Below are positions 1 to 44,345 of a stretch of 44,345 nucleotides of DNA, one piece after another. Below the pieces are notes generated by a model. It did no database searches. It was not told the DNA's origin and worked only from the letters and a program-made list of their open reading frames with translations. The DNA lies in NCBI RefSeq assembly GCF_900112255.1, contig NZ_FOLE01000014.1:1-44345 (forward strand), given 5' to 3'. Each line of letters opens with the position of its first letter. Position 1 is the first letter of the stretch. A program made the translations under genes and the position numbers. Source of the DNA: Flexibacter flexilis DSM 6793. GTDB lineage: Bacteria; Bacteroidota; Bacteroidia; Cytophagales; Flexibacteraceae.

Positions 1-89
1 TCGCGGCGTGGATTGGTCTTTTTTTCGGGCGTGCTTGTCCCGTCGGCCTGTGGGCTGGCCGTTTGTTTGTTATTCTCGTAAGATTTCAT
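1..89 (-). CDS. Partial phage gene, N-terminal 29 residues
   Basis: An ATG at 87-89 on the minus strand opens a frame that stays open to the window edge, giving 29 residues that begin MKSYENNKQTASPQ and are rich in N, Q, T, P and K. It lies directly downstream of the coiled-coil gene at 194-1000 in the leftward phage gene order, where a portal or other head-assembly gene could be expected after the terminase. The visible part is low-complexity and identifies no family. The length and function cannot be judged because the gene leaves the window. Confidence 0.45.
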   Translation of the reverse strand, partial: MKSYENNKQTASPQADGTSTPEKKTNPRR

Positions 90-97
90 GATATTTG
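66..97 (+). promoter_or_regulatory. Bacteroidota-type promoter for a short + strand RNA
   Basis: TTTG at 66-69, 20 bases, then GATATTTG at 90-97. The second element matches the Bacteroidota -7 consensus TAnnTTTG at all but the first base. It points away from the partial minus gene whose start codon it overlaps. A start near 104 would feed straight into the hairpin terminator ending at 180. Confidence 0.4.
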
Positions 98-103
98 CAC
101 CCT

Positions 104-180
104 GTTTACAGATGCGTTTACGTTGTTAAAATGTTTACGTGTTGGCCGCTTGGTATTGGTAGTACCTTGCGGCCTTTTTT
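104..180 (+). ncRNA. Predicted short RNA ending in a rho-independent terminator
   Basis: Between the promoter at 66-97 and a strong terminator there is room for a transcript of about 77 nt and no convincing ORF. The terminator stem is GGCCGC (144-149) with GCGGCC (169-174), with an inner GGTA/TACC pairing, followed by six T (175-180). On the minus strand the hairpin is not followed by a T run, so it serves + strand transcription, although every phage gene here is on the minus strand. It is the third such promoter-terminator unit in the prophage (see 15243-15322 and 16625-16687). Inferred from sequence only. Confidence 0.4.
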
Positions 181-193
181 GTTTAAAAGTGGT

Positions 194-1000
194 TTAGAGT
201 GCTAAACTGTTAAGCTCTGTTTGCTTTTGGCTTAATGACTGGGCGGTTTTTTCTGCTAAGAAATTAAGTACCGTTGAAACTATCTTTTTATTTTCAAAAG
301 AGAGTTGTATGTCTTTGTTATAACCCATTCCGCTACTGACTATAAGTGTAGCGGTATCGCTGTAATTTGTTTGCAAAGTAGTGAGTTGTTTTTGTCTAAT
401 GGATAACGTGTTAATTGTTCCCGTTATCTCGGCGGCTTTGGCTACTACTTTAGCCCTTCTTTCTGATTCAACGGCTAAAAGCAACTCTTTTTGTTCTGCG
501 GTCGGCTCGCCTGCCAATAACAACGCGTCTTCTTTGATTTTATCGGCCTCCTCTAAAGCCATTTTTGCGGCTGCTTCGCGTGCTTCAACTTCCTCCAGTT
601 TCTTTTGTAAATCAGCTTGCAACTTTCGGGCGGCTTCTTTTTGGTCGTAGGCGGCTTTGTTGGCTTCTATGGCCTGTTGTTTGGCGGCCTCGTAGGTCTT
701 TTTTTCGGCTTCTAATTCAGCACGCAAGGCGGCTAAATCAGGGCTTGGGCTGCTTGCGGTGGTGTTGGCCTCTTCTGCGGCGATTCTGTCGGCTTCTGCT
801 TCGGCGGCTTGTAAAAGCTCCTCGCTAAACCCTGCGCCCTGTGTGGCCTCTTCCTGTGCTACGGCTTGCGGCTCTTCCTGTGGTTGTACTTCGCTACCTG
901 TTGAAACGCCAAATTTTGCTTTGGCTTCTTCGCGTAAGGCTGCGATTTCTTCGGGCGTTCTCTTGGGCTTTTCTGCTGTACTATTATTCTTTTTTGCCAT
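194..1000 (-). CDS. Phage coiled-coil protein, unknown function
   Basis: Encodes 268 residues from the ATG at 998-1000 (starts MAKKNNSTAEKP). An upstream ATG at 1054 would add 18 residues unlike the rest and is less likely. Residues about 15-75 are acidic and disordered. About 80-200 is a long Ala/Glu/Lys/Gln-rich coiled coil, and the last 70 residues look globular with a helical end. It follows the large terminase in the leftward order, separated by a terminator (1404-1430), and has its own candidate promoter at 1068-1098. Position and composition would fit a scaffold, tail-assembly or packaging accessory protein, but no family is recognised. Confidence 0.7.
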   Translation of the reverse strand: MAKKNNSTAEKPKRTPEEIAALREEAKAKFGVSTGSEVQPQEEPQAVAQEEATQGAGFSEELLQAAEAEADRIAAEEANTTASSPSPDLAALRAELEAEKKTYEAAKQQAIEANKAAYDQKEAARKLQADLQKKLEEVEAREAAAKMALEEADKIKEDALLLAGEPTAEQKELLLAVESERRAKVVAKAAEITGTINTLSIRQKQLTTLQTNYSDTATLIVSSGMGYNKDIQLSFENKKIVSTVLNFLAEKTAQSLSQKQTELNSLAL

Positions 1001-1067
1001 GATTGTAAATGCGTTTAAATGGTTAAAAATGCGTGTTAAACAACTGTCCTTCAATCGTTTAACATTA

Positions 1068-1098
1068 TAAAGATAGGCAAAATGTACGAACTATGCAA
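1068..1098 (-). promoter_or_regulatory. Candidate leftward promoter for the coiled-coil gene
   Basis: On the minus strand TTGC (1095-1098), 19 bases, then TATCTTTA (1068-1075). This is a close match to TTTG-N19-TAnnTTTG. Transcription would start near 1061 and leave a leader of about 60 nt. The leader contains ACAACTGTC at 1040-1048 (+ strand), the core of the palindrome repeated at 1215, 3962 and 4725. Confidence 0.4.
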
Positions 1099-1100
1099 GT

Positions 1101-1403
1101 GATTTTCTCATTTTTTTTAAAATAAAATTCTGAAAATCAGCGCATTAAGCGCGAAATAAGCCTTTTTTTTCTCAAAAATCGCGCGTTTCGGCGATGCCGC
1201 GCCCTAAGAAGGAATGACAGTTGTCAGGGGCATTTTTTCGCGATATATGACGCTGTGGGTATGCTTGGAACGGTTGGGCGTGCGTGAGTAAATGCGGCCT
1301 TCTAATGGGCTGCTATGGGGCTTGTAGCGGCTAAAGCCGTCCCCTATATAGCGTGCTTTAGCACACCGATTCCCCTTCCGTATGCCCCCTATGGTATGGC
1401 CAT
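1101..1403. other. Intergenic region with palindromes and hairpins
   Basis: About 450 bases separate the coiled-coil gene from terL. The stretch has an AT-rich part (about 1101-1135) and then many short inverted repeats: GCGC-attaa-GCGC near 1140, TGACAGTTGTCA at 1215-1226, GGCTAAAGCC near 1330 and GTGCTTTAGCAC near 1352. A 70-codon open frame on the minus strand covers part of it, but its composition is unlike a protein. The hairpins suggest a structured untranslated segment. A packaging-related site is possible, being next to terL, but unproven. Confidence 0.4.
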
Positions 1404-1430
1404 AAAAAAAGACCACGCTTCTTGCGTGGC
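1404..1430 (-). terminator. Terminator downstream of terL
   Basis: Inverted repeat CCACGC (1413-1418)/GCGTGG (1424-1429), with seven A on the + strand at 1404-1410, i.e. a T run after the hairpin when read leftward. It sits 24 bases past the terL stop codon. Confidence 0.75.
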
Positions 1431-1453
1431 CTCTTCCTTATCGCTGTGGCATA

Positions 1454-2971
1454 CTAAATGCTGTACATGGTATCTATGAATACGTCATTGTGATTGTTGC
1501 CGCTATCCATGCCATACTTGCCATAACATAGCGTGTCGTCTGCATCGGAGAAGTGTGTCGTCTCCTCCTGCTTGGCGTTGATGTCACGCTCTGCATTCTT
1601 ATTCTTCTCAAAACCATTGCGCCCTTCTCGCACGGCTGCATTCTTTATCGAAATAATTAAATACTTGGCGGTCGTGGCATTGTAGCGGAAACGCGGTAGT
1701 CGGCCATTGGTCTCGCTGTGGGCGATGCCCCAAAACAGATACCTCGTATGATGGCTGGCGGCCTTGTTAATGTAGTGCGGATAAACCGTCCAACCACGCT
1801 TGCGTAGTACGGCCATAAACTCGTCGGCAAAGCTCACGGTACGAATAGCGTCGAGATAGATGGCCGTGTGGTCATAGTAGAAGTGTACGTCTTTGCATGG
1901 CTTGGTGGCATAGTGGTCACAGAACTTAGTGGCCAAGTCCTGTATGCGTTGTGGTGTCTTGACAAACATCGCATGGACGGCGCGGCTCTCCTTGTAGTGT
2001 GTCGTCTCATGCTCTTGGCGTACCACCAATGTATTGATGGTTGCGCCCCAATCGCAGGCAATGTCAAAAGGGCGGTTGCCGTCCACATCGCCATATTGTT
2101 GCCAATCAAGCGCGGCAATTTTAGAAAAGTCAAAATTCAACTTATCCAAATGCGTGTAGTTGAATGAGTTGTATGTGTGTATGTTGTCGTCAAACAGTGG
2201 GTAGAAACAACCTTCTACTTTCTCTGGACGAATGTTTAATACTTCTGCGTTGTAGAGCATGGGGGTAAGTTCTTGTTTTAAATCATTAAACCATTTATCG
2301 CCCAAATTATGGCGATTGTGTTCGGAAGAAGCGCGGATATAACAATACTCTTTGGGGTTCTGCTTGGCTAATTCTTCTTTGGCATATATCCACTTGCCTT
2401 TGTTTGTCCATGCAATTGTACCCGCAAACATGGTACTGTGATGGTAGCGGCTATCGGCGAAAGGTCGGTCTTTGCCGCCCCGATTGGTGGCTAAGACATC
2501 ATGAAATAGCTGCTCATAATCCAGTAGCTGCATTTCATCGCCGATAATGGCATCGGTATTCAGACCGCGGCCAGAGCCGACGCGGTCTTGTGAAACGAAG
2601 TGAAACCCTGCCCCTGTGTACCATATCATAAAATGTTCGTAATTCAATGGTGGCTCGTAAGGCTCTGACCATTTCCATGAAGCAGGTGGGCGACGGCCAA
2701 TAAAGTAATGTAGCCCGTGATGGTATCCTAATCGGGCAAGGCCTGAAATCGTAGAAGGCAAGGTTCGCGTGAGAATTTGCTGATACGTTTCCCCTACAAT
2801 CACCATGGCCGAACGTGGCATCGCGTGCGTTAATTCCTTCATACGCCACGCTAAAATAGTGGATTTGCCCAACCCGCGACCTGCTTCTAAATAGACGTTA
2901 GGCTGCTGGGCATAGATAACAGCCAATTGAGGCAGGTTAAACTCTAAAATGCCGTCATTTTCCTTACTCAT
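1454..2971 (-). CDS. terL: Phage terminase large subunit
   Basis: Encodes 505 residues, normal for TerL, the ATP-driven DNA packaging motor and headful nuclease. The N-terminal ATPase domain has a Walker A loop GRGLGKST (31-38) and a Walker B strand AIIGDE (141-146). The RNase-H-fold nuclease domain shows Asp308 in CDWGATINTL, Asp368 in YYDHTA and a C-terminal NDVFID, the expected order of metal-binding acids. Its start overlaps the end of the upstream small-terminase-like gene by 8 bases, showing translational coupling. A terminator follows at 1404-1430. Identification rests on the motif set and gene order; the subfamily is not certain, but it resembles TerL proteins of Bacteroidota prophages. 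Confidence 0.93.
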   Translation of the reverse strand: MSKENDGILEFNLPQLAVIYAQQPNVYLEAGRGLGKSTILAWRMKELTHAMPRSAMVIVGETYQQILTRTLPSTISGLARLGYHHGLHYFIGRRPPASWKWSEPYEPPLNYEHFMIWYTGAGFHFVSQDRVGSGRGLNTDAIIGDEMQLLDYEQLFHDVLATNRGGKDRPFADSRYHHSTMFAGTIAWTNKGKWIYAKEELAKQNPKEYCYIRASSEHNRHNLGDKWFNDLKQELTPMLYNAEVLNIRPEKVEGCFYPLFDDNIHTYNSFNYTHLDKLNFDFSKIAALDWQQYGDVDGNRPFDIACDWGATINTLVVRQEHETTHYKESRAVHAMFVKTPQRIQDLATKFCDHYATKPCKDVHFYYDHTAIYLDAIRTVSFADEFMAVLRKRGWTVYPHYINKAASHHTRYLFWGIAHSETNGRLPRFRYNATTAKYLIISIKNAAVREGRNGFEKNKNAERDINAKQEETTHFSDADDTLCYGKYGMDSGNNHNDVFIDTMYSI

Positions 2972-3566
2972 TTTTCACCTCCTCGTGCGAAATGTCCAAT
3001 GTAACGGCATTGGGTGGTTTGACTTCTGAAAAATTAATCGCACCCCCTTGCATGAGTTTTTGTAAAAACTCATTGGCCGAGGGAGGTAGATTAATTTGGT
3101 AGCTATGCTGCACTAACTTCTCAAAGTCAGGCATATCCACGACTTCTTTGTTCAGCCCCGTGATAACGTAGAAGTTACGCAACGCTGCATTAAAGCCCTT
3201 GAGGTCTTTGGCTTCATGCGCCATGCGCAAGGCATCTAAAGACCATTCGATGGCCACACGCCTGTAATACTCCTTGTCATTGCGCGAAATGCTGGCAAAA
3301 ACACGTTTGGTTTCGCTAATGGAGCGATAGGCGGTCGCCTGCGAAATCTCGAATTTCTTCTGAATGATTTTAACGATTTGGCTTTCGCGAATCATGGCAC
3401 GAATTTGATTGTCAATAAAATCATATCGTATCAATAGCTCTTTGCGTTTTTCCGACAAATCGGTGTTATCCGTTCCCCGAAGAAAGGCAATAATGGCATC
3501 GACATCTTCGATTTTTTCGACTTTCTTGGCTACGTGGGCGGGTAGTTTTTGACCAAACTCTTCCAT
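2964..3566 (-). CDS. Small-terminase-like DNA-binding protein
   Basis: Encodes 200 residues. A helix-turn-helix-like segment lies around residues 65-90 (QKKFEISQATAYRSI), followed by helices that could form an oligomerisation region. The C-terminal about 50 residues, with a KPPNAVTLDIS tail, could contact the large subunit. It sits immediately upstream of terL with an 8-base overlap, where TerS normally lies. A second small HTH protein with TerS-like features (3568-3855) is next upstream, so which one is the true TerS cannot be settled by reading. Known role of TerS: recognise the packaging site and load DNA onto TerL. Confidence 0.65.
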   Translation of the reverse strand: MEEFGQKLPAHVAKKVEKIEDVDAIIAFLRGTDNTDLSEKRKELLIRYDFIDNQIRAMIRESQIVKIIQKKFEISQATAYRSISETKRVFASISRNDKEYYRRVAIEWSLDALRMAHEAKDLKGFNAALRNFYVITGLNKEVVDMPDFEKLVQHSYQINLPPSANEFLQKLMQGGAINFSEVKPPNAVTLDISHEEVKNE

Positions 3567-3567
3567 T

Positions 3568-3855
3568 TTATATATCCTCCATTTTGCGGTCTAAAATCAA
3601 TTTCAATGCGGCGGTGAGCGCGGGAGATGAGCCATTTTCGGCCAAATCAAGCGTTGTTTTACGCAATTTGGCTTCGGACAATAGTCGGCCACGTTGTATG
3701 GCCAACCGCACCAAAGACTCGTCTTGCTCCATTTCCTGCTGGAGCGATTCGAGTCCAATGCCGACTAAGATGGCCAATTGCTTGAGAGAAAAATGCAGCA
3801 TGGCAAATTCCTCCAGTTCTTTGAGCTGTTCTTCGTTTAGGTTTAGTGTATTCAT
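3568..3855 (-). CDS. Small HTH protein, possible terminase small subunit
   Basis: Encodes 95 residues, all helical. Residues about 25-45 (LKQLAILVGIGLESLQQ) resemble the HTH of short phage terminase small subunits. The part that follows, RGRLLSEAKLRKTTLDLAENG, matches the typical helical pattern after such an HTH. It lies one base from the next gene in the block and overlaps the upstream phospholipase-D-like gene by 4 bases. Either this protein or its larger neighbour would be TerS; the two might act together. Confidence 0.6.
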   Translation of the reverse strand: MNTLNLNEEQLKELEEFAMLHFSLKQLAILVGIGLESLQQEMEQDESLVRLAIQRGRLLSEAKLRKTTLDLAENGSSPALTAALKLILDRKMEDI

Positions 3856-4442
3856 TTATTAATCTCGTTATCAATCACATTTTTGTAAAAATCCGCCACC
3901 GCAGGGAGAGTGAAAATAGTCCCTGCCTCCAAACGCGGATTGTTGGTGAAGTTGGCAGAACTGACAACTGTCACCTGCCAATGGTCATTTTGTACGACCA
4001 GTATTTTTGCGTGGCAATGCGTGAGCTTGACACGCGAAACAATGCACTGAGCAAACTGCAAGGCTTCTGGCTTGCGTTTCTCGGTGCGATAATCAAAGAC
4101 GCAATTAAACTCGGTAATTTGCCCCTCCTCGATGAGCTTGTGTATCATGCGCAAAGGCTCTTCCGTAATGGCCCATGTGGTGAGCGATACGCTTGCAGGT
4201 CCTGTGAACTGCAAGAGGTAGCGCAGCAGTTCATGACTGCTCCATTTTCCGTGGGTAGCAAAAGGAATTACTTCATTTTGCGCCAGTTGCCCGATTACTT
4301 GTTTGAGGTGTTGTAATGATGTGCCGAACTGGACAGTAGTCGTGGGCTTGGAGAGGTGAATCGCTTTGGCCACACTGCTACTGCTGCCCAGCTCCTCGAT
4401 AGAGGAGCGTTGTAACGCTTGGCTGTTGAACAGTGATTTCAT
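3852..4442 (-). CDS. Phospholipase-D-fold protein with one HKD motif
   Basis: Encodes 196 residues. The C-terminal half has a single HKD-type active site: His144 and Lys146 in HCHAKILVV, Asp153, the SSAN turn at 161-164 and Glu172. Family knowledge: proteins with one HKD motif work as dimers and include small nucleases (Nuc-like) and some transfer enzymes. There is no signal peptide, so a nuclease acting on DNA or RNA in the cytoplasm is more likely than a lipase. It overlaps both neighbours by 4 bases (ATGA type) and is thus locked into the packaging operon just before the terminase genes. The catalytic activity is inferred. Confidence 0.72.
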   Translation of the reverse strand: MKSLFNSQALQRSSIEELGSSSSVAKAIHLSKPTTTVQFGTSLQHLKQVIGQLAQNEVIPFATHGKWSSHELLRYLLQFTGPASVSLTTWAITEEPLRMIHKLIEEGQITEFNCVFDYRTEKRKPEALQFAQCIVSRVKLTHCHAKILVVQNDHWQVTVVSSANFTNNPRLEAGTIFTLPAVADFYKNVIDNEINK

Positions 4443-5053
4443 TTCTCCAGTATGTGTGTGATAAGTTCTTTTCGTTCTATCATGGCCGCCAAATTGTCTG
4501 CCGAACGTCTCCCTGCTTTGGCATGGGAGATGTTGGCAATGAGATTTTTGCGCATTTTCTCTAAAACGGCACGGTCAAGGCTCTCCAAGACCTTCCCCTC
4601 ATCGGGCATGGGGTCGGGTAGTTTGCCATGCTGTTTGTAATAACTCAGTTGGTCAATGATTTCATTGATTTCTTTGTCAAGCGATAAGATGCGCAAGGCC
4701 ATTGTGCCGCGCTCATCGTCGCGCTGACAACTGTCAAGTTTGGAATGCAGAAAGGCCATTTCTGCATACAAACTGCGCCATTTCTTTTCTAATGCGGCGA
4801 TTTCTTCGGGGGCGTTTTCTATCCGCTCCACGCTGCGAATTTCGCGGCGTGGAATGGCGGTGGCCGCTTCTGCCAATGGTTGGAATGCTTCTACAATGCG
4901 CTCCAGCTCGGCACGCAATTTTTGCGCGTTATACGTGTTTTTGCCTTTGGCAAACATACGTTTTAACGTCGCATTTTGGCCGTACAGCTCGTAGAGGTGT
5001 AGGCCTACGCCATAATCCATTCCACTGGATAACCATTGTTTAATATCGTCCAT
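4439..5053 (-). CDS. Phage helical protein, unknown function
   Basis: Encodes 204 residues from the ATG at 5051-5053. It is mostly helical with coiled-coil segments around residues 45-65 and 80-145 and a basic C-terminal end. No catalytic motif is visible. Its last codons overlap the start of the HKD protein. On the minus strand TTTG and TATTTTTG, 18 bases apart, lie just before the ATG, so transcription could start at or very near the start codon. Proteins of this kind are found next to terminase genes in Bacteroidota prophages, but no function is known to me. Confidence 0.65.
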   Translation of the reverse strand: MDDIKQWLSSGMDYGVGLHLYELYGQNATLKRMFAKGKNTYNAQKLRAELERIVEAFQPLAEAATAIPRREIRSVERIENAPEEIAALEKKWRSLYAEMAFLHSKLDSCQRDDERGTMALRILSLDKEINEIIDQLSYYKQHGKLPDPMPDEGKVLESLDRAVLEKMRKNLIANISHAKAGRRSADNLAAMIERKELITHILEK

Positions 5054-5100
5054 GCAAGCAAAAATAGGCTTGTATGGATACGCACAAAGGACAAAATAAT

Positions 5101-5116
5101 AGGGGCTGATGCCCCT
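5101..5116 (-). terminator. Weak terminator-like hairpin after the 85-residue gene
   Basis: AGGGGC-tgat-GCCCCT lies one base past the stop codon of the gene at 5118-5375. Reading leftward it is followed by TATTATTTTG. The T run is interrupted, so it may be a weak terminator or only a stabilising hairpin. It resembles the hairpin at 5428-5442. Confidence 0.45.
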
Positions 5117-5117
5117 G

Positions 5118-5375
5118 TTATGAGTTGTCCCAAGCGGCTAAAAGCCAAACGATTTCACCCGTATCGGGCATGGCATAGGTTTTGAATTTTCTGTCCACCA
5201 GTGCGCGGTTGATGCTGTCTTCAGGAATACAATAGCCATAATGCGCGACAATAATGTCGCGGATTTGTGCGGTTGTTTTAAACATTTCAGCGTTTTTTAC
5301 GCTCTCGGCAGGCTCATACATTCGTGCGAAAGCATCGAATATGTGGCCAAAATCTTGTGCTGGCGTTTGCTCCAT
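5118..5375 (-). CDS. Small phage protein, unknown function
   Basis: Encodes 85 residues from the ATG at 5375 (MEQTPAQDFGHIF). A TTG ten codons upstream is a possible alternative. It is mixed alpha/beta, with a segment around IRDIIVAHYGY that could be a winged-helix-like fold, and has no recognised motif. It is bounded on both sides by hairpins, including the strong terminator at 5512-5543, so it must be expressed by read-through or from a promoter not recognised here. Confidence 0.55.
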   Translation of the reverse strand: MEQTPAQDFGHIFDAFARMYEPAESVKNAEMFKTTAQIRDIIVAHYGYCIPEDSINRALVDRKFKTYAMPDTGEIVWLLAAWDNS

Positions 5376-5427
5376 GACTTTATTGTGCTTGGGTGCATTC
5401 GCCAAAACAAATGAACACCATCATTTA

Positions 5428-5442
5428 GGGGCATAATGCCCC
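5428..5442. repeat. GC-rich palindrome upstream of the 85-residue gene
   Basis: GGGGCAT-a-ATGCCCC, a 15-base palindrome, 53 bases before the ATG of the leftward gene at 5118-5375. It is similar in core sequence to the hairpin directly after that gene (5101-5116), so the gene is framed by related GC-rich hairpins. An operator or an mRNA stem are both possible. Confidence 0.45.
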
Positions 5443-5511
5443 CGCACCCAAGCAAGTCTTAAGTCAAGCTGGGGGATGGTGTTTTAAAAATGTTTTGGCA
5501 CAACAAACATA

Positions 5512-5543
5512 AAAAAAGCCTTCGCAAATGCAAAGGCTTTTTT
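5512..5543 (-). terminator. Terminator after the Ig-like structural gene
   Basis: AAAAAAGCCTT (5512-5522) pairs with AAGGCTTTTTT (5533-5543). The hairpin has T runs in both directions and sits 26 bases after the stop of the gene ending at 5569. Confidence 0.75.
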
Positions 5544-5568
5544 CCAAATAACAAAAATATATGAGTAA

Positions 5569-6441
5569 TTAATCTGTGACTACAATCGTCATTTCAAAAG
5601 TAGAAGATTCTACCACCGTGCCAGTGGCCGTGCCGTCGGCAGTGATTTGTCCTACCAAGGTAAAGCCGTAAATACCTGCAACGGTTGGTGTGCCTTCCAC
5701 GACAATCTTACCATTTACCACACTGGCCGTCATTCCTGTTGGCAAGTCGCCAGCCGTAACTACCACTTTATGCAACGTTCGTCCGTCTTCAAAGACAAAG
5801 AAATTAGCATCAGCCGTATTGACTGGAATCGCATAGGTTTGATTACCGTACTCTACATATTCGGTGCTACCACCTGTAAAGTCAAGTCTGATTTTGAGCG
5901 GTGTTTTGAAGGCGATTAGTCCCGAATAAATTTTGGCAATGCGCCCAGCCGAATCAAAGGAGATTTTGGCGTGTTTCAAGTCCTTAACCTCGCCCCCTGT
6001 GGTAACTTCCCCTGTCTTGAGAGAGGCGGGCAAACCTTCGCTGCCAACGATACGCCACTCTGTTTTATCGCGCTCGCGAATAGCCAAGACCGTGCGGGTA
6101 TTCTTGAAAAATTCAATGAAACCAAGCAGATACGCTTCGTTGCCAGGGTGAACAAATTCCAAATCATTTTCGGCACTGCGGCCATCGCGCTCACCAGCAA
6201 GTGTACTCTTGAGAATACCTTTGTTCGCGGTCGTTTCGATGATACACCAATATTTTCCTTCGTACAACTCAAAATTGCCAAAGTATTTCACCAGTTCCTC
6301 GAAGTTCGCGGCGGTGTCTATGCCCTTGGTGGTGGGCCACGTCTTAATCCATGAGTAAGGGATATAGGCTATATCGACCTGAATCCCTGCATCGTTGTTT
6401 GCGCCATCTCTGACGCGGAGATTTTGAATATTCATCAACAT
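5569..6441 (-). CDS. Phage structural protein with C-terminal Ig-like domain
   Basis: Encodes 290 residues; a second ATG at 6435 is a possible start. Residues about 1-200 are beta-rich (VDIAYIPYSWIKTWPTT, then YWCIIETTANKG) and resemble tail-tube or virion-associated proteins of Bacteroidota phages. Residues about 205-288 form an Ig-like putative domain, with LPTGMTASVVNGKIVVEGTP as its typical core. It comes three bases after the small coiled-coil gene and two genes after the major capsid protein, and is followed by a terminator, so it closes a head/tail transcription unit. A tail tube protein is the best guess but not proven. Confidence 0.65.
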   Translation of the reverse strand: MLMNIQNLRVRDGANNDAGIQVDIAYIPYSWIKTWPTTKGIDTAANFEELVKYFGNFELYEGKYWCIIETTANKGILKSTLAGERDGRSAENDLEFVHPGNEAYLLGFIEFFKNTRTVLAIRERDKTEWRIVGSEGLPASLKTGEVTTGGEVKDLKHAKISFDSAGRIAKIYSGLIAFKTPLKIRLDFTGGSTEYVEYGNQTYAIPVNTADANFFVFEDGRTLHKVVVTAGDLPTGMTASVVNGKIVVEGTPTVAGIYGFTLVGQITADGTATGTVVESSTFEMTIVVTD

Positions 6442-6444
6442 GGC

Positions 6445-6825
6445 TTATTCTTCTCCTTCCTGTACTGCTACCAGTACGCTTGAACCCATTTCTAACAGTG
6501 CCGCCACGACATCGGGGCGATTGAGTAGCTCTTCAGCAGAAATCACGCCAAAGGGTGGTACGTTGAATTTCGGTGCGGCCACACGATAACTTTTGTCTTT
6601 GTGCGTAACAACGAACTTGCCGAATTTACGGGCGGCCACCAAGCTGGCTTGTTGGGCGACATCTAATCGGGCGGTAATGTCGGCAATCACCAAATCTGAT
6701 TCCTCTTGCTGGGCTAAGAGCTGTTTGTCTTTGTCCTCAAGGGCGGCTTGTTGGGTTGCAATTTCTTTGTCTTTGGCAGCAAGCATTTCAATGAGCTGCG
6801 CTTTTGTCAAATCTTCTAAGGCCAT
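6445..6825 (-). CDS. Small coiled-coil virion or assembly protein
   Basis: Encodes 126 residues from the ATG at 6825 (MALEDLTKAQLIEML); a start 18 codons further upstream is open but its residues do not look native. Residues 1-65 form a coiled coil rich in K, Q and E. The C-terminal 60 residues have a short beta region (KFGKFVVTHKDKSYRV) and an EELLNRPDVVAALLEMG helix. It lies between the major capsid gene and the Ig-domain gene. It could be a head-tail connector or capsid decoration protein; no family is recognised. Confidence 0.6.
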   Translation of the reverse strand: MALEDLTKAQLIEMLAAKDKEIATQQAALEDKDKQLLAQQEESDLVIADITARLDVAQQASLVAARKFGKFVVTHKDKSYRVAAPKFNVPPFGVISAEELLNRPDVVAALLEMGSSVLVAVQEGEE

Positions 6826-6885
6826 TTTATTAAAATAGAATTGGTTGAGAATCAATAAGAAATATCCTTGTGTAGGCAAGTAAGA

Positions 6886-7818
6886 TTAGGCTTGTTCGTT
6901 TGCCCAAACCAACCCTTCTGTAATGCCAAAGCCAACACCACGTTTAAAATCAACCATGACTTCAAGCTCTCGGCGATTGGATTGGACGATGATGTTTTCT
7001 TCCTCGTTTACACCGTCCTCCAACATGAGCAAGTTTGTTTTTTGCGTGATAATGATGCGATTAGAACCGTTCATGTACATAGGTGAAACCATCGTACAAT
7101 TGGTGAAATCCAGTGTTGAATTAGCGGCTGCGGTCAAGTCGTTTTGAAAATCAGCACCACGTTTGGCACGGAAATAATTACGGCGATGCGTCGGCGAAAT
7201 CAACATGACTAATTCGCCATCGCGAAACTCACTATTTACCGAATCGAAGACCGATTCGACTTTAGACACGATGTTTGCAGCGGAAATTGTTCCTGTTGCG
7301 GTTGGCACTATTTTCCCTGCGGTAATAGCGTCGGCGGTTACTTTCAAAATACCATCAAAGGAAGTCATTGCCCCGCCTGCAACACCAGGAGTCGGCGCAA
7401 CATAAGAGCCGTTCACGGTACACTTATTGATGTCTCGTTTGAGGCGTTCAGTAATTTTGTCGTAGATGTACTCGACAAAAGGATATGCTTCAGGTGATGA
7501 ATTGTTTGTTTTCAGGTGGCCAATCCAAGTGGCCTCAAGGTCTTTGGGATTAAAGGTATAATCCACTTTTACGGGGCGATTTTTGATGATTTCGGGCTTG
7601 AAATTGACGCTTCCCTTCGGTGTCCAACCTTTTTGGTAAGGCTGCATCATCTCGGCGATTTCAATTTCCGTCATCACGTATTCGTCCTGAATGCCTGAGA
7701 CAACAGTAAAATACTTACGCGCATCTTCTTGCGAGTAGAGCTTACTCATAATTTCAGCTTTTTTCTGGCGATAATACGCGCCCAAAGCCGCATTGAGTGC
7801 AGTTAAGTTTAATGACAT
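6886..7818 (-). CDS. Major capsid protein (HK97-type, inferred)
   Basis: Encodes 310 residues, a normal length for a compact HK97-fold capsid protein. It has a helical N-terminus, a beta-rich middle around TGTISAANIVSKVESVF and the LVMLISPTHRRNYFRA segment, and a C-terminal IIVQSNRRELEVMVDFKRG strand pair followed by GFGITEGLVW. This pattern is typical of Bacteroidota prophage capsid proteins. The upstream genes encode a scaffold-like coiled-coil protein and an S49 protease, the usual order protease-scaffold-capsid. The first about 37 codons are present a second time, in degenerate form, in the tandem duplication 7705-8141. Confidence 0.82.
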   Translation of the reverse strand: MSLNLTALNAALGAYYRQKKAEIMSKLYSQEDARKYFTVVSGIQDEYVMTEIEIAEMMQPYQKGWTPKGSVNFKPEIIKNRPVKVDYTFNPKDLEATWIGHLKTNNSSPEAYPFVEYIYDKITERLKRDINKCTVNGSYVAPTPGVAGGAMTSFDGILKVTADAITAGKIVPTATGTISAANIVSKVESVFDSVNSEFRDGELVMLISPTHRRNYFRAKRGADFQNDLTAAANSTLDFTNCTMVSPMYMNGSNRIIITQKTNLLMLEDGVNEEENIIVQSNRRELEVMVDFKRGVGFGITEGLVWANEQA

Positions 7819-8141
7819 GGGTTGTATAGAGTGGTTTTAAAAATGGATAAGTAATTGCAAAACAGCATTTTATTTTTTGCCAAGTGCTTTTTTGGCACGT
7901 TGGTTAAAATCAAATGAGCTGGCCTTAGTAAAATACTTACGCGCATCTTCTTGCGTGTAGAGCTTACTCGTAATGTCAGCTTTTTTCTGGCGATAATAGG
8001 CCCCCAAAGCCTCACTGAGTGTAGTTAAGTTTAATGACATAGGTATAGAGTGGCTTTAAAATGGATAAGTAATTACCAAACAGCATTTTAGCTTTTACCA
8101 AGTGCTTTGTTGGCGCGTTGGTTAAAATCAAATGAGCTGGC
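7705..8141 (-). repeat. Tandem duplication of the scaffold-capsid junction
   Basis: Segment 7705-7923 is repeated as 7927-8141 (offset 222 at one end and 218 at the other). Each unit contains, in leftward order, the last codons of the scaffold-like gene, the intergenic gap, and the first about 37 codons of the capsid gene. The copies differ by scattered substitutions and a few short indels, so the event is not very recent. At the junction (about 7924-7926) the capsid N-terminus of one copy is joined in frame to the scaffold C-terminus of the other, producing the ORF at 7870-8040. Confidence 0.9.
7870..8040 (-). CDS. Chimeric capsid-N / scaffold-C mini-protein
   Basis: A 56-residue frame that starts exactly like the major capsid protein (MSLNLT, then ALGAYYRQKKA and SQEDARKYF-like text) and ends like the scaffold-like protein (ASSFDFNQRAKKALGKK). 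It arose by tandem duplication of the scaffold-capsid junction. Despite visible divergence between the copies, the frame has no stop or frameshift, the ATG is kept, and substitutions are mostly tolerated ones. It sits between the scaffold and capsid genes in a strongly expressed unit. It may be a real assembly modulator or simply a not yet broken duplication scar. Confidence 0.6.
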   Translation of the reverse strand: MSLNLTTLSEALGAYYRQKKADITSKLYTQEDARKYFTKASSFDFNQRAKKALGKK

Positions 8142-8507
8142 GTTATAAGCTGTTTGTTGCGGGTCTGCACCGTCTGTTTCTGTCTTCTTGCCTTGAATGG
8201 ACGTGTGATTGTCCCCCGCACTTTGGTTGTCGGCCTTGAGCTTGGTAACCTCTTGCTCAAGGGCTGTAATTTTATCGGCGGAAGCGGAAGCATTAGCAGT
8301 CGCCGCATCGAGTTTGGTTTGCAAGTCTGCTACCTTGTCGGCGTTGGCTTGCGCTGCCTCAGCAGCTTCTCTGCTCAATAGCGTTACACCTGTTATTTTT
8401 GCTTCGGCCAAATCTGCATTGGCTTTGGCAATCATCTCTTGTGTGATTTGCGTTTCTGGCTTGGTGGAAAGAGCCAATACGTTTGGGAATTTGTTAAGGA
8501 AATTCAT
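8088..8507 (-). CDS. Scaffold-like capsid assembly protein
   Basis: Encodes 139 residues, almost entirely helical: Ala/Lys/Asp-rich heptads from about 20 to 100, then a polar linker and a basic end (FNQRANKALGKS). Small coiled-coil proteins between the prohead protease and the capsid gene usually act as scaffolds, with the basic C-terminus binding the capsid protein. The protease gene lies 19 bases upstream and the duplicated chimeric ORF follows. Scaffold function is inferred from position and composition. Confidence 0.65.
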   Translation of the reverse strand: MNFLNKFPNVLALSTKPETQITQEMIAKANADLAEAKITGVTLLSREAAEAAQANADKVADLQTKLDAATANASASADKITALEQEVTKLKADNQSAGDNHTSIQGKKTETDGADPQQTAYNASSFDFNQRANKALGKS

Positions 8508-8526
8508 AAGAAAAAAAGAGTGTTAT

Positions 8527-9417
8527 TTATGAATGAATACGGTGATGTAGCTTATTAACAGCCTCTTGCATGGAGCATATTCCATCGAGTAGGCCAATGT
8601 TTACGGCCTCTTGCGCCATGTACATGGCCCCATTAACGGGGGCTTCTGTTTTCAAATCAATGGCCAGATTGGGGCGGTTGGTTATGACGGCATTGCGGAA
8701 AACTTCGTTAATGGGGTCAAGCATATTCTTGCGAATCGGTCCATAATTCCCTGCTTTGGCCTCTATCACATCTTTGTTTTTTTCCGCGCTGGCCGTGGCT
8801 GTTACATAGTGTTCTTTCACGCCCATTTTTTCAAGCATACTGCTCATGTCATTGACTGCGATGGCTGTGCCAATACTTCCAACCATGGAGCTTTCCGAGT
8901 AAGCGTATATTTCATCACAGGCGGAAAGCAACCAATAACCTGCACTGGCGGCCAAGTCTTCTACCATGCCAAGGGTGGGTTTGCCATAGTCTTGGGAAAT
9001 AGATTTGATAGCATTGGCAAATACTTCTGTGCCTGCTACGCTGCCTCCTCCCGTGTCAAATACAAACATAACAGCGGCAATATTGGGGTGTGCGGCTGCG
9101 GCAAGTGATTGGCTCATAAGTTCTTTAGTGCCTGCACTAAAACAGCTTGATTCCTTCATCAAAGGGCCTCGCACCTCCACCACTGCGATAGATTGGGCGG
9201 GAGCTTGCTCCAACGTATAGCCACTAAATCCTGTGGAGGGGTCGCCATTGATGGCATAAGTTGCCAATGTGGGAGTTTCCATGTTGCCCGCCATTGCCTG
9301 CGCCTGTGGGTCAAATAGCATTTTCATTGCTAAAGGCAATAAAGTAGCGGCTATGTTATCTTCCATTAAAAAATTACTGGAGAGGGCGCGAATAGCGGCA
9401 ATGGCTTGGGCATTCAT
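8527..9417 (-). CDS. S49 family (SppA-like) prohead protease
   Basis: Encodes 296 residues, the usual size for phage S49 peptidases that mature the capsid. Residues 112-135 hold the FDTGGGSVAGTE turn. The nucleophile is Ser158 in AASAGYW (156-162), followed by the SMVGSIGTAI strand. The general-base lysine is probably Lys213 or Lys215 in ASAEKNKD. There is no signal peptide, which fits a prohead rather than a membrane enzyme. The scaffold-like gene and capsid gene follow downstream. Function is well supported by both motifs and order. Confidence 0.88.
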   Translation of the reverse strand: MNAQAIAAIRALSSNFLMEDNIAATLLPLAMKMLFDPQAQAMAGNMETPTLATYAINGDPSTGFSGYTLEQAPAQSIAVVEVRGPLMKESSCFSAGTKELMSQSLAAAAHPNIAAVMFVFDTGGGSVAGTEVFANAIKSISQDYGKPTLGMVEDLAASAGYWLLSACDEIYAYSESSMVGSIGTAIAVNDMSSMLEKMGVKEHYVTATASAEKNKDVIEAKAGNYGPIRKNMLDPINEVFRNAVITNRPNLAIDLKTEAPVNGAMYMAQEAVNIGLLDGICSMQEAVNKLHHRIHS

Positions 9418-9494
9418 GGGAGAGTGGTTATTAGGTTAGGTTAATGTGCAGCGCAAACCTGCCTGAATTATTATCCTCAAAAAAGGACAAAACA

Positions 9495-9523
9495 AAAGCC
9501 TATTCAGGGGCTGAATAGGCTTT
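9495..9523 (-). terminator. Strong terminator upstream of the protease gene
   Basis: Perfect 13-base stem AAAGCCTATTCAG (9495-9507)/CTGAATAGGCTTT (9511-9523), followed leftward by TTTTGTTTTG. It ends the transcript of the fibre-like gene at 9624-10340. The head genes therefore need a promoter between here and 9417 or read-through. Confidence 0.8.
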
Positions 9524-9550
9524 GAAATGAAAAGGCGGGCGCATCTCGTG

Positions 9551-9597
9551 TATTGCCATTACTGGCCTACACTACTCAGCTATTGCCATTATTGGCC
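9551..9597. repeat. Two 17-base direct repeats
   Basis: TATTGCCATTACTGGCC (9551-9567) and TATTGCCATTATTGGCC (9581-9597) are 30 bases apart with one difference, in the gap between the fibre-like gene and the terminator. They could be binding sites for a phage regulator. No ORF explains them. Confidence 0.6.
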
Positions 9598-9623
9598 CTA
9601 CTGTCTCGCGCCTTGCCATGTCT

Positions 9624-10340
9624 TTAAAGTAGCTGAATCACAGGGATATAATTGTCTGTCATTTCTCCTGCTGCCAATACTTTATCCGTCAGACCACCAA
9701 TGGCCTGTATTCTGTTGTATCCGATTTTTACTACTCTGCTGAATGCTCCGTAATATTTTTTGCCATCGACTGTAATTTGAATCGCGAAGGCAAAATATTG
9801 ATTCTTGCGAATGTCTCTGCCCGATGAGTTTTTTACACCTTTGGGAATGAGCCTGTAATGTCCTTCATTGACTGACATGGTTCTAAACCATTGTTCGCGT
9901 TCAATTGGCACGGCCAACAGGCTGTTTTCTGCGGGCAAAGCAAACTCGGTAGCGCGGCCTATATTGGCCGAATCGTTGTGTTTGGGGTGCGTCCAACGCG
10001 CTGATATTTTGAATTTTACGGATAAATCTGACCCATTTCTTTTCTTGCTTTTTTGTCTGGGCTTGCCTCGTAAAATGTGTACAACAGGCTGGTATTCAAG
10101 GAACTTTTGATTAAACGCTGACCAACGCAAAAACACGTTGTTGTTGTCGCACAAGAGGGTGAGCTGTGGAATGCTAATCTCTGTGCTATTGACATTGGCG
10201 GCCACAAAATCCTTGAGCTGGGCAAGCGTTACTTTATAGGTTGGCTCGTTGCCCGATTCGTCGGATAGAGGTAACAAATCCGTGCCTTTGAGTTCGCGTG
10301 TCAGGGCGGGTAATTGATGTATTTTGCTGCCTTCGCTCAT
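9624..10340 (-). CDS. Phage fibre-like structural protein
   Basis: Encodes 238 residues. The first 50 residues (HQLPALTRELKGTDLLPLSD, then a YKVTLAQLKDFV segment) match the N-terminal pattern often seen in Bacteroidota phage tail or head fibre proteins. Residues 60-238 are beta-rich with a basic patch (RGKPRQKSKKRNG) around 90-105. Its start overlaps the upstream gene end by 4 bases and a strong terminator follows. A virion surface protein is likely; receptor binding is only a guess. Confidence 0.6.
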   Translation of the reverse strand: MSEGSKIHQLPALTRELKGTDLLPLSDESGNEPTYKVTLAQLKDFVAANVNSTEISIPQLTLLCDNNNVFLRWSAFNQKFLEYQPVVHILRGKPRQKSKKRNGSDLSVKFKISARWTHPKHNDSANIGRATEFALPAENSLLAVPIEREQWFRTMSVNEGHYRLIPKGVKNSSGRDIRKNQYFAFAIQITVDGKKYYGAFSRVVKIGYNRIQAIGGLTDKVLAAGEMTDNYIPVIQLL

Positions 10341-10882
10341 AGAAGTATTGGGTCTAAGTTGTTTTGAAATACTTGGCCGCCATCGTTTAGGAGTAAGTAT
10401 TGTGGGGGCGCATAGAAGAAAGCAGGGTTTGCGCTTTGGTTTCGATAGCTAAAACTACGCCCAACCAAGCCCGTTACTTTTTCTTTTACGGCCAAATCTG
10501 CTTTGGAAAGCAAGAGCGGATTATCCATCGCCCCAATTATTTTACGCTGCCCGTGAGCGTTGGTAATAATGCCAATGCAAGGCACGGCGGCATATTGCCA
10601 AAGCCAATCAACTACTTCTGGGCGGTCTTTGGGTACAAAAAACGAAAGGTCTTTTTTCCAAAAATGGCCGTGTTTTGAATCATTGAATGTTTCGGTATAT
10701 CCTGCCGATTCGCTCGAAAAATGAATCTCTCTAAATTGAGAGGCCTGTGAAATAGTGATAGAGGATTGAACCGTCCCATTGACGGCGGGAGCAATGAACA
10801 GCACTTCGCGATAATCAATAAGCATGAGCTTAATGATACTTCCGAAATTGTCTCCCTGAAAATCCGCAATACCTTTTTCCAT
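10337..10882 (-). CDS. Phage virion-associated protein, unknown
   Basis: Encodes 181 residues, beta-rich, starting MEKGIADFQGDNFG. No transmembrane segment, signal peptide or catalytic motif is visible. It overlaps the fibre-like gene by 4 bases and so is translationally coupled to it. The pattern (beta strands, then APPQYLLLNDGG near the end) recalls small tail proteins. It may be a tail tip or baseplate component; the assignment is by context only. Confidence 0.55.
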   Translation of the reverse strand: MEKGIADFQGDNFGSIIKLMLIDYREVLFIAPAVNGTVQSSITISQASQFREIHFSSESAGYTETFNDSKHGHFWKKDLSFFVPKDRPEVVDWLWQYAAVPCIGIITNAHGQRKIIGAMDNPLLLSKADLAVKEKVTGLVGRSFSYRNQSANPAFFYAPPQYLLLNDGGQVFQNNLDPILL

Positions 10883-10917
10883 GCAACGAAGGTACTCAGA
10901 CCGCTGTACGTGGTAAA

Positions 10918-10953
10918 GGACAAAACGCGGGACAAATGAACTACTGGCGGAAA
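10918..10953. repeat. 36-base intergenic repeat, copy 1
   Basis: Starts GGACAAAACGCGGGACAAAT and ends CTGGCGGAAA. It matches 11458-11493 with two differences. It begins six bases past the stop codon of the gene at 10960-11418. It contains GGACAAA twice; GGACAAAA also occurs in the gaps near 5089 and 9485. Confidence 0.8.
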
Positions 10954-10959
10954 ATAGAT

Positions 10960-11418
10960 TTATAAAATCGGCTCAATGGCTTCTTTAAAACGTCTGTCAT
11001 AGCGATAATAATATTTCTTGAGCGTGTCAAAGGGTACATCTTCTTCGGTGAATCCGTACAAATCCATGAAGGCAATGATTCTGTCTTTAATGGTTTCCCC
11101 TGAAGCTCTACCATTGACAAAAGCGCAAAGGGCTGCATACATCATTCGCTTGAGTTCATTGCCCACGAATTTTTCGTGTTTGGGTTTCATAAAAAAACGA
11201 TGGTATTTGACCAAGTTCGCCGACAACGCAAAAACTACATACGCTTGGGCTTCGCATCGCTTTTTTTGCGTTTGAATGTTGGCATAAGATTGTAGCGAGC
11301 TGTACACCATTTTATGAAAGCCCACTGATTGAGAAAGCGCAATCGGTTGGGGGTGGGTGGCGGCAAAATACTTGGCCACCGCAGCGTTTACAGGGACGCG
11401 ATAAGTATATTGGGACAT
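10960..11418 (-). CDS. Phage protein, unknown function
   Basis: Encodes 152 residues from the ATG at 11418 (MSQYTYRVPVNAAVAKYF). A longer reading adds 19 residues that lie across the intergenic repeat region and is rejected. The protein is helical, with positively charged stretches (FFMKPKHEKFVGNELKRMM) and a C-terminal FTEEDVPFDTLKKYYYRYDRRF. It resembles small proteins found in the transposition/regulatory part of Bacteroidota phages, but no domain is recognised. It is flanked by the two copies of the 36-base repeat. Confidence 0.55.
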   Translation of the reverse strand: MSQYTYRVPVNAAVAKYFAATHPQPIALSQSVGFHKMVYSSLQSYANIQTQKKRCEAQAYVVFALSANLVKYHRFFMKPKHEKFVGNELKRMMYAALCAFVNGRASGETIKDRIIAFMDLYGFTEEDVPFDTLKKYYYRYDRRFKEAIEPIL

Positions 11419-11457
11419 AGGTTGTAGATTTGTTATCCGAAAGATAAAAGACGTGGG

Positions 11458-11493
11458 GGACAAAACGCAGGACAAATGAACTGCTGGCGGAAA
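11458..11493. repeat. 36-base intergenic repeat, copy 2
   Basis: Second copy of the sequence at 10918-10953, 540 bases away. It directly abuts the stop codon of the P-loop kinase gene (ends 11494) and lies 40 bases before the start of the next gene. Confidence 0.8.
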
Positions 11494-12027
11494 TTATACC
11501 GCAACAAAATCAAGTACGGCTTGCGGAATAGTGATTGTTTCTACGACAAGATGATTTGCACTGGTGGCTTGTGCATTGAGCTGTGCGTGTAATTGGAGTA
11601 GATAAGGGTAATTGACGGCGTACTCTTTGGACTTGATTAACAATAGCTTCTTGAGCGAATCTTGTATCGTATTGCGTTGCTGGTAATAGGTCAAGCATTG
11701 CTGCGGGGCGCAACTTTTATAGACAAACAACAGGCTGTATCCTTCGGATTTCAAATGCTTGATAGCCTGCTCGTAGAGTTTGCCAATGCCTAATGTTTCG
11801 TAAACAACAAAGGGCATTGTCTGGAGTTTTTCAAAGAAAACATTTTTGGCGTTTTCGTTCAATTGAAAGGGGTTGAGTTGTTGATTTTTTTGAAACGCCT
11901 CCAGTTTAATTTCGTCCAAGCACAGGTATTGATAGTGGGCAAATGCTTGGTGTTGTAGTAAGTGTTGGCACAGGGTACTTTTGCCACTGGCGATATTGCC
12001 ATACACAATGATACAGGCTTTTTGCAT
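11494..12027 (-). CDS. P-loop kinase (zeta-toxin / AAA_33-like)
   Basis: Encodes 177 residues from the ATG at 12027; the open frame upstream is a shadow of a GC-rich hairpin region. The Walker A loop GNIASGKST is at 10-18. A CLDEIKLEAF segment follows at about 35-44 and a YETLGIG strand in the middle, as in small kinases such as polynucleotide kinase, zeta toxins and shikimate-kinase-like enzymes. The substrate cannot be told. No partner antitoxin is adjacent. Phages use such kinases for nucleic-acid end repair or nucleotide modification, so a role in DNA/RNA repair is possible. Confidence 0.65.
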   Translation of the reverse strand: MQKACIIVYGNIASGKSTLCQHLLQHQAFAHYQYLCLDEIKLEAFQKNQQLNPFQLNENAKNVFFEKLQTMPFVVYETLGIGKLYEQAIKHLKSEGYSLLFVYKSCAPQQCLTYYQQRNTIQDSLKKLLLIKSKEYAVNYPYLLQLHAQLNAQATSANHLVVETITIPQAVLDFVAV

Positions 12028-12059
12028 AAAAAAGAACGGGGTTAGGTTGGAATGCGTTA

Positions 12060-12178
12060 GCTGCCTGAAGGGGCGCAGCCGCCTCCTCAAGAGGCCGAAG
12101 CGTAAGCGTAGCCGTAAGGGAGCGGCCACCCTTTTTCGGGTGGCAACGCCCAAAGATTTTTTTATTGAATTATACAGG
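12060..12178. other. GC-rich hairpin region between two early genes
   Basis: Local composition is much more GC-rich than the surrounding genes. It contains CCTCCTCAAGAGG, AGCGTAAGCGT and a stem GCCACCC-tttttc-GGGTGGC (about 12125-12144), followed by a T run near 12157. Its translation in one frame is a low-complexity L/R-rich string, so it is not coding. It may be a repeat element or structured RNA. Confidence 0.4.
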
Positions 12179-12204
12179 AAATGCCCGCACATCGCACGGG
12201 CTTT
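12179..12204. repeat. Short intergenic hairpin repeat, copy 1
   Basis: AATGCCCGCACATCGCACGG and following bases form a GCCCG/CGGGC hairpin. It is nearly the same as 12508-12534. It lies just after the stop codon (12216) of the next leftward-transcribed gene. Confidence 0.6.
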
Positions 12205-12215
12205 TGGGGGTTTAA

Positions 12216-12494
12216 TTATGTGTTTTGGAGGCTATCCTTTATACCAGATACATACGTCCATCCAAGTATTATAACCTTATCAGGAGTGGTGATTTTTATG
12301 TCAGTTAATGTGCGGCAGGCAGCAGGAATTAACTCAATAGAAACATCTTCAAAAAACCTACCATAAAAAAAATGACAGTATTGAATTAATTTTTCATCGG
12401 TAATTGTTCCGTGAACGGAAGGGATAACAAATGCTGTACGGTTATCAGCATAAGATACCACAATGAAATCTTTTTTAACAATTAAATTTTCCAT
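12216..12494 (-). CDS. Small phage protein, unknown
   Basis: Encodes 92 residues from the ATG at 12494 (MENLIVKKDFIVVSYADNR). Mixed beta/alpha, with no motif recognised. It is flanked on both sides by copies of the same short hairpin repeat (12179-12204 and 12508-12534). The surrounding genes are AT-rich early genes of unknown function. Confidence 0.5.
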   Translation of the reverse strand: MENLIVKKDFIVVSYADNRTAFVIPSVHGTITDEKLIQYCHFFYGRFFEDVSIELIPAACRTLTDIKITTPDKVIILGWTYVSGIKDSLQNT

Positions 12495-12507
12495 ATTTTT
12501 TCGGGGG

Positions 12508-12534
12508 AAATGCCCGCACAGATGCACGGGCTTT
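12508..12534. repeat. Short intergenic hairpin repeat, copy 2
   Basis: AAATGCCCGCACAGATGCAC and following bases form the same GCCCG/CGGGC hairpin as 12179-12204. It lies between the stop of the zinc-ribbon-like gene (12540) and the next start (12494). Two hairpins placed the same way suggest intercistronic mRNA stabilisers or attenuators. Confidence 0.6.
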
Positions 12535-12539
12535 GAGGT

Positions 12540-13028
12540 TTAATTATAAATATATTCTCCTGAAATACCATTAGCGCAATACCCACAAACACAGTTGTAC
12601 AATTTTTCTTTTCCCCTCATAATTGTAGCGGGGGAATGTTCAAATACTCTACTGCAATTATCGCAATTAAACTCGCCATAATCTGCGCAAAATCTCGCCT
12701 GCATAAACCATAGAACTACCCTTATTTTTGATTCAAAATCACGTTGCCTTTTGGCTTTTTGAAGTGTTTTTGTTTCAGCAACCCAAATTGCACTTTGTTT
12801 TTCAAAATCAGTGCGTTGTCCGAATTTTTCGGAGTGAATAGAGGAATGTTTCCTTATTCGCAAATACAACAACCTTTGACATTTTGCATACTCATTAGCT
12901 CTTAATTCTGCGTATTTTTCAAAGTATTCAAACTTTCTTGCACGCCGTGCCTTTCCTGCGTAAAAATCATACATCTTGTTTGCTTTATCATAAGCATTAG
13001 ATATATTATCATAAGTTGGAAGTATCAT
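12540..13028 (-). CDS. Putative zinc-ribbon protein, unknown
   Basis: Encodes 162 residues. The first 110 residues are helical and very basic (YAGKARRARKFEYFEKY, RLLYLRIRKH). The C-terminal part has two cysteine pairs, FNCDNC and NCVCGYC, about 25 residues apart, which is a zinc-ribbon-like arrangement. Such a combination suggests nucleic acid binding. It is four bases from the end of the upstream ParB-like gene. No family is recognised. Confidence 0.6.
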   Translation of the reverse strand: MILPTYDNISNAYDKANKMYDFYAGKARRARKFEYFEKYAELRANEYAKCQRLLYLRIRKHSSIHSEKFGQRTDFEKQSAIWVAETKTLQKAKRQRDFESKIRVVLWFMQARFCADYGEFNCDNCSRVFEHSPATIMRGKEKLYNCVCGYCANGISGEYIYN

Positions 13029-13032
13029 AAAA

Positions 13033-14325
13033 TCAGAAATTTAAAGGTGAAACAGGTGTGATTTTTACAGCAATTGAATCGCATAAATACAATGGGCATT
13101 GCGACGATAAGAACGTATATGTTCGTACTTCTTTCAAATGATTATAAAAAGAAGAAATGTCCATTTTTTTGAGTGGCTTACAGCGTTTATGCCTTGTGTT
13201 TGCAGCCTGAATTTTGTCGTTTATGTACTCAAAAAACCGTTCAATATCATGCACAATATCTCCATCTAATGCTCGTAGAAAATCCGCAAATTCCTCCTCT
13301 AATTTGTTCTTTGATGCAAGACGACTATACTTAATTAAATACATCTTTTCGGGGTATATTGAAGACGGTGCGGGCTTTTCTCGGCGCAAAGTCAGTTTAT
13401 CGCCTTCGGTTACGAACAAATCCGATGCGGCCAACGACTTGGCAAAATTGGTCAGGAGCTTGTGTAAAACGGCTTTTGTTTTTAGCTCCTTGCAATGCTG
13501 CATCAAATCGGTAGTAAGTACATGATAGTTGATAAACACGTGGCCATCAACGTATTTTTCAAGCAGGATTTGGCGCAACAAATCGCTGGTTACTTCCTTG
13601 CCTTCGTATGAATTGGCTTGTTTTTGCTGCAACTGCTGTTCCAACTCCTCAATCTTTCCCAGTGCGATTTGATACTCAAGCTGTGTAGGTCGCTGCTTGA
13701 GTTCGGCTATCTCTTCTTCCAACGCGCTCGGCTCTGGCTCTGCCTGCGGCGTGGGTGTGGCCGACTTCTTATGCAGACCACCCAACCCGAAACCTGCTTC
13801 GCGGACTGGCTGCGGAGTTTCAACCTTTTGCATCGGTACGTCGATGTAAAGCGTTGCTTGTTGTGGTACTTCTTCGGCGGTTACGTCCTCCACCAAAGAA
13901 CATTGCTTTGGTGGTTTTCGTTTGTCCGCAATTGCGGACACCGATTTGGCTGTAACCTTTCGGCCTGTTACTTGAGCGGTGTCGGTGGCCTCTTGCCAAA
14001 CCTCTGACCGATGCGCAGAACTGATGTTTGACAACTGCCTGTATTGAGCTTCATTTTGCGGTAAATCAGTAACGCCTGATTCGATGAGCTGCTCACGAAC
14101 CTCTACGGCTGCGATGTACTGATAAGCCGTGCTGCGGCCAATGCCATGTTTTTCGGAGATGTATTCCTCAAAAGTGTTGTAGCCTTCTCGATACAGGCGT
14201 TTTTCCTGAATCTCTAATAGAGCTGCGCCAACTTCCAAAAAAGCCTGTTTGTTTTTCTCTATAACAGCCTCTAAGTCAAGAAGTCTGTTAGATTCTTGGG
14301 TTGATAATACGTTAGGCGTTGTCAT
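13033..14325 (-). CDS. Large HTH protein, ParB/replication-like
   Basis: Encodes 430 residues from the ATG at 14325; a TTG two codons upstream is an alternative. The N-terminal about 150 residues have the pattern ALLEIQEKRLYREGYNTFEE followed by an HTH (GIGRSTAYQYI), known from DNA-binding proteins of phages, plasmids and integrative elements. A proline-rich linker (about 165-200) and a coiled coil with EEEIAELKQRPTQLEYQI follow, then a C-terminal domain with several basic stretches. It is likely a phage replication or partition DNA-binding protein; the exact role is unknown. Confidence 0.65.
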   Translation of the reverse strand: MTTPNVLSTQESNRLLDLEAVIEKNKQAFLEVGAALLEIQEKRLYREGYNTFEEYISEKHGIGRSTAYQYIAAVEVREQLIESGVTDLPQNEAQYRQLSNISSAHRSEVWQEATDTAQVTGRKVTAKSVSAIADKRKPPKQCSLVEDVTAEEVPQQATLYIDVPMQKVETPQPVREAGFGLGGLHKKSATPTPQAEPEPSALEEEIAELKQRPTQLEYQIALGKIEELEQQLQQKQANSYEGKEVTSDLLRQILLEKYVDGHVFINYHVLTTDLMQHCKELKTKAVLHKLLTNFAKSLAASDLFVTEGDKLTLRREKPAPSSIYPEKMYLIKYSRLASKNKLEEEFADFLRALDGDIVHDIERFFEYINDKIQAANTRHKRCKPLKKMDISSFYNHLKEVRTYTFLSSQCPLYLCDSIAVKITPVSPLNF

Positions 14326-14761
14326 AAGCAAGCGTGTCGAAGTTTATCACTTTGGTAGGGTTGGAGAGCTTCCAGTCTGCGTATTGCTCTTTGATAGAGG
14401 CTATCAGCAAGGCCAAAAATTCAATCTCGGCATTGGCTTGCTCTTGTGCTTGGACGTCTAAGTGAATCGTATTGACCCAATCAACTAATTCTTTTTCCCT
14501 CTGATTATTAAGCATTTTGATGAATGCCATCAAACTCTCATAGCCAAAACGTATAGTTCTTGTATCGTACAAAAAGAATAGCTTATTGTAGTTCGCATTC
14601 CAGAATCTGTACACCGTCCAGAAATTGGCATCGTATTCCTTTTTGGAGTTGTCTGTATAAGGGTTAATAAACAGGTTGTACAGAAATTCCCTGATGTATT
14701 TGGCCTCGCCCGAATTGAACTTAATCGGAATGGCGGGCATTTTGCGTGCTATTTCTACCAT
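14312..14761 (-). CDS. Phage early protein, unknown
   Basis: Encodes 149 residues, helical. It has aromatic-rich stretches (FWTVYRFWNANYNKLFFLY) around residues 45-65 and a negatively charged middle. No recognised motif. It overlaps the downstream HTH gene by 14 bases and the upstream gene by 7, so these three are one translationally coupled operon of early functions. Confidence 0.55.
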   Translation of the reverse strand: MVEIARKMPAIPIKFNSGEAKYIREFLYNLFINPYTDNSKKEYDANFWTVYRFWNANYNKLFFLYDTRTIRFGYESLMAFIKMLNNQREKELVDWVNTIHLDVQAQEQANAEIEFLALLIASIKEQYADWKLSNPTKVINFDTLAYDNA

Positions 14762-15186
14762 TGCGTTTCCTCCATTTCTTTGCGGCGCATTTCTTCGTAT
14801 CGCAACTGGCCTAATTGTTCTTGATATTTTTCGTAGGTAAGTACGCCATCAGGTAGCTTGCTCATTCCTTTGAATAGCATTAACTCAAGTTTCATGTTTT
14901 CGCCCGATATGCTACCTTTCTTAGTGGTATTCAGTATTTTATTTGCACAGATAGAGGCGCGAAATACACGGTCTTTGTTTTTTTGCAAATGCTTTATAAT
15001 CATTTCAAAGCCTTTGTACATCTCGAATTTAGTTACATCAAAAGCCAAAGACCTTTCAAATGAAGTATCAAAGGAATACATGGTATCAATGTGTTGATAA
15101 CCAGTATTTTTATTATTGTATGGTCGGTATATTGTTACTACGAATAATGATTCGGTAGCCGACGGTTGTTCTAATTTTTGTGCCAT
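14755..15186 (-). CDS. Phage early protein, unknown
   Basis: Encodes 143 residues. The N-terminal half is beta-rich (TESLFVVTIYRPYNN, then MYSFDTSFERSLAF). The C-terminal half is helical with a basic end (EQLGQLRYEEMRRKEME). The start codon is 20 bases from the -33 element of the opposite-strand promoter at 15206-15236, so expression of the two could interfere. No function recognised. Confidence 0.55.
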   Translation of the reverse strand: MAQKLEQPSATESLFVVTIYRPYNNKNTGYQHIDTMYSFDTSFERSLAFDVTKFEMYKGFEMIIKHLQKNKDRVFRASICANKILNTTKKGSISGENMKLELMLFKGMSKLPDGVLTYEKYQEQLGQLRYEEMRRKEMEETQW

Positions 15187-15205
15187 AAATTTTTTGTTGA
15201 AATGT

Positions 15206-15236
15206 TTTGAAAATCAACCGAGACACGCTACATTTG
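15206..15236 (+). promoter_or_regulatory. Consensus Bacteroidota promoter on the + strand
   Basis: TTTG (15206-15209), exactly 19 bases, then TACATTTG (15229-15236), a perfect fit to TTTG-N19-TAnnTTTG. It points rightward against the leftward early operon. The only + strand feature after it is a terminator ending at 15322. Confidence 0.65.
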
Positions 15237-15242
15237 TGATGT

Positions 15243-15322
15243 AGTTACACGGTCTTACGGTTTGACCCCCTACAGCGAAGTGAAAGATTTGAAGCTCATA
15301 GCCCCAAGCTATGGGCATTTTT
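15243..15322 (+). ncRNA. Predicted small RNA (about 80 nt) in the early operon gap
   Basis: A start about seven bases after the promoter at 15206-15236 and a terminator (stem GCTCATAGC 15294-15302 with GCTATGGGC 15308-15316, then ATTTTT) define a transcript of about 80 nt. It fills the gap between two minus-strand genes and the terminator stops four bases before the stop codon of the gene at 15326. No ORF of note is inside. The transcript runs opposite to the early genes and could regulate them, by antisense read-through or by binding a target elsewhere. Confidence 0.55.
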
Positions 15323-15325
15323 CGT

Positions 15326-16177
15326 TTACAGGCCGCCCAGCCGCGCCGCGCCCCCCTGTGAAATTTTAAAATTGCCCCAATCTTTCAATTTGCCGAAAAA
15401 AACCGATTTTAAAATTTGGCTTTTAGTATTGTTGTTTTGTGCACAAGCCGAACTTATCCACAAATCCACGTCATTATAACAATATGTTTTAGAATTAAAA
15501 CATATTTTGAATCTTAAAATTGTGGCGATTTTTTCGCCAAGTTCCTTTTGTAAAATATTGAAAATCAACATTTTGTAAAATAGTGTTCTAAGCGAATTTT
15601 CGGGGTTTTGAGGGCTGTCTGGAGCTACTTGCGGAGCTTGTGGACATTCGTTGTTGATAACTGGAGCAGGGCTTGAATTGCCACCAGAAGGAGTGTTATT
15701 GGGTGTACTGGCTGCGAACTCTTCAACGGCCTCCGTTACCTCTAAAAGCTCCTGAAAGGCATTCAGGTTAATGTTCCAAAGCGTATTGAAGTGCTGAAAC
15801 TTCTTTCCAAATTGGGGCTTGTCTGGGTCAGGGGTTGGGTTTTCGGCAATGCTGATAAAACCAAGTTCAATCATGCGTCTGCGATAGGCTTGCGCGGCGT
15901 GTCGTTTGCTGCGTGCGAACTTGGCCAAGAGCGCAGAAGATAACTCTATCGGGTCTCCATAGGCCACTTTCCCTGCATTAACCAACTGAAAATAAGTTTT
16001 GATAACGGCTTTAATGGTGTGATGGAAATTAAGCCTAATTTTCTGTTTGAGTTCCTTACAACGCTGGTTAAACAGGTCGATGGATTCAAAAACATTGCGG
16101 TACGCTGTTTTAATTTGGTCAGGCGAAATGACGTACTTGGGTTGTGGAATGGTGGGGGTTTGCTTTAAACTACTCAT
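15326..16177 (-). CDS. Phage DNA-binding / replication-like protein
   Basis: Encodes 283 residues. Residues about 1-115 look like a winged-helix domain (IELSSALLAKFARSKRHAAQ, then YRRRMIELGFISIA), similar in shape to the N-terminal halves of phage replication initiators. A proline/asparagine-rich linker (about 155-190) joins a C-terminal region that is helical then rather low in recognised features. In the leftward order it precedes the coupled early genes. Function as replication initiator is a guess. The C-terminal codons are GC-rich (QGGAARLGGL), unlike the rest. Confidence 0.5.
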   Translation of the reverse strand: MSSLKQTPTIPQPKYVISPDQIKTAYRNVFESIDLFNQRCKELKQKIRLNFHHTIKAVIKTYFQLVNAGKVAYGDPIELSSALLAKFARSKRHAAQAYRRRMIELGFISIAENPTPDPDKPQFGKKFQHFNTLWNINLNAFQELLEVTEAVEEFAASTPNNTPSGGNSSPAPVINNECPQAPQVAPDSPQNPENSLRTLFYKMLIFNILQKELGEKIATILRFKICFNSKTYCYNDVDLWISSACAQNNNTKSQILKSVFFGKLKDWGNFKISQGGAARLGGL

Positions 16178-16219
16178 ATTATAACAAATAATAATTTATA
16201 ACATTCAATAAATATTTAG

Positions 16220-16244
16220 AAAACGGGGCAACAGATTACCCCGT
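16220..16244 (-). terminator. Weak terminator after the 76-residue early gene
   Basis: ACGGGG (16223-16228)/CCCCGT (16239-16244) followed leftward by TTTTCT. It lies between the gene ending at 16265 and the start at 16177. Confidence 0.5.
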
Positions 16245-16264
16245 CATCGGGAGGGCGAAGGCTA

Positions 16265-16495
16265 TTATCCTACCTTCATATTTCTAAGGTCGGCCAATGC
16301 TTCTTTGGCCTGCCGCATAATCGCGGCTAAGGAATTTTGTTTTTCCTTGTATGCCATCAACTCATCTAATTGAGCCTGAAATGGTCTCAACTCTTCGCGG
16401 AACTTGGCGCACAAGCTATCGTTATAGCTGTGCTTTTTAATCATCTCTTGCAAAAACGCGACTTTCTCGCGCAGATACAGTTCGTCGTTGCTCAT
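16265..16495 (-). CDS. Small coiled-coil early protein
   Basis: Encodes 76 residues from the ATG at 16495 (MSNDELYLREKVAFLQEMIKK). An ATG directly before it (16498) is equally possible, and a longer frame upstream is shadow sequence. Nearly all of it is an amphipathic helix with heptads, ending ALADLRNMKVG. It could oligomerise or bind another early protein. No family is recognised. Confidence 0.55.
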   Translation of the reverse strand: MSNDELYLREKVAFLQEMIKKHSYNDSLCAKFREELRPFQAQLDELMAYKEKQNSLAAIMRQAKEALADLRNMKVG

Positions 16496-16587
16496 CATAT
16501 GCACCAGATGTTTTGCACAAAGTGAACGGGTCGCCCTGTGCGGCCGAAATGCTTTTTTACTTCTTCTTTTGTTGCCTTGTCCATATT

Positions 16588-16618
16588 TTTGGAACACACA
16601 AAAAGTTGATTATATTTG
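16588..16618 (+). promoter_or_regulatory. Consensus Bacteroidota promoter on the + strand
   Basis: TTTG (16588-16591), exactly 19 bases, then TATATTTG (16611-16618), a perfect match to the consensus. It faces right, against all nearby phage genes. A terminator at 16651-16687 follows almost at once. Confidence 0.7.
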
Positions 16619-16624
16619 TGTCGC

Positions 16625-16687
16625 ATTATCATAAAACATTAAAGTTTTTTAGCCCTGCACACGCTCCAACGTTGCAGGGCTTTTTTT
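16625..16687 (+). ncRNA. Predicted small RNA (about 63 nt) with strong terminator
   Basis: Promoter at 16588-16618, start near 16625, and a terminator with stem AGCCCTGCA (16651-16659)/TGCAGGGCT (16673-16681) and T run to 16687. The unstructured 5' part is about 26 nt (TATCATAAAACATTAAAG-like), the shape of many trans-acting small RNAs: short seed region plus terminator hairpin. Read on the other strand the hairpin is followed by A, not T, so it is directional. Nothing else on this strand needs this terminator. Inferred, not shown. Confidence 0.6.
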
Positions 16688-16689
16688 GT

Positions 16690-16980
16690 GAATAATTAAA
16701 CCATTGGCCGCTGAAAATCAGCATAAAGAACTTTTTACGATTTGGCCAAAATCGCGGTGGCAAAACACGGCGCAAACCTGCCCCGTGCTTTTAAACAACT
16801 AACGGTAAACCATTTAAACATCATTCTACCTACTCTCAAAGAACTGATTGCCACACGTTTGCGGCCTTGTAAATCGTGGTAGCAGTACCACCACAATTTG
16901 ATTAGCGAATAAACATTTAACTTAAATCAATTCTTCAGCGCGGAAACAGCAGATTACAGTAAGTTGTGTTACGCTGAATT
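16690..16980. other. Non-coding stretch full of hairpins
   Basis: No gene. Visible stems: GCTGA-aaa-TCAGC near 16710, CGATTT-ggcca-AAATCG near 16738, CACGG/CCGTG followed by TTTT near 16765-16793, GTGGTA-gcag-TACCAC at about 16876-16891, and TTCAGCG/CGCTGAA (about 16933-16976). With the tRNA-like elements next to it, this makes about 500 bases of probable structured RNA or a replication/packaging site. Confidence 0.5.
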
Positions 16981-16981
16981 G

Positions 16982-17055
16982 CAACCGTAGCAGGAATCGA
17001 ACCTGCATCTTACATTGCTGTACGCTCTAAGCCATACTTTTTAAGCTATACGGTT
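16982..17055 (-). tRNA. tRNA-like element, probably degenerate
   Basis: On the minus strand there is a perfect seven-base acceptor stem (AACCGTA 17055-17049 with TACGGTT 16989-16983) and a perfect T arm (GCAGG-TTCGATT-CCTGC). A D-stem GCTT/GAGC fits with an oversized loop. The anticodon arm is not normal: only TACA-GCAA-TGTA can pair, leaving a four-base loop and no readable anticodon. Total length is 74 nt as in a real tRNA. It may be a decaying phage tRNA or a tRNA mimic. No CCA is encoded. Confidence 0.5.
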
Positions 17056-17232
17056 TCCGTTGGTGGCACTACCGACCACCGTCTTCGGGTAATGGTAAAG
17101 AAAGTGCGGACTTTTACCGCTTGGTGCAGGCATACTTTTGAACGTTAGCGTCTTAGACCTCTCTGTTGGGTATGTTGTTCCTGCCATGCAGTTCCGTTCA
17201 AAACATTAATTGTCCCTCATGGGCTTTCTTTG
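17056..17232. other. Structured spacer between the two tRNA elements
   Basis: Holds GGTGG-cactaccga-CCACC near 17061, GGTAAAG/CTTTTACC (about 17093-17119), and a nine-base perfect inverted repeat TTTTGAACG (17136-17144)/CGTTCAAAA (17195-17203) that encloses a CTGC-cat-GCAG hairpin. The last looks like a long closed RNA fold of 68 nt, but it has no T-arm signature, so it is not a tRNA. No ORF. Confidence 0.45.
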
Positions 17233-17305
17233 TTGCATGGGCGGGACTCGAACCCGCGACCTTTGGGTTATGAGCCCAACGAGCTGCCAACTGCTCTACC
17301 ACGCT
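17233..17305 (-). tRNA. Phage tRNA with CAT anticodon, initiator type
   Basis: A full cloverleaf of 73 nt on the minus strand: acceptor AGCGTGG/CCATGCA, D arm GAGC-AGTTGGCA-GCTC, anticodon arm TTGGG-CTCATAA-CCCAA, variable loop AGGTC and T arm GCGGG-TTCGAGT-CCCGC. Three features mark bacterial initiator tRNAs: an unpaired 1:72 position (A:A here), an A11:U24 pair and three consecutive G:C pairs next to the anticodon loop. CCA is not encoded. It starts four bases after the stop codon of the gene at 17310-17519, so it is probably cut from the leftward early transcript. It could also serve as a poor elongator. Confidence 0.88.
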
Positions 17306-17309
17306 TGAA

Positions 17310-17519
17310 TTATTTTTTTATATTCTCGTACAGGTGAATATTATCTTCTATATAGTTTGCTTCAACAACAACAAACTCCGACCTGCCATTTAGTTTTTGG
17401 CGAAATGACGCAGATGTAACATATCCAAACTCTTTATTAAACGCTTTTATAAATAACTCTTTGCCTTTAGGCGAAAGCGTTTGATACTTCGATTTTATAT
17501 CTGTTAAAGTTAATGGCAT
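17310..17519 (-). CDS. First leftward early gene, unknown small protein
   Basis: Encodes 69 residues (MPLTLTDIKSKYQTLSPKGK). It has an N-terminal helical region with TLSPKGKELFIKAF and a middle ASFRQKLNGR segment that could be a degenerate HTH. It is divergent from the repressor gene across a 182-base region with operator-like palindromes, which is where Cro, Ner or early activators usually lie. A tRNA follows at once. A Cro/Ner-like regulatory role is likely from position only. Confidence 0.6.
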   Translation of the reverse strand: MPLTLTDIKSKYQTLSPKGKELFIKAFNKEFGYVTSASFRQKLNGRSEFVVVEANYIEDNIHLYENIKK

Positions 17520-17585
17520 AACACACTTTTTGTTTAATGTAAAACACTCAGAATAAATGTATTTTTTCGATTTGGCACTGTATTT

Positions 17586-17620
17586 GTTACTAAATAACTT
17601 ATATTTGCGTAACGGTTACG
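17586..17620. promoter_or_regulatory. Operator-like palindromes and -7 element of the lysogeny switch
   Basis: GTTA-ctaaa-TAAC (17586-17598) and CGTAAC-g-GTTACG (17608-17620) share the GTTAC half-site. Between them is TATATTTG (17600-17607), a perfect -7 element facing the repressor gene, though no TTTG lies at the best spacing (copies at 17571 and 17583 are 25 and 13 bases away). A repressor bound here would cover the predicted start of its own transcript. A further TTTGTA/TACAAA pair lies near 17623-17646. Confidence 0.6.
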
Positions 17621-17701
17621 TGTTTGTATCGTTTTCGTTTACAAAGATTACAGTATTACTTATAAAAAACAAGTTTTTACATTAAACTTTTTACATAAAT
17701 T

Positions 17702-18175
17702 ATGGGAAAAGCTAATATTTCACATAGAATCAGTGAGTTAAGGGCAAAAAAGAGGGCAAAACAAAAAGATGTTGCCGCTTATTTAGGTGTCTCTACCTCC
17801 GCAATATCAGAATATGAATCTGGTCGTGCAAACCCTACACTGGAAAAACTTATCCTGTTAAGCCAATATTTTGGTGTAAGTCTTGATTATTTGCAGGGAG
17901 ACAATCAAGAAATCACAGAGATTACAGAAGTTACAGAAAAAATATATGAATCTCCCAAAAATCAATTATTGGAGGAGTTGAGGGCTATAAATGAAAAGCT
18001 AACCGAGCAGGCTCAGATATTCATGCAGGAAATAACCTTCTTACGTAAAGCATTAGAAGCAAAAGACCATCAAATTGAGTCTAAGGACAAGCAGATAGAG
18101 CAGCTCATGGGAAAGTATTCGGTAAGTAAAGTGCCTCATGGTTTGCAATTTATTTTGGTGAGAAATAACTCATAA
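17702..18175 (+). CDS. XRE-family (CI-like) prophage repressor
   Basis: Encodes 157 residues. Residues 6-65 form a complete XRE helix-turn-helix (ISELRAKKRAKQKDVAAYLG, then STSAISEYESGRANP, then LDYLQGD). The rest is a long coiled coil (about 85-135) for dimer formation, with a short end. There is no peptidase domain, so it is not a LexA-type self-cleaving repressor. It is the only rightward gene of the prophage and is divergent from the leftward early genes, as expected for a lysogeny master repressor binding the palindromes at 17586-17620. It ends about 160 bases from a host gene and so marks the prophage side of the boundary. Confidence 0.85.
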   Translation: MGKANISHRISELRAKKRAKQKDVAAYLGVSTSAISEYESGRANPTLEKLILLSQYFGVSLDYLQGDNQEITEITEVTEKIYESPKNQLLEELRAINEKLTEQAQIFMQEITFLRKALEAKDHQIESKDKQIEQLMGKYSVSKVPHGLQFILVRNNS

Positions 18176-18333
18176 AAAAATTTGCTTGCTATCTTTACTT
18201 GCTAAGTATTAGCTATACGCAATACAGAGGCTTGAATATCAACCAATTGCAAATAATATTTGTTTGTGGCCTGAAAACAAAGACATTGTTTTTCGGTAAG
18301 GACAATTTTGTTTGCCTCTTAACAAAGATAAAA
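18176..18333. other. Probable prophage-host junction
   Basis: Between the phage repressor and a host metabolic gene there is no ORF. A CTTGCTA direct repeat occurs twice close to 18183-18208. The other prophage end is outside the window, so the attachment core cannot be fixed. Confidence 0.35.
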
Positions 18334-19704
18334 ATGTATTACAATTCAATCATCGAAACGATTGGCAATACGCCATTAGTCAAACTCAACAAAGTAACAG
18401 ACGGCATTAAAGGCACGGTGCTTGCCAAAGTAGAATATTTCAACCCTGGTAACTCGGTAAAAGACCGTATGGCCATCAAAATGATTGAAGATGCCGAAAA
18501 AGCAGGCATTCTCAGCAAAGGTGGTACGATTATCGAAGGTACTTCGGGCAATACGGGCATGGGCTTGGCCTTAGCGGCAACTGCCAAAGGCTACAAATGT
18601 ATTTTCACGATGGCCGACAAGCAGTCCAAAGAGAAAATGGACATTTTGCGTGCCGTAGGTGCTGAAGTTGTGGTTTGCCCAACCAACGTTACCCCCGACG
18701 ACCCTCGCTCTTACTATTCGGTAGCGCGCAAACTCAACGCCGAAATCCCTAATTCTTTTTACCCCAACCAATACGATAATCTTTCGAACACGGCGGCGCA
18801 TTACGAAACCACTGGCCCAGAAATTTGGGAACAAACCGAAGGTAAAATCACGCATTACGCTTGCGGCGTGGGTACGGGTGGCACCATGTGCGGAACAGCC
18901 AAATTTTTGAAAGAACAAAACCCGAACGTCAAAACCGTAGGCATTGACACTTACGGTTCGGTGTTTAAGAAATATAAAGAAACTGGCGTTTTTGACGAAA
19001 ACGAAATTTATCCGTATCTGACTGAAGGCATTGGCGAAGACATTTTGCCTAAAAACGTGGACTTTAGTTTGATAGATGAGTTCGTAAAAGTAACAGACAA
19101 GGATGCAGCTCTGATGGCGCGTCGTTTGTCGAAAGAAGAAGGCTTGTTTGTGGGTTGGTCGTGTGGTTCTGCCGTGCATGGCGCGTTGGAGTATGCTCGC
19201 AAAAACCTCAAAGAAGGCGATGTGATGGTTATTATTCTTCCAGACCACGGCACACGCTATTTGGGCAAAATCTACAATGATTCTTGGATGAAAGACCACG
19301 GCTTTGTGGAAACACGCCAATACGCAACGGCTCGCGACATCGTGGCGGCGCGTAACGGTTCGGCTAGCTTGGTAACAGTGGACAAAAATGCAACGGTTGC
19401 TTCTGTGATTCAGAAACTTACGCAAGAAGGCATTTCGCAAATCCCTGTAACCGATGGCGAAAATTTCGTGGGTAGCCTTTCGGACAGCAAAGTATTGAGC
19501 CGCCTAATCGAAAACCCAAGTCTTAAAACCAGTTCTGTAAGCGAGCTAATGGACAAACCCTTTACGTTCGTGGGCTTGGATAACACCATCGACGTGTTGT
19601 CGTCGTTGATTACGCGCGAAAACCCTGCCCTATTGGTGCGCGACGAAAACAACCAAGTGCAAATCATTACGCAAGCCGACTTGTTGGCGACCATTGCCAA
19701 ATAA
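18334..19704 (+). CDS. Cystathionine beta-synthase-type PLP enzyme with CBS pair
   Basis: Encodes 456 residues from the ATG at 18334; the frame is open further upstream but that part is not protein-like. Residues 1-330 are the fold-type II PLP domain: Lys43 in NPGNSVKDRMA is the Schiff-base lysine, and GTSGNTGMG (about 74-82) binds the cofactor phosphate. Residues about 340-456 hold two CBS motifs, which bind adenosyl ligands. This makes cystathionine beta-synthase (serine plus homocysteine, transsulfuration) more likely than plain cysteine synthase. A strong terminator follows at 19728. Single-gene unit. The reaction is inferred by domain make-up; the enzyme may also use O-acetylserine. Confidence 0.85.
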   Translation: MYYNSIIETIGNTPLVKLNKVTDGIKGTVLAKVEYFNPGNSVKDRMAIKMIEDAEKAGILSKGGTIIEGTSGNTGMGLALAATAKGYKCIFTMADKQSKEKMDILRAVGAEVVVCPTNVTPDDPRSYYSVARKLNAEIPNSFYPNQYDNLSNTAAHYETTGPEIWEQTEGKITHYACGVGTGGTMCGTAKFLKEQNPNVKTVGIDTYGSVFKKYKETGVFDENEIYPYLTEGIGEDILPKNVDFSLIDEFVKVTDKDAALMARRLSKEEGLFVGWSCGSAVHGALEYARKNLKEGDVMVIILPDHGTRYLGKIYNDSWMKDHGFVETRQYATARDIVAARNGSASLVTVDKNATVASVIQKLTQEGISQIPVTDGENFVGSLSDSKVLSRLIENPSLKTSSVSELMDKPFTFVGLDNTIDVLSSLITRENPALLVRDENNQVQIITQADLLATIAK

Positions 19705-19727
19705 TTTGTAGTAAAATCTGATAAACC

Positions 19728-19767
19728 AAAAGCGCAAGGCCTCCATCACGGAAGCCTTGCGCTTTTT
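19728..19767 (+). terminator. Terminator after the cystathionine beta-synthase gene
   Basis: AAAGCGCAAGGC / GCCTTGCGCTTT stem (19728-19740 with 19754-19767), a 13-base loop and T run. Confidence 0.85.
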
Positions 19768-19969
19768 ATGTTGGCCAAAATACCTTATCCGCTATACTTT
19801 TGTTAATGTAAAACCGCACAACTTAGATTTTTTCGTGTAATACTTTATCTTAAATTCTGAAAATCTCATTTAAATATCAAGACTTTTGATTTACCTTGCA
19901 GCCGTCGTATGATTTTTGGTTGTGCGATGTTATGTATTGATTTTCAATAGATTAAAACAGATTTAAACC

Positions 19970-20485
19970 ATGGTAGCACGCCCTTTCAACTTGCTTGGCT
20001 GGATAGAAGACAACAGACATTTGTTGCGCCCACCCGTTGGCAATCAGGTAATGTATAAAGCCAACGAAGATTTTATCGTGATGGTGGTCGGTGGCCCCAA
20101 CTCGCGCCGCGACTATCACTACAACGAAGGCGAAGAGATTTTTTATCAGATAGAAGGCGACATCGAACTGAAAATTATAGAAGATGGCCGCCCCGTGAGT
20201 ATTCCTATCCGTCAGGGCGAAATTTTCTTGTTGCCGCCACGCGTGCCGCATTCGCCGCGCCGTCCTGCCAATACGGTTGGGCTTGTGATTGAGCGTTATC
20301 GTGCTGAAAAAGAGCAAGATGGCTTTTTGTGGTATTGCGAAAATTGCGGCGAAAAACTCTACGAAGAATACGCACACGTTTCGGACATCGTTGCGCAACT
20401 GCCGCCGATTATGAATCGCTTTTTTGAAAATACGGAACATTGCACGTGCAAAAAATGCGGTACGGTAATGCAACGCCCCAGCTAA
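19970..20485 (+). CDS. nbaC: 3-hydroxyanthranilate 3,4-dioxygenase
   Basis: Encodes 171 residues, the normal length for the bacterial enzyme. The cupin core shows metal ligands in DYHYNEGEEIFYQIEGD (His and Glu around residues 47-54) and the second-motif His in PPRVPHSPRRP. The C-terminus carries two CxxC pairs, YCENCGE and CTCKKCG, the rubredoxin-like iron site seen in bacterial forms. It opens the ring of 3-hydroxyanthranilate in the kynurenine route from tryptophan to NAD or to 2-aminomuconate. No other kynurenine gene is in the window. Its stop codon overlaps the stop of the convergent methyltransferase gene by two bases. Confidence 0.92.
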   Translation: MVARPFNLLGWIEDNRHLLRPPVGNQVMYKANEDFIVMVVGGPNSRRDYHYNEGEEIFYQIEGDIELKIIEDGRPVSIPIRQGEIFLLPPRVPHSPRRPANTVGLVIERYRAEKEQDGFLWYCENCGEKLYEEYAHVSDIVAQLPPIMNRFFENTEHCTCKKCGTVMQRPS

Positions 20486-21693
20486 CCGACTTTTTCACAA
20501 AGTAATAACACAGGTTTTCCCGATTGGAGTGTCGTGCCTATCACGTAGGCCGCGCCGCCGTCGGTAAGACCTGTTTTTTTTCGGATTTGCGCCACGCTGT
20601 CAGGAAAATTCCGAATGCTTACGTTAGCTTTCAAGTTCGGAATGGCCGCTTTGATGGATTTTTTATCGTAAGGCAAAAGCCCGTTGCACCGAAAAATACG
20701 CCCCGCAAAATCGGCTACAAGCGAATCAGACGTATATAAGTGGCTGTCTGGGTGGAGTTTATGTAAGCCAAAATGCGCAGCCACCCACCGAAACGCACCC
20801 GCTTTGAGTAGTCCTGCGTGCGGCTCATAGAGGTAGGCCAAAGGCTGTGGCGCAAACGTGCATTGCGTTTGGGCTTCTTGCGTCCAAGTAAAAGTTTGTG
20901 CGGTGTTTTGGCCATTGCTACGCAAATGAACTGCCGTAATGGGAGGCGCGGCATTAGGCGTATTTTCTTGATTATCAATCAAAAATAAAAGTTCTTTACA
21001 TTCATTATCCACCGTAACAATATGTACGGCCTGCACGGGAGGCAGTTGCGCTAAGGCTTCTTTCAGGTCGAGCATGGGCGAGAGTTTGAGCAACCAACGC
21101 CGCGTTTTTTGCGCCAAAAGCGGCAACAAATCGGCTACGTTGGGTTGGCAATCGGCCAGCCTGAATACTTTTTGTTGGTGGTCGTTACGGCGTGCGGGGT
21201 CTAAATAAATCAGGTCGGCGCAGCCTTCGTATTTTTCCAGAAAATCCAAAGAATCCGTACAAACACATTCGATATGCGTCGCGCCCAACTGCCTGAAATT
21301 GTGCGCCGTAATGGCCGAAAGTTGCGGTTGTTGCTCTAAGTGTATGGCTTTTTGGAAAGATTGTGCCAAATAAAAACAATCTACACCCATTCCGCCCGTC
21401 AGGTCGAGTAGCGTCGCGCCTTGCGACAAACTGGCCTTGTATTGTGCGGCAGCCTGCGAAGAACATTGCTCCATCGAAAGAGACGACGCATAAATAATTT
21501 GTGGTGTGGCTGCCCATTGCGGCAATTTGTAGGCGGCTTTTTGGCGTGCGGCTACCTGTACGGCAATGTCGGCCATCGCTGTACCTTGCGGGGCTTTGCT
21601 TTTGAGCATTAGCGCGGCAGCAGACAGCGTTTTGTTTTTTTCGATAAAAAATTCAATATCAGGATTTAATAGATTTTGCCAATCTTGTAACAT
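20482..21693 (-). CDS. Class I SAM methyltransferase with THUMP-like domain
   Basis: Encodes 403 residues. A helical N-terminal part (1-90) with AARQKAAYKLPQW precedes a Rossmann methyltransferase core. Motif I is LLDLTGGMGVDCFYL around residues 97-111 and motif IV is DLIYLDPARR around 159-168. The C-terminal part (about 320-403) fits the THUMP-like domain (PF18096) common in Bacteroidota. Family knowledge points to RNA methylation, but the substrate is not known. It ends head-on against nbaC with overlapping stop codons, so the two genes share no terminator space. Confidence 0.75.
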   Translation of the reverse strand: MLQDWQNLLNPDIEFFIEKNKTLSAAALMLKSKAPQGTAMADIAVQVAARQKAAYKLPQWAATPQIIYASSLSMEQCSSQAAAQYKASLSQGATLLDLTGGMGVDCFYLAQSFQKAIHLEQQPQLSAITAHNFRQLGATHIECVCTDSLDFLEKYEGCADLIYLDPARRNDHQQKVFRLADCQPNVADLLPLLAQKTRRWLLKLSPMLDLKEALAQLPPVQAVHIVTVDNECKELLFLIDNQENTPNAAPPITAVHLRSNGQNTAQTFTWTQEAQTQCTFAPQPLAYLYEPHAGLLKAGAFRWVAAHFGLHKLHPDSHLYTSDSLVADFAGRIFRCNGLLPYDKKSIKAAIPNLKANVSIRNFPDSVAQIRKKTGLTDGGAAYVIGTTLQSGKPVLLLCEKVG

Positions 21694-21718
21694 AGTTATT
21701 GCGTGTTAGGAGTATGCA

Positions 21719-21989
21719 GATGTCACGCCTACGGCGTTTTTTTTGCTGCAATTATTTCTACTACAAAGATGCTAAGCCTAAAGGCTTTGTAACCGCAATT
21801 TTATAGCAGAACTATTTTAAAATTTGCTCAGCGAATCCGTGTTTTAGATTCTATGAATTATTTCTTCAATTGATTGTATATTTATATTTTATACTTTATA
21901 AAATGATGTTTTTAAAACCCGTCAGGGTTGAAATATTGGTAGTGTAGTGAGGGTTTTGGCGTATATCAAAACGCCGTAGGCGTGGCATC
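21719..21989. repeat. Inverted-repeat-bounded intergenic element
   Basis: The 420-base gap between the methyltransferase and ada genes contains GATGTCACGCCTACGGCGTTTT (its first 20 bases: GATGTCACGCCTACGGCGTT) at 21719-21740 and its near-perfect inverted copy at 21968-21989 (one mismatch in 22). The interior is AT-rich and non-coding. A related sequence GGCCGTAGGCCTGGCATC is at 40474-40491. The layout (about 270 bases, terminal inverted repeats, no ORF, dispersed copies) resembles a MITE-like repeat. Confidence 0.65.
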
Positions 21990-22113
21990 TCTACTGCAAT
22001 TTTGCCATAAAAATAAGCCACCGCAAAGGTAATGTTTTTGGCTAACTCCCAAATTGCGCAAGATTCGGGTTGTGCGGCTGCCACAATTTTGCATTTTTGC
22101 CAAAAATAAATCC

Positions 22114-22953
22114 ATGAATACGCCACAAGACTTTCAATATGAGCGCATTGCGCAGGCCATCGAATTTATCCGAACACATTTCAAGCAGCAGCCCGATTTG
22201 GAACAAATCGCCGAGCATGTGCATTTGAGTCCGCATCATTTCCAACGGCTTTTTGTGGAATGGGCAGGCGTGAGTCCCAAGAAATTTTTGCAATACATTA
22301 GCCTCGATTATGCCAAGAAAATGATTGGTAATAAAGAACTTACACTTTTTGAGGTAGCGCACGAAACGGGACTTTCGGGTACGGGACGGCTACACGATTT
22401 GTTTGTGAACATAGAGGCCATGACCCCGCAAGAGTATCGACAGGGCGGACAACATTTGTCTATTTCGTACAGCTTCGGCCAAACGCTTTTTGGGGCGGCG
22501 TTGGTGGCTTCTACGCCCAAAGGCATTTGTTATTTGGCCTTTGCCGACGATGAGGCGCAGGCCTTCGCCGATTTGCAAACCATGTTCCCGCAAGCAGCCT
22601 TTAAGCAACAAACTGAACCGTTGCACGCGCAGGCATTGGCGGCATTCGGGACAAAAGACACTGCACTTTCAGCCATCAAATTACACCTAAAAGGCACTGA
22701 TTTTCAGTTGAAAGTATGGCAAGCTTTGTTGCAAATTCCTGAAGGAAAATTATCCACGTATCAGCGCATTGCCGAACAAATTGGACAAAGTACGGCTTCC
22801 CGTGCCGTCGGGACAGCCATCGGCAGCAACGCAGTAGCTTACCTGATTCCGTGCCATCGGGTGATACAAAGTAGCGGTGGCATGAGCGGCTATCGGTGGG
22901 GTGTTACGCGCAAAACTGGTCTGATTGGCTGGGAAGCGGCACGAATAATCTAA
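22114..22953 (+). CDS. ada: Ada-like AraC regulator fused to O6-alkylguanine methyltransferase
   Basis: Encodes 279 residues from the ATG at 22114. Residues 1-110 are an AraC-type double HTH (LEQIAEHVHLSPHHFQRLF, then FEVAHETGLSGTGRLHDLF). Residues about 120-200 form the small N-terminal domain of MGMT. The catalytic domain has the PCHRV box with Cys247 as methyl acceptor. The N-terminal zinc domain of classical Ada, which repairs phosphotriesters and acts as sensor, is missing, so how it senses damage is unclear. Known role: direct repair of O6-methylguanine, with regulation of its own gene. Single gene. Confidence 0.9.
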   Translation: MNTPQDFQYERIAQAIEFIRTHFKQQPDLEQIAEHVHLSPHHFQRLFVEWAGVSPKKFLQYISLDYAKKMIGNKELTLFEVAHETGLSGTGRLHDLFVNIEAMTPQEYRQGGQHLSISYSFGQTLFGAALVASTPKGICYLAFADDEAQAFADLQTMFPQAAFKQQTEPLHAQALAAFGTKDTALSAIKLHLKGTDFQLKVWQALLQIPEGKLSTYQRIAEQIGQSTASRAVGTAIGSNAVAYLIPCHRVIQSSGGMSGYRWGVTRKTGLIGWEAARII

Positions 22954-23079
22954 CATATTTATAGCGTTCTCTTTCTAAATTAAATTATTAGCCTTAAATT
23001 TGGGTAGTTGAATTTTTTTTGAAAATTATTTACTTATTTAAAGTATTTAATAAGGTAATCAAACACTACTTTTGGGGTT

Positions 23080-26000
23080 ATGAAAAAGATTTACAGATAC
23101 GCCGTTGTTTTAATGTTAGGAATGCTCGCACGAAAAGCGCAAGCGCAAGTAGGTATCGGAACTACTACACCCAATAATCATGCTGCTTTAGAATTAGTTG
23201 CTACGGACAAAGGTTTTTTGGTGCCGCGCCTCTCGCAGGTAGAGCGCAATGTCATGAGCTTGGGGCTTGCTGATCAAGGCATGATGATTTATAATACCAG
23301 TTTTATGAGGTTTGAATATTGGAACGGGGGTGCATGGACTGCGGTGGGCGTTCCTGCTGACAATTTGGGCAACCATATTGCGGGACAAAATATTCAGCTT
23401 GGGCCGCATTATTTGTCTAATAATGGCATGAGCGAAGGTTTGCAAATTGGTACGGGTGGCGAGGCTACTATTTCTACAAGTTCTTTGCCGTTAGGTAACA
23501 CATTGCTTACGCTTGCCAATTATGTGTCTGGCGTCTATATGAGAATGACGCCCAATACCCTTTCTTCCTTGGGTTCTGTATTGAATTTTGATACAGAATC
23601 AGACCAGCCTATTTATTTCAAAACAGGCGGCACAACGGACATGACTTTAGAGGCTAATGGCAATTTGGGGATTGGCACAGCGGTACCTGCATACAAATTG
23701 GACGTAAACGGTGATATTAATATCGCTTCTACTTCCAAACTGCGTGTAGGCGGCGTGGCAGGAACTACTGGGCAAGTATTGGGAATCAATGCGTCGGGTA
23801 ATATGGAATGGGCAACGCCAAGCGGTGGAGCAGACAATTTGGGTAACCACACGGCTACACAAGATTTGAACTTGAATGGCTATAAAATCTCTTCTCCTGG
23901 TAATATTATTTTTAACATAGGAGGTACAGATTTATTTCAAATAAACGCTTCTACTTTCGCGATTGCTTCTATGGCGGGGCAGTTTAGAGGAATTGCAGGT
24001 ACTGTTTCTACGCCAGGTTTTGCCTTTAATTTTAACCCTAATACGGGTTTGTTTAATCCGTCGGCTGGTCAAATGGCTGTAACGCTAAATGGCGCAGAAT
24101 CCACCAGATTTACAGGAACGGGTGTAGGTATCGGCACAAGTAACCCAACCCAAAAACTACAAGTAGTCGGCAATGTTTTGTTGGCCAATGAAGGGACGGC
24201 TTCCGAACTGCGTTTTGCAGAGCCATCGGCGGCAGGCAATAATTACACGGCATTTAAAGCGAGAGTCCAATCCGCTGATATTACTTATTGGCTTCCTAAC
24301 GTCGCGCCAACGGCTGGCCAAGTGCTTTCCAGCGATGCGTCGGGCAATATGAGTTGGGTAACGGCTGGCGGTAGCGGCAACGTGTCGGTAGCCAGTGGTT
24401 CTACTAATTATATCCCCAAATGGACATCTGCCAATACATTGTCTAATAATTCTAATATTTACGATAATGGTACTAATGTCGGTGTGGGTACTATTACGCC
24501 AACGAGCAAACTACACGTGTATGGGGATATGAGCATTACCAATGCCGATAATTTTTATTTTACCAAAAATACATCTATTGGTGATGGCTTTTTCACGATG
24601 ATGTATAATACGGACGTGATGGGAAGTGGTGCGCCAACCCAGACGTTACAGTTTTCTCCTCGTAACAATAACAATACAGGAACGGCGCAAACCGTAGAAT
24701 ATGTAATGGGCAAATACGCCAGTTCATTTGGAGGGTATCATGCTTTTGTTACGCGAGATGCTTCTAACGCCATGGCCGAAAGAGTAAGAATAGATTCAGA
24801 TGGCAGTGTAGGGATTGGTACAACCGCACCAAATGCAACATTAGATGTAAATGGAGATGCGATTATTGCTGGGGATTTGGACATGGATTATAATTACATT
24901 GTTAATGTTGCAGACCCTGTTGACCCTGCCGACGCTGCCAACAAATCCTATGTAGATAGTTATGTAGATAGTTATGTAGATGATAATACGATTGTAAATC
25001 AATCGGGTATTAATCAGTCTGCCGATTTTAGAATTAGTGGCGATGCGGGTATCGGAACTTCATTGTCTATCGGAAAAGGTGCTGCGGCACTGGCAAGCAA
25101 TCCGCATCGATTAGAAATTTGGGATAATAGTGCAGGTCTAGGTGCGGGTTATGCAACCTTACACGTATATGCGCGTACCAATGATAAAGGTGCCGCTATA
25201 ATGGGGGTAGCCGACCAAACAGGCACTGATGATTTAAGTTCTGGCCACTGGGCTACGGGTGCTTTGGGTGCTTATGAAAATAATGGATTGAATGCTGGTG
25301 CTGCCTCAGATATTGGTGTGTATGGTTGGGCTGGTGATTGGGGTAATACTTGGGGCGGTTTGTTTGCCTTTGGGGGAACAGACCTTACAGATGCTACTTC
25401 TTTTGTGGGATTAGCTGGTAGCAACGGCGTAGCTGCTACTTTCGTGGGTGGCAAGGTTGGCATTGGTACCAAAGGCCCTAATTCCTTGTTTTCTGTCGGA
25501 ACTATTGGTAATGGTTTTCAGGTGAATAATACGGGTAACATTGTGTCTTTGAATGGCGTAAGTACCAGTTTCCCCTCAGCTAATGCGGCGGGTGTACTCA
25601 CCAACGATGGTACAGGCGCATTAACTTGGGCAACGCCAGCAGCTGTTACAGCCTCTAATGGCCTAACGGCAACAGGAACAAATATCCAATGGGGCGGTAC
25701 ATTAAGCAGCACCGTAACCATTGAGCAGGCTTCCAAATCTATTTTCTTTAATAACGGACATATTGCCATGGGCGGAACGGGATTGGTCAATCCAATGGCT
25801 GCCGACCGCGCCCTGACAGTAAGTGCCGCAACGGCATGGACTGATACTAAGAATGTGGCCTTAGATTTGGTTGGTAATGCGAATACTTATAGCACGAATA
25901 CGGGTGCTATTAATTTTGTTGGATTAGCTGCGGGAACAGGTACCCCTTATCGCCGCGCCATGATTTCTACGTTATCTGGCTCTACCCAAACAGGAAATGG

Positions 26001-26994
26001 CCAATTGGCTTTTTATACTTACAACGGCTCTCTTAATGAAGTAATGCGCCTGACAGAAGGTCGTCGTATAGGCATCGGAACGGCAGCACCTAAAGTGCGT
26101 TTGGAAGTGTTAGATGATGGCATTAAAGTGGTGAATGATACGCTTACTAAGATTAGCCAATTGAGTACTTCTACTTCGGCATCTGCTAACAAAGTGGCTT
26201 TACACGTAGTTTCCAGTGGTAGTTGGCTTGGAAATAATACAGGATTAGTTGTTAATGTGGGTGGTACTGCTATCAATAACTACGCGGCTTTATTCAACGG
26301 CGGTAATGTAGGGATTGGGACAAATGCTCCTGCCAAGCCTTTGGTCATTGAGCGACAAGGGGATTATTCTGAAATTGATGTGCATACATTTGGTGGTACA
26401 GCCTCCTCGGATATGTATTCGGCCTTAGTGTTGGGTCGCGGACGTGGTACGCAGACTACTCCAACTGCTTCGCAGGCTGGGGACGTATTGGGTGCATTGG
26501 TTTTCAGAGGTCATGGAGGTTCGGTGTGGCAAACAGGGGCATCACAAATTCATGCAGAAGCCACACAAAATTTTTCGGCTACCACGGCAGGATCCAGACT
26601 CATGTTTTCGACTGTGCCTAATGGCGGTGCTGTGGCTTCGGTGCGTATGGCCATCGACCAGAACGGCAATGTAGGTGTCGGAACAATTGTGCCAACTTCT
26701 TCGCTGACTGTAAATGGTTCTGTGGCATTACCTATCAAAACGCCTCCAAATGGTGCTTATACTTTTGCTGATACAGATTTTACAGTAATTAGAGCAACAG
26801 GTACTACGGGGGCATTTACTTTGCCTGCTGCCAGTACTTGTTCTGGGCGAATATATACGGTTGTAAATCAATTGGCATCAGCTATTAGTATTTCTTCTTA
26901 TACATCAATTAATGGAGGAGGAACTACCATAGTAGCTGCGGCTAGCTCTGTCATACTACAAAGTAATGGTACTATCTGGCTTCAAATTAAGTAA
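23080..26994 (+). CDS. Large secreted surface protein with GIGT-type repeats
   Basis: Encodes 1304 residues with a signal peptide (cleavage after KAQAQ, about residue 23). The motif (V/L/I)G(I/V)GTxxP followed by a (L)xVxGD-type strand occurs nine times, from residue about 25 to 1235. The repeats are spaced irregularly, which suggests stalk elements joined by different beta-rich inserts. The segment PADAANKSYVDSYVDSYVDD resembles text from phage tail fibres. There is no T9SS sorting domain at the C-terminus; the end (SGRIYTVVNQLASAISI, then IWLQIK) matches the shaft tip seen in other Bacteroidota fibre-like proteins. Likely a surface adhesin or fibre. A perfect -7 (TACTTTTG) lies six bases before the ATG. 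Confidence 0.75.
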   Translation: MKKIYRYAVVLMLGMLARKAQAQVGIGTTTPNNHAALELVATDKGFLVPRLSQVERNVMSLGLADQGMMIYNTSFMRFEYWNGGAWTAVGVPADNLGNHIAGQNIQLGPHYLSNNGMSEGLQIGTGGEATISTSSLPLGNTLLTLANYVSGVYMRMTPNTLSSLGSVLNFDTESDQPIYFKTGGTTDMTLEANGNLGIGTAVPAYKLDVNGDINIASTSKLRVGGVAGTTGQVLGINASGNMEWATPSGGADNLGNHTATQDLNLNGYKISSPGNIIFNIGGTDLFQINASTFAIASMAGQFRGIAGTVSTPGFAFNFNPNTGLFNPSAGQMAVTLNGAESTRFTGTGVGIGTSNPTQKLQVVGNVLLANEGTASELRFAEPSAAGNNYTAFKARVQSADITYWLPNVAPTAGQVLSSDASGNMSWVTAGGSGNVSVASGSTNYIPKWTSANTLSNNSNIYDNGTNVGVGTITPTSKLHVYGDMSITNADNFYFTKNTSIGDGFFTMMYNTDVMGSGAPTQTLQFSPRNNNNTGTAQTVEYVMGKYASSFGGYHAFVTRDASNAMAERVRIDSDGSVGIGTTAPNATLDVNGDAIIAGDLDMDYNYIVNVADPVDPADAANKSYVDSYVDSYVDDNTIVNQSGINQSADFRISGDAGIGTSLSIGKGAAALASNPHRLEIWDNSAGLGAGYATLHVYARTNDKGAAIMGVADQTGTDDLSSGHWATGALGAYENNGLNAGAASDIGVYGWAGDWGNTWGGLFAFGGTDLTDATSFVGLAGSNGVAATFVGGKVGIGTKGPNSLFSVGTIGNGFQVNNTGNIVSLNGVSTSFPSANAAGVLTNDGTGALTWATPAAVTASNGLTATGTNIQWGGTLSSTVTIEQASKSIFFNNGHIAMGGTGLVNPMAADRALTVSAATAWTDTKNVALDLVGNANTYSTNTGAINFVGLAAGTGTPYRRAMISTLSGSTQTGNGQLAFYTYNGSLNEVMRLTEGRRIGIGTAAPKVRLEVLDDGIKVVNDTLTKISQLSTSTSASANKVALHVVSSGSWLGNNTGLVVNVGGTAINNYAALFNGGNVGIGTNAPAKPLVIERQGDYSEIDVHTFGGTASSDMYSALVLGRGRGTQTTPTASQAGDVLGALVFRGHGGSVWQTGASQIHAEATQNFSATTAGSRLMFSTVPNGGAVASVRMAIDQNGNVGVGTIVPTSSLTVNGSVALPIKTPPNGAYTFADTDFTVIRATGTTGAFTLPAASTCSGRIYTVVNQLASAISISSYTSINGGGTTIVAAASSVILQSNGTIWLQIK
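24949..24984 (+). repeat. 12-base tandem repeat, three units
   Basis: TATGTAGATAGT twice, then TATGTAGATGAT, in frame, encoding YVDS-YVDS-YVDD. It may vary in copy number by slippage and change the stalk length of the surface protein. Confidence 0.85.
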
Positions 26995-27023
26995 TAATCT
27001 GATTTTTAGATATAGAAAAAAAA

Positions 27024-27057
27024 ACGCTTTGTCCTTCGTTGGGCAAGGTGTTTTTTT
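27024..27057 (+). terminator. Terminator after the surface protein gene
   Basis: CGCTTTGTCC pairs with GGGCAAGGTG (with G-U pairs), followed by seven T. Confidence 0.75.
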
Positions 27058-27127
27058 ATGGTTTTTAAAATAAAATACGAAATTGTACTTTTCTTGTTTT
27101 TATGGTATTTATGCAAACGAATTAAAT

Positions 27128-27158
27128 TTTGACTATTTTAATAATTGTGTTACTTTCG
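27128..27158 (+). promoter_or_regulatory. Promoter of icmF
   Basis: TTTG (27128-27131), 19 bases, TACTTTCG (27151-27158). It fits the Bacteroidota consensus except one base and lies 26 bases upstream of the ATG at 27184. Confidence 0.65.
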
Positions 27159-27183
27159 TCGAAAAACGAAATCTTTCTAATCC

Positions 27184-30100
27184 ATGATAACACCAGAGAA
27201 TACCCCTTACAAACCCCAACACCACATACGTTTGGTTACGGCGGCTTCCTTATTTGATGGCCACGATGCTGCCATTAATATCATGCGCCGCATTATGCAA
27301 AGTACTGGTGCTGAGGTGATTCACTTAGGGCACAACCGTTCCGTAAACGAAATCGTAAACTGTGCCATTCAAGAAGACGTGCAAGGAATTGCGATTACTT
27401 CGTATCAGGGCGGCCACGTCGAATACTTCAAATACATGTACGATTTGCTCAACGAAAGAGGTTGCGGACATATAAAAATATTTGGCGGCGGCGGCGGAAC
27501 GATCCTGCCTTCAGAAATCGAAGAATTGCACGCATACGGGATTACGCGCATTTATAGCCCCGACGATGGCCGCTCTATGGGCTTGCAAGGAATGATAAAT
27601 AACGTACTTCAAAACTGCGATTTTGAAACCTACAATCCCGCGAAAGACCAAAAATATTTACCCGAAATGATTGCTTCTTTACAACAAAAAGAAGCCAAAA
27701 ATATAGGCCGTCTTATTTCGATAGCCGAAAATTTCCCCCAAGATGCCCAATACCTCGAAACGCTCATTAAGCCACAGTTGGAAAACAACAAAGTGCCTGT
27801 GTTGGGGATTACGGGTACGGGTGGCGCGGGTAAGTCCTCGCTCGTAGATGAGTTGGTGCGCCGCTACCTCATTGATTTTCCAGATAAAACCATTGCCATT
27901 ATTTCCGTGGACCCGTCCAAACGCAAAACGGGTGGCGCATTGCTCGGCGACCGTATTCGCATGAACAGCATCAACAATCCGCGTGTTTATATGCGTTCGT
28001 TGGCTACTCGCCAGTCCAATTTGGCTTTGAGCAAATACGTGCAAGAATCTATTGACATTTGCAAGGCCGCTGCTTTTGATTTGGTGATTGTCGAAACCTC
28101 AGGCATTGGCCAATCTGACACGGAAATTATCGAACATTCAAACGCTTCGTTGTACGTGATGACTTCCGAATATGGAGCTGCCACGCAACTCGAAAAAATT
28201 GATATGCTCGATTTTGCGGACATTATCGCCATCAATAAATTTGATAAACGTGGTTCGCTTGATGCCCTTCGCGACGTGCGCAAGCAATACAAACGCAACC
28301 ACAATCTTTGGGATTTGACCGACGAGCAACTCCCGATTTATGGTACTATCGCCAGCCAGTTCAACGATGCAGGTACAAACGTATTGTATCGCCGCCTCAT
28401 GGACAAAATCACTGAAAAAACGGGTATTGTTTTCCGTTCTACTTTCGAGCTGACGCAAGCCGTACAAGCCCAGAAATTTGTGATTCCGCCCGACCGCGTG
28501 CGCTATTTGGCCGAAATCGCCGAGTACAACCAAATGTACAAGGATTATGTAAACGAACAGTCGGCCATTGCCAGCCGTTTGTATCAGCTTAACGGGACGC
28601 TCGAACACCTCAACGCCGAAATCGAGCGCAACAAAGACAACAAAGAAATGGTACAGCATTACCAAACTTTAGTAGCTGATTTACAAAAGGTTTACGACCG
28701 CACCAACAACGAGTTGGCGGGTGAATGCCGCATGGTAATTCAGAACTGGAAATATTTGGTAAGCAAATACAAAGCTGATAAATACGTGTATCAGGTGCGC
28801 GACAAATCCTTTGAGCAAGACCTTTACACGACCTCGCTTTCGCACACACGTATCCCGAAAGTTTCTTTACCAAAATACAACGATTGGGGCGATATTTTGC
28901 GTTGGAGATTTACCGAAAACGTCCCAGGCAAATTCCCGTATGCGGCGGGTGTGTTCCCGCTCAAACGCGAAGGCGAAGACCCAGCGCGTATGTTTGCGGG
29001 CGAAGGCGGCCCCGAACGTACCAACAAGCGTTTCCATTATGTGTCGCAAGGAATGCCAGCCAAACGCCTCTCTACGGCTTTCGACTCGGTAACACTCTAC
29101 GGCGAAGACCCTGACCACCGCCCCGACATTTACGGCAAAATCGGTAATTCGGGCGTGAGTATTGCCAACCTCGACGATGCCAAAAAACTATATTCGGGCT
29201 TTAATCTTTCCGACCCAAGCACTTCGGTTTCGATGACCATCAACGGCCCTGCACCGATTTTGCTATCGTTTTTTATGAACGCCGCCATTGACCAACAATG
29301 CGAAATTTATATCAAAAAGAACGGTTTGGAGAAGGAAGTAAACGCCAAAATTGAGGCGATTTATAAGGCAAAAGGTTTGCCGCGCCCTGTTTACAATGGC
29401 ACTTTGCCCGAAACCAACGACGGTTTGGGTTTAATGCTGTTGGGTGTAACGGGAGATGAGGTATTGCCAGCCGACGTGTACGCGCAAATCAAAGCAAAAA
29501 CGCTTTCGGTGGTGCGCGGTACGGTACAAGCCGACATCCTGAAAGAAGACCAAGCGCAAAACACGTGTATTTTTAGCACCGAATTTGCCTTGCGCATGAT
29601 GGGCGATATTCAGCAATATTTTATTGATAAAAATATCCGCAATTTCTATTCGGTGTCTATTTCGGGTTACCACATTGCCGAAGCAGGTGCAAATCCTATT
29701 TCACAATTGGCCTTTACGTTGGCCAACGGCTTTACGTTTGTGGAATATTATTTGTCGCGCGGCATGAATATCGACGATTTTGCGCCGAACTTCTCGTTTT
29801 TCTTCTCCAACGGCACTGACCCCGAATATTCGGTTATTGGTCGTGTGGCGCGTCGTATTTGGGCGAAGGCCATCAAACACAAATACAAAGGCAACGACCG
29901 TTCCCAAAAACTCAAATATCATATCCAGACTTCAGGCCGCAGTTTGCACGCCCAAGAAATCGCCTTCAACGACATTCGCACTACGCTACAAGCCTTGTAT
30001 GCGATTTATGACAACTGTAACTCACTGCATACCAACGCTTACGACGAGGCCATCACGACCCCGACCGAAGAAAGCGTGCGCCGTGCAATGGCTATTCAGT

Positions 30101-30615
30101 TGATTATTAACAAAGAATTGGGCTTGGCCAAAAACGAAAACCCGATACAAGGCAGCTTCGTGATTGAGGAGCTTACCGACTTGGTGGAAGAGGCTGTTTT
30201 GGCTGAATTTAAGGCTATTTCCGAACGTGGCGGCGTGTTGGGTGCGATGGAACGCATGTACCAACGCAGCAAAATTCAAGAAGAAAGTCTTTATTACGAG
30301 ACGCTCAAACACGATGGCAGCTTGCCGATTATTGGGGTAAATACTTTCCTCGACCCGAACGGCTCGCCGACTATCGTACCGAAAGAAGTAATTCGTTCGA
30401 CGACCGAAGAGAAAGAATTTGCGATTGCCTCGCGCGATTCGTACCAAAAACGCAATGAAGCCATTAGCGTAGAACGTTTGCGCCATTTGCAAGAAACGGC
30501 CATCGAAAACGGCAATATTTTTGAGAGTCTCATTGAGGCGGGCAAAGTGTGTACACTTGGCCAAATCTCGAAAGCCTTGTACGAGGTGGGCGGCCAATAT
30601 CGTCGTAATATGTAA
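27184..30615 (+). CDS. icmF: Isobutyryl-CoA mutase fused (IcmF)
   Basis: Encodes 1143 residues, the normal length of IcmF, which joins a B12-binding domain, a MeaB-type GTPase chaperone and the acyl-CoA mutase barrel. Residues about 15-150 are the cobalamin domain with DGHDAAIN (25-32), where the His binds cobalt. The GTPase P-loop GTGGAGKSS is at 211-219, followed by the MeaB-type signature [14 protein letters not shown] linker (about 420-560) leads to the TIM barrel, with [20 protein letters not shown] and [12 protein letters not shown] forming part of the acyl-CoA site. The reaction is isobutyryl-CoA to n-butyryl-CoA; some homologues also act on pivalyl-CoA. It is transcribed alone between a clear promoter and terminator. 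Confidence 0.95.
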
Positions 30616-30650
30616 CGGTAACACGTATTGCACGGCAGTGTATATCTTAA

Positions 30651-30684
30651 CCTGTAAGGCTCTTAGAGCCTTACAGGTTTTTTT
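30651..30684 (+). terminator. Terminator after icmF
   Basis: Perfect 12-base stem CCTGTAAGGCTC/GAGCCTTACAGG with a TTA loop and seven T. The convergent T9SS gene ends two bases later. Confidence 0.9.
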
Positions 30685-30685
30685 A

Positions 30686-32497
30686 TTACCTGACCACCGA
30701 AAGTTTCTGAACTTTTGGGGCGGGCATGCCGTCGGCGTAGAGTTGGCAACCGTAAAGTCCTTGTGGAAGGCCTGATACATCGACTCTTGTGGCGCGTTCG
30801 AGTACGGACAGCCGTTTTTGCAATAGGATTCGGCCAGTTCCGAGTTCGTAGATTTTTAGGTTTGCGTCTTGGCAAGTGCTTGGCAAGCTGTAATCCAGTC
30901 GCACGGACTGCGCGGCAGGATTGGGGTAAATGTTGCTAATCGTGGTGCTTTGGCGGTTAGAATTGGGTTTGTTGCCAGTGATGGTACCGTCTGGGTGAAG
31001 GATGGCCTGTGTAGAATCTTTGCAGCCCCAGTGGTTAGTAATGACAAGTTTGATGGGCAAGCCGTTGGGGTAGTTGGCGGCAGTAACCTGATAACTGAGC
31101 AGCGAATCGGAACCGATGTAAGTGCCACCCGCGTACCAAGCGTAACCGAGCGAGTCGTAATAAGTGATATTTGAAATAGAGGTGCTTTGTAGCAGCAGGG
31201 TATCGTTGCCGAAGGCCGCACCGAAACTGGCCTGTGGCGGATTCTGGCAGAAGTTAGTAACAGGATTGCCTACGCCACTAATCTTGGCGATATAGAAATT
31301 TTGGCCGTAGCCATTAGGGTATAAGGTGTCTTCTGCTACTATATTTGTATTATCTCCTGCAATATAGACACTTCCTTGCCCATCAAAATAGGCCCCCCCA
31401 TTCATATTAAAAAAGTTGCCAACAAGACAGGCTGTTTGTTGTGTATTAGGAATGCAAGCTTGTCCTAAAGTTACCGTCCAAGAGGTGTCCCCTGTGGCAA
31501 TGTCGAGTAAGTGTAAATTGAGTCTTTGTCCTGAAGTAACAATGGCATTTTCTACCAAAACTTTTTGGTTTTGCATTTCGATGGTATGCTTATTGGCTCC
31601 AATATTGCCCAATTTCTCCCACAAAAATTCAAAGTTAGGACTAAGGTGCGCCAGATAAGAGCCACCCGTTCCGCTATTGGTATAATAGCTTCCGGAGAGC
31701 ATAAGACTTCCGTCGGTCATTTGGTTGAGGTAGGCATAATAGAAATTGGCATTGATGGCAGCGAGTGCAGGCGGCAAAAGGTTGCGTGTTTGTATGAGAT
31801 TGCCCGTGCTTTGGTCGATTTCGAGTCCCATGAGTCCGTGTCCAGATTCGGCACCGGAGCAGAACAAATGTCCGTTGGGGAGTTGTAGTACTTGCGTGAT
31901 GTAGTTTGTAGCTCCGCTTTGTGGGTATTGCTTCGCCCAAAGTTTGAGACCATCAGGGTTCACACAAACGGCAAAAGAAACCTTAGAAGAAGAACAAGTA
32001 AAAGCATTTAAAACGGTAAACTGCCCCACCATGATGATATTGCCATTATTAAGGATGATAGCATCATTAATAGAAACATGTCCACAAGTATCTAAGAGGT
32101 TATTGCTTTCCCAAATGATTTCGCCCGTATAGTCCACATACCATAAGAAGGGAGTGGCGGAACTATAAGTACTTGCTCCTACAGAATAATTACTCAAAGT
32201 AGCTCCTACTAAATATTGTCCAGCAGGAGCAGGAAAAATATTTTTGATGTATCCTTTGGGGTGGAGATTTCGGTAGCTTTTCGTCCAGAGCGTATCGCCA
32301 AGGCTATCGACTGCAGCCAAGAAAGTACGATTGTCGTCATGATCACCACCGATCCAAAATCCTTTATTTTGAGTAGGAGCAATACATATTGCTGACTGTA
32401 GATATTTCTTTTTGATGGGTTTTACCCATTCGATGTTTTGGGCGGGTAGTAAGTAGCCCAAGAGTAGGAGCAGGGAGGTGAGAAGGCATTTTTGCAT
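30686..32497 (-). CDS. T9SS-secreted protein with C-terminal sorting domain
   Basis: Encodes 603 residues from the ATG at 32497 (MQKCLLTSLLLLLGYLLPAQ), chosen because it begins a clean signal peptide; the frame is open 17 codons further. The middle part is a repeated beta fold, with blades such as GFWIGGDHDDNRTF and HLFCSGAESGHGLMGL, that looks like a beta-propeller. The last 80 residues form a type A sorting domain (ISNIYPNPAAQSVRL, then GLYGCQLYADG and a K/R end). Secreted and likely surface-attached; the function of the propeller is unknown. It lies 63 bases downstream of the next T9SS gene and may be co-transcribed with it. Confidence 0.8.
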   Translation of the reverse strand: MQKCLLTSLLLLLGYLLPAQNIEWVKPIKKKYLQSAICIAPTQNKGFWIGGDHDDNRTFLAAVDSLGDTLWTKSYRNLHPKGYIKNIFPAPAGQYLVGATLSNYSVGASTYSSATPFLWYVDYTGEIIWESNNLLDTCGHVSINDAIILNNGNIIMVGQFTVLNAFTCSSSKVSFAVCVNPDGLKLWAKQYPQSGATNYITQVLQLPNGHLFCSGAESGHGLMGLEIDQSTGNLIQTRNLLPPALAAINANFYYAYLNQMTDGSLMLSGSYYTNSGTGGSYLAHLSPNFEFLWEKLGNIGANKHTIEMQNQKVLVENAIVTSGQRLNLHLLDIATGDTSWTVTLGQACIPNTQQTACLVGNFFNMNGGAYFDGQGSVYIAGDNTNIVAEDTLYPNGYGQNFYIAKISGVGNPVTNFCQNPPQASFGAAFGNDTLLLQSTSISNITYYDSLGYAWYAGGTYIGSDSLLSYQVTAANYPNGLPIKLVITNHWGCKDSTQAILHPDGTITGNKPNSNRQSTTISNIYPNPAAQSVRLDYSLPSTCQDANLKIYELGTGRILLQKRLSVLERATRVDVSGLPQGLYGCQLYADGMPAPKVQKLSVVR

Positions 32498-32543
32498 GGG
32501 GTAGAAAAGGAAAAGCCTTCCTCGCTTGTGGCAAGGAAGGCAA

Positions 32544-32831
32544 GGCAAGGTAAAATATTATTATTGAATGGCGATTTTGTGTTTGGCCAGCACTTTGCCG
32601 TTGTGCTGTAGGCTACCCAAATAAATACCCGAAGGCCAATGAGCAGTGTTAAGTTCCAAGCTGCCATTGCTTTCCGAAAGGCTTTGCTCGTACCAGAGTT
32701 TGCCTGTTACGTCGCGTATTTGTAGGCGCACAGGGTTTTGGGCAAGTGCTTCTGGCGTGAGGCTTTCTGATAGCTCATAGCTCATGAGGGTGCTGCTGGT
32801 GGCAGGGTTCGGGCTATTTTGCAAAATAGTT
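32544..32831. repeat. Shared T9SS sorting-module DNA, copy 1
   Basis: Nearly identical to 35370-35660 (a handful of substitutions and a 3-base difference at the stop). It covers the complete C-terminal sorting domain and a few bases downstream (GGCAAGGTAAAA), although the rest of the two genes is unrelated. Confidence 0.95.
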
Positions 32832-35104
32832 TGGCCAGAGCCAGAACCTATTCGTGGTTCACCAGGGCCACCAGGGCCAATAGGTTCCACTGGACAGATA
32901 GGATCATTACTAACCGTTAAATTATAACTAATAGTTGCAATACATCCCCTAGCTATTTGTACAGTAACGGTATAAGTTCCTGTTAAATTAGTTGTATAAC
33001 TAATAGGAACTTCATCTGCAAACATAATTTCAGCCCCATTACGTTTCCAACTAAGCACTTTTTCTATTGAATAACCACTCAAACCACTTACTGTAAGAGT
33101 TGCTGTTCCTCCACTACAAAGGGGAGTGGAAGAGAGTTTAATTTGATATTTAACATTAAAGGTGGTAACTATTGTTACTCCCTGTACAATCCACTTACGT
33201 ATATAAGTGCCAGGTGCTGTAACATTAATGGCCAAAAGATTATTATAACTTGGTTGGCTAGTACCGTTGAATGTCCATGTAACAGAAGGTGATGTTACTT
33301 CAAGCGCACTTGCTGAGCATGGTAATTCACTTAATGATATGGAAGTTCCTGGTGTACAGATGTATTTATCGATGGTTTCGGAAGGAAACTTAAGTTGTAG
33401 CTTATTGCTTAGCTCGCATACTCTTCTGACTTGATAAGATACATTTTGTACTATATCAGATAAAGATGGCGTTACTGTAAGTGTATTCTGTGTAGCCCCT
33501 TGTATTGGGTTTGCACCTTTATACCACTGCCAATTATTATCATTTGGAGCGTCGGAATTGCTTACTGAATATGTAATAGATTGACCAGGGCAAGTATAGG
33601 CGTTCCCCCCAGAAGTAGTAACATTGGCCACGATGTTCCAAGTAACTGTTTGTTTGTTTATACTTACATCATCTATAAAAAAATAAGAGTTATTATCACC
33701 AGCACCAAACTGTCCTATAACAATTTTAGGGGGATTATTAGCTCCGCCTTCTGTTCCAGTAGCAGTATACAGTCCTTCAACTGTTAGCCATTCTGTAGTA
33801 GTAGTCTGTTTAGTAACAGCCAATGACACTATAGGTGTAGTCGTAGGAGCAGGTTCTTGGTTGGTAGGCATGAGTGCTAATCCTATTCTTTGAGCAAAGG
33901 TACTACTGCTGTTCACCCATTGAGCTCTTCTTATTCTGAAAGAAACGTGATACTGAACGCCTGCTTCTAAGTTAGAAGATAGATTTTGGGCTGAGTATTC
34001 AAGCCAAGTGGTACCAGGAGTGGTAGAGAGGCCAGCGGCAGACGCATTAAAACATGTGCCTATACCTATATATCTTCTATTTCCAGTACTAGTTGTAGGT
34101 TTATTTAGAATAGCCCATGGATTGTAAGTATTATCAACATTTCCATTGCCATCACAATCAATAAAATAATCAGGACTAAAATTGTCACTGTACCAGCAGT
34201 TACTTAAGTCTATAACAGACTCTGTGCCTAAAATACTGGTACAAATAGTATTAGAGTTGCCAAATACTTCAAATCCTCCGTTACAAACAATGTTGCAAAC
34301 ATCACTTGGCTTCCGTACGAAATGCACATCATCTATAAAAAAATAAGAGTTATTATCACCAGCACCAAACTGTCCTATAACAATTTTAGGGGGATTATTA
34401 GCTCCGCCTTCTGTTCCAGTAGCAGTATACAGTCCTTCGACTGTTAGCCATTCTGTACTAGAAGTCTGGTTAGTAACAGCCAATGACACTATAGGTGTAG
34501 TCGTAGGAGCAGGTTCTTGGTTGGTAGGCATGAGTGCTAATCCTATTCTTTGAGCAAAGGTACTACTGCTGTTCACCCATTGAGCTCTTCTTATTCTGAA
34601 AGAAACGTGATACTGAACACCTGCTTCTAAGTTAGAAGATAGATTTTGGGCTGTATATTCAAGCCAAGTGGTACCAGAGAGGCCAGCGGCAGACGCATTA
34701 AAACATGTGCCTATGCCCATGTATCGTCTATTCCCATTACTGGTTGTTGGTTTATTGGGAATAGTCCATGGATTGTAAGTATTATCAACATTTCCATTGC
34801 CATCACAATCAATAAAATAATCAGGACTAAAATTGTCACTGTACCAGCAGTTACTTAAGTCTATAACAGACTCTGTGCTTAAAACAGTTGTACAAACAGT
34901 ATTAGAGTTGCCAAATACTTCAAATCCTCCGTTACAAACAATGTCCGTTTGAGCCTGAGCGGTTGTTGCACTCATTCCGCATACTACAGCAGCAACAGCC
35001 GTTAATTTGGTACTAAATCTTTTCAGTGCACGCAAGGTCATGAAAAGTTTTTCGGGTAAAGGCGTACCTTTCCCACTTGACGCAAAGTCAATTTGTTTTT
35101 TCAT
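32561..35104 (-). CDS. T9SS cargo with two near-identical jelly-roll-like modules
   Basis: Encodes 847 residues. The first 52 residues contain a signal peptide (AVAAVVCGMSATTAQA); a start at 35041 (MTLRALKRFSTK) would give a more usual length. Residues about 53-270 and 272-500 are two copies of one module, beginning DIVCNGGFEVFGNSN and ending NNSYFFIDDV, a carbohydrate-binding or jelly-roll-like fold common in Bacteroidota. Then come two or three Ig/PKD-like domains (about 500-740) and the type A sorting domain, with NSPNPATSSTLMSYEL as its first motif. Function is unknown, probably adhesion or polysaccharide binding. The first 275 bases of copy-2 DNA match the sorting module of the neighbouring gene. 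Confidence 0.8.
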   Translation of the reverse strand: MKKQIDFASSGKGTPLPEKLFMTLRALKRFSTKLTAVAAVVCGMSATTAQAQTDIVCNGGFEVFGNSNTVCTTVLSTESVIDLSNCWYSDNFSPDYFIDCDGNGNVDNTYNPWTIPNKPTTSNGNRRYMGIGTCFNASAAGLSGTTWLEYTAQNLSSNLEAGVQYHVSFRIRRAQWVNSSSTFAQRIGLALMPTNQEPAPTTTPIVSLAVTNQTSSTEWLTVEGLYTATGTEGGANNPPKIVIGQFGAGDNNSYFFIDDVHFVRKPSDVCNIVCNGGFEVFGNSNTICTSILGTESVIDLSNCWYSDNFSPDYFIDCDGNGNVDNTYNPWAILNKPTTSTGNRRYIGIGTCFNASAAGLSTTPGTTWLEYSAQNLSSNLEAGVQYHVSFRIRRAQWVNSSSTFAQRIGLALMPTNQEPAPTTTPIVSLAVTKQTTTTEWLTVEGLYTATGTEGGANNPPKIVIGQFGAGDNNSYFFIDDVSINKQTVTWNIVANVTTSGGNAYTCPGQSITYSVSNSDAPNDNNWQWYKGANPIQGATQNTLTVTPSLSDIVQNVSYQVRRVCELSNKLQLKFPSETIDKYICTPGTSISLSELPCSASALEVTSPSVTWTFNGTSQPSYNNLLAINVTAPGTYIRKWIVQGVTIVTTFNVKYQIKLSSTPLCSGGTATLTVSGLSGYSIEKVLSWKRNGAEIMFADEVPISYTTNLTGTYTVTVQIARGCIATISYNLTVSNDPICPVEPIGPGGPGEPRIGSGSGQTILQNSPNPATSSTLMSYELSESLTPEALAQNPVRLQIRDVTGKLWYEQSLSESNGSLELNTAHWPSGIYLGSLQHNGKVLAKHKIAIQ
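33666..34944 (-). repeat. Two tandem copies of a 620-base module inside a T9SS gene
   Basis: 33666-34293 (628 bases) and 34326-34944 (619 bases) are almost the same. The main difference is nine extra bases (three residues) in the first. The copies are so close that duplication is recent or they are kept alike by gene conversion. Confidence 0.95.
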
Positions 35105-35369
35105 TGGTTTTTTAATTTTTAGTTTAAAATGAAATTGAATATACTATCTAAGTGTGTTAGATGTAAAATTTGGTCAATTCTAATTGGAAAATATTACAAA
35201 TGCAAAGCCTTTGCAATGTTATTGAATAATATTATGTTTTAATGTTTTATATGAAACAATTTTATGTTTTTTTGTAAATTTTATTTGTTTTTTTGTGTTA
35301 TTTGCTGTAAAATATATTTAAATGTATAGTATAAAATATGATTATTTTTTGAAATCGTATCTTGTTAAT
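35105..35369. other. Very AT-rich intergenic region
   Basis: About 280 bases between two T9SS genes, mostly A/T with several ATTTTGT-like runs. It must hold the promoter of the gene at 32561-35104. No consensus promoter, hairpin or ORF stands out. Confidence 0.5.
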
Positions 35370-35660
35370 GGCAAGGTAAAACATTATTATTGTTGAATGG
35401 CGATTTTGTGTTTGGCCAGCACTTTGCCGTTGTGCTGTAGGCTACCCAAATAAATACCCGAAGGCCAATGAGCAGTGTTAAGTTCCAAGCTGCCATTGCT
35501 TTCTGAAAGGCTTTGCTCGTACCAGAGTTTGCCTGTTACGTCGCGTATTTGTAGGCGCACAGGGTTTTGGGCAAGTGCTTCTGGCGTGAGGCTTTCCGAT
35601 AGCTCATAGCTCATGAGGGTGCTGCTGGTGGCAGGGTTCGGGCTATTTTGCAAAGTAGTT
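35370..35660. repeat. Shared T9SS sorting-module DNA, copy 2
   Basis: Partner of 32544-32831, at the 3' end of the gene at 35387-37564. It has one extra Gln codon before the stop. Confidence 0.95.
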
Positions 35661-37564
35661 GGGTGCGATGGCGCGGCAAATGCTGTATGGCCAAAGCACA
35701 TGGCGTCTTCATGGTATAAGACGCTGGTACATAGTATAATATCTGTGTTGATGGACGGGATTTGCTGGGTTCGGAGTGGCTCAATGGCCAATGTATTATA
35801 GGTCAGCGGCATGATGTCGTTTAGGTATTTTCGTTGATTATTAATAAAAATAAAGTCGTTAGGAGCATTTCTTTTGTCTAAAGGTAGCTTGGTTTCTCGC
35901 ACATCCGTCAGTACCAAATTGCCCAGTGGCGAGTCGCCCGAATTGCTAAACCCGAATGAGCAACCGCCCAACTCATTGATAGAACCGTGCATATTGCGTA
36001 CAATCGGAGAATTGCCTTCCAACAAAGCGGCGGTATAGCGGTAAGGCGTTTCCCAATTTTTGACAAAAGCATTGCAACCAAACCTAAAGATAAGAAAATC
36101 TTTTGAGCTTCTTCGCAAATGAATGCCCGTTTTACATTCAATGAACGTATTGGTACTGAGCGTATAACGTTGGCCATCGCCCCATAGCTGCACGGCAGTA
36201 CTCAAATGCACAAACTGGTTAAGCTCGTCTATATTCACTTGGGGGCAACCTTCCGCATAAACGCCGATGTGCTCCTGCTCATGGCAATCCGCGTTAGGGC
36301 TTTGGAAAAGATTATGCCCTGCGCCCGCCCAATCTATTTGGGTGTTGCCTTGGCAATACAGGCCATAGCTTGCGGCAGAGTCAATTTGTCGGTCTTGTTT
36401 GGCTTTTTGTATTTGTGTGGAACGCGAGTCGGGTGCATAAAAAAATTGGCATTCGTAGAGTTGGAGCGTGTTGGCGGCAAGGCCGTAGTCGGGATTGGAG
36501 CTATAAATTCCTGCCACAAAAATATTTTTGAAAATATTGCCGCCCTTGTTCGGCTCGCCGATGCGCACTTGCCCGTAAGTGTTTTGTAGGTCGAGGCCGT
36601 ACATTGCCCCATCAAATGTGTTTTGATAAAATCCCACAAAAGGCTGCGTGCTGCGTACAAAACAATGTGCATATTGTGTTTTGGGGCTGTTTTGCGCTAT
36701 GCGGGGCATCTGGGATGGCCTTGCCACAAAATCCGTGTGCGTAATCAGCGCAGGCGCATTGAGCACTTGCACACTTGTATTGTTATTGGCAAAAACACAT
36801 TTGGTTATTTGGCTTGCCGTGTCTTTGCCGTAGTTGTTACAAACAATCCCTTCTCGGCTGTCGGCAAACAAACTTTCGTGTATGCGCAATTGCGTTTTTC
36901 CTGAAAGAAAAAGCCCGTCCCACGCTTGTCGGCTGGCAGTTGCTCCAAATATAGACTGCTTGATATTCAGGCGTATCGGCTTGCCATTTGTGCCTACACT
37001 GATGCGAAAAGGATTGAAATAAAGCTGTTGGCCGATGATGTCAAAACGCGGCTGTATGCTGTCCGTGCTCCGCAATTCGAGATTGCCCGCCACCCAATAT
37101 TTTTGGTTTTCGTTTTTGGGAAAAGCATTCCAGTAAACCGTATTGGATGTGTCGGGGCTGCCCAACACGAGTGCCTCTTTTACCGCACATTCTCCCAAAA
37201 CAATGCACTTTCGGGAAATAGTAACGCTTTGTCCTGTGGCTTTTTGGGCAGAAAAAACAATGGAAATAGCGATGTAATTCTTTTCGGAAGCAATATTTGC
37301 AAAGGTCAGTAACGTATTGCCGCCAGCGTCTTTGCGCAACTCAAATTGTTGAGCAGTAAGGCCTTTGATTTGCCAATGAGGCGAATAGAATGTTTCGGAG
37401 CTAAGGCATTGCAAAGAAAGTGCCTGATTGGGACAAATAACAACTTTTTCGCTTGCCTGATAGCTTTGTTTGGTGTTAAGATTTTGGATGCTAATACTTT
37501 GAGATTGTGCAGTTTGCGCCAAAAATAATAGAGAGAAAAGCCCACAAAGTAGTTTATAGTTCAT
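35387..37564 (-). CDS. T9SS cargo with right-handed beta-helix-like region
   Basis: Encodes 725 residues. A signal peptide (MNYKLLCGLFSLLFLAQTAQ) is followed by an Ig-like region (about 25-130). Residues about 165-560 have short strand-turn repeats of the parallel beta-helix kind (GLFLSGKTQLRIHESLFADS, then GIVCNNYG, TKCVFANNN). The C-terminal 85 residues are the type A sorting domain shared with the next gene at the DNA level. Right-handed beta-helix proteins are often polysaccharide lyases or adhesins, but no catalytic residues can be picked out. Secreted and surface-bound. Confidence 0.8.
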   Translation of the reverse strand: MNYKLLCGLFSLLFLAQTAQSQSISIQNLNTKQSYQASEKVVICPNQALSLQCLSSETFYSPHWQIKGLTAQQFELRKDAGGNTLLTFANIASEKNYIAISIVFSAQKATGQSVTISRKCIVLGECAVKEALVLGSPDTSNTVYWNAFPKNENQKYWVAGNLELRSTDSIQPRFDIIGQQLYFNPFRISVGTNGKPIRLNIKQSIFGATASRQAWDGLFLSGKTQLRIHESLFADSREGIVCNNYGKDTASQITKCVFANNNTSVQVLNAPALITHTDFVARPSQMPRIAQNSPKTQYAHCFVRSTQPFVGFYQNTFDGAMYGLDLQNTYGQVRIGEPNKGGNIFKNIFVAGIYSSNPDYGLAANTLQLYECQFFYAPDSRSTQIQKAKQDRQIDSAASYGLYCQGNTQIDWAGAGHNLFQSPNADCHEQEHIGVYAEGCPQVNIDELNQFVHLSTAVQLWGDGQRYTLSTNTFIECKTGIHLRRSSKDFLIFRFGCNAFVKNWETPYRYTAALLEGNSPIVRNMHGSINELGGCSFGFSNSGDSPLGNLVLTDVRETKLPLDKRNAPNDFIFINNQRKYLNDIMPLTYNTLAIEPLRTQQIPSINTDIILCTSVLYHEDAMCFGHTAFAAPSHPTTLQNSPNPATSSTLMSYELSESLTPEALAQNPVRLQIRDVTGKLWYEQSLSESNGSLELNTAHWPSGIYLGSLQHNGKVLAKHKIAIQQ

Positions 37565-37745
37565 CGGAACGAAAGTAGGTAGAGTAAGGCAAGAATGTTT
37601 TTAGATTTAAACAAGACGAATGTCTTTTCAATATTAAGAAATAGCAGCGTCAAATGCAATACGCTGACAAAATTTGCTAAAATATAAACAAACAATGTTA
37701 TAAAGCATTGTGTTTTTGCTAAATTACAAATTCTTTTCCTTCAGA

Positions 37746-37892
37746 ATGGCACACCACAAATTACACTTACCCGAAAAGATATGCGCTACTTGTGGCCGTC
37801 CGTTTGTGTGGCGCAAAAAGTGGGAAAAAAACTGGAACGAAGTAAAATATTGTAGCCAAAGATGCAGACAAAACAAAACACAACCGCTTTAG
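37746..37892 (+). CDS. DUF2256 small zinc-binding protein
   Basis: Encodes 48 residues from the ATG at 37746. It has the family pattern [16 protein letters not shown] followed by [10 protein letters not shown], four cysteines that probably bind zinc. DUF2256 genes are known to lie next to cryptochrome/photolyase genes in many bacteria, and here the two frames overlap by 31 bases, so translation is coupled. The function is unknown; helping the photolyase is the usual guess. Confidence 0.85.
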
Positions 37893-39166
37893 TTTGGTTC
37901 AGAAATAATTTGCGCGTGGCCGACAACAGGCCATTGTGGGAGGCTTGCGCCCGATACAGCCGCGTGATTGGCGTGTATTGCCTCGACCCGCGCCATTTTG
38001 CCGCCACGTCTTACGGTTTTCGGAAAACTGAAAAATTCAGGGCTAAATTTCTGCTCGAAACGCTCAGCGAATTGCAACAAAATTTACAAGAAAAAAATAT
38101 TTCTTTGCTTGTATTGCTGGCCAAACCAGAAGATAAAATCCCGCAATTGATAGCGCAATATGCTGCCGAAGCTATTTATTTTCAAAAAGAATGGACAAGC
38201 GAAGAAATTGCCGTTAATAATGCCCTGAAATCGCAATTACCTGACACGATTTTTTGGGATTATTACGACCAATTTTTGTTTGAACCATCACAAATTCCGT
38301 ATAAAAATTTTTCGCAAATTCCTGAAATATTCACAGAGTTTCGTAAGCAAGTGGAGCGGTTGGCCACCGTGCGCCCTTGCCTGCACATTGAGCCAATGCC
38401 CGACACTAATTTGTTGGAATCGGTTGCCGCATTGCCGACTTTGCAGGACTTGGGTTTTGAGGATTTTGACATGCCGCCGCAAACAGCTTTCCCCTTCGTA
38501 GGTGGTGAAAATCAGGCTTCAAAGAGACTAAAAAGTTATTTTTGGGAAACAAAAAACCTTTCGCGCTACAAGCAAACCCGCAATGAGTTAGTAGGTGCAG
38601 ACTATAGTTCTAAGTTCTCGGCGTGGCTGGCCAACGGCTCTATTTCGGCACGGACTATTTACTGGCAAATCCGACAATACGAAAAAGAAATAGCGGCTAA
38701 CGAAGATACTTATTGGTTGTTTTTTGAGCTAATTTGGCGCGATTATTTCAAATATATTTCCCTCAAACATGGCAATCATATTTTTAAATTATCGGGCATT
38801 TTAAATAAAAAATATACGTGGAAAAATAACGCCAGAGCTTTCCAACAGTGGATAAATGGCCACACGCCAGAACCGTTTGTCAATGCCAATATGATTGAGC
38901 TAAAAAATACAGGTTTTATGAGCAACAGAGGCCGCCAAAATGTGGCGAGTTTTTGGGCTAAAGAATGGTGTCAGGATTGGCGAATGGGTGCGGCGTATTT
39001 TGAGGCGATGCTCATCGACTACGACGTACACAGCAATTACGGCAATTGGCTTTACTGTGCGGGCGTTGGCAACGACCCGCGCGATCGCAAGTTTAACATT
39101 GCGCATCAAGCCGCCCAATACGATCCCGACGGACGTTTTCAGCAAATCTGGCTCAAGTTGCCTTAA
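37862..39166 (+). CDS. cry: DASH-family cryptochrome / photolyase
   Basis: Encodes 434 residues. Residues about 9-130 are the antenna Rossmann domain ([14 protein letters not shown]). The C-terminal helical FAD domain shows [11 protein letters not shown], the [15 protein letters not shown] helix and [20 protein letters not shown]. The end has [20 protein letters not shown], characteristic of Cry-DASH rather than CPD photolyase class I. Known activity: light-driven repair of cyclobutane dimers in single-stranded DNA, possibly signalling. Expressed with the DUF2256 gene. Confidence 0.92.
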
Positions 39167-39232
39167 AGACTGCAAACTTTCCTCTAATCTTGCTATCTTT
39201 CGTTTTGCAACTAAACTTTTAAACAAGGATTC

Positions 39233-40291
39233 ATGCCTGAATTTTTACGCGCGTTTTTCTGGAGATTGTATTACAATACGCTGATAATCACACTGATTCG
39301 TATTACTTTTTATTATGCAATTCTCGGCAATTTTGATGACTATTTTTCGGCCAAAAGCCTCGAAAGTATGTTGGTGGAAATACTCATGGGCAATTTGTTG
39401 TTGGAAGGAAGCCGCTACATTTCGCAGCGCATTGCCTACCGCTTCGACTTGCGCACGCAGACGTGGCAGCGCATCATCGCCGAATTTGGTTGCGTGGGTG
39501 TTTATACGTTTATGATGTTGCTCATGACCTCGCTTGTGCCTTGGCTGATTCACAGGCCTTCGCTAGTTTTCCCGACGGTGATTGCCGAGTTATTCAAAAT
39601 TTCCAGCTATCGCATTATTTTTACGTTTGGCATCATCACGTTTTTGTTTATCCATGCGCTGCGTGTGGGTTCGGACTTGTACGAACGCTGGACAAAAAGT
39701 CTGTTGGAAGCCGAAACCCTCAAAAAAGAAAATATGCAGGCGCAATTCGATATGTTGCGCAACCAAATTAACCCACATTTTTTGTTTAATAATCTTAACG
39801 CCTTGTCTTCGTTGGTGTACAAAGACCCCGACGCAGCGACGCGTTTTGTGGAGGAATTGTCGGGGGTTTATCGCTATTTGCTTGAAAATAAGGATAAAAA
39901 CATTGTGCCGCTTCGTTCAGAAATTAACTTTTTGCAAGCCTATATTTTTTTGTTGAAAGTGAGATTTAGAGAAAATGTCCGTTTTACCATAAATATTTCC
40001 GACGAATATTTGGGTTTGCAATTGCCGCCCCTGACGCTGCAAATGCTCGTCGAAAATGCCATCAAACACAATATTGTTTCGCGAGATGAGCCGCTTTTTG
40101 TCGAAGTTTTTATTGACGAAAACCTGTATTTGGTGGTGCGCAACAATCTCCAACGCCGCGACGACAGCCCCTCTACGGGTACGGGTTTGCAAAATATTAT
40201 CAATCGTTACCGCTATTTCACCACCAAACAAGTACATATTTTGGATAATAACATTACGTTTACCGCCCGAATGCCTTTGTTAGATTTGTAG
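39233..40291 (+). CDS. LytS-type sensor histidine kinase
   Basis: Encodes 352 residues. Four hydrophobic segments (about 11-31, 45-60, 83-105, 125-142) form the membrane part; no separate sensor domain is visible. A coiled linker leads to a His_kinase domain with phospho-accepting His182 in NQINPHFLFNNLNAL. The N box is MLVENAIKHN and the G box GTGLQNIINR. A LytTR response regulator usually follows such kinases in Bacteroidota, but here none is adjacent: the next gene is a truncated nuclease. It may act on a regulator elsewhere or have lost it through island insertion. Confidence 0.88.
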   Translation: MPEFLRAFFWRLYYNTLIITLIRITFYYAILGNFDDYFSAKSLESMLVEILMGNLLLEGSRYISQRIAYRFDLRTQTWQRIIAEFGCVGVYTFMMLLMTSLVPWLIHRPSLVFPTVIAELFKISSYRIIFTFGIITFLFIHALRVGSDLYERWTKSLLEAETLKKENMQAQFDMLRNQINPHFLFNNLNALSSLVYKDPDAATRFVEELSGVYRYLLENKDKNIVPLRSEINFLQAYIFLLKVRFRENVRFTINISDEYLGLQLPPLTLQMLVENAIKHNIVSRDEPLFVEVFIDENLYLVVRNNLQRRDDSPSTGTGLQNIINRYRYFTTKQVHILDNNITFTARMPLLDL

Positions 40292-40473
40292 GAAAATGGC
40301 TTGTAATCAGTGTTTTATGTGAATCGATTGTTTGTTGAAGGAAATAAAAGAACCTTCAGGTTCAGGATATTCAGTTCAAGCAAAAAGCTATTTTTACAAA
40401 GCAATGGTTTGGTTGGGGAAAAATCCGTTAGGATTGAAATCTTTGTAGTAAAACGAATCTCTTTGTATTCTAA

Positions 40474-40491
40474 GGCCGTAGGCCTGGCATC
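40474..40491 (+). repeat. Dispersed copy of the 21.7-kb inverted-repeat motif
   Basis: GGCCGTAGGCCTGGCATC resembles the terminal repeat at 21968-21989 (CGCCGTAGGCGTGGCATC core). It lies in the 250-base gap before the truncated nuclease gene, which has no other recognisable feature. Confidence 0.5.
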
Positions 40492-40543
40492 TGTAATTTC
40501 CCAAACAAACGCTAAATTTAGGTGTCAATTCAATCTTTGTCCC

Positions 40544-41062
40544 ATGAAAGCCAAGTACATCAACCCTTACACAGATTTTGGATTTAAGAAATTGTTTGGC
40601 GAGGAAGCCAGCAAGCCGCTGCTTATTGACTTTCTGAACGCGCTTTTGCCCGAACAAAACCAAATCGTTGAGCTTACTTTCAAGAATGCCGAGCAGCAGG
40701 GTATCACAGACCTTGACCGCAAGGCGATTTATGATATTTATTGCGAAAATGACAAAGGCGAAAAATTCATCGTAGAGCTTCAGAAAGCCAAACAAAATTA
40801 TTTCAAAGACCGCACGGTTTATTACTCCACGTTCCCGATTCAGGAGCAGGCCGAAAAAGGCGACTGGAACTACAAACTAAATGCCGTGTATTGCATTGGT
40901 ATTCTGGATTTTAAGTTTAATGATTACGCGACAGAAGCCGAGAAAACGGAGGTTTTGCACACCATAAAACTAAAGAATCAGCACGGAAAAGTTTTTTACG
41001 ACAAGCTCACGTACATTTATCTGGAAATGCCCAATTTCTTGAAAAGCAGAACTTTATTTTAA
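40544..41062 (+). pseudogene. Truncated Rpn / PDDEXK_2 nuclease
   Basis: Encodes 172 residues from the ATG at 40544 (MKAKYINPYTDFGFKKLFG); a longer frame upstream is not protein-like. The PD-(D/E)XK core is present: DFGFKKLFGEE, DLDRKAIYDIYCENDKG and FIVELQKA with Asp, Glu and Lys/Gln in the expected places. Family members (Rpn, PF12784) are about 280-310 residues long, while this one stops just after the LEMPNF segment, so about 110 residues are lost. No remnant of the missing part is visible in the following sequence. The break is where the AT-rich island begins. The nuclease core may remain active, but it looks like a remnant. Confidence 0.75.
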
Positions 41063-41241
41063 TTTGCAGATATTAAACTATTGAATACCAGTAGTTTAAT
41101 GTCTGTTTTGTATTTCGTTGCCATATCATTTGCCACACTTAGCATATTGATATAACAAACAACATTAACTGATTACATGTATCATTAGTAAACAATACGA
41201 AATGAAATTTGAGAAAATATTCGTTCCATACGATTAACTTA
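41063..41241. other. AT-rich gap before the OLD-like gene
   Basis: 180 bases, strongly A/T-rich, containing ATTAAACTA-ttgaataccag-TAGTTTAAT (about 41072-41099), a nine-base inverted repeat that could act as terminator or binding site. No ORF. The composition change here marks the island edge. Confidence 0.45.
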
Positions 41242-42975
41242 TTAAATCTCAAGGCTATTTAATTCTAAATAATCTCTTAGCTTTTGAGGAAGAAAAGATT
41301 CTGGGTAATTAGTAAAAGAGCGCACTTTATTTAATATCCCCAAACTACTTTTATTGTTAGATGGATAGCCTAACACATTTTCTAATTTCGGTATATTAAA
41401 ATGAATATTGGATAACTCTGCACTGTTAAGTAGTTTCCAGTTTGTTGTTATCTGACCCTTTTCAGCAGAACTCCTATCTATTCCATTCTTTTTAAGATAT
41501 AAATTAGATGATTTTAACTGCGTTTCATCCTTAATATTGGCTAACTCTTGAATAAAATCCTCGTCAAAATCCCAATCGTTAATAACAAAATATTCTAACT
41601 TAAAATGCTTACATAAGTCAATTAGTAAATATGCTGTTCCTTTCCCATGATGAACAATAAAAGCCATATTTAAAAAGTTAAGGTATGTTTGGGCATAGTT
41701 CTTATTGCCTTTTAATCTCTCAACCTCCTTTTCAATGGCGGTTTTATAAGCTAGAATATCATTAGCACCTTCAACTAAAATAACTTTTCTACTAAATAAA
41801 ATTTTGTTAAGGTTTGGCTCCACAAACTTAATGTAATTATTAAATTCATCATAAGATATTATATTTTCTTCATTCTCATTTTGAGGCATTGTAAGTGTAA
41901 AAGTATCAGTTTCATTATATTTTATGAGCGTTTGCTTACTCTTCTCATCAAATTCTATACGGATAATTCCTTGAGTGTCAAAGATGTCAACCATTTTATC
42001 TGAATGAGTAGTATAAATTACCTGATGCCCATTGTCTGATAGATTACATAAAACTGTTTTATAAAAATACTCTTGATGGTTTTCGTGTAAAAAACTTTCT
42101 GGCTCTTCAAAAAGAAATAGGCATTTATCTTCTGTATTGCTTTCTGCAATCGCTTTAATAACGGCCATAATAAACATTGAGATATACCCATCGCCAAAAT
42201 GGTCAATTGGAATAAGATGCTCTTTACTGCCATTTAGCCCAATCTTAAAAATCATTTGCAAGAAAATATCCTGATAATCAGGCAACCCAAATGTTACTTC
42301 ACAATTATTATCCCTTAAATTCGTAGAATAGTTTTCCTTTATTGCACCAATAAATTGATGGAGCATAGAATCCTTTAAAACTTCATCTGTTGCGTTTTTG
42401 ACTTCTTGCTCATAAATACTCTTTTTTTTATTCATTTCAGTATCTATAGCAACTAACTTACTTATATGTTTCGCTAAAAATGAGGTTAAGCCTCCCCATG
42501 TAGATTTTCTTGTGATTATTTCCTGCTTAATGTTATGAAAGTTAATATAGAAAATATTATAATGCTTATTTAACCCAAACATTGAAGGCTTCATTTCTGA
42601 CTTTAGTTCATTATCATCCAATATAGATGTAATTTTATATGTATTGGTAATGCTTTTCTCTGTTTTATGTGTGTTCGTAATCTTATCCCAATATTTTTCA
42701 CAAGAAAACTCAGAGCCTGCTATATCGGTGCTTATTTCTATATTATTCTCATAGTCTAAATTATGTAAATCATTTGCTTCAAAGGTATTTGATTGTATAA
42801 ATTTATTACCAATACCATATAATATGCAATTCATAAGATTGGTCTTTCCTGAGTTATTATAACCTACAATGGCTGTAGGTTTTTTATACGTCTCATTGGG
42901 AAAGAAAAAAGTTTGTTGCTCCCCAAAAGAACGATAGTTTTTTATTGATATTGAGTTTATTCTAATTTTTGACAT
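41242..42975 (-). CDS. OLD-family ATPase with TOPRIM nuclease domain
   Basis: Encodes 577 residues. The N-terminal ABC/SMC-type ATPase has Walker A GYNNSGKT (38-45), a signature-like LIPIDHFGDGYISMF, Walker B FLFEEPES (Glu about 292) and an H-loop VIYTTHSDKMV. The C-terminal TOPRIM domain has VILVEGAND (Glu about 401) and NDWDFDEDF (Asp about 468). OLD nucleases cleave DNA and many act in phage defence (P2 Old, GajA, the OLD effectors of some retrons and PARIS). No UvrD-type helicase (GajB) is beside it, so this is not Gabija. The gene is clearly more AT-rich than its neighbours, which points to transfer. It stands divergently from a putative RNA and a methylase gene. Confidence 0.85.
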   Translation of the reverse strand: MSKIRINSISIKNYRSFGEQQTFFFPNETYKKPTAIVGYNNSGKTNLMNCILYGIGNKFIQSNTFEANDLHNLDYENNIEISTDIAGSEFSCEKYWDKITNTHKTEKSITNTYKITSILDDNELKSEMKPSMFGLNKHYNIFYINFHNIKQEIITRKSTWGGLTSFLAKHISKLVAIDTEMNKKKSIYEQEVKNATDEVLKDSMLHQFIGAIKENYSTNLRDNNCEVTFGLPDYQDIFLQMIFKIGLNGSKEHLIPIDHFGDGYISMFIMAVIKAIAESNTEDKCLFLFEEPESFLHENHQEYFYKTVLCNLSDNGHQVIYTTHSDKMVDIFDTQGIIRIEFDEKSKQTLIKYNETDTFTLTMPQNENEENIISYDEFNNYIKFVEPNLNKILFSRKVILVEGANDILAYKTAIEKEVERLKGNKNYAQTYLNFLNMAFIVHHGKGTAYLLIDLCKHFKLEYFVINDWDFDEDFIQELANIKDETQLKSSNLYLKKNGIDRSSAEKGQITTNWKLLNSAELSNIHFNIPKLENVLGYPSNNKSSLGILNKVRSFTNYPESFLPQKLRDYLELNSLEI

Positions 42976-43077
42976 GGCGATACCTTACAAGTAATTATAG
43001 TTTAAATATAGATAAAATGGTGTAATTTCAAGTCTTTTTAGATAAGTGAATTTATACTGAAAATAGTCTTGCAATTG

Positions 43078-43184
43078 CTCGAAAAATCCGTATAGAGGTA
43101 AACGAACAAACCGTTCAACTTCCAATGTATCCGCGCGGAAGTTTTCAGTGTGGTGCTGACATTATTTGTCAGTACCATTTTTTT
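43078..43184 (+). ncRNA. Putative structured RNA with strong terminator
   Basis: Between the divergent OLD-like gene and the methylase gene lies a + strand terminator with an 11-base stem TGGTGCTGACA (43151-43161)/TGTCAGTACCA (43167-43177) and seven T. No + strand gene precedes it. Upstream are AACTTCC (43117-43123)/GGAAGTT (43137-43143) and GAAC/GTTC (43104-43116). A -7-like TAGTCTTG at 43064-43071 would start a transcript of about 107 nt, but no good -33 is present, so the 5' end is uncertain. A function with either neighbour is inference. Confidence 0.45.
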
Positions 43185-43241
43185 GTGTAAAAAAGAAACC
43201 ACATTTTCCGTAATTAACCTTTACCCAGAAAAAAGAGAAGC

Positions 43242-43277
43242 GATGACTACACCCACCTTGTTTATTTTCTAAACAAG
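43242..43277 (+). promoter_or_regulatory. Nine-codon leader frame and inverted repeat before the methylase
   Basis: ATGACTACACCC starts a frame of nine codons (MTTPTLFIF) ending at 43271. It overlaps the perfect inverted repeat CTTGTTTA-ttttc-TAAACAAG (43257-43277). The methylase ATG follows seven bases later. Translation of the leader would open the hairpin, so it could couple or attenuate methylase translation. Confidence 0.45.
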
Positions 43278-43283
43278 TAAAAA

Positions 43284-44144
43284 ATGCTACAATGGTTGAA
43301 AAGGAAAACCCCGATTAGTTACTACGGCGGCAAACAACAAATGGCCTCCAAAATCGCCAAAGCCATTCCCGCCCACCAACTCTATTGCGAACCCTTTTTC
43401 GGAGGCGGTGCCGTGTATTTTGCCAAAGAACCCTCTGAAATAGAGGTTATTGGGGATAAAAACGAAGTGGTGGCCAACTTCTATCAAGTTGCCCAAGACG
43501 AGGACTTGTTTCCACTTTTGCAAAAACTGGTGGTGGCCACCCCCTACGCCCGCCGCGAATGGGCAGAAGCCCGCAACGTCTGGCGCAATGCTGATTGCTT
43601 TTCTGACCTGAAAAAGGCGTGGGCGTTTCGGGTATTAAGTGCCATGTGTTTTAGTTCCAGTATCGGGAGCGGCTTTGCTTTCGACAGGAATAGTAATACC
43701 GTCGCCAAACGCTTTCTCAACAAAAAGAAAAACTTTGGGGAACGAATCAGAGAACGTCTTTCGCAAACCTGTATCGAAAACATTTGCGCACTGGATTTGA
43801 TAGCCGCCCGCGACACCGAAAACGCCTTTTTCTACATCGACCCGCCGTATATTTCCGAGCGCATGGGTAGCAAAACTGGCAAAAACAAAGTAGATCAAGG
43901 CCATTATTCGGGTTATACCGTCCAAGATTATGACAATTTGCTCACACTGCTCTGAACCCTCAAAGGCAAGTTTATCCTCTCCAATTACCCCTCCGATTTG
44001 TTGGACAAACACGTGCAAGCCAATGGCCGAAAAACTCGAAGTGAAACCAAGGCTTTGCAGGCGGGTTCTAAGGTAAATGGCAAAGTTTCCAATACCAAAA
44101 CAGAAGTATTGGTCGCCAATTTTGATTTAGTAATTGATGTATAA
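43284..44144 (+). pseudogene. D12-class adenine-N6 DNA methyltransferase with in-frame stop
   Basis: The first 223 residues form most of a Dam/DpnM-type enzyme: the SAM site SYYGGKQQMASKI, then FFGGGAVYF, and the catalytic FFYIDPPYISE. A TGA at 43953-43955 stops it after LLTLL. In the same frame the reading resumes as TLKGKFILSNYPSDLLDK and runs to a TAA at 44142-44144, matching the expected C-terminal part. A single base change would restore a protein of about 286 residues. So it is either a recent nonsense mutant, a read-through case or a sequencing error. Such orphan adenine methylases are usual in phages and mobile islands, where they protect from restriction. Confidence 0.8.
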
Positions 44145-44148
44145 GTCC

Positions 44149-44256
44149 ATGAGCAATAATATTTTACCAGAAACACAAACCCAAGAACCGCAGCAGTTAT
44201 TGGCTGGACGAATCCAACTTTGTCTGGAAATTGTCGGCGGTAAGCTACTGTCATAA
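44149..44256 (+). CDS. Possible 35-residue ORF after the methylase
   Basis: Starts four bases after the methylase stop, MSNNILPETQTQEPQQLLAG, and runs 35 codons. It is close enough to be translated with the methylase and is followed by a terminator at 44303-44323. No homologue is recognised; it could be a decayed gene end. Confidence 0.3.
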   Translation: MSNNILPETQTQEPQQLLAGRIQLCLEIVGGKLLS

Positions 44257-44302
44257 AGAAATGATTTTGCTCTTGCTACTGCCTTGCAATTGCGTATAAT
44301 CA

Positions 44303-44323
44303 GGCGGTGAAAGCCGCCTTTTT
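44303..44323 (+). terminator. Terminator closing the methylase unit
   Basis: GGCGGT-gaaa-GCCGCC with a stable GAAA loop and five T. It lies 47 bases after the small ORF. Confidence 0.8.
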
Positions 44324-44345
44324 CTTTAGCCCTTTTTCTCTACAT

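Follow-up and report, generated by a model that had tools for sequence, protein, structure and literature searches.

The genome is 4.25 Mb long and assembled in 48 contigs; contig C14 is the window, the whole 44,345-nucleotide stretch analyzed. Part of a prophage occupies it from position 1 to about 18.19 kb. The prophage codes for a terminase large subunit (1454-2971) and a head maturation protease (8527-9417), both read leftward, among other genes of that direction. At its right end a repressor-type HTH protein is encoded on the plus strand (17702-18175; HTH_3, 3.8e-16; phrog_8, 3e-19), and host genes adjoin that end, among them one for a CBS-domain enzyme (18199-19704). Our subject is a short plus-strand unit at 16588-16687, the 16588 unit. 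The initial annotation placed it amid genes of the minus strand only. That applies to the likely prophage genes to its left and the tRNA genes to its right, but not to the repressor gene on the plus strand.

The same genome carries a second prophage, on contig C8. The two prophages have common patches of 69-99% identity, including a patch of 908 bases around the 16588 unit with 91% identity, and their repressors are 40% identical over 116 amino acids. The contig opens (positions 1-240 of the window) inside sequence that matches the extreme end of contig C8 at 91% identity. The assembly breaks in both prophages at one common stretch.

The candidate regulated gene is a leftward short ORF of 29 amino acids (16495-16584, minus strand; MDKATKEEVKK...), whose stop overlaps the start of the next leftward ORF (16265-16498, minus strand; MSNDELYLREK...; no family match). 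The short ORF is open in both prophages, and its coding status is uncertain as four of the five changed codons are non-synonymous. Its product is not hydrophobic by eye, and a type I toxin-antitoxin system was rejected. The frame of GTG 16597 provides an alternative start for ORF 16265-16498. Further along, an early gene with no recognized function (15326-16177, minus strand) sits between the 16588 unit and a second one, the 15206 unit. This gene had two weak partial matches in the genome contigs, which were set aside, and no relative in the viral contigs.

Upstream of the candidate target is a conserved, mostly non-coding early leader (16700-17094, minus strand). Against shuffles, the fold of its 16700-16985 part has a z-score of -3.22 on the minus strand and -1.89 on the plus strand, and this part may be a separate structured RNA. 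A search of 15150-17720 for leftward promoters gave none within one mismatch, a weak point in the case for transcription of the candidate target. The leader also holds a tRNA-like element (16982-17055, minus strand) with a copy in the second prophage (L002, 1159-1234). They score 43.0 and 47.2 bits, respectively, above the Rfam tRNA threshold, with no ARAGORN call. By eye, the acceptor, D and T arms are intact and the "anticodon" arm is stunted, with three pairs in the window, four in the second prophage and a 6-base loop. The differences between the two copies in this arm keep the pairing. A prophage-borne tRNA-Met gene with a CAT anticodon (17232-17305, minus strand) is encoded in the early region as well.

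A promoter and a terminator in close succession

The 16588 unit opens with a Bacteroidota-type promoter, TTTG-N19-TATATTTG (16588-16618, plus strand), which begins four bases upstream of the start codon (ATG 16584) of the leftward short ORF. TTTG is at 16588-16591 and, after a spacer of 19 bases, TATATTTG is at 16611-16618. Tested against the sigma-ABfr consensus taken from PMC7366714 (TTTG near -33, TAnnTTTG near -7), the unit is an exact match with a spacer of 19. An intrinsic terminator follows (16651-16687, plus strand). In it AGCCCTGCA (16651-16659) pairs with TGCAGGGCT (16673-16681) to give a nine-pair stem with a 13-base loop region, and seven T are at 16681-16687. The T run lies 3' of the hairpin on the plus strand only. 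Read directly, the sequence bears out the initial annotation: the promoter is there, and a nine-pair terminator, with seven T in its T run, ends some 63 nt downstream of where transcription should begin. The hairpin was not among the calls of a separate terminator scan with a loop limit of 8. To the left of the unit there is no likely rightward gene needing a rightward terminator.

Judged from the promoter, an antisense RNA is predicted to start at 16625 and to span about 63 nt (16625-16687, plus strand). This RNA remains a prediction, though a well-supported one. It lies in the leader and overlaps no certain coding sequence. Its fold has a predicted energy of -20.2 kcal/mol (z-score -5.92, with none of 200 shuffles as stable), owed mostly to the terminator. 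We rejected a small peptide as its product: there is no ATG, and no usual start with an open frame in any of the three frames. At the gathering score, Rfam matched only tRNAs in the whole window, and the sub-threshold matches at the 16588 unit are at chance level.

To gauge how rare this arrangement is, we defined a strict unit as TTTG-N18-20-TANNTTTG followed by a terminator-like hairpin 20-120 nt past the start. The 18.2-kb prophage has two (15206-15325 and 16588-16687). Among 4000 dinucleotide shuffles of the prophage, 3898 had no unit, 102 had one and none had two. The second prophage has one strict unit, the counterpart of the 16588 unit. Real DNA is a stricter control than the shuffles. 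Strict units were absent from 40 stretches of other genomes that adjoin terminase relatives (793 kb, which may miss early regions), from 40 control stretches (800 kb, which may include prophages), and from 48 kb of host DNA from the two contigs. Set against the two units of the prophage, their absence from 1.59 Mb of comparison DNA is a contrast somewhat inflated by scan thresholds chosen after the 16588 unit was known. The terminase neighborhoods also speak against such units being a general habit of these phages. With a relaxed promoter the comparison sets showed no surplus of units over shuffled sequence (counts of 4 against 3.5 and of 3 against 5.0). When the stem was used as a pattern on 40 viral stretches, 45 terminators matched, none with a strict promoter within 150 bases upstream and eight with only a -7-like box upstream. 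The arrangement is real and unlikely.

Conservation and the other units

Between the two prophages, 96 of the 100 positions of the 16588 unit are identical. In the promoter (16588-16618) 29 of 31 positions are the same, with both changes in the spacer and the boxes kept. The stem-loop region is identical at 32 of 33 positions with the stem unchanged, and the predicted RNA (16625-16687) at 62 of 63, the one difference being in the loop. Because the whole segment is 91% identical over 908 bases, boxes and a stem without change carry no significance on their own.

The initial annotation had suggested looking for the unit in related prophages. The second prophage does keep the boxes and stem, but across the collections searched nothing comparable came from any other genome. 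Among 59 relatives, DNA of the 16588 unit was found in its own genome, and five others had matches of just 22-35 bases and were rejected as carriers of a homologue. The 908-base query matched only its own genome among 390 genomes of the order, and the leader matched none of the phage and plasmid records. A 3.7-kb query matched 63 phage records, and the 20 matches listed are all on the tRNA-Met gene. An exact 22-base leader pattern was absent from the viral contigs. One of these contigs (L046), a candidate third prophage, proved to be simply the second prophage, with 100% identity over 11,539 bases. Another (L012) had a weak protein match, 49% over 35 residues, and no DNA match.

The promoter of the 15206 unit, TTTG-N19-TACATTTG (15206-15236, plus strand), lies upstream of the leftward ORF 14755-15186, at a distance of 20 bases from its start codon. 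Its predicted antisense RNA of about 80 nt (15243-15325, plus strand) would end at the stop codon of the leftward gene 15326-16177. Both units have one geometry: each begins a short way upstream of a leftward ORF (ATG 16584 and ATG 15186) and crosses an untranslated gap. The 15206 unit has its counterpart in the same gap and strand of the second prophage, with a hairpin at a similar distance and a T run. Two compensatory pair changes there keep the nine pairs of the terminator stem. The gene before the unit (15326-16177) is 29% identical over part of its length between the prophages; for the gene on the other side the figure is 44% over 43 residues. With its flanking genes so diverged, conservation of the 15206 unit is more telling than that of the 16588 unit. 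The counterpart, TTTG-N19-GATGTTTG, has one mismatch in the -7 box, which counts against it as a promoter.

The initial annotation grouped the 16588 unit with units at 15206-15322 and 66-180. The 16588 and 15206 units belong together, but 66-180 does not fit: it has GATATTTG in place of TANNTTTG with a spacer of 20 bases, and the matching unit of the second prophage has no -7 box while keeping the terminator.

A candidate cis-antisense RNA and its alternatives

We consider it probable, though not strongly so, that the 16588 unit encodes a cis-antisense RNA acting on the early leader in the manner of OOP RNA, by a duplex, by polymerase collision or by both. A consensus promoter and a strong terminator 63 nt apart count in its support. 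The plus-strand unit stands opposite leftward genes in both prophages, consistent with the earlier prediction that it is directed against the early operon. As the early leader is by position the exact complement of the RNA, pairing in cis is the default. How the sequence is built, how rare it is and that the second prophage keeps it are shown here; transcription, a duplex and its outcome we infer as follows. The housekeeping-type promoter would make a non-coding RNA of about 63 nt, rightward toward the repressor. Starting shortly upstream of where translation of the leftward early gene begins, the RNA would end at its own terminator within the early leader. The leftward early message, once made, would contain its exact complement. 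A duplex of RNA and leader could then lead to cleavage, or block translation of the short ORF and the next gene. Alternatively or in addition, two opposing polymerases might collide. In the lysogen, early transcription that leaks would be damped, and the 15206 unit could act in the same way one gene further on.

It is also conceivable, if rather unlikely, that firing of the promoter matters and the RNA does not. Interference with the leftward transcript, by collision or promoter occlusion, would then be the function, and the terminator would merely stop the antisense polymerase from entering the tRNA genes and the repressor. The promoter does begin four bases from the leftward start codon, and in lambda a pO mutation raised pR transcription beyond pO, with the RNA judged an unlikely cause by the authors in the part of PMC3985674 that describes it. 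However, the same sequence facts suit an antisense RNA equally, and conservation extends equally to the RNA part (62 of 63 positions) and the promoter (29 of 31). Improbable too is the absence of any functional RNA, the promoter matching by chance and the hairpin serving the leftward message or the DNA. The whole segment is conserved, and the leader at 16700-16985 is itself conserved and structured (with the z-scores given above), as this account would have it. Yet only the plus strand has a T run behind the hairpin, and the joint pattern occurs twice, exceeding both shuffles and real comparison DNA.

Two further readings appear very unlikely to us. The initial annotation had taken the RNA for a trans-acting small RNA, in which case its targets would be other phage messages or host messages. 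A little-structured 5' part with a terminator at the 3' end suits that form. The best duplex of the 30-nt 5' part with 29 prophage gene starts, at -12.2 kcal/mol, was nevertheless equaled or bettered in 120 of 200 shuffles, which argues against the proposal, and a perfect target exists in cis by position. PRE-like antisense promoters exist in lambda. As the unit faces the repressor gene 1.0 kb downstream, it might analogously drive the repressor rightward as an establishment-type promoter, its terminator serving as an attenuator that stops most transcripts and is overridden under some condition to yield repressor mRNA. We give this analogue of PRE equally little credence: the terminator is strong, with seven T, and read-through would traverse two tRNA-like genes in antisense.

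Comparison with known antisense RNAs

Most known cases in which antisense RNA controls early phage genes come from enterobacterial phages. The 16588 RNA most likely belongs to a known kind, the cis-antisense RNAs, with an unrelated sequence. Closest in layout is the OOP/pO system of lambda and Stx phages, described in PMC12197685 as a short RNA with its own terminator, from a promoter facing the early operon; OOP RNA is 77 nt in a table there. The 16588 unit is likewise predicted to have its own promoter and terminator opposite the early operon. The OOP promoter adjoins the start of a replication gene, according to the relevant parts of PMC3985674 and PMC12197685, and the 16588 and 15206 promoters adjoin early-gene starts. 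Each is just upstream of the next early gene and reads toward the repressor (16588/16584; 15206/15186). OOP is antisense to cII, whereas no cII-type gene was recognized at 16625-16687 and the RNA there does not overlap the 3' part of one, nor any certain coding sequence, so that the likeness is one of layout. The sigma and terminator contexts differ also.

DonS, as presented in PMC7366714, is a divergent short antisense RNA at the start of its target with a TTTG / TAnnTTTG promoter, as at the 16588 unit. The DonS family of Bacteroides cis-antisense RNAs, however, is given there as 78-128 nt and opposite susC homologues in polysaccharide loci, while the 16588 RNA, at about 63 nt, belongs to a prophage and has phage ORFs as neighbors. 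The sar RNA of P22, another short antisense RNA (68/69 nt), limits an early phage gene (as summarized in PMC12197685). It targets the antirepressor gene ant, and no antirepressor was recognized in this prophage. STnc6030 of prophage BTP1 is also a prophage antisense RNA and excludes superinfecting phage with matching sequence, but in the account in PMC7067206 it is 786 nt and antisense to late genes, unlike an early-leader RNA of about 63 nt. Our literature search recognized no antisense RNAs in Bacteroidota prophages among the sources it covered, which is no proof of their absence.

STnc6030 offers, as far as PMC7067206 describes it, a precedent for an additional role. The predicted RNAs of the two prophages, and with them the target leaders, have 62 of 63 positions in common while the repressors are only 40% identical. 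They might thus form a repressor-independent immunity determinant, each silencing the early message of the other prophage and of an incoming matching phage, so that RNA would coordinate or police phages resident in one cell, a role that we think unlikely. If the transcript exists, a Bacteroidota-type prophage has the same layout by unrelated sequence, and the two prophages in one cell are a natural test of RNA action across different repressors.

The gene between the two units (15326-16177) contains TTATCCACA at 15454-15462, which we take to be DnaA-box-like, adjoining an AT-rich inverted repeat at 15481-15506. By analogy with lambda, this gene may contain a replication origin, with one of the two antisense units on either side.
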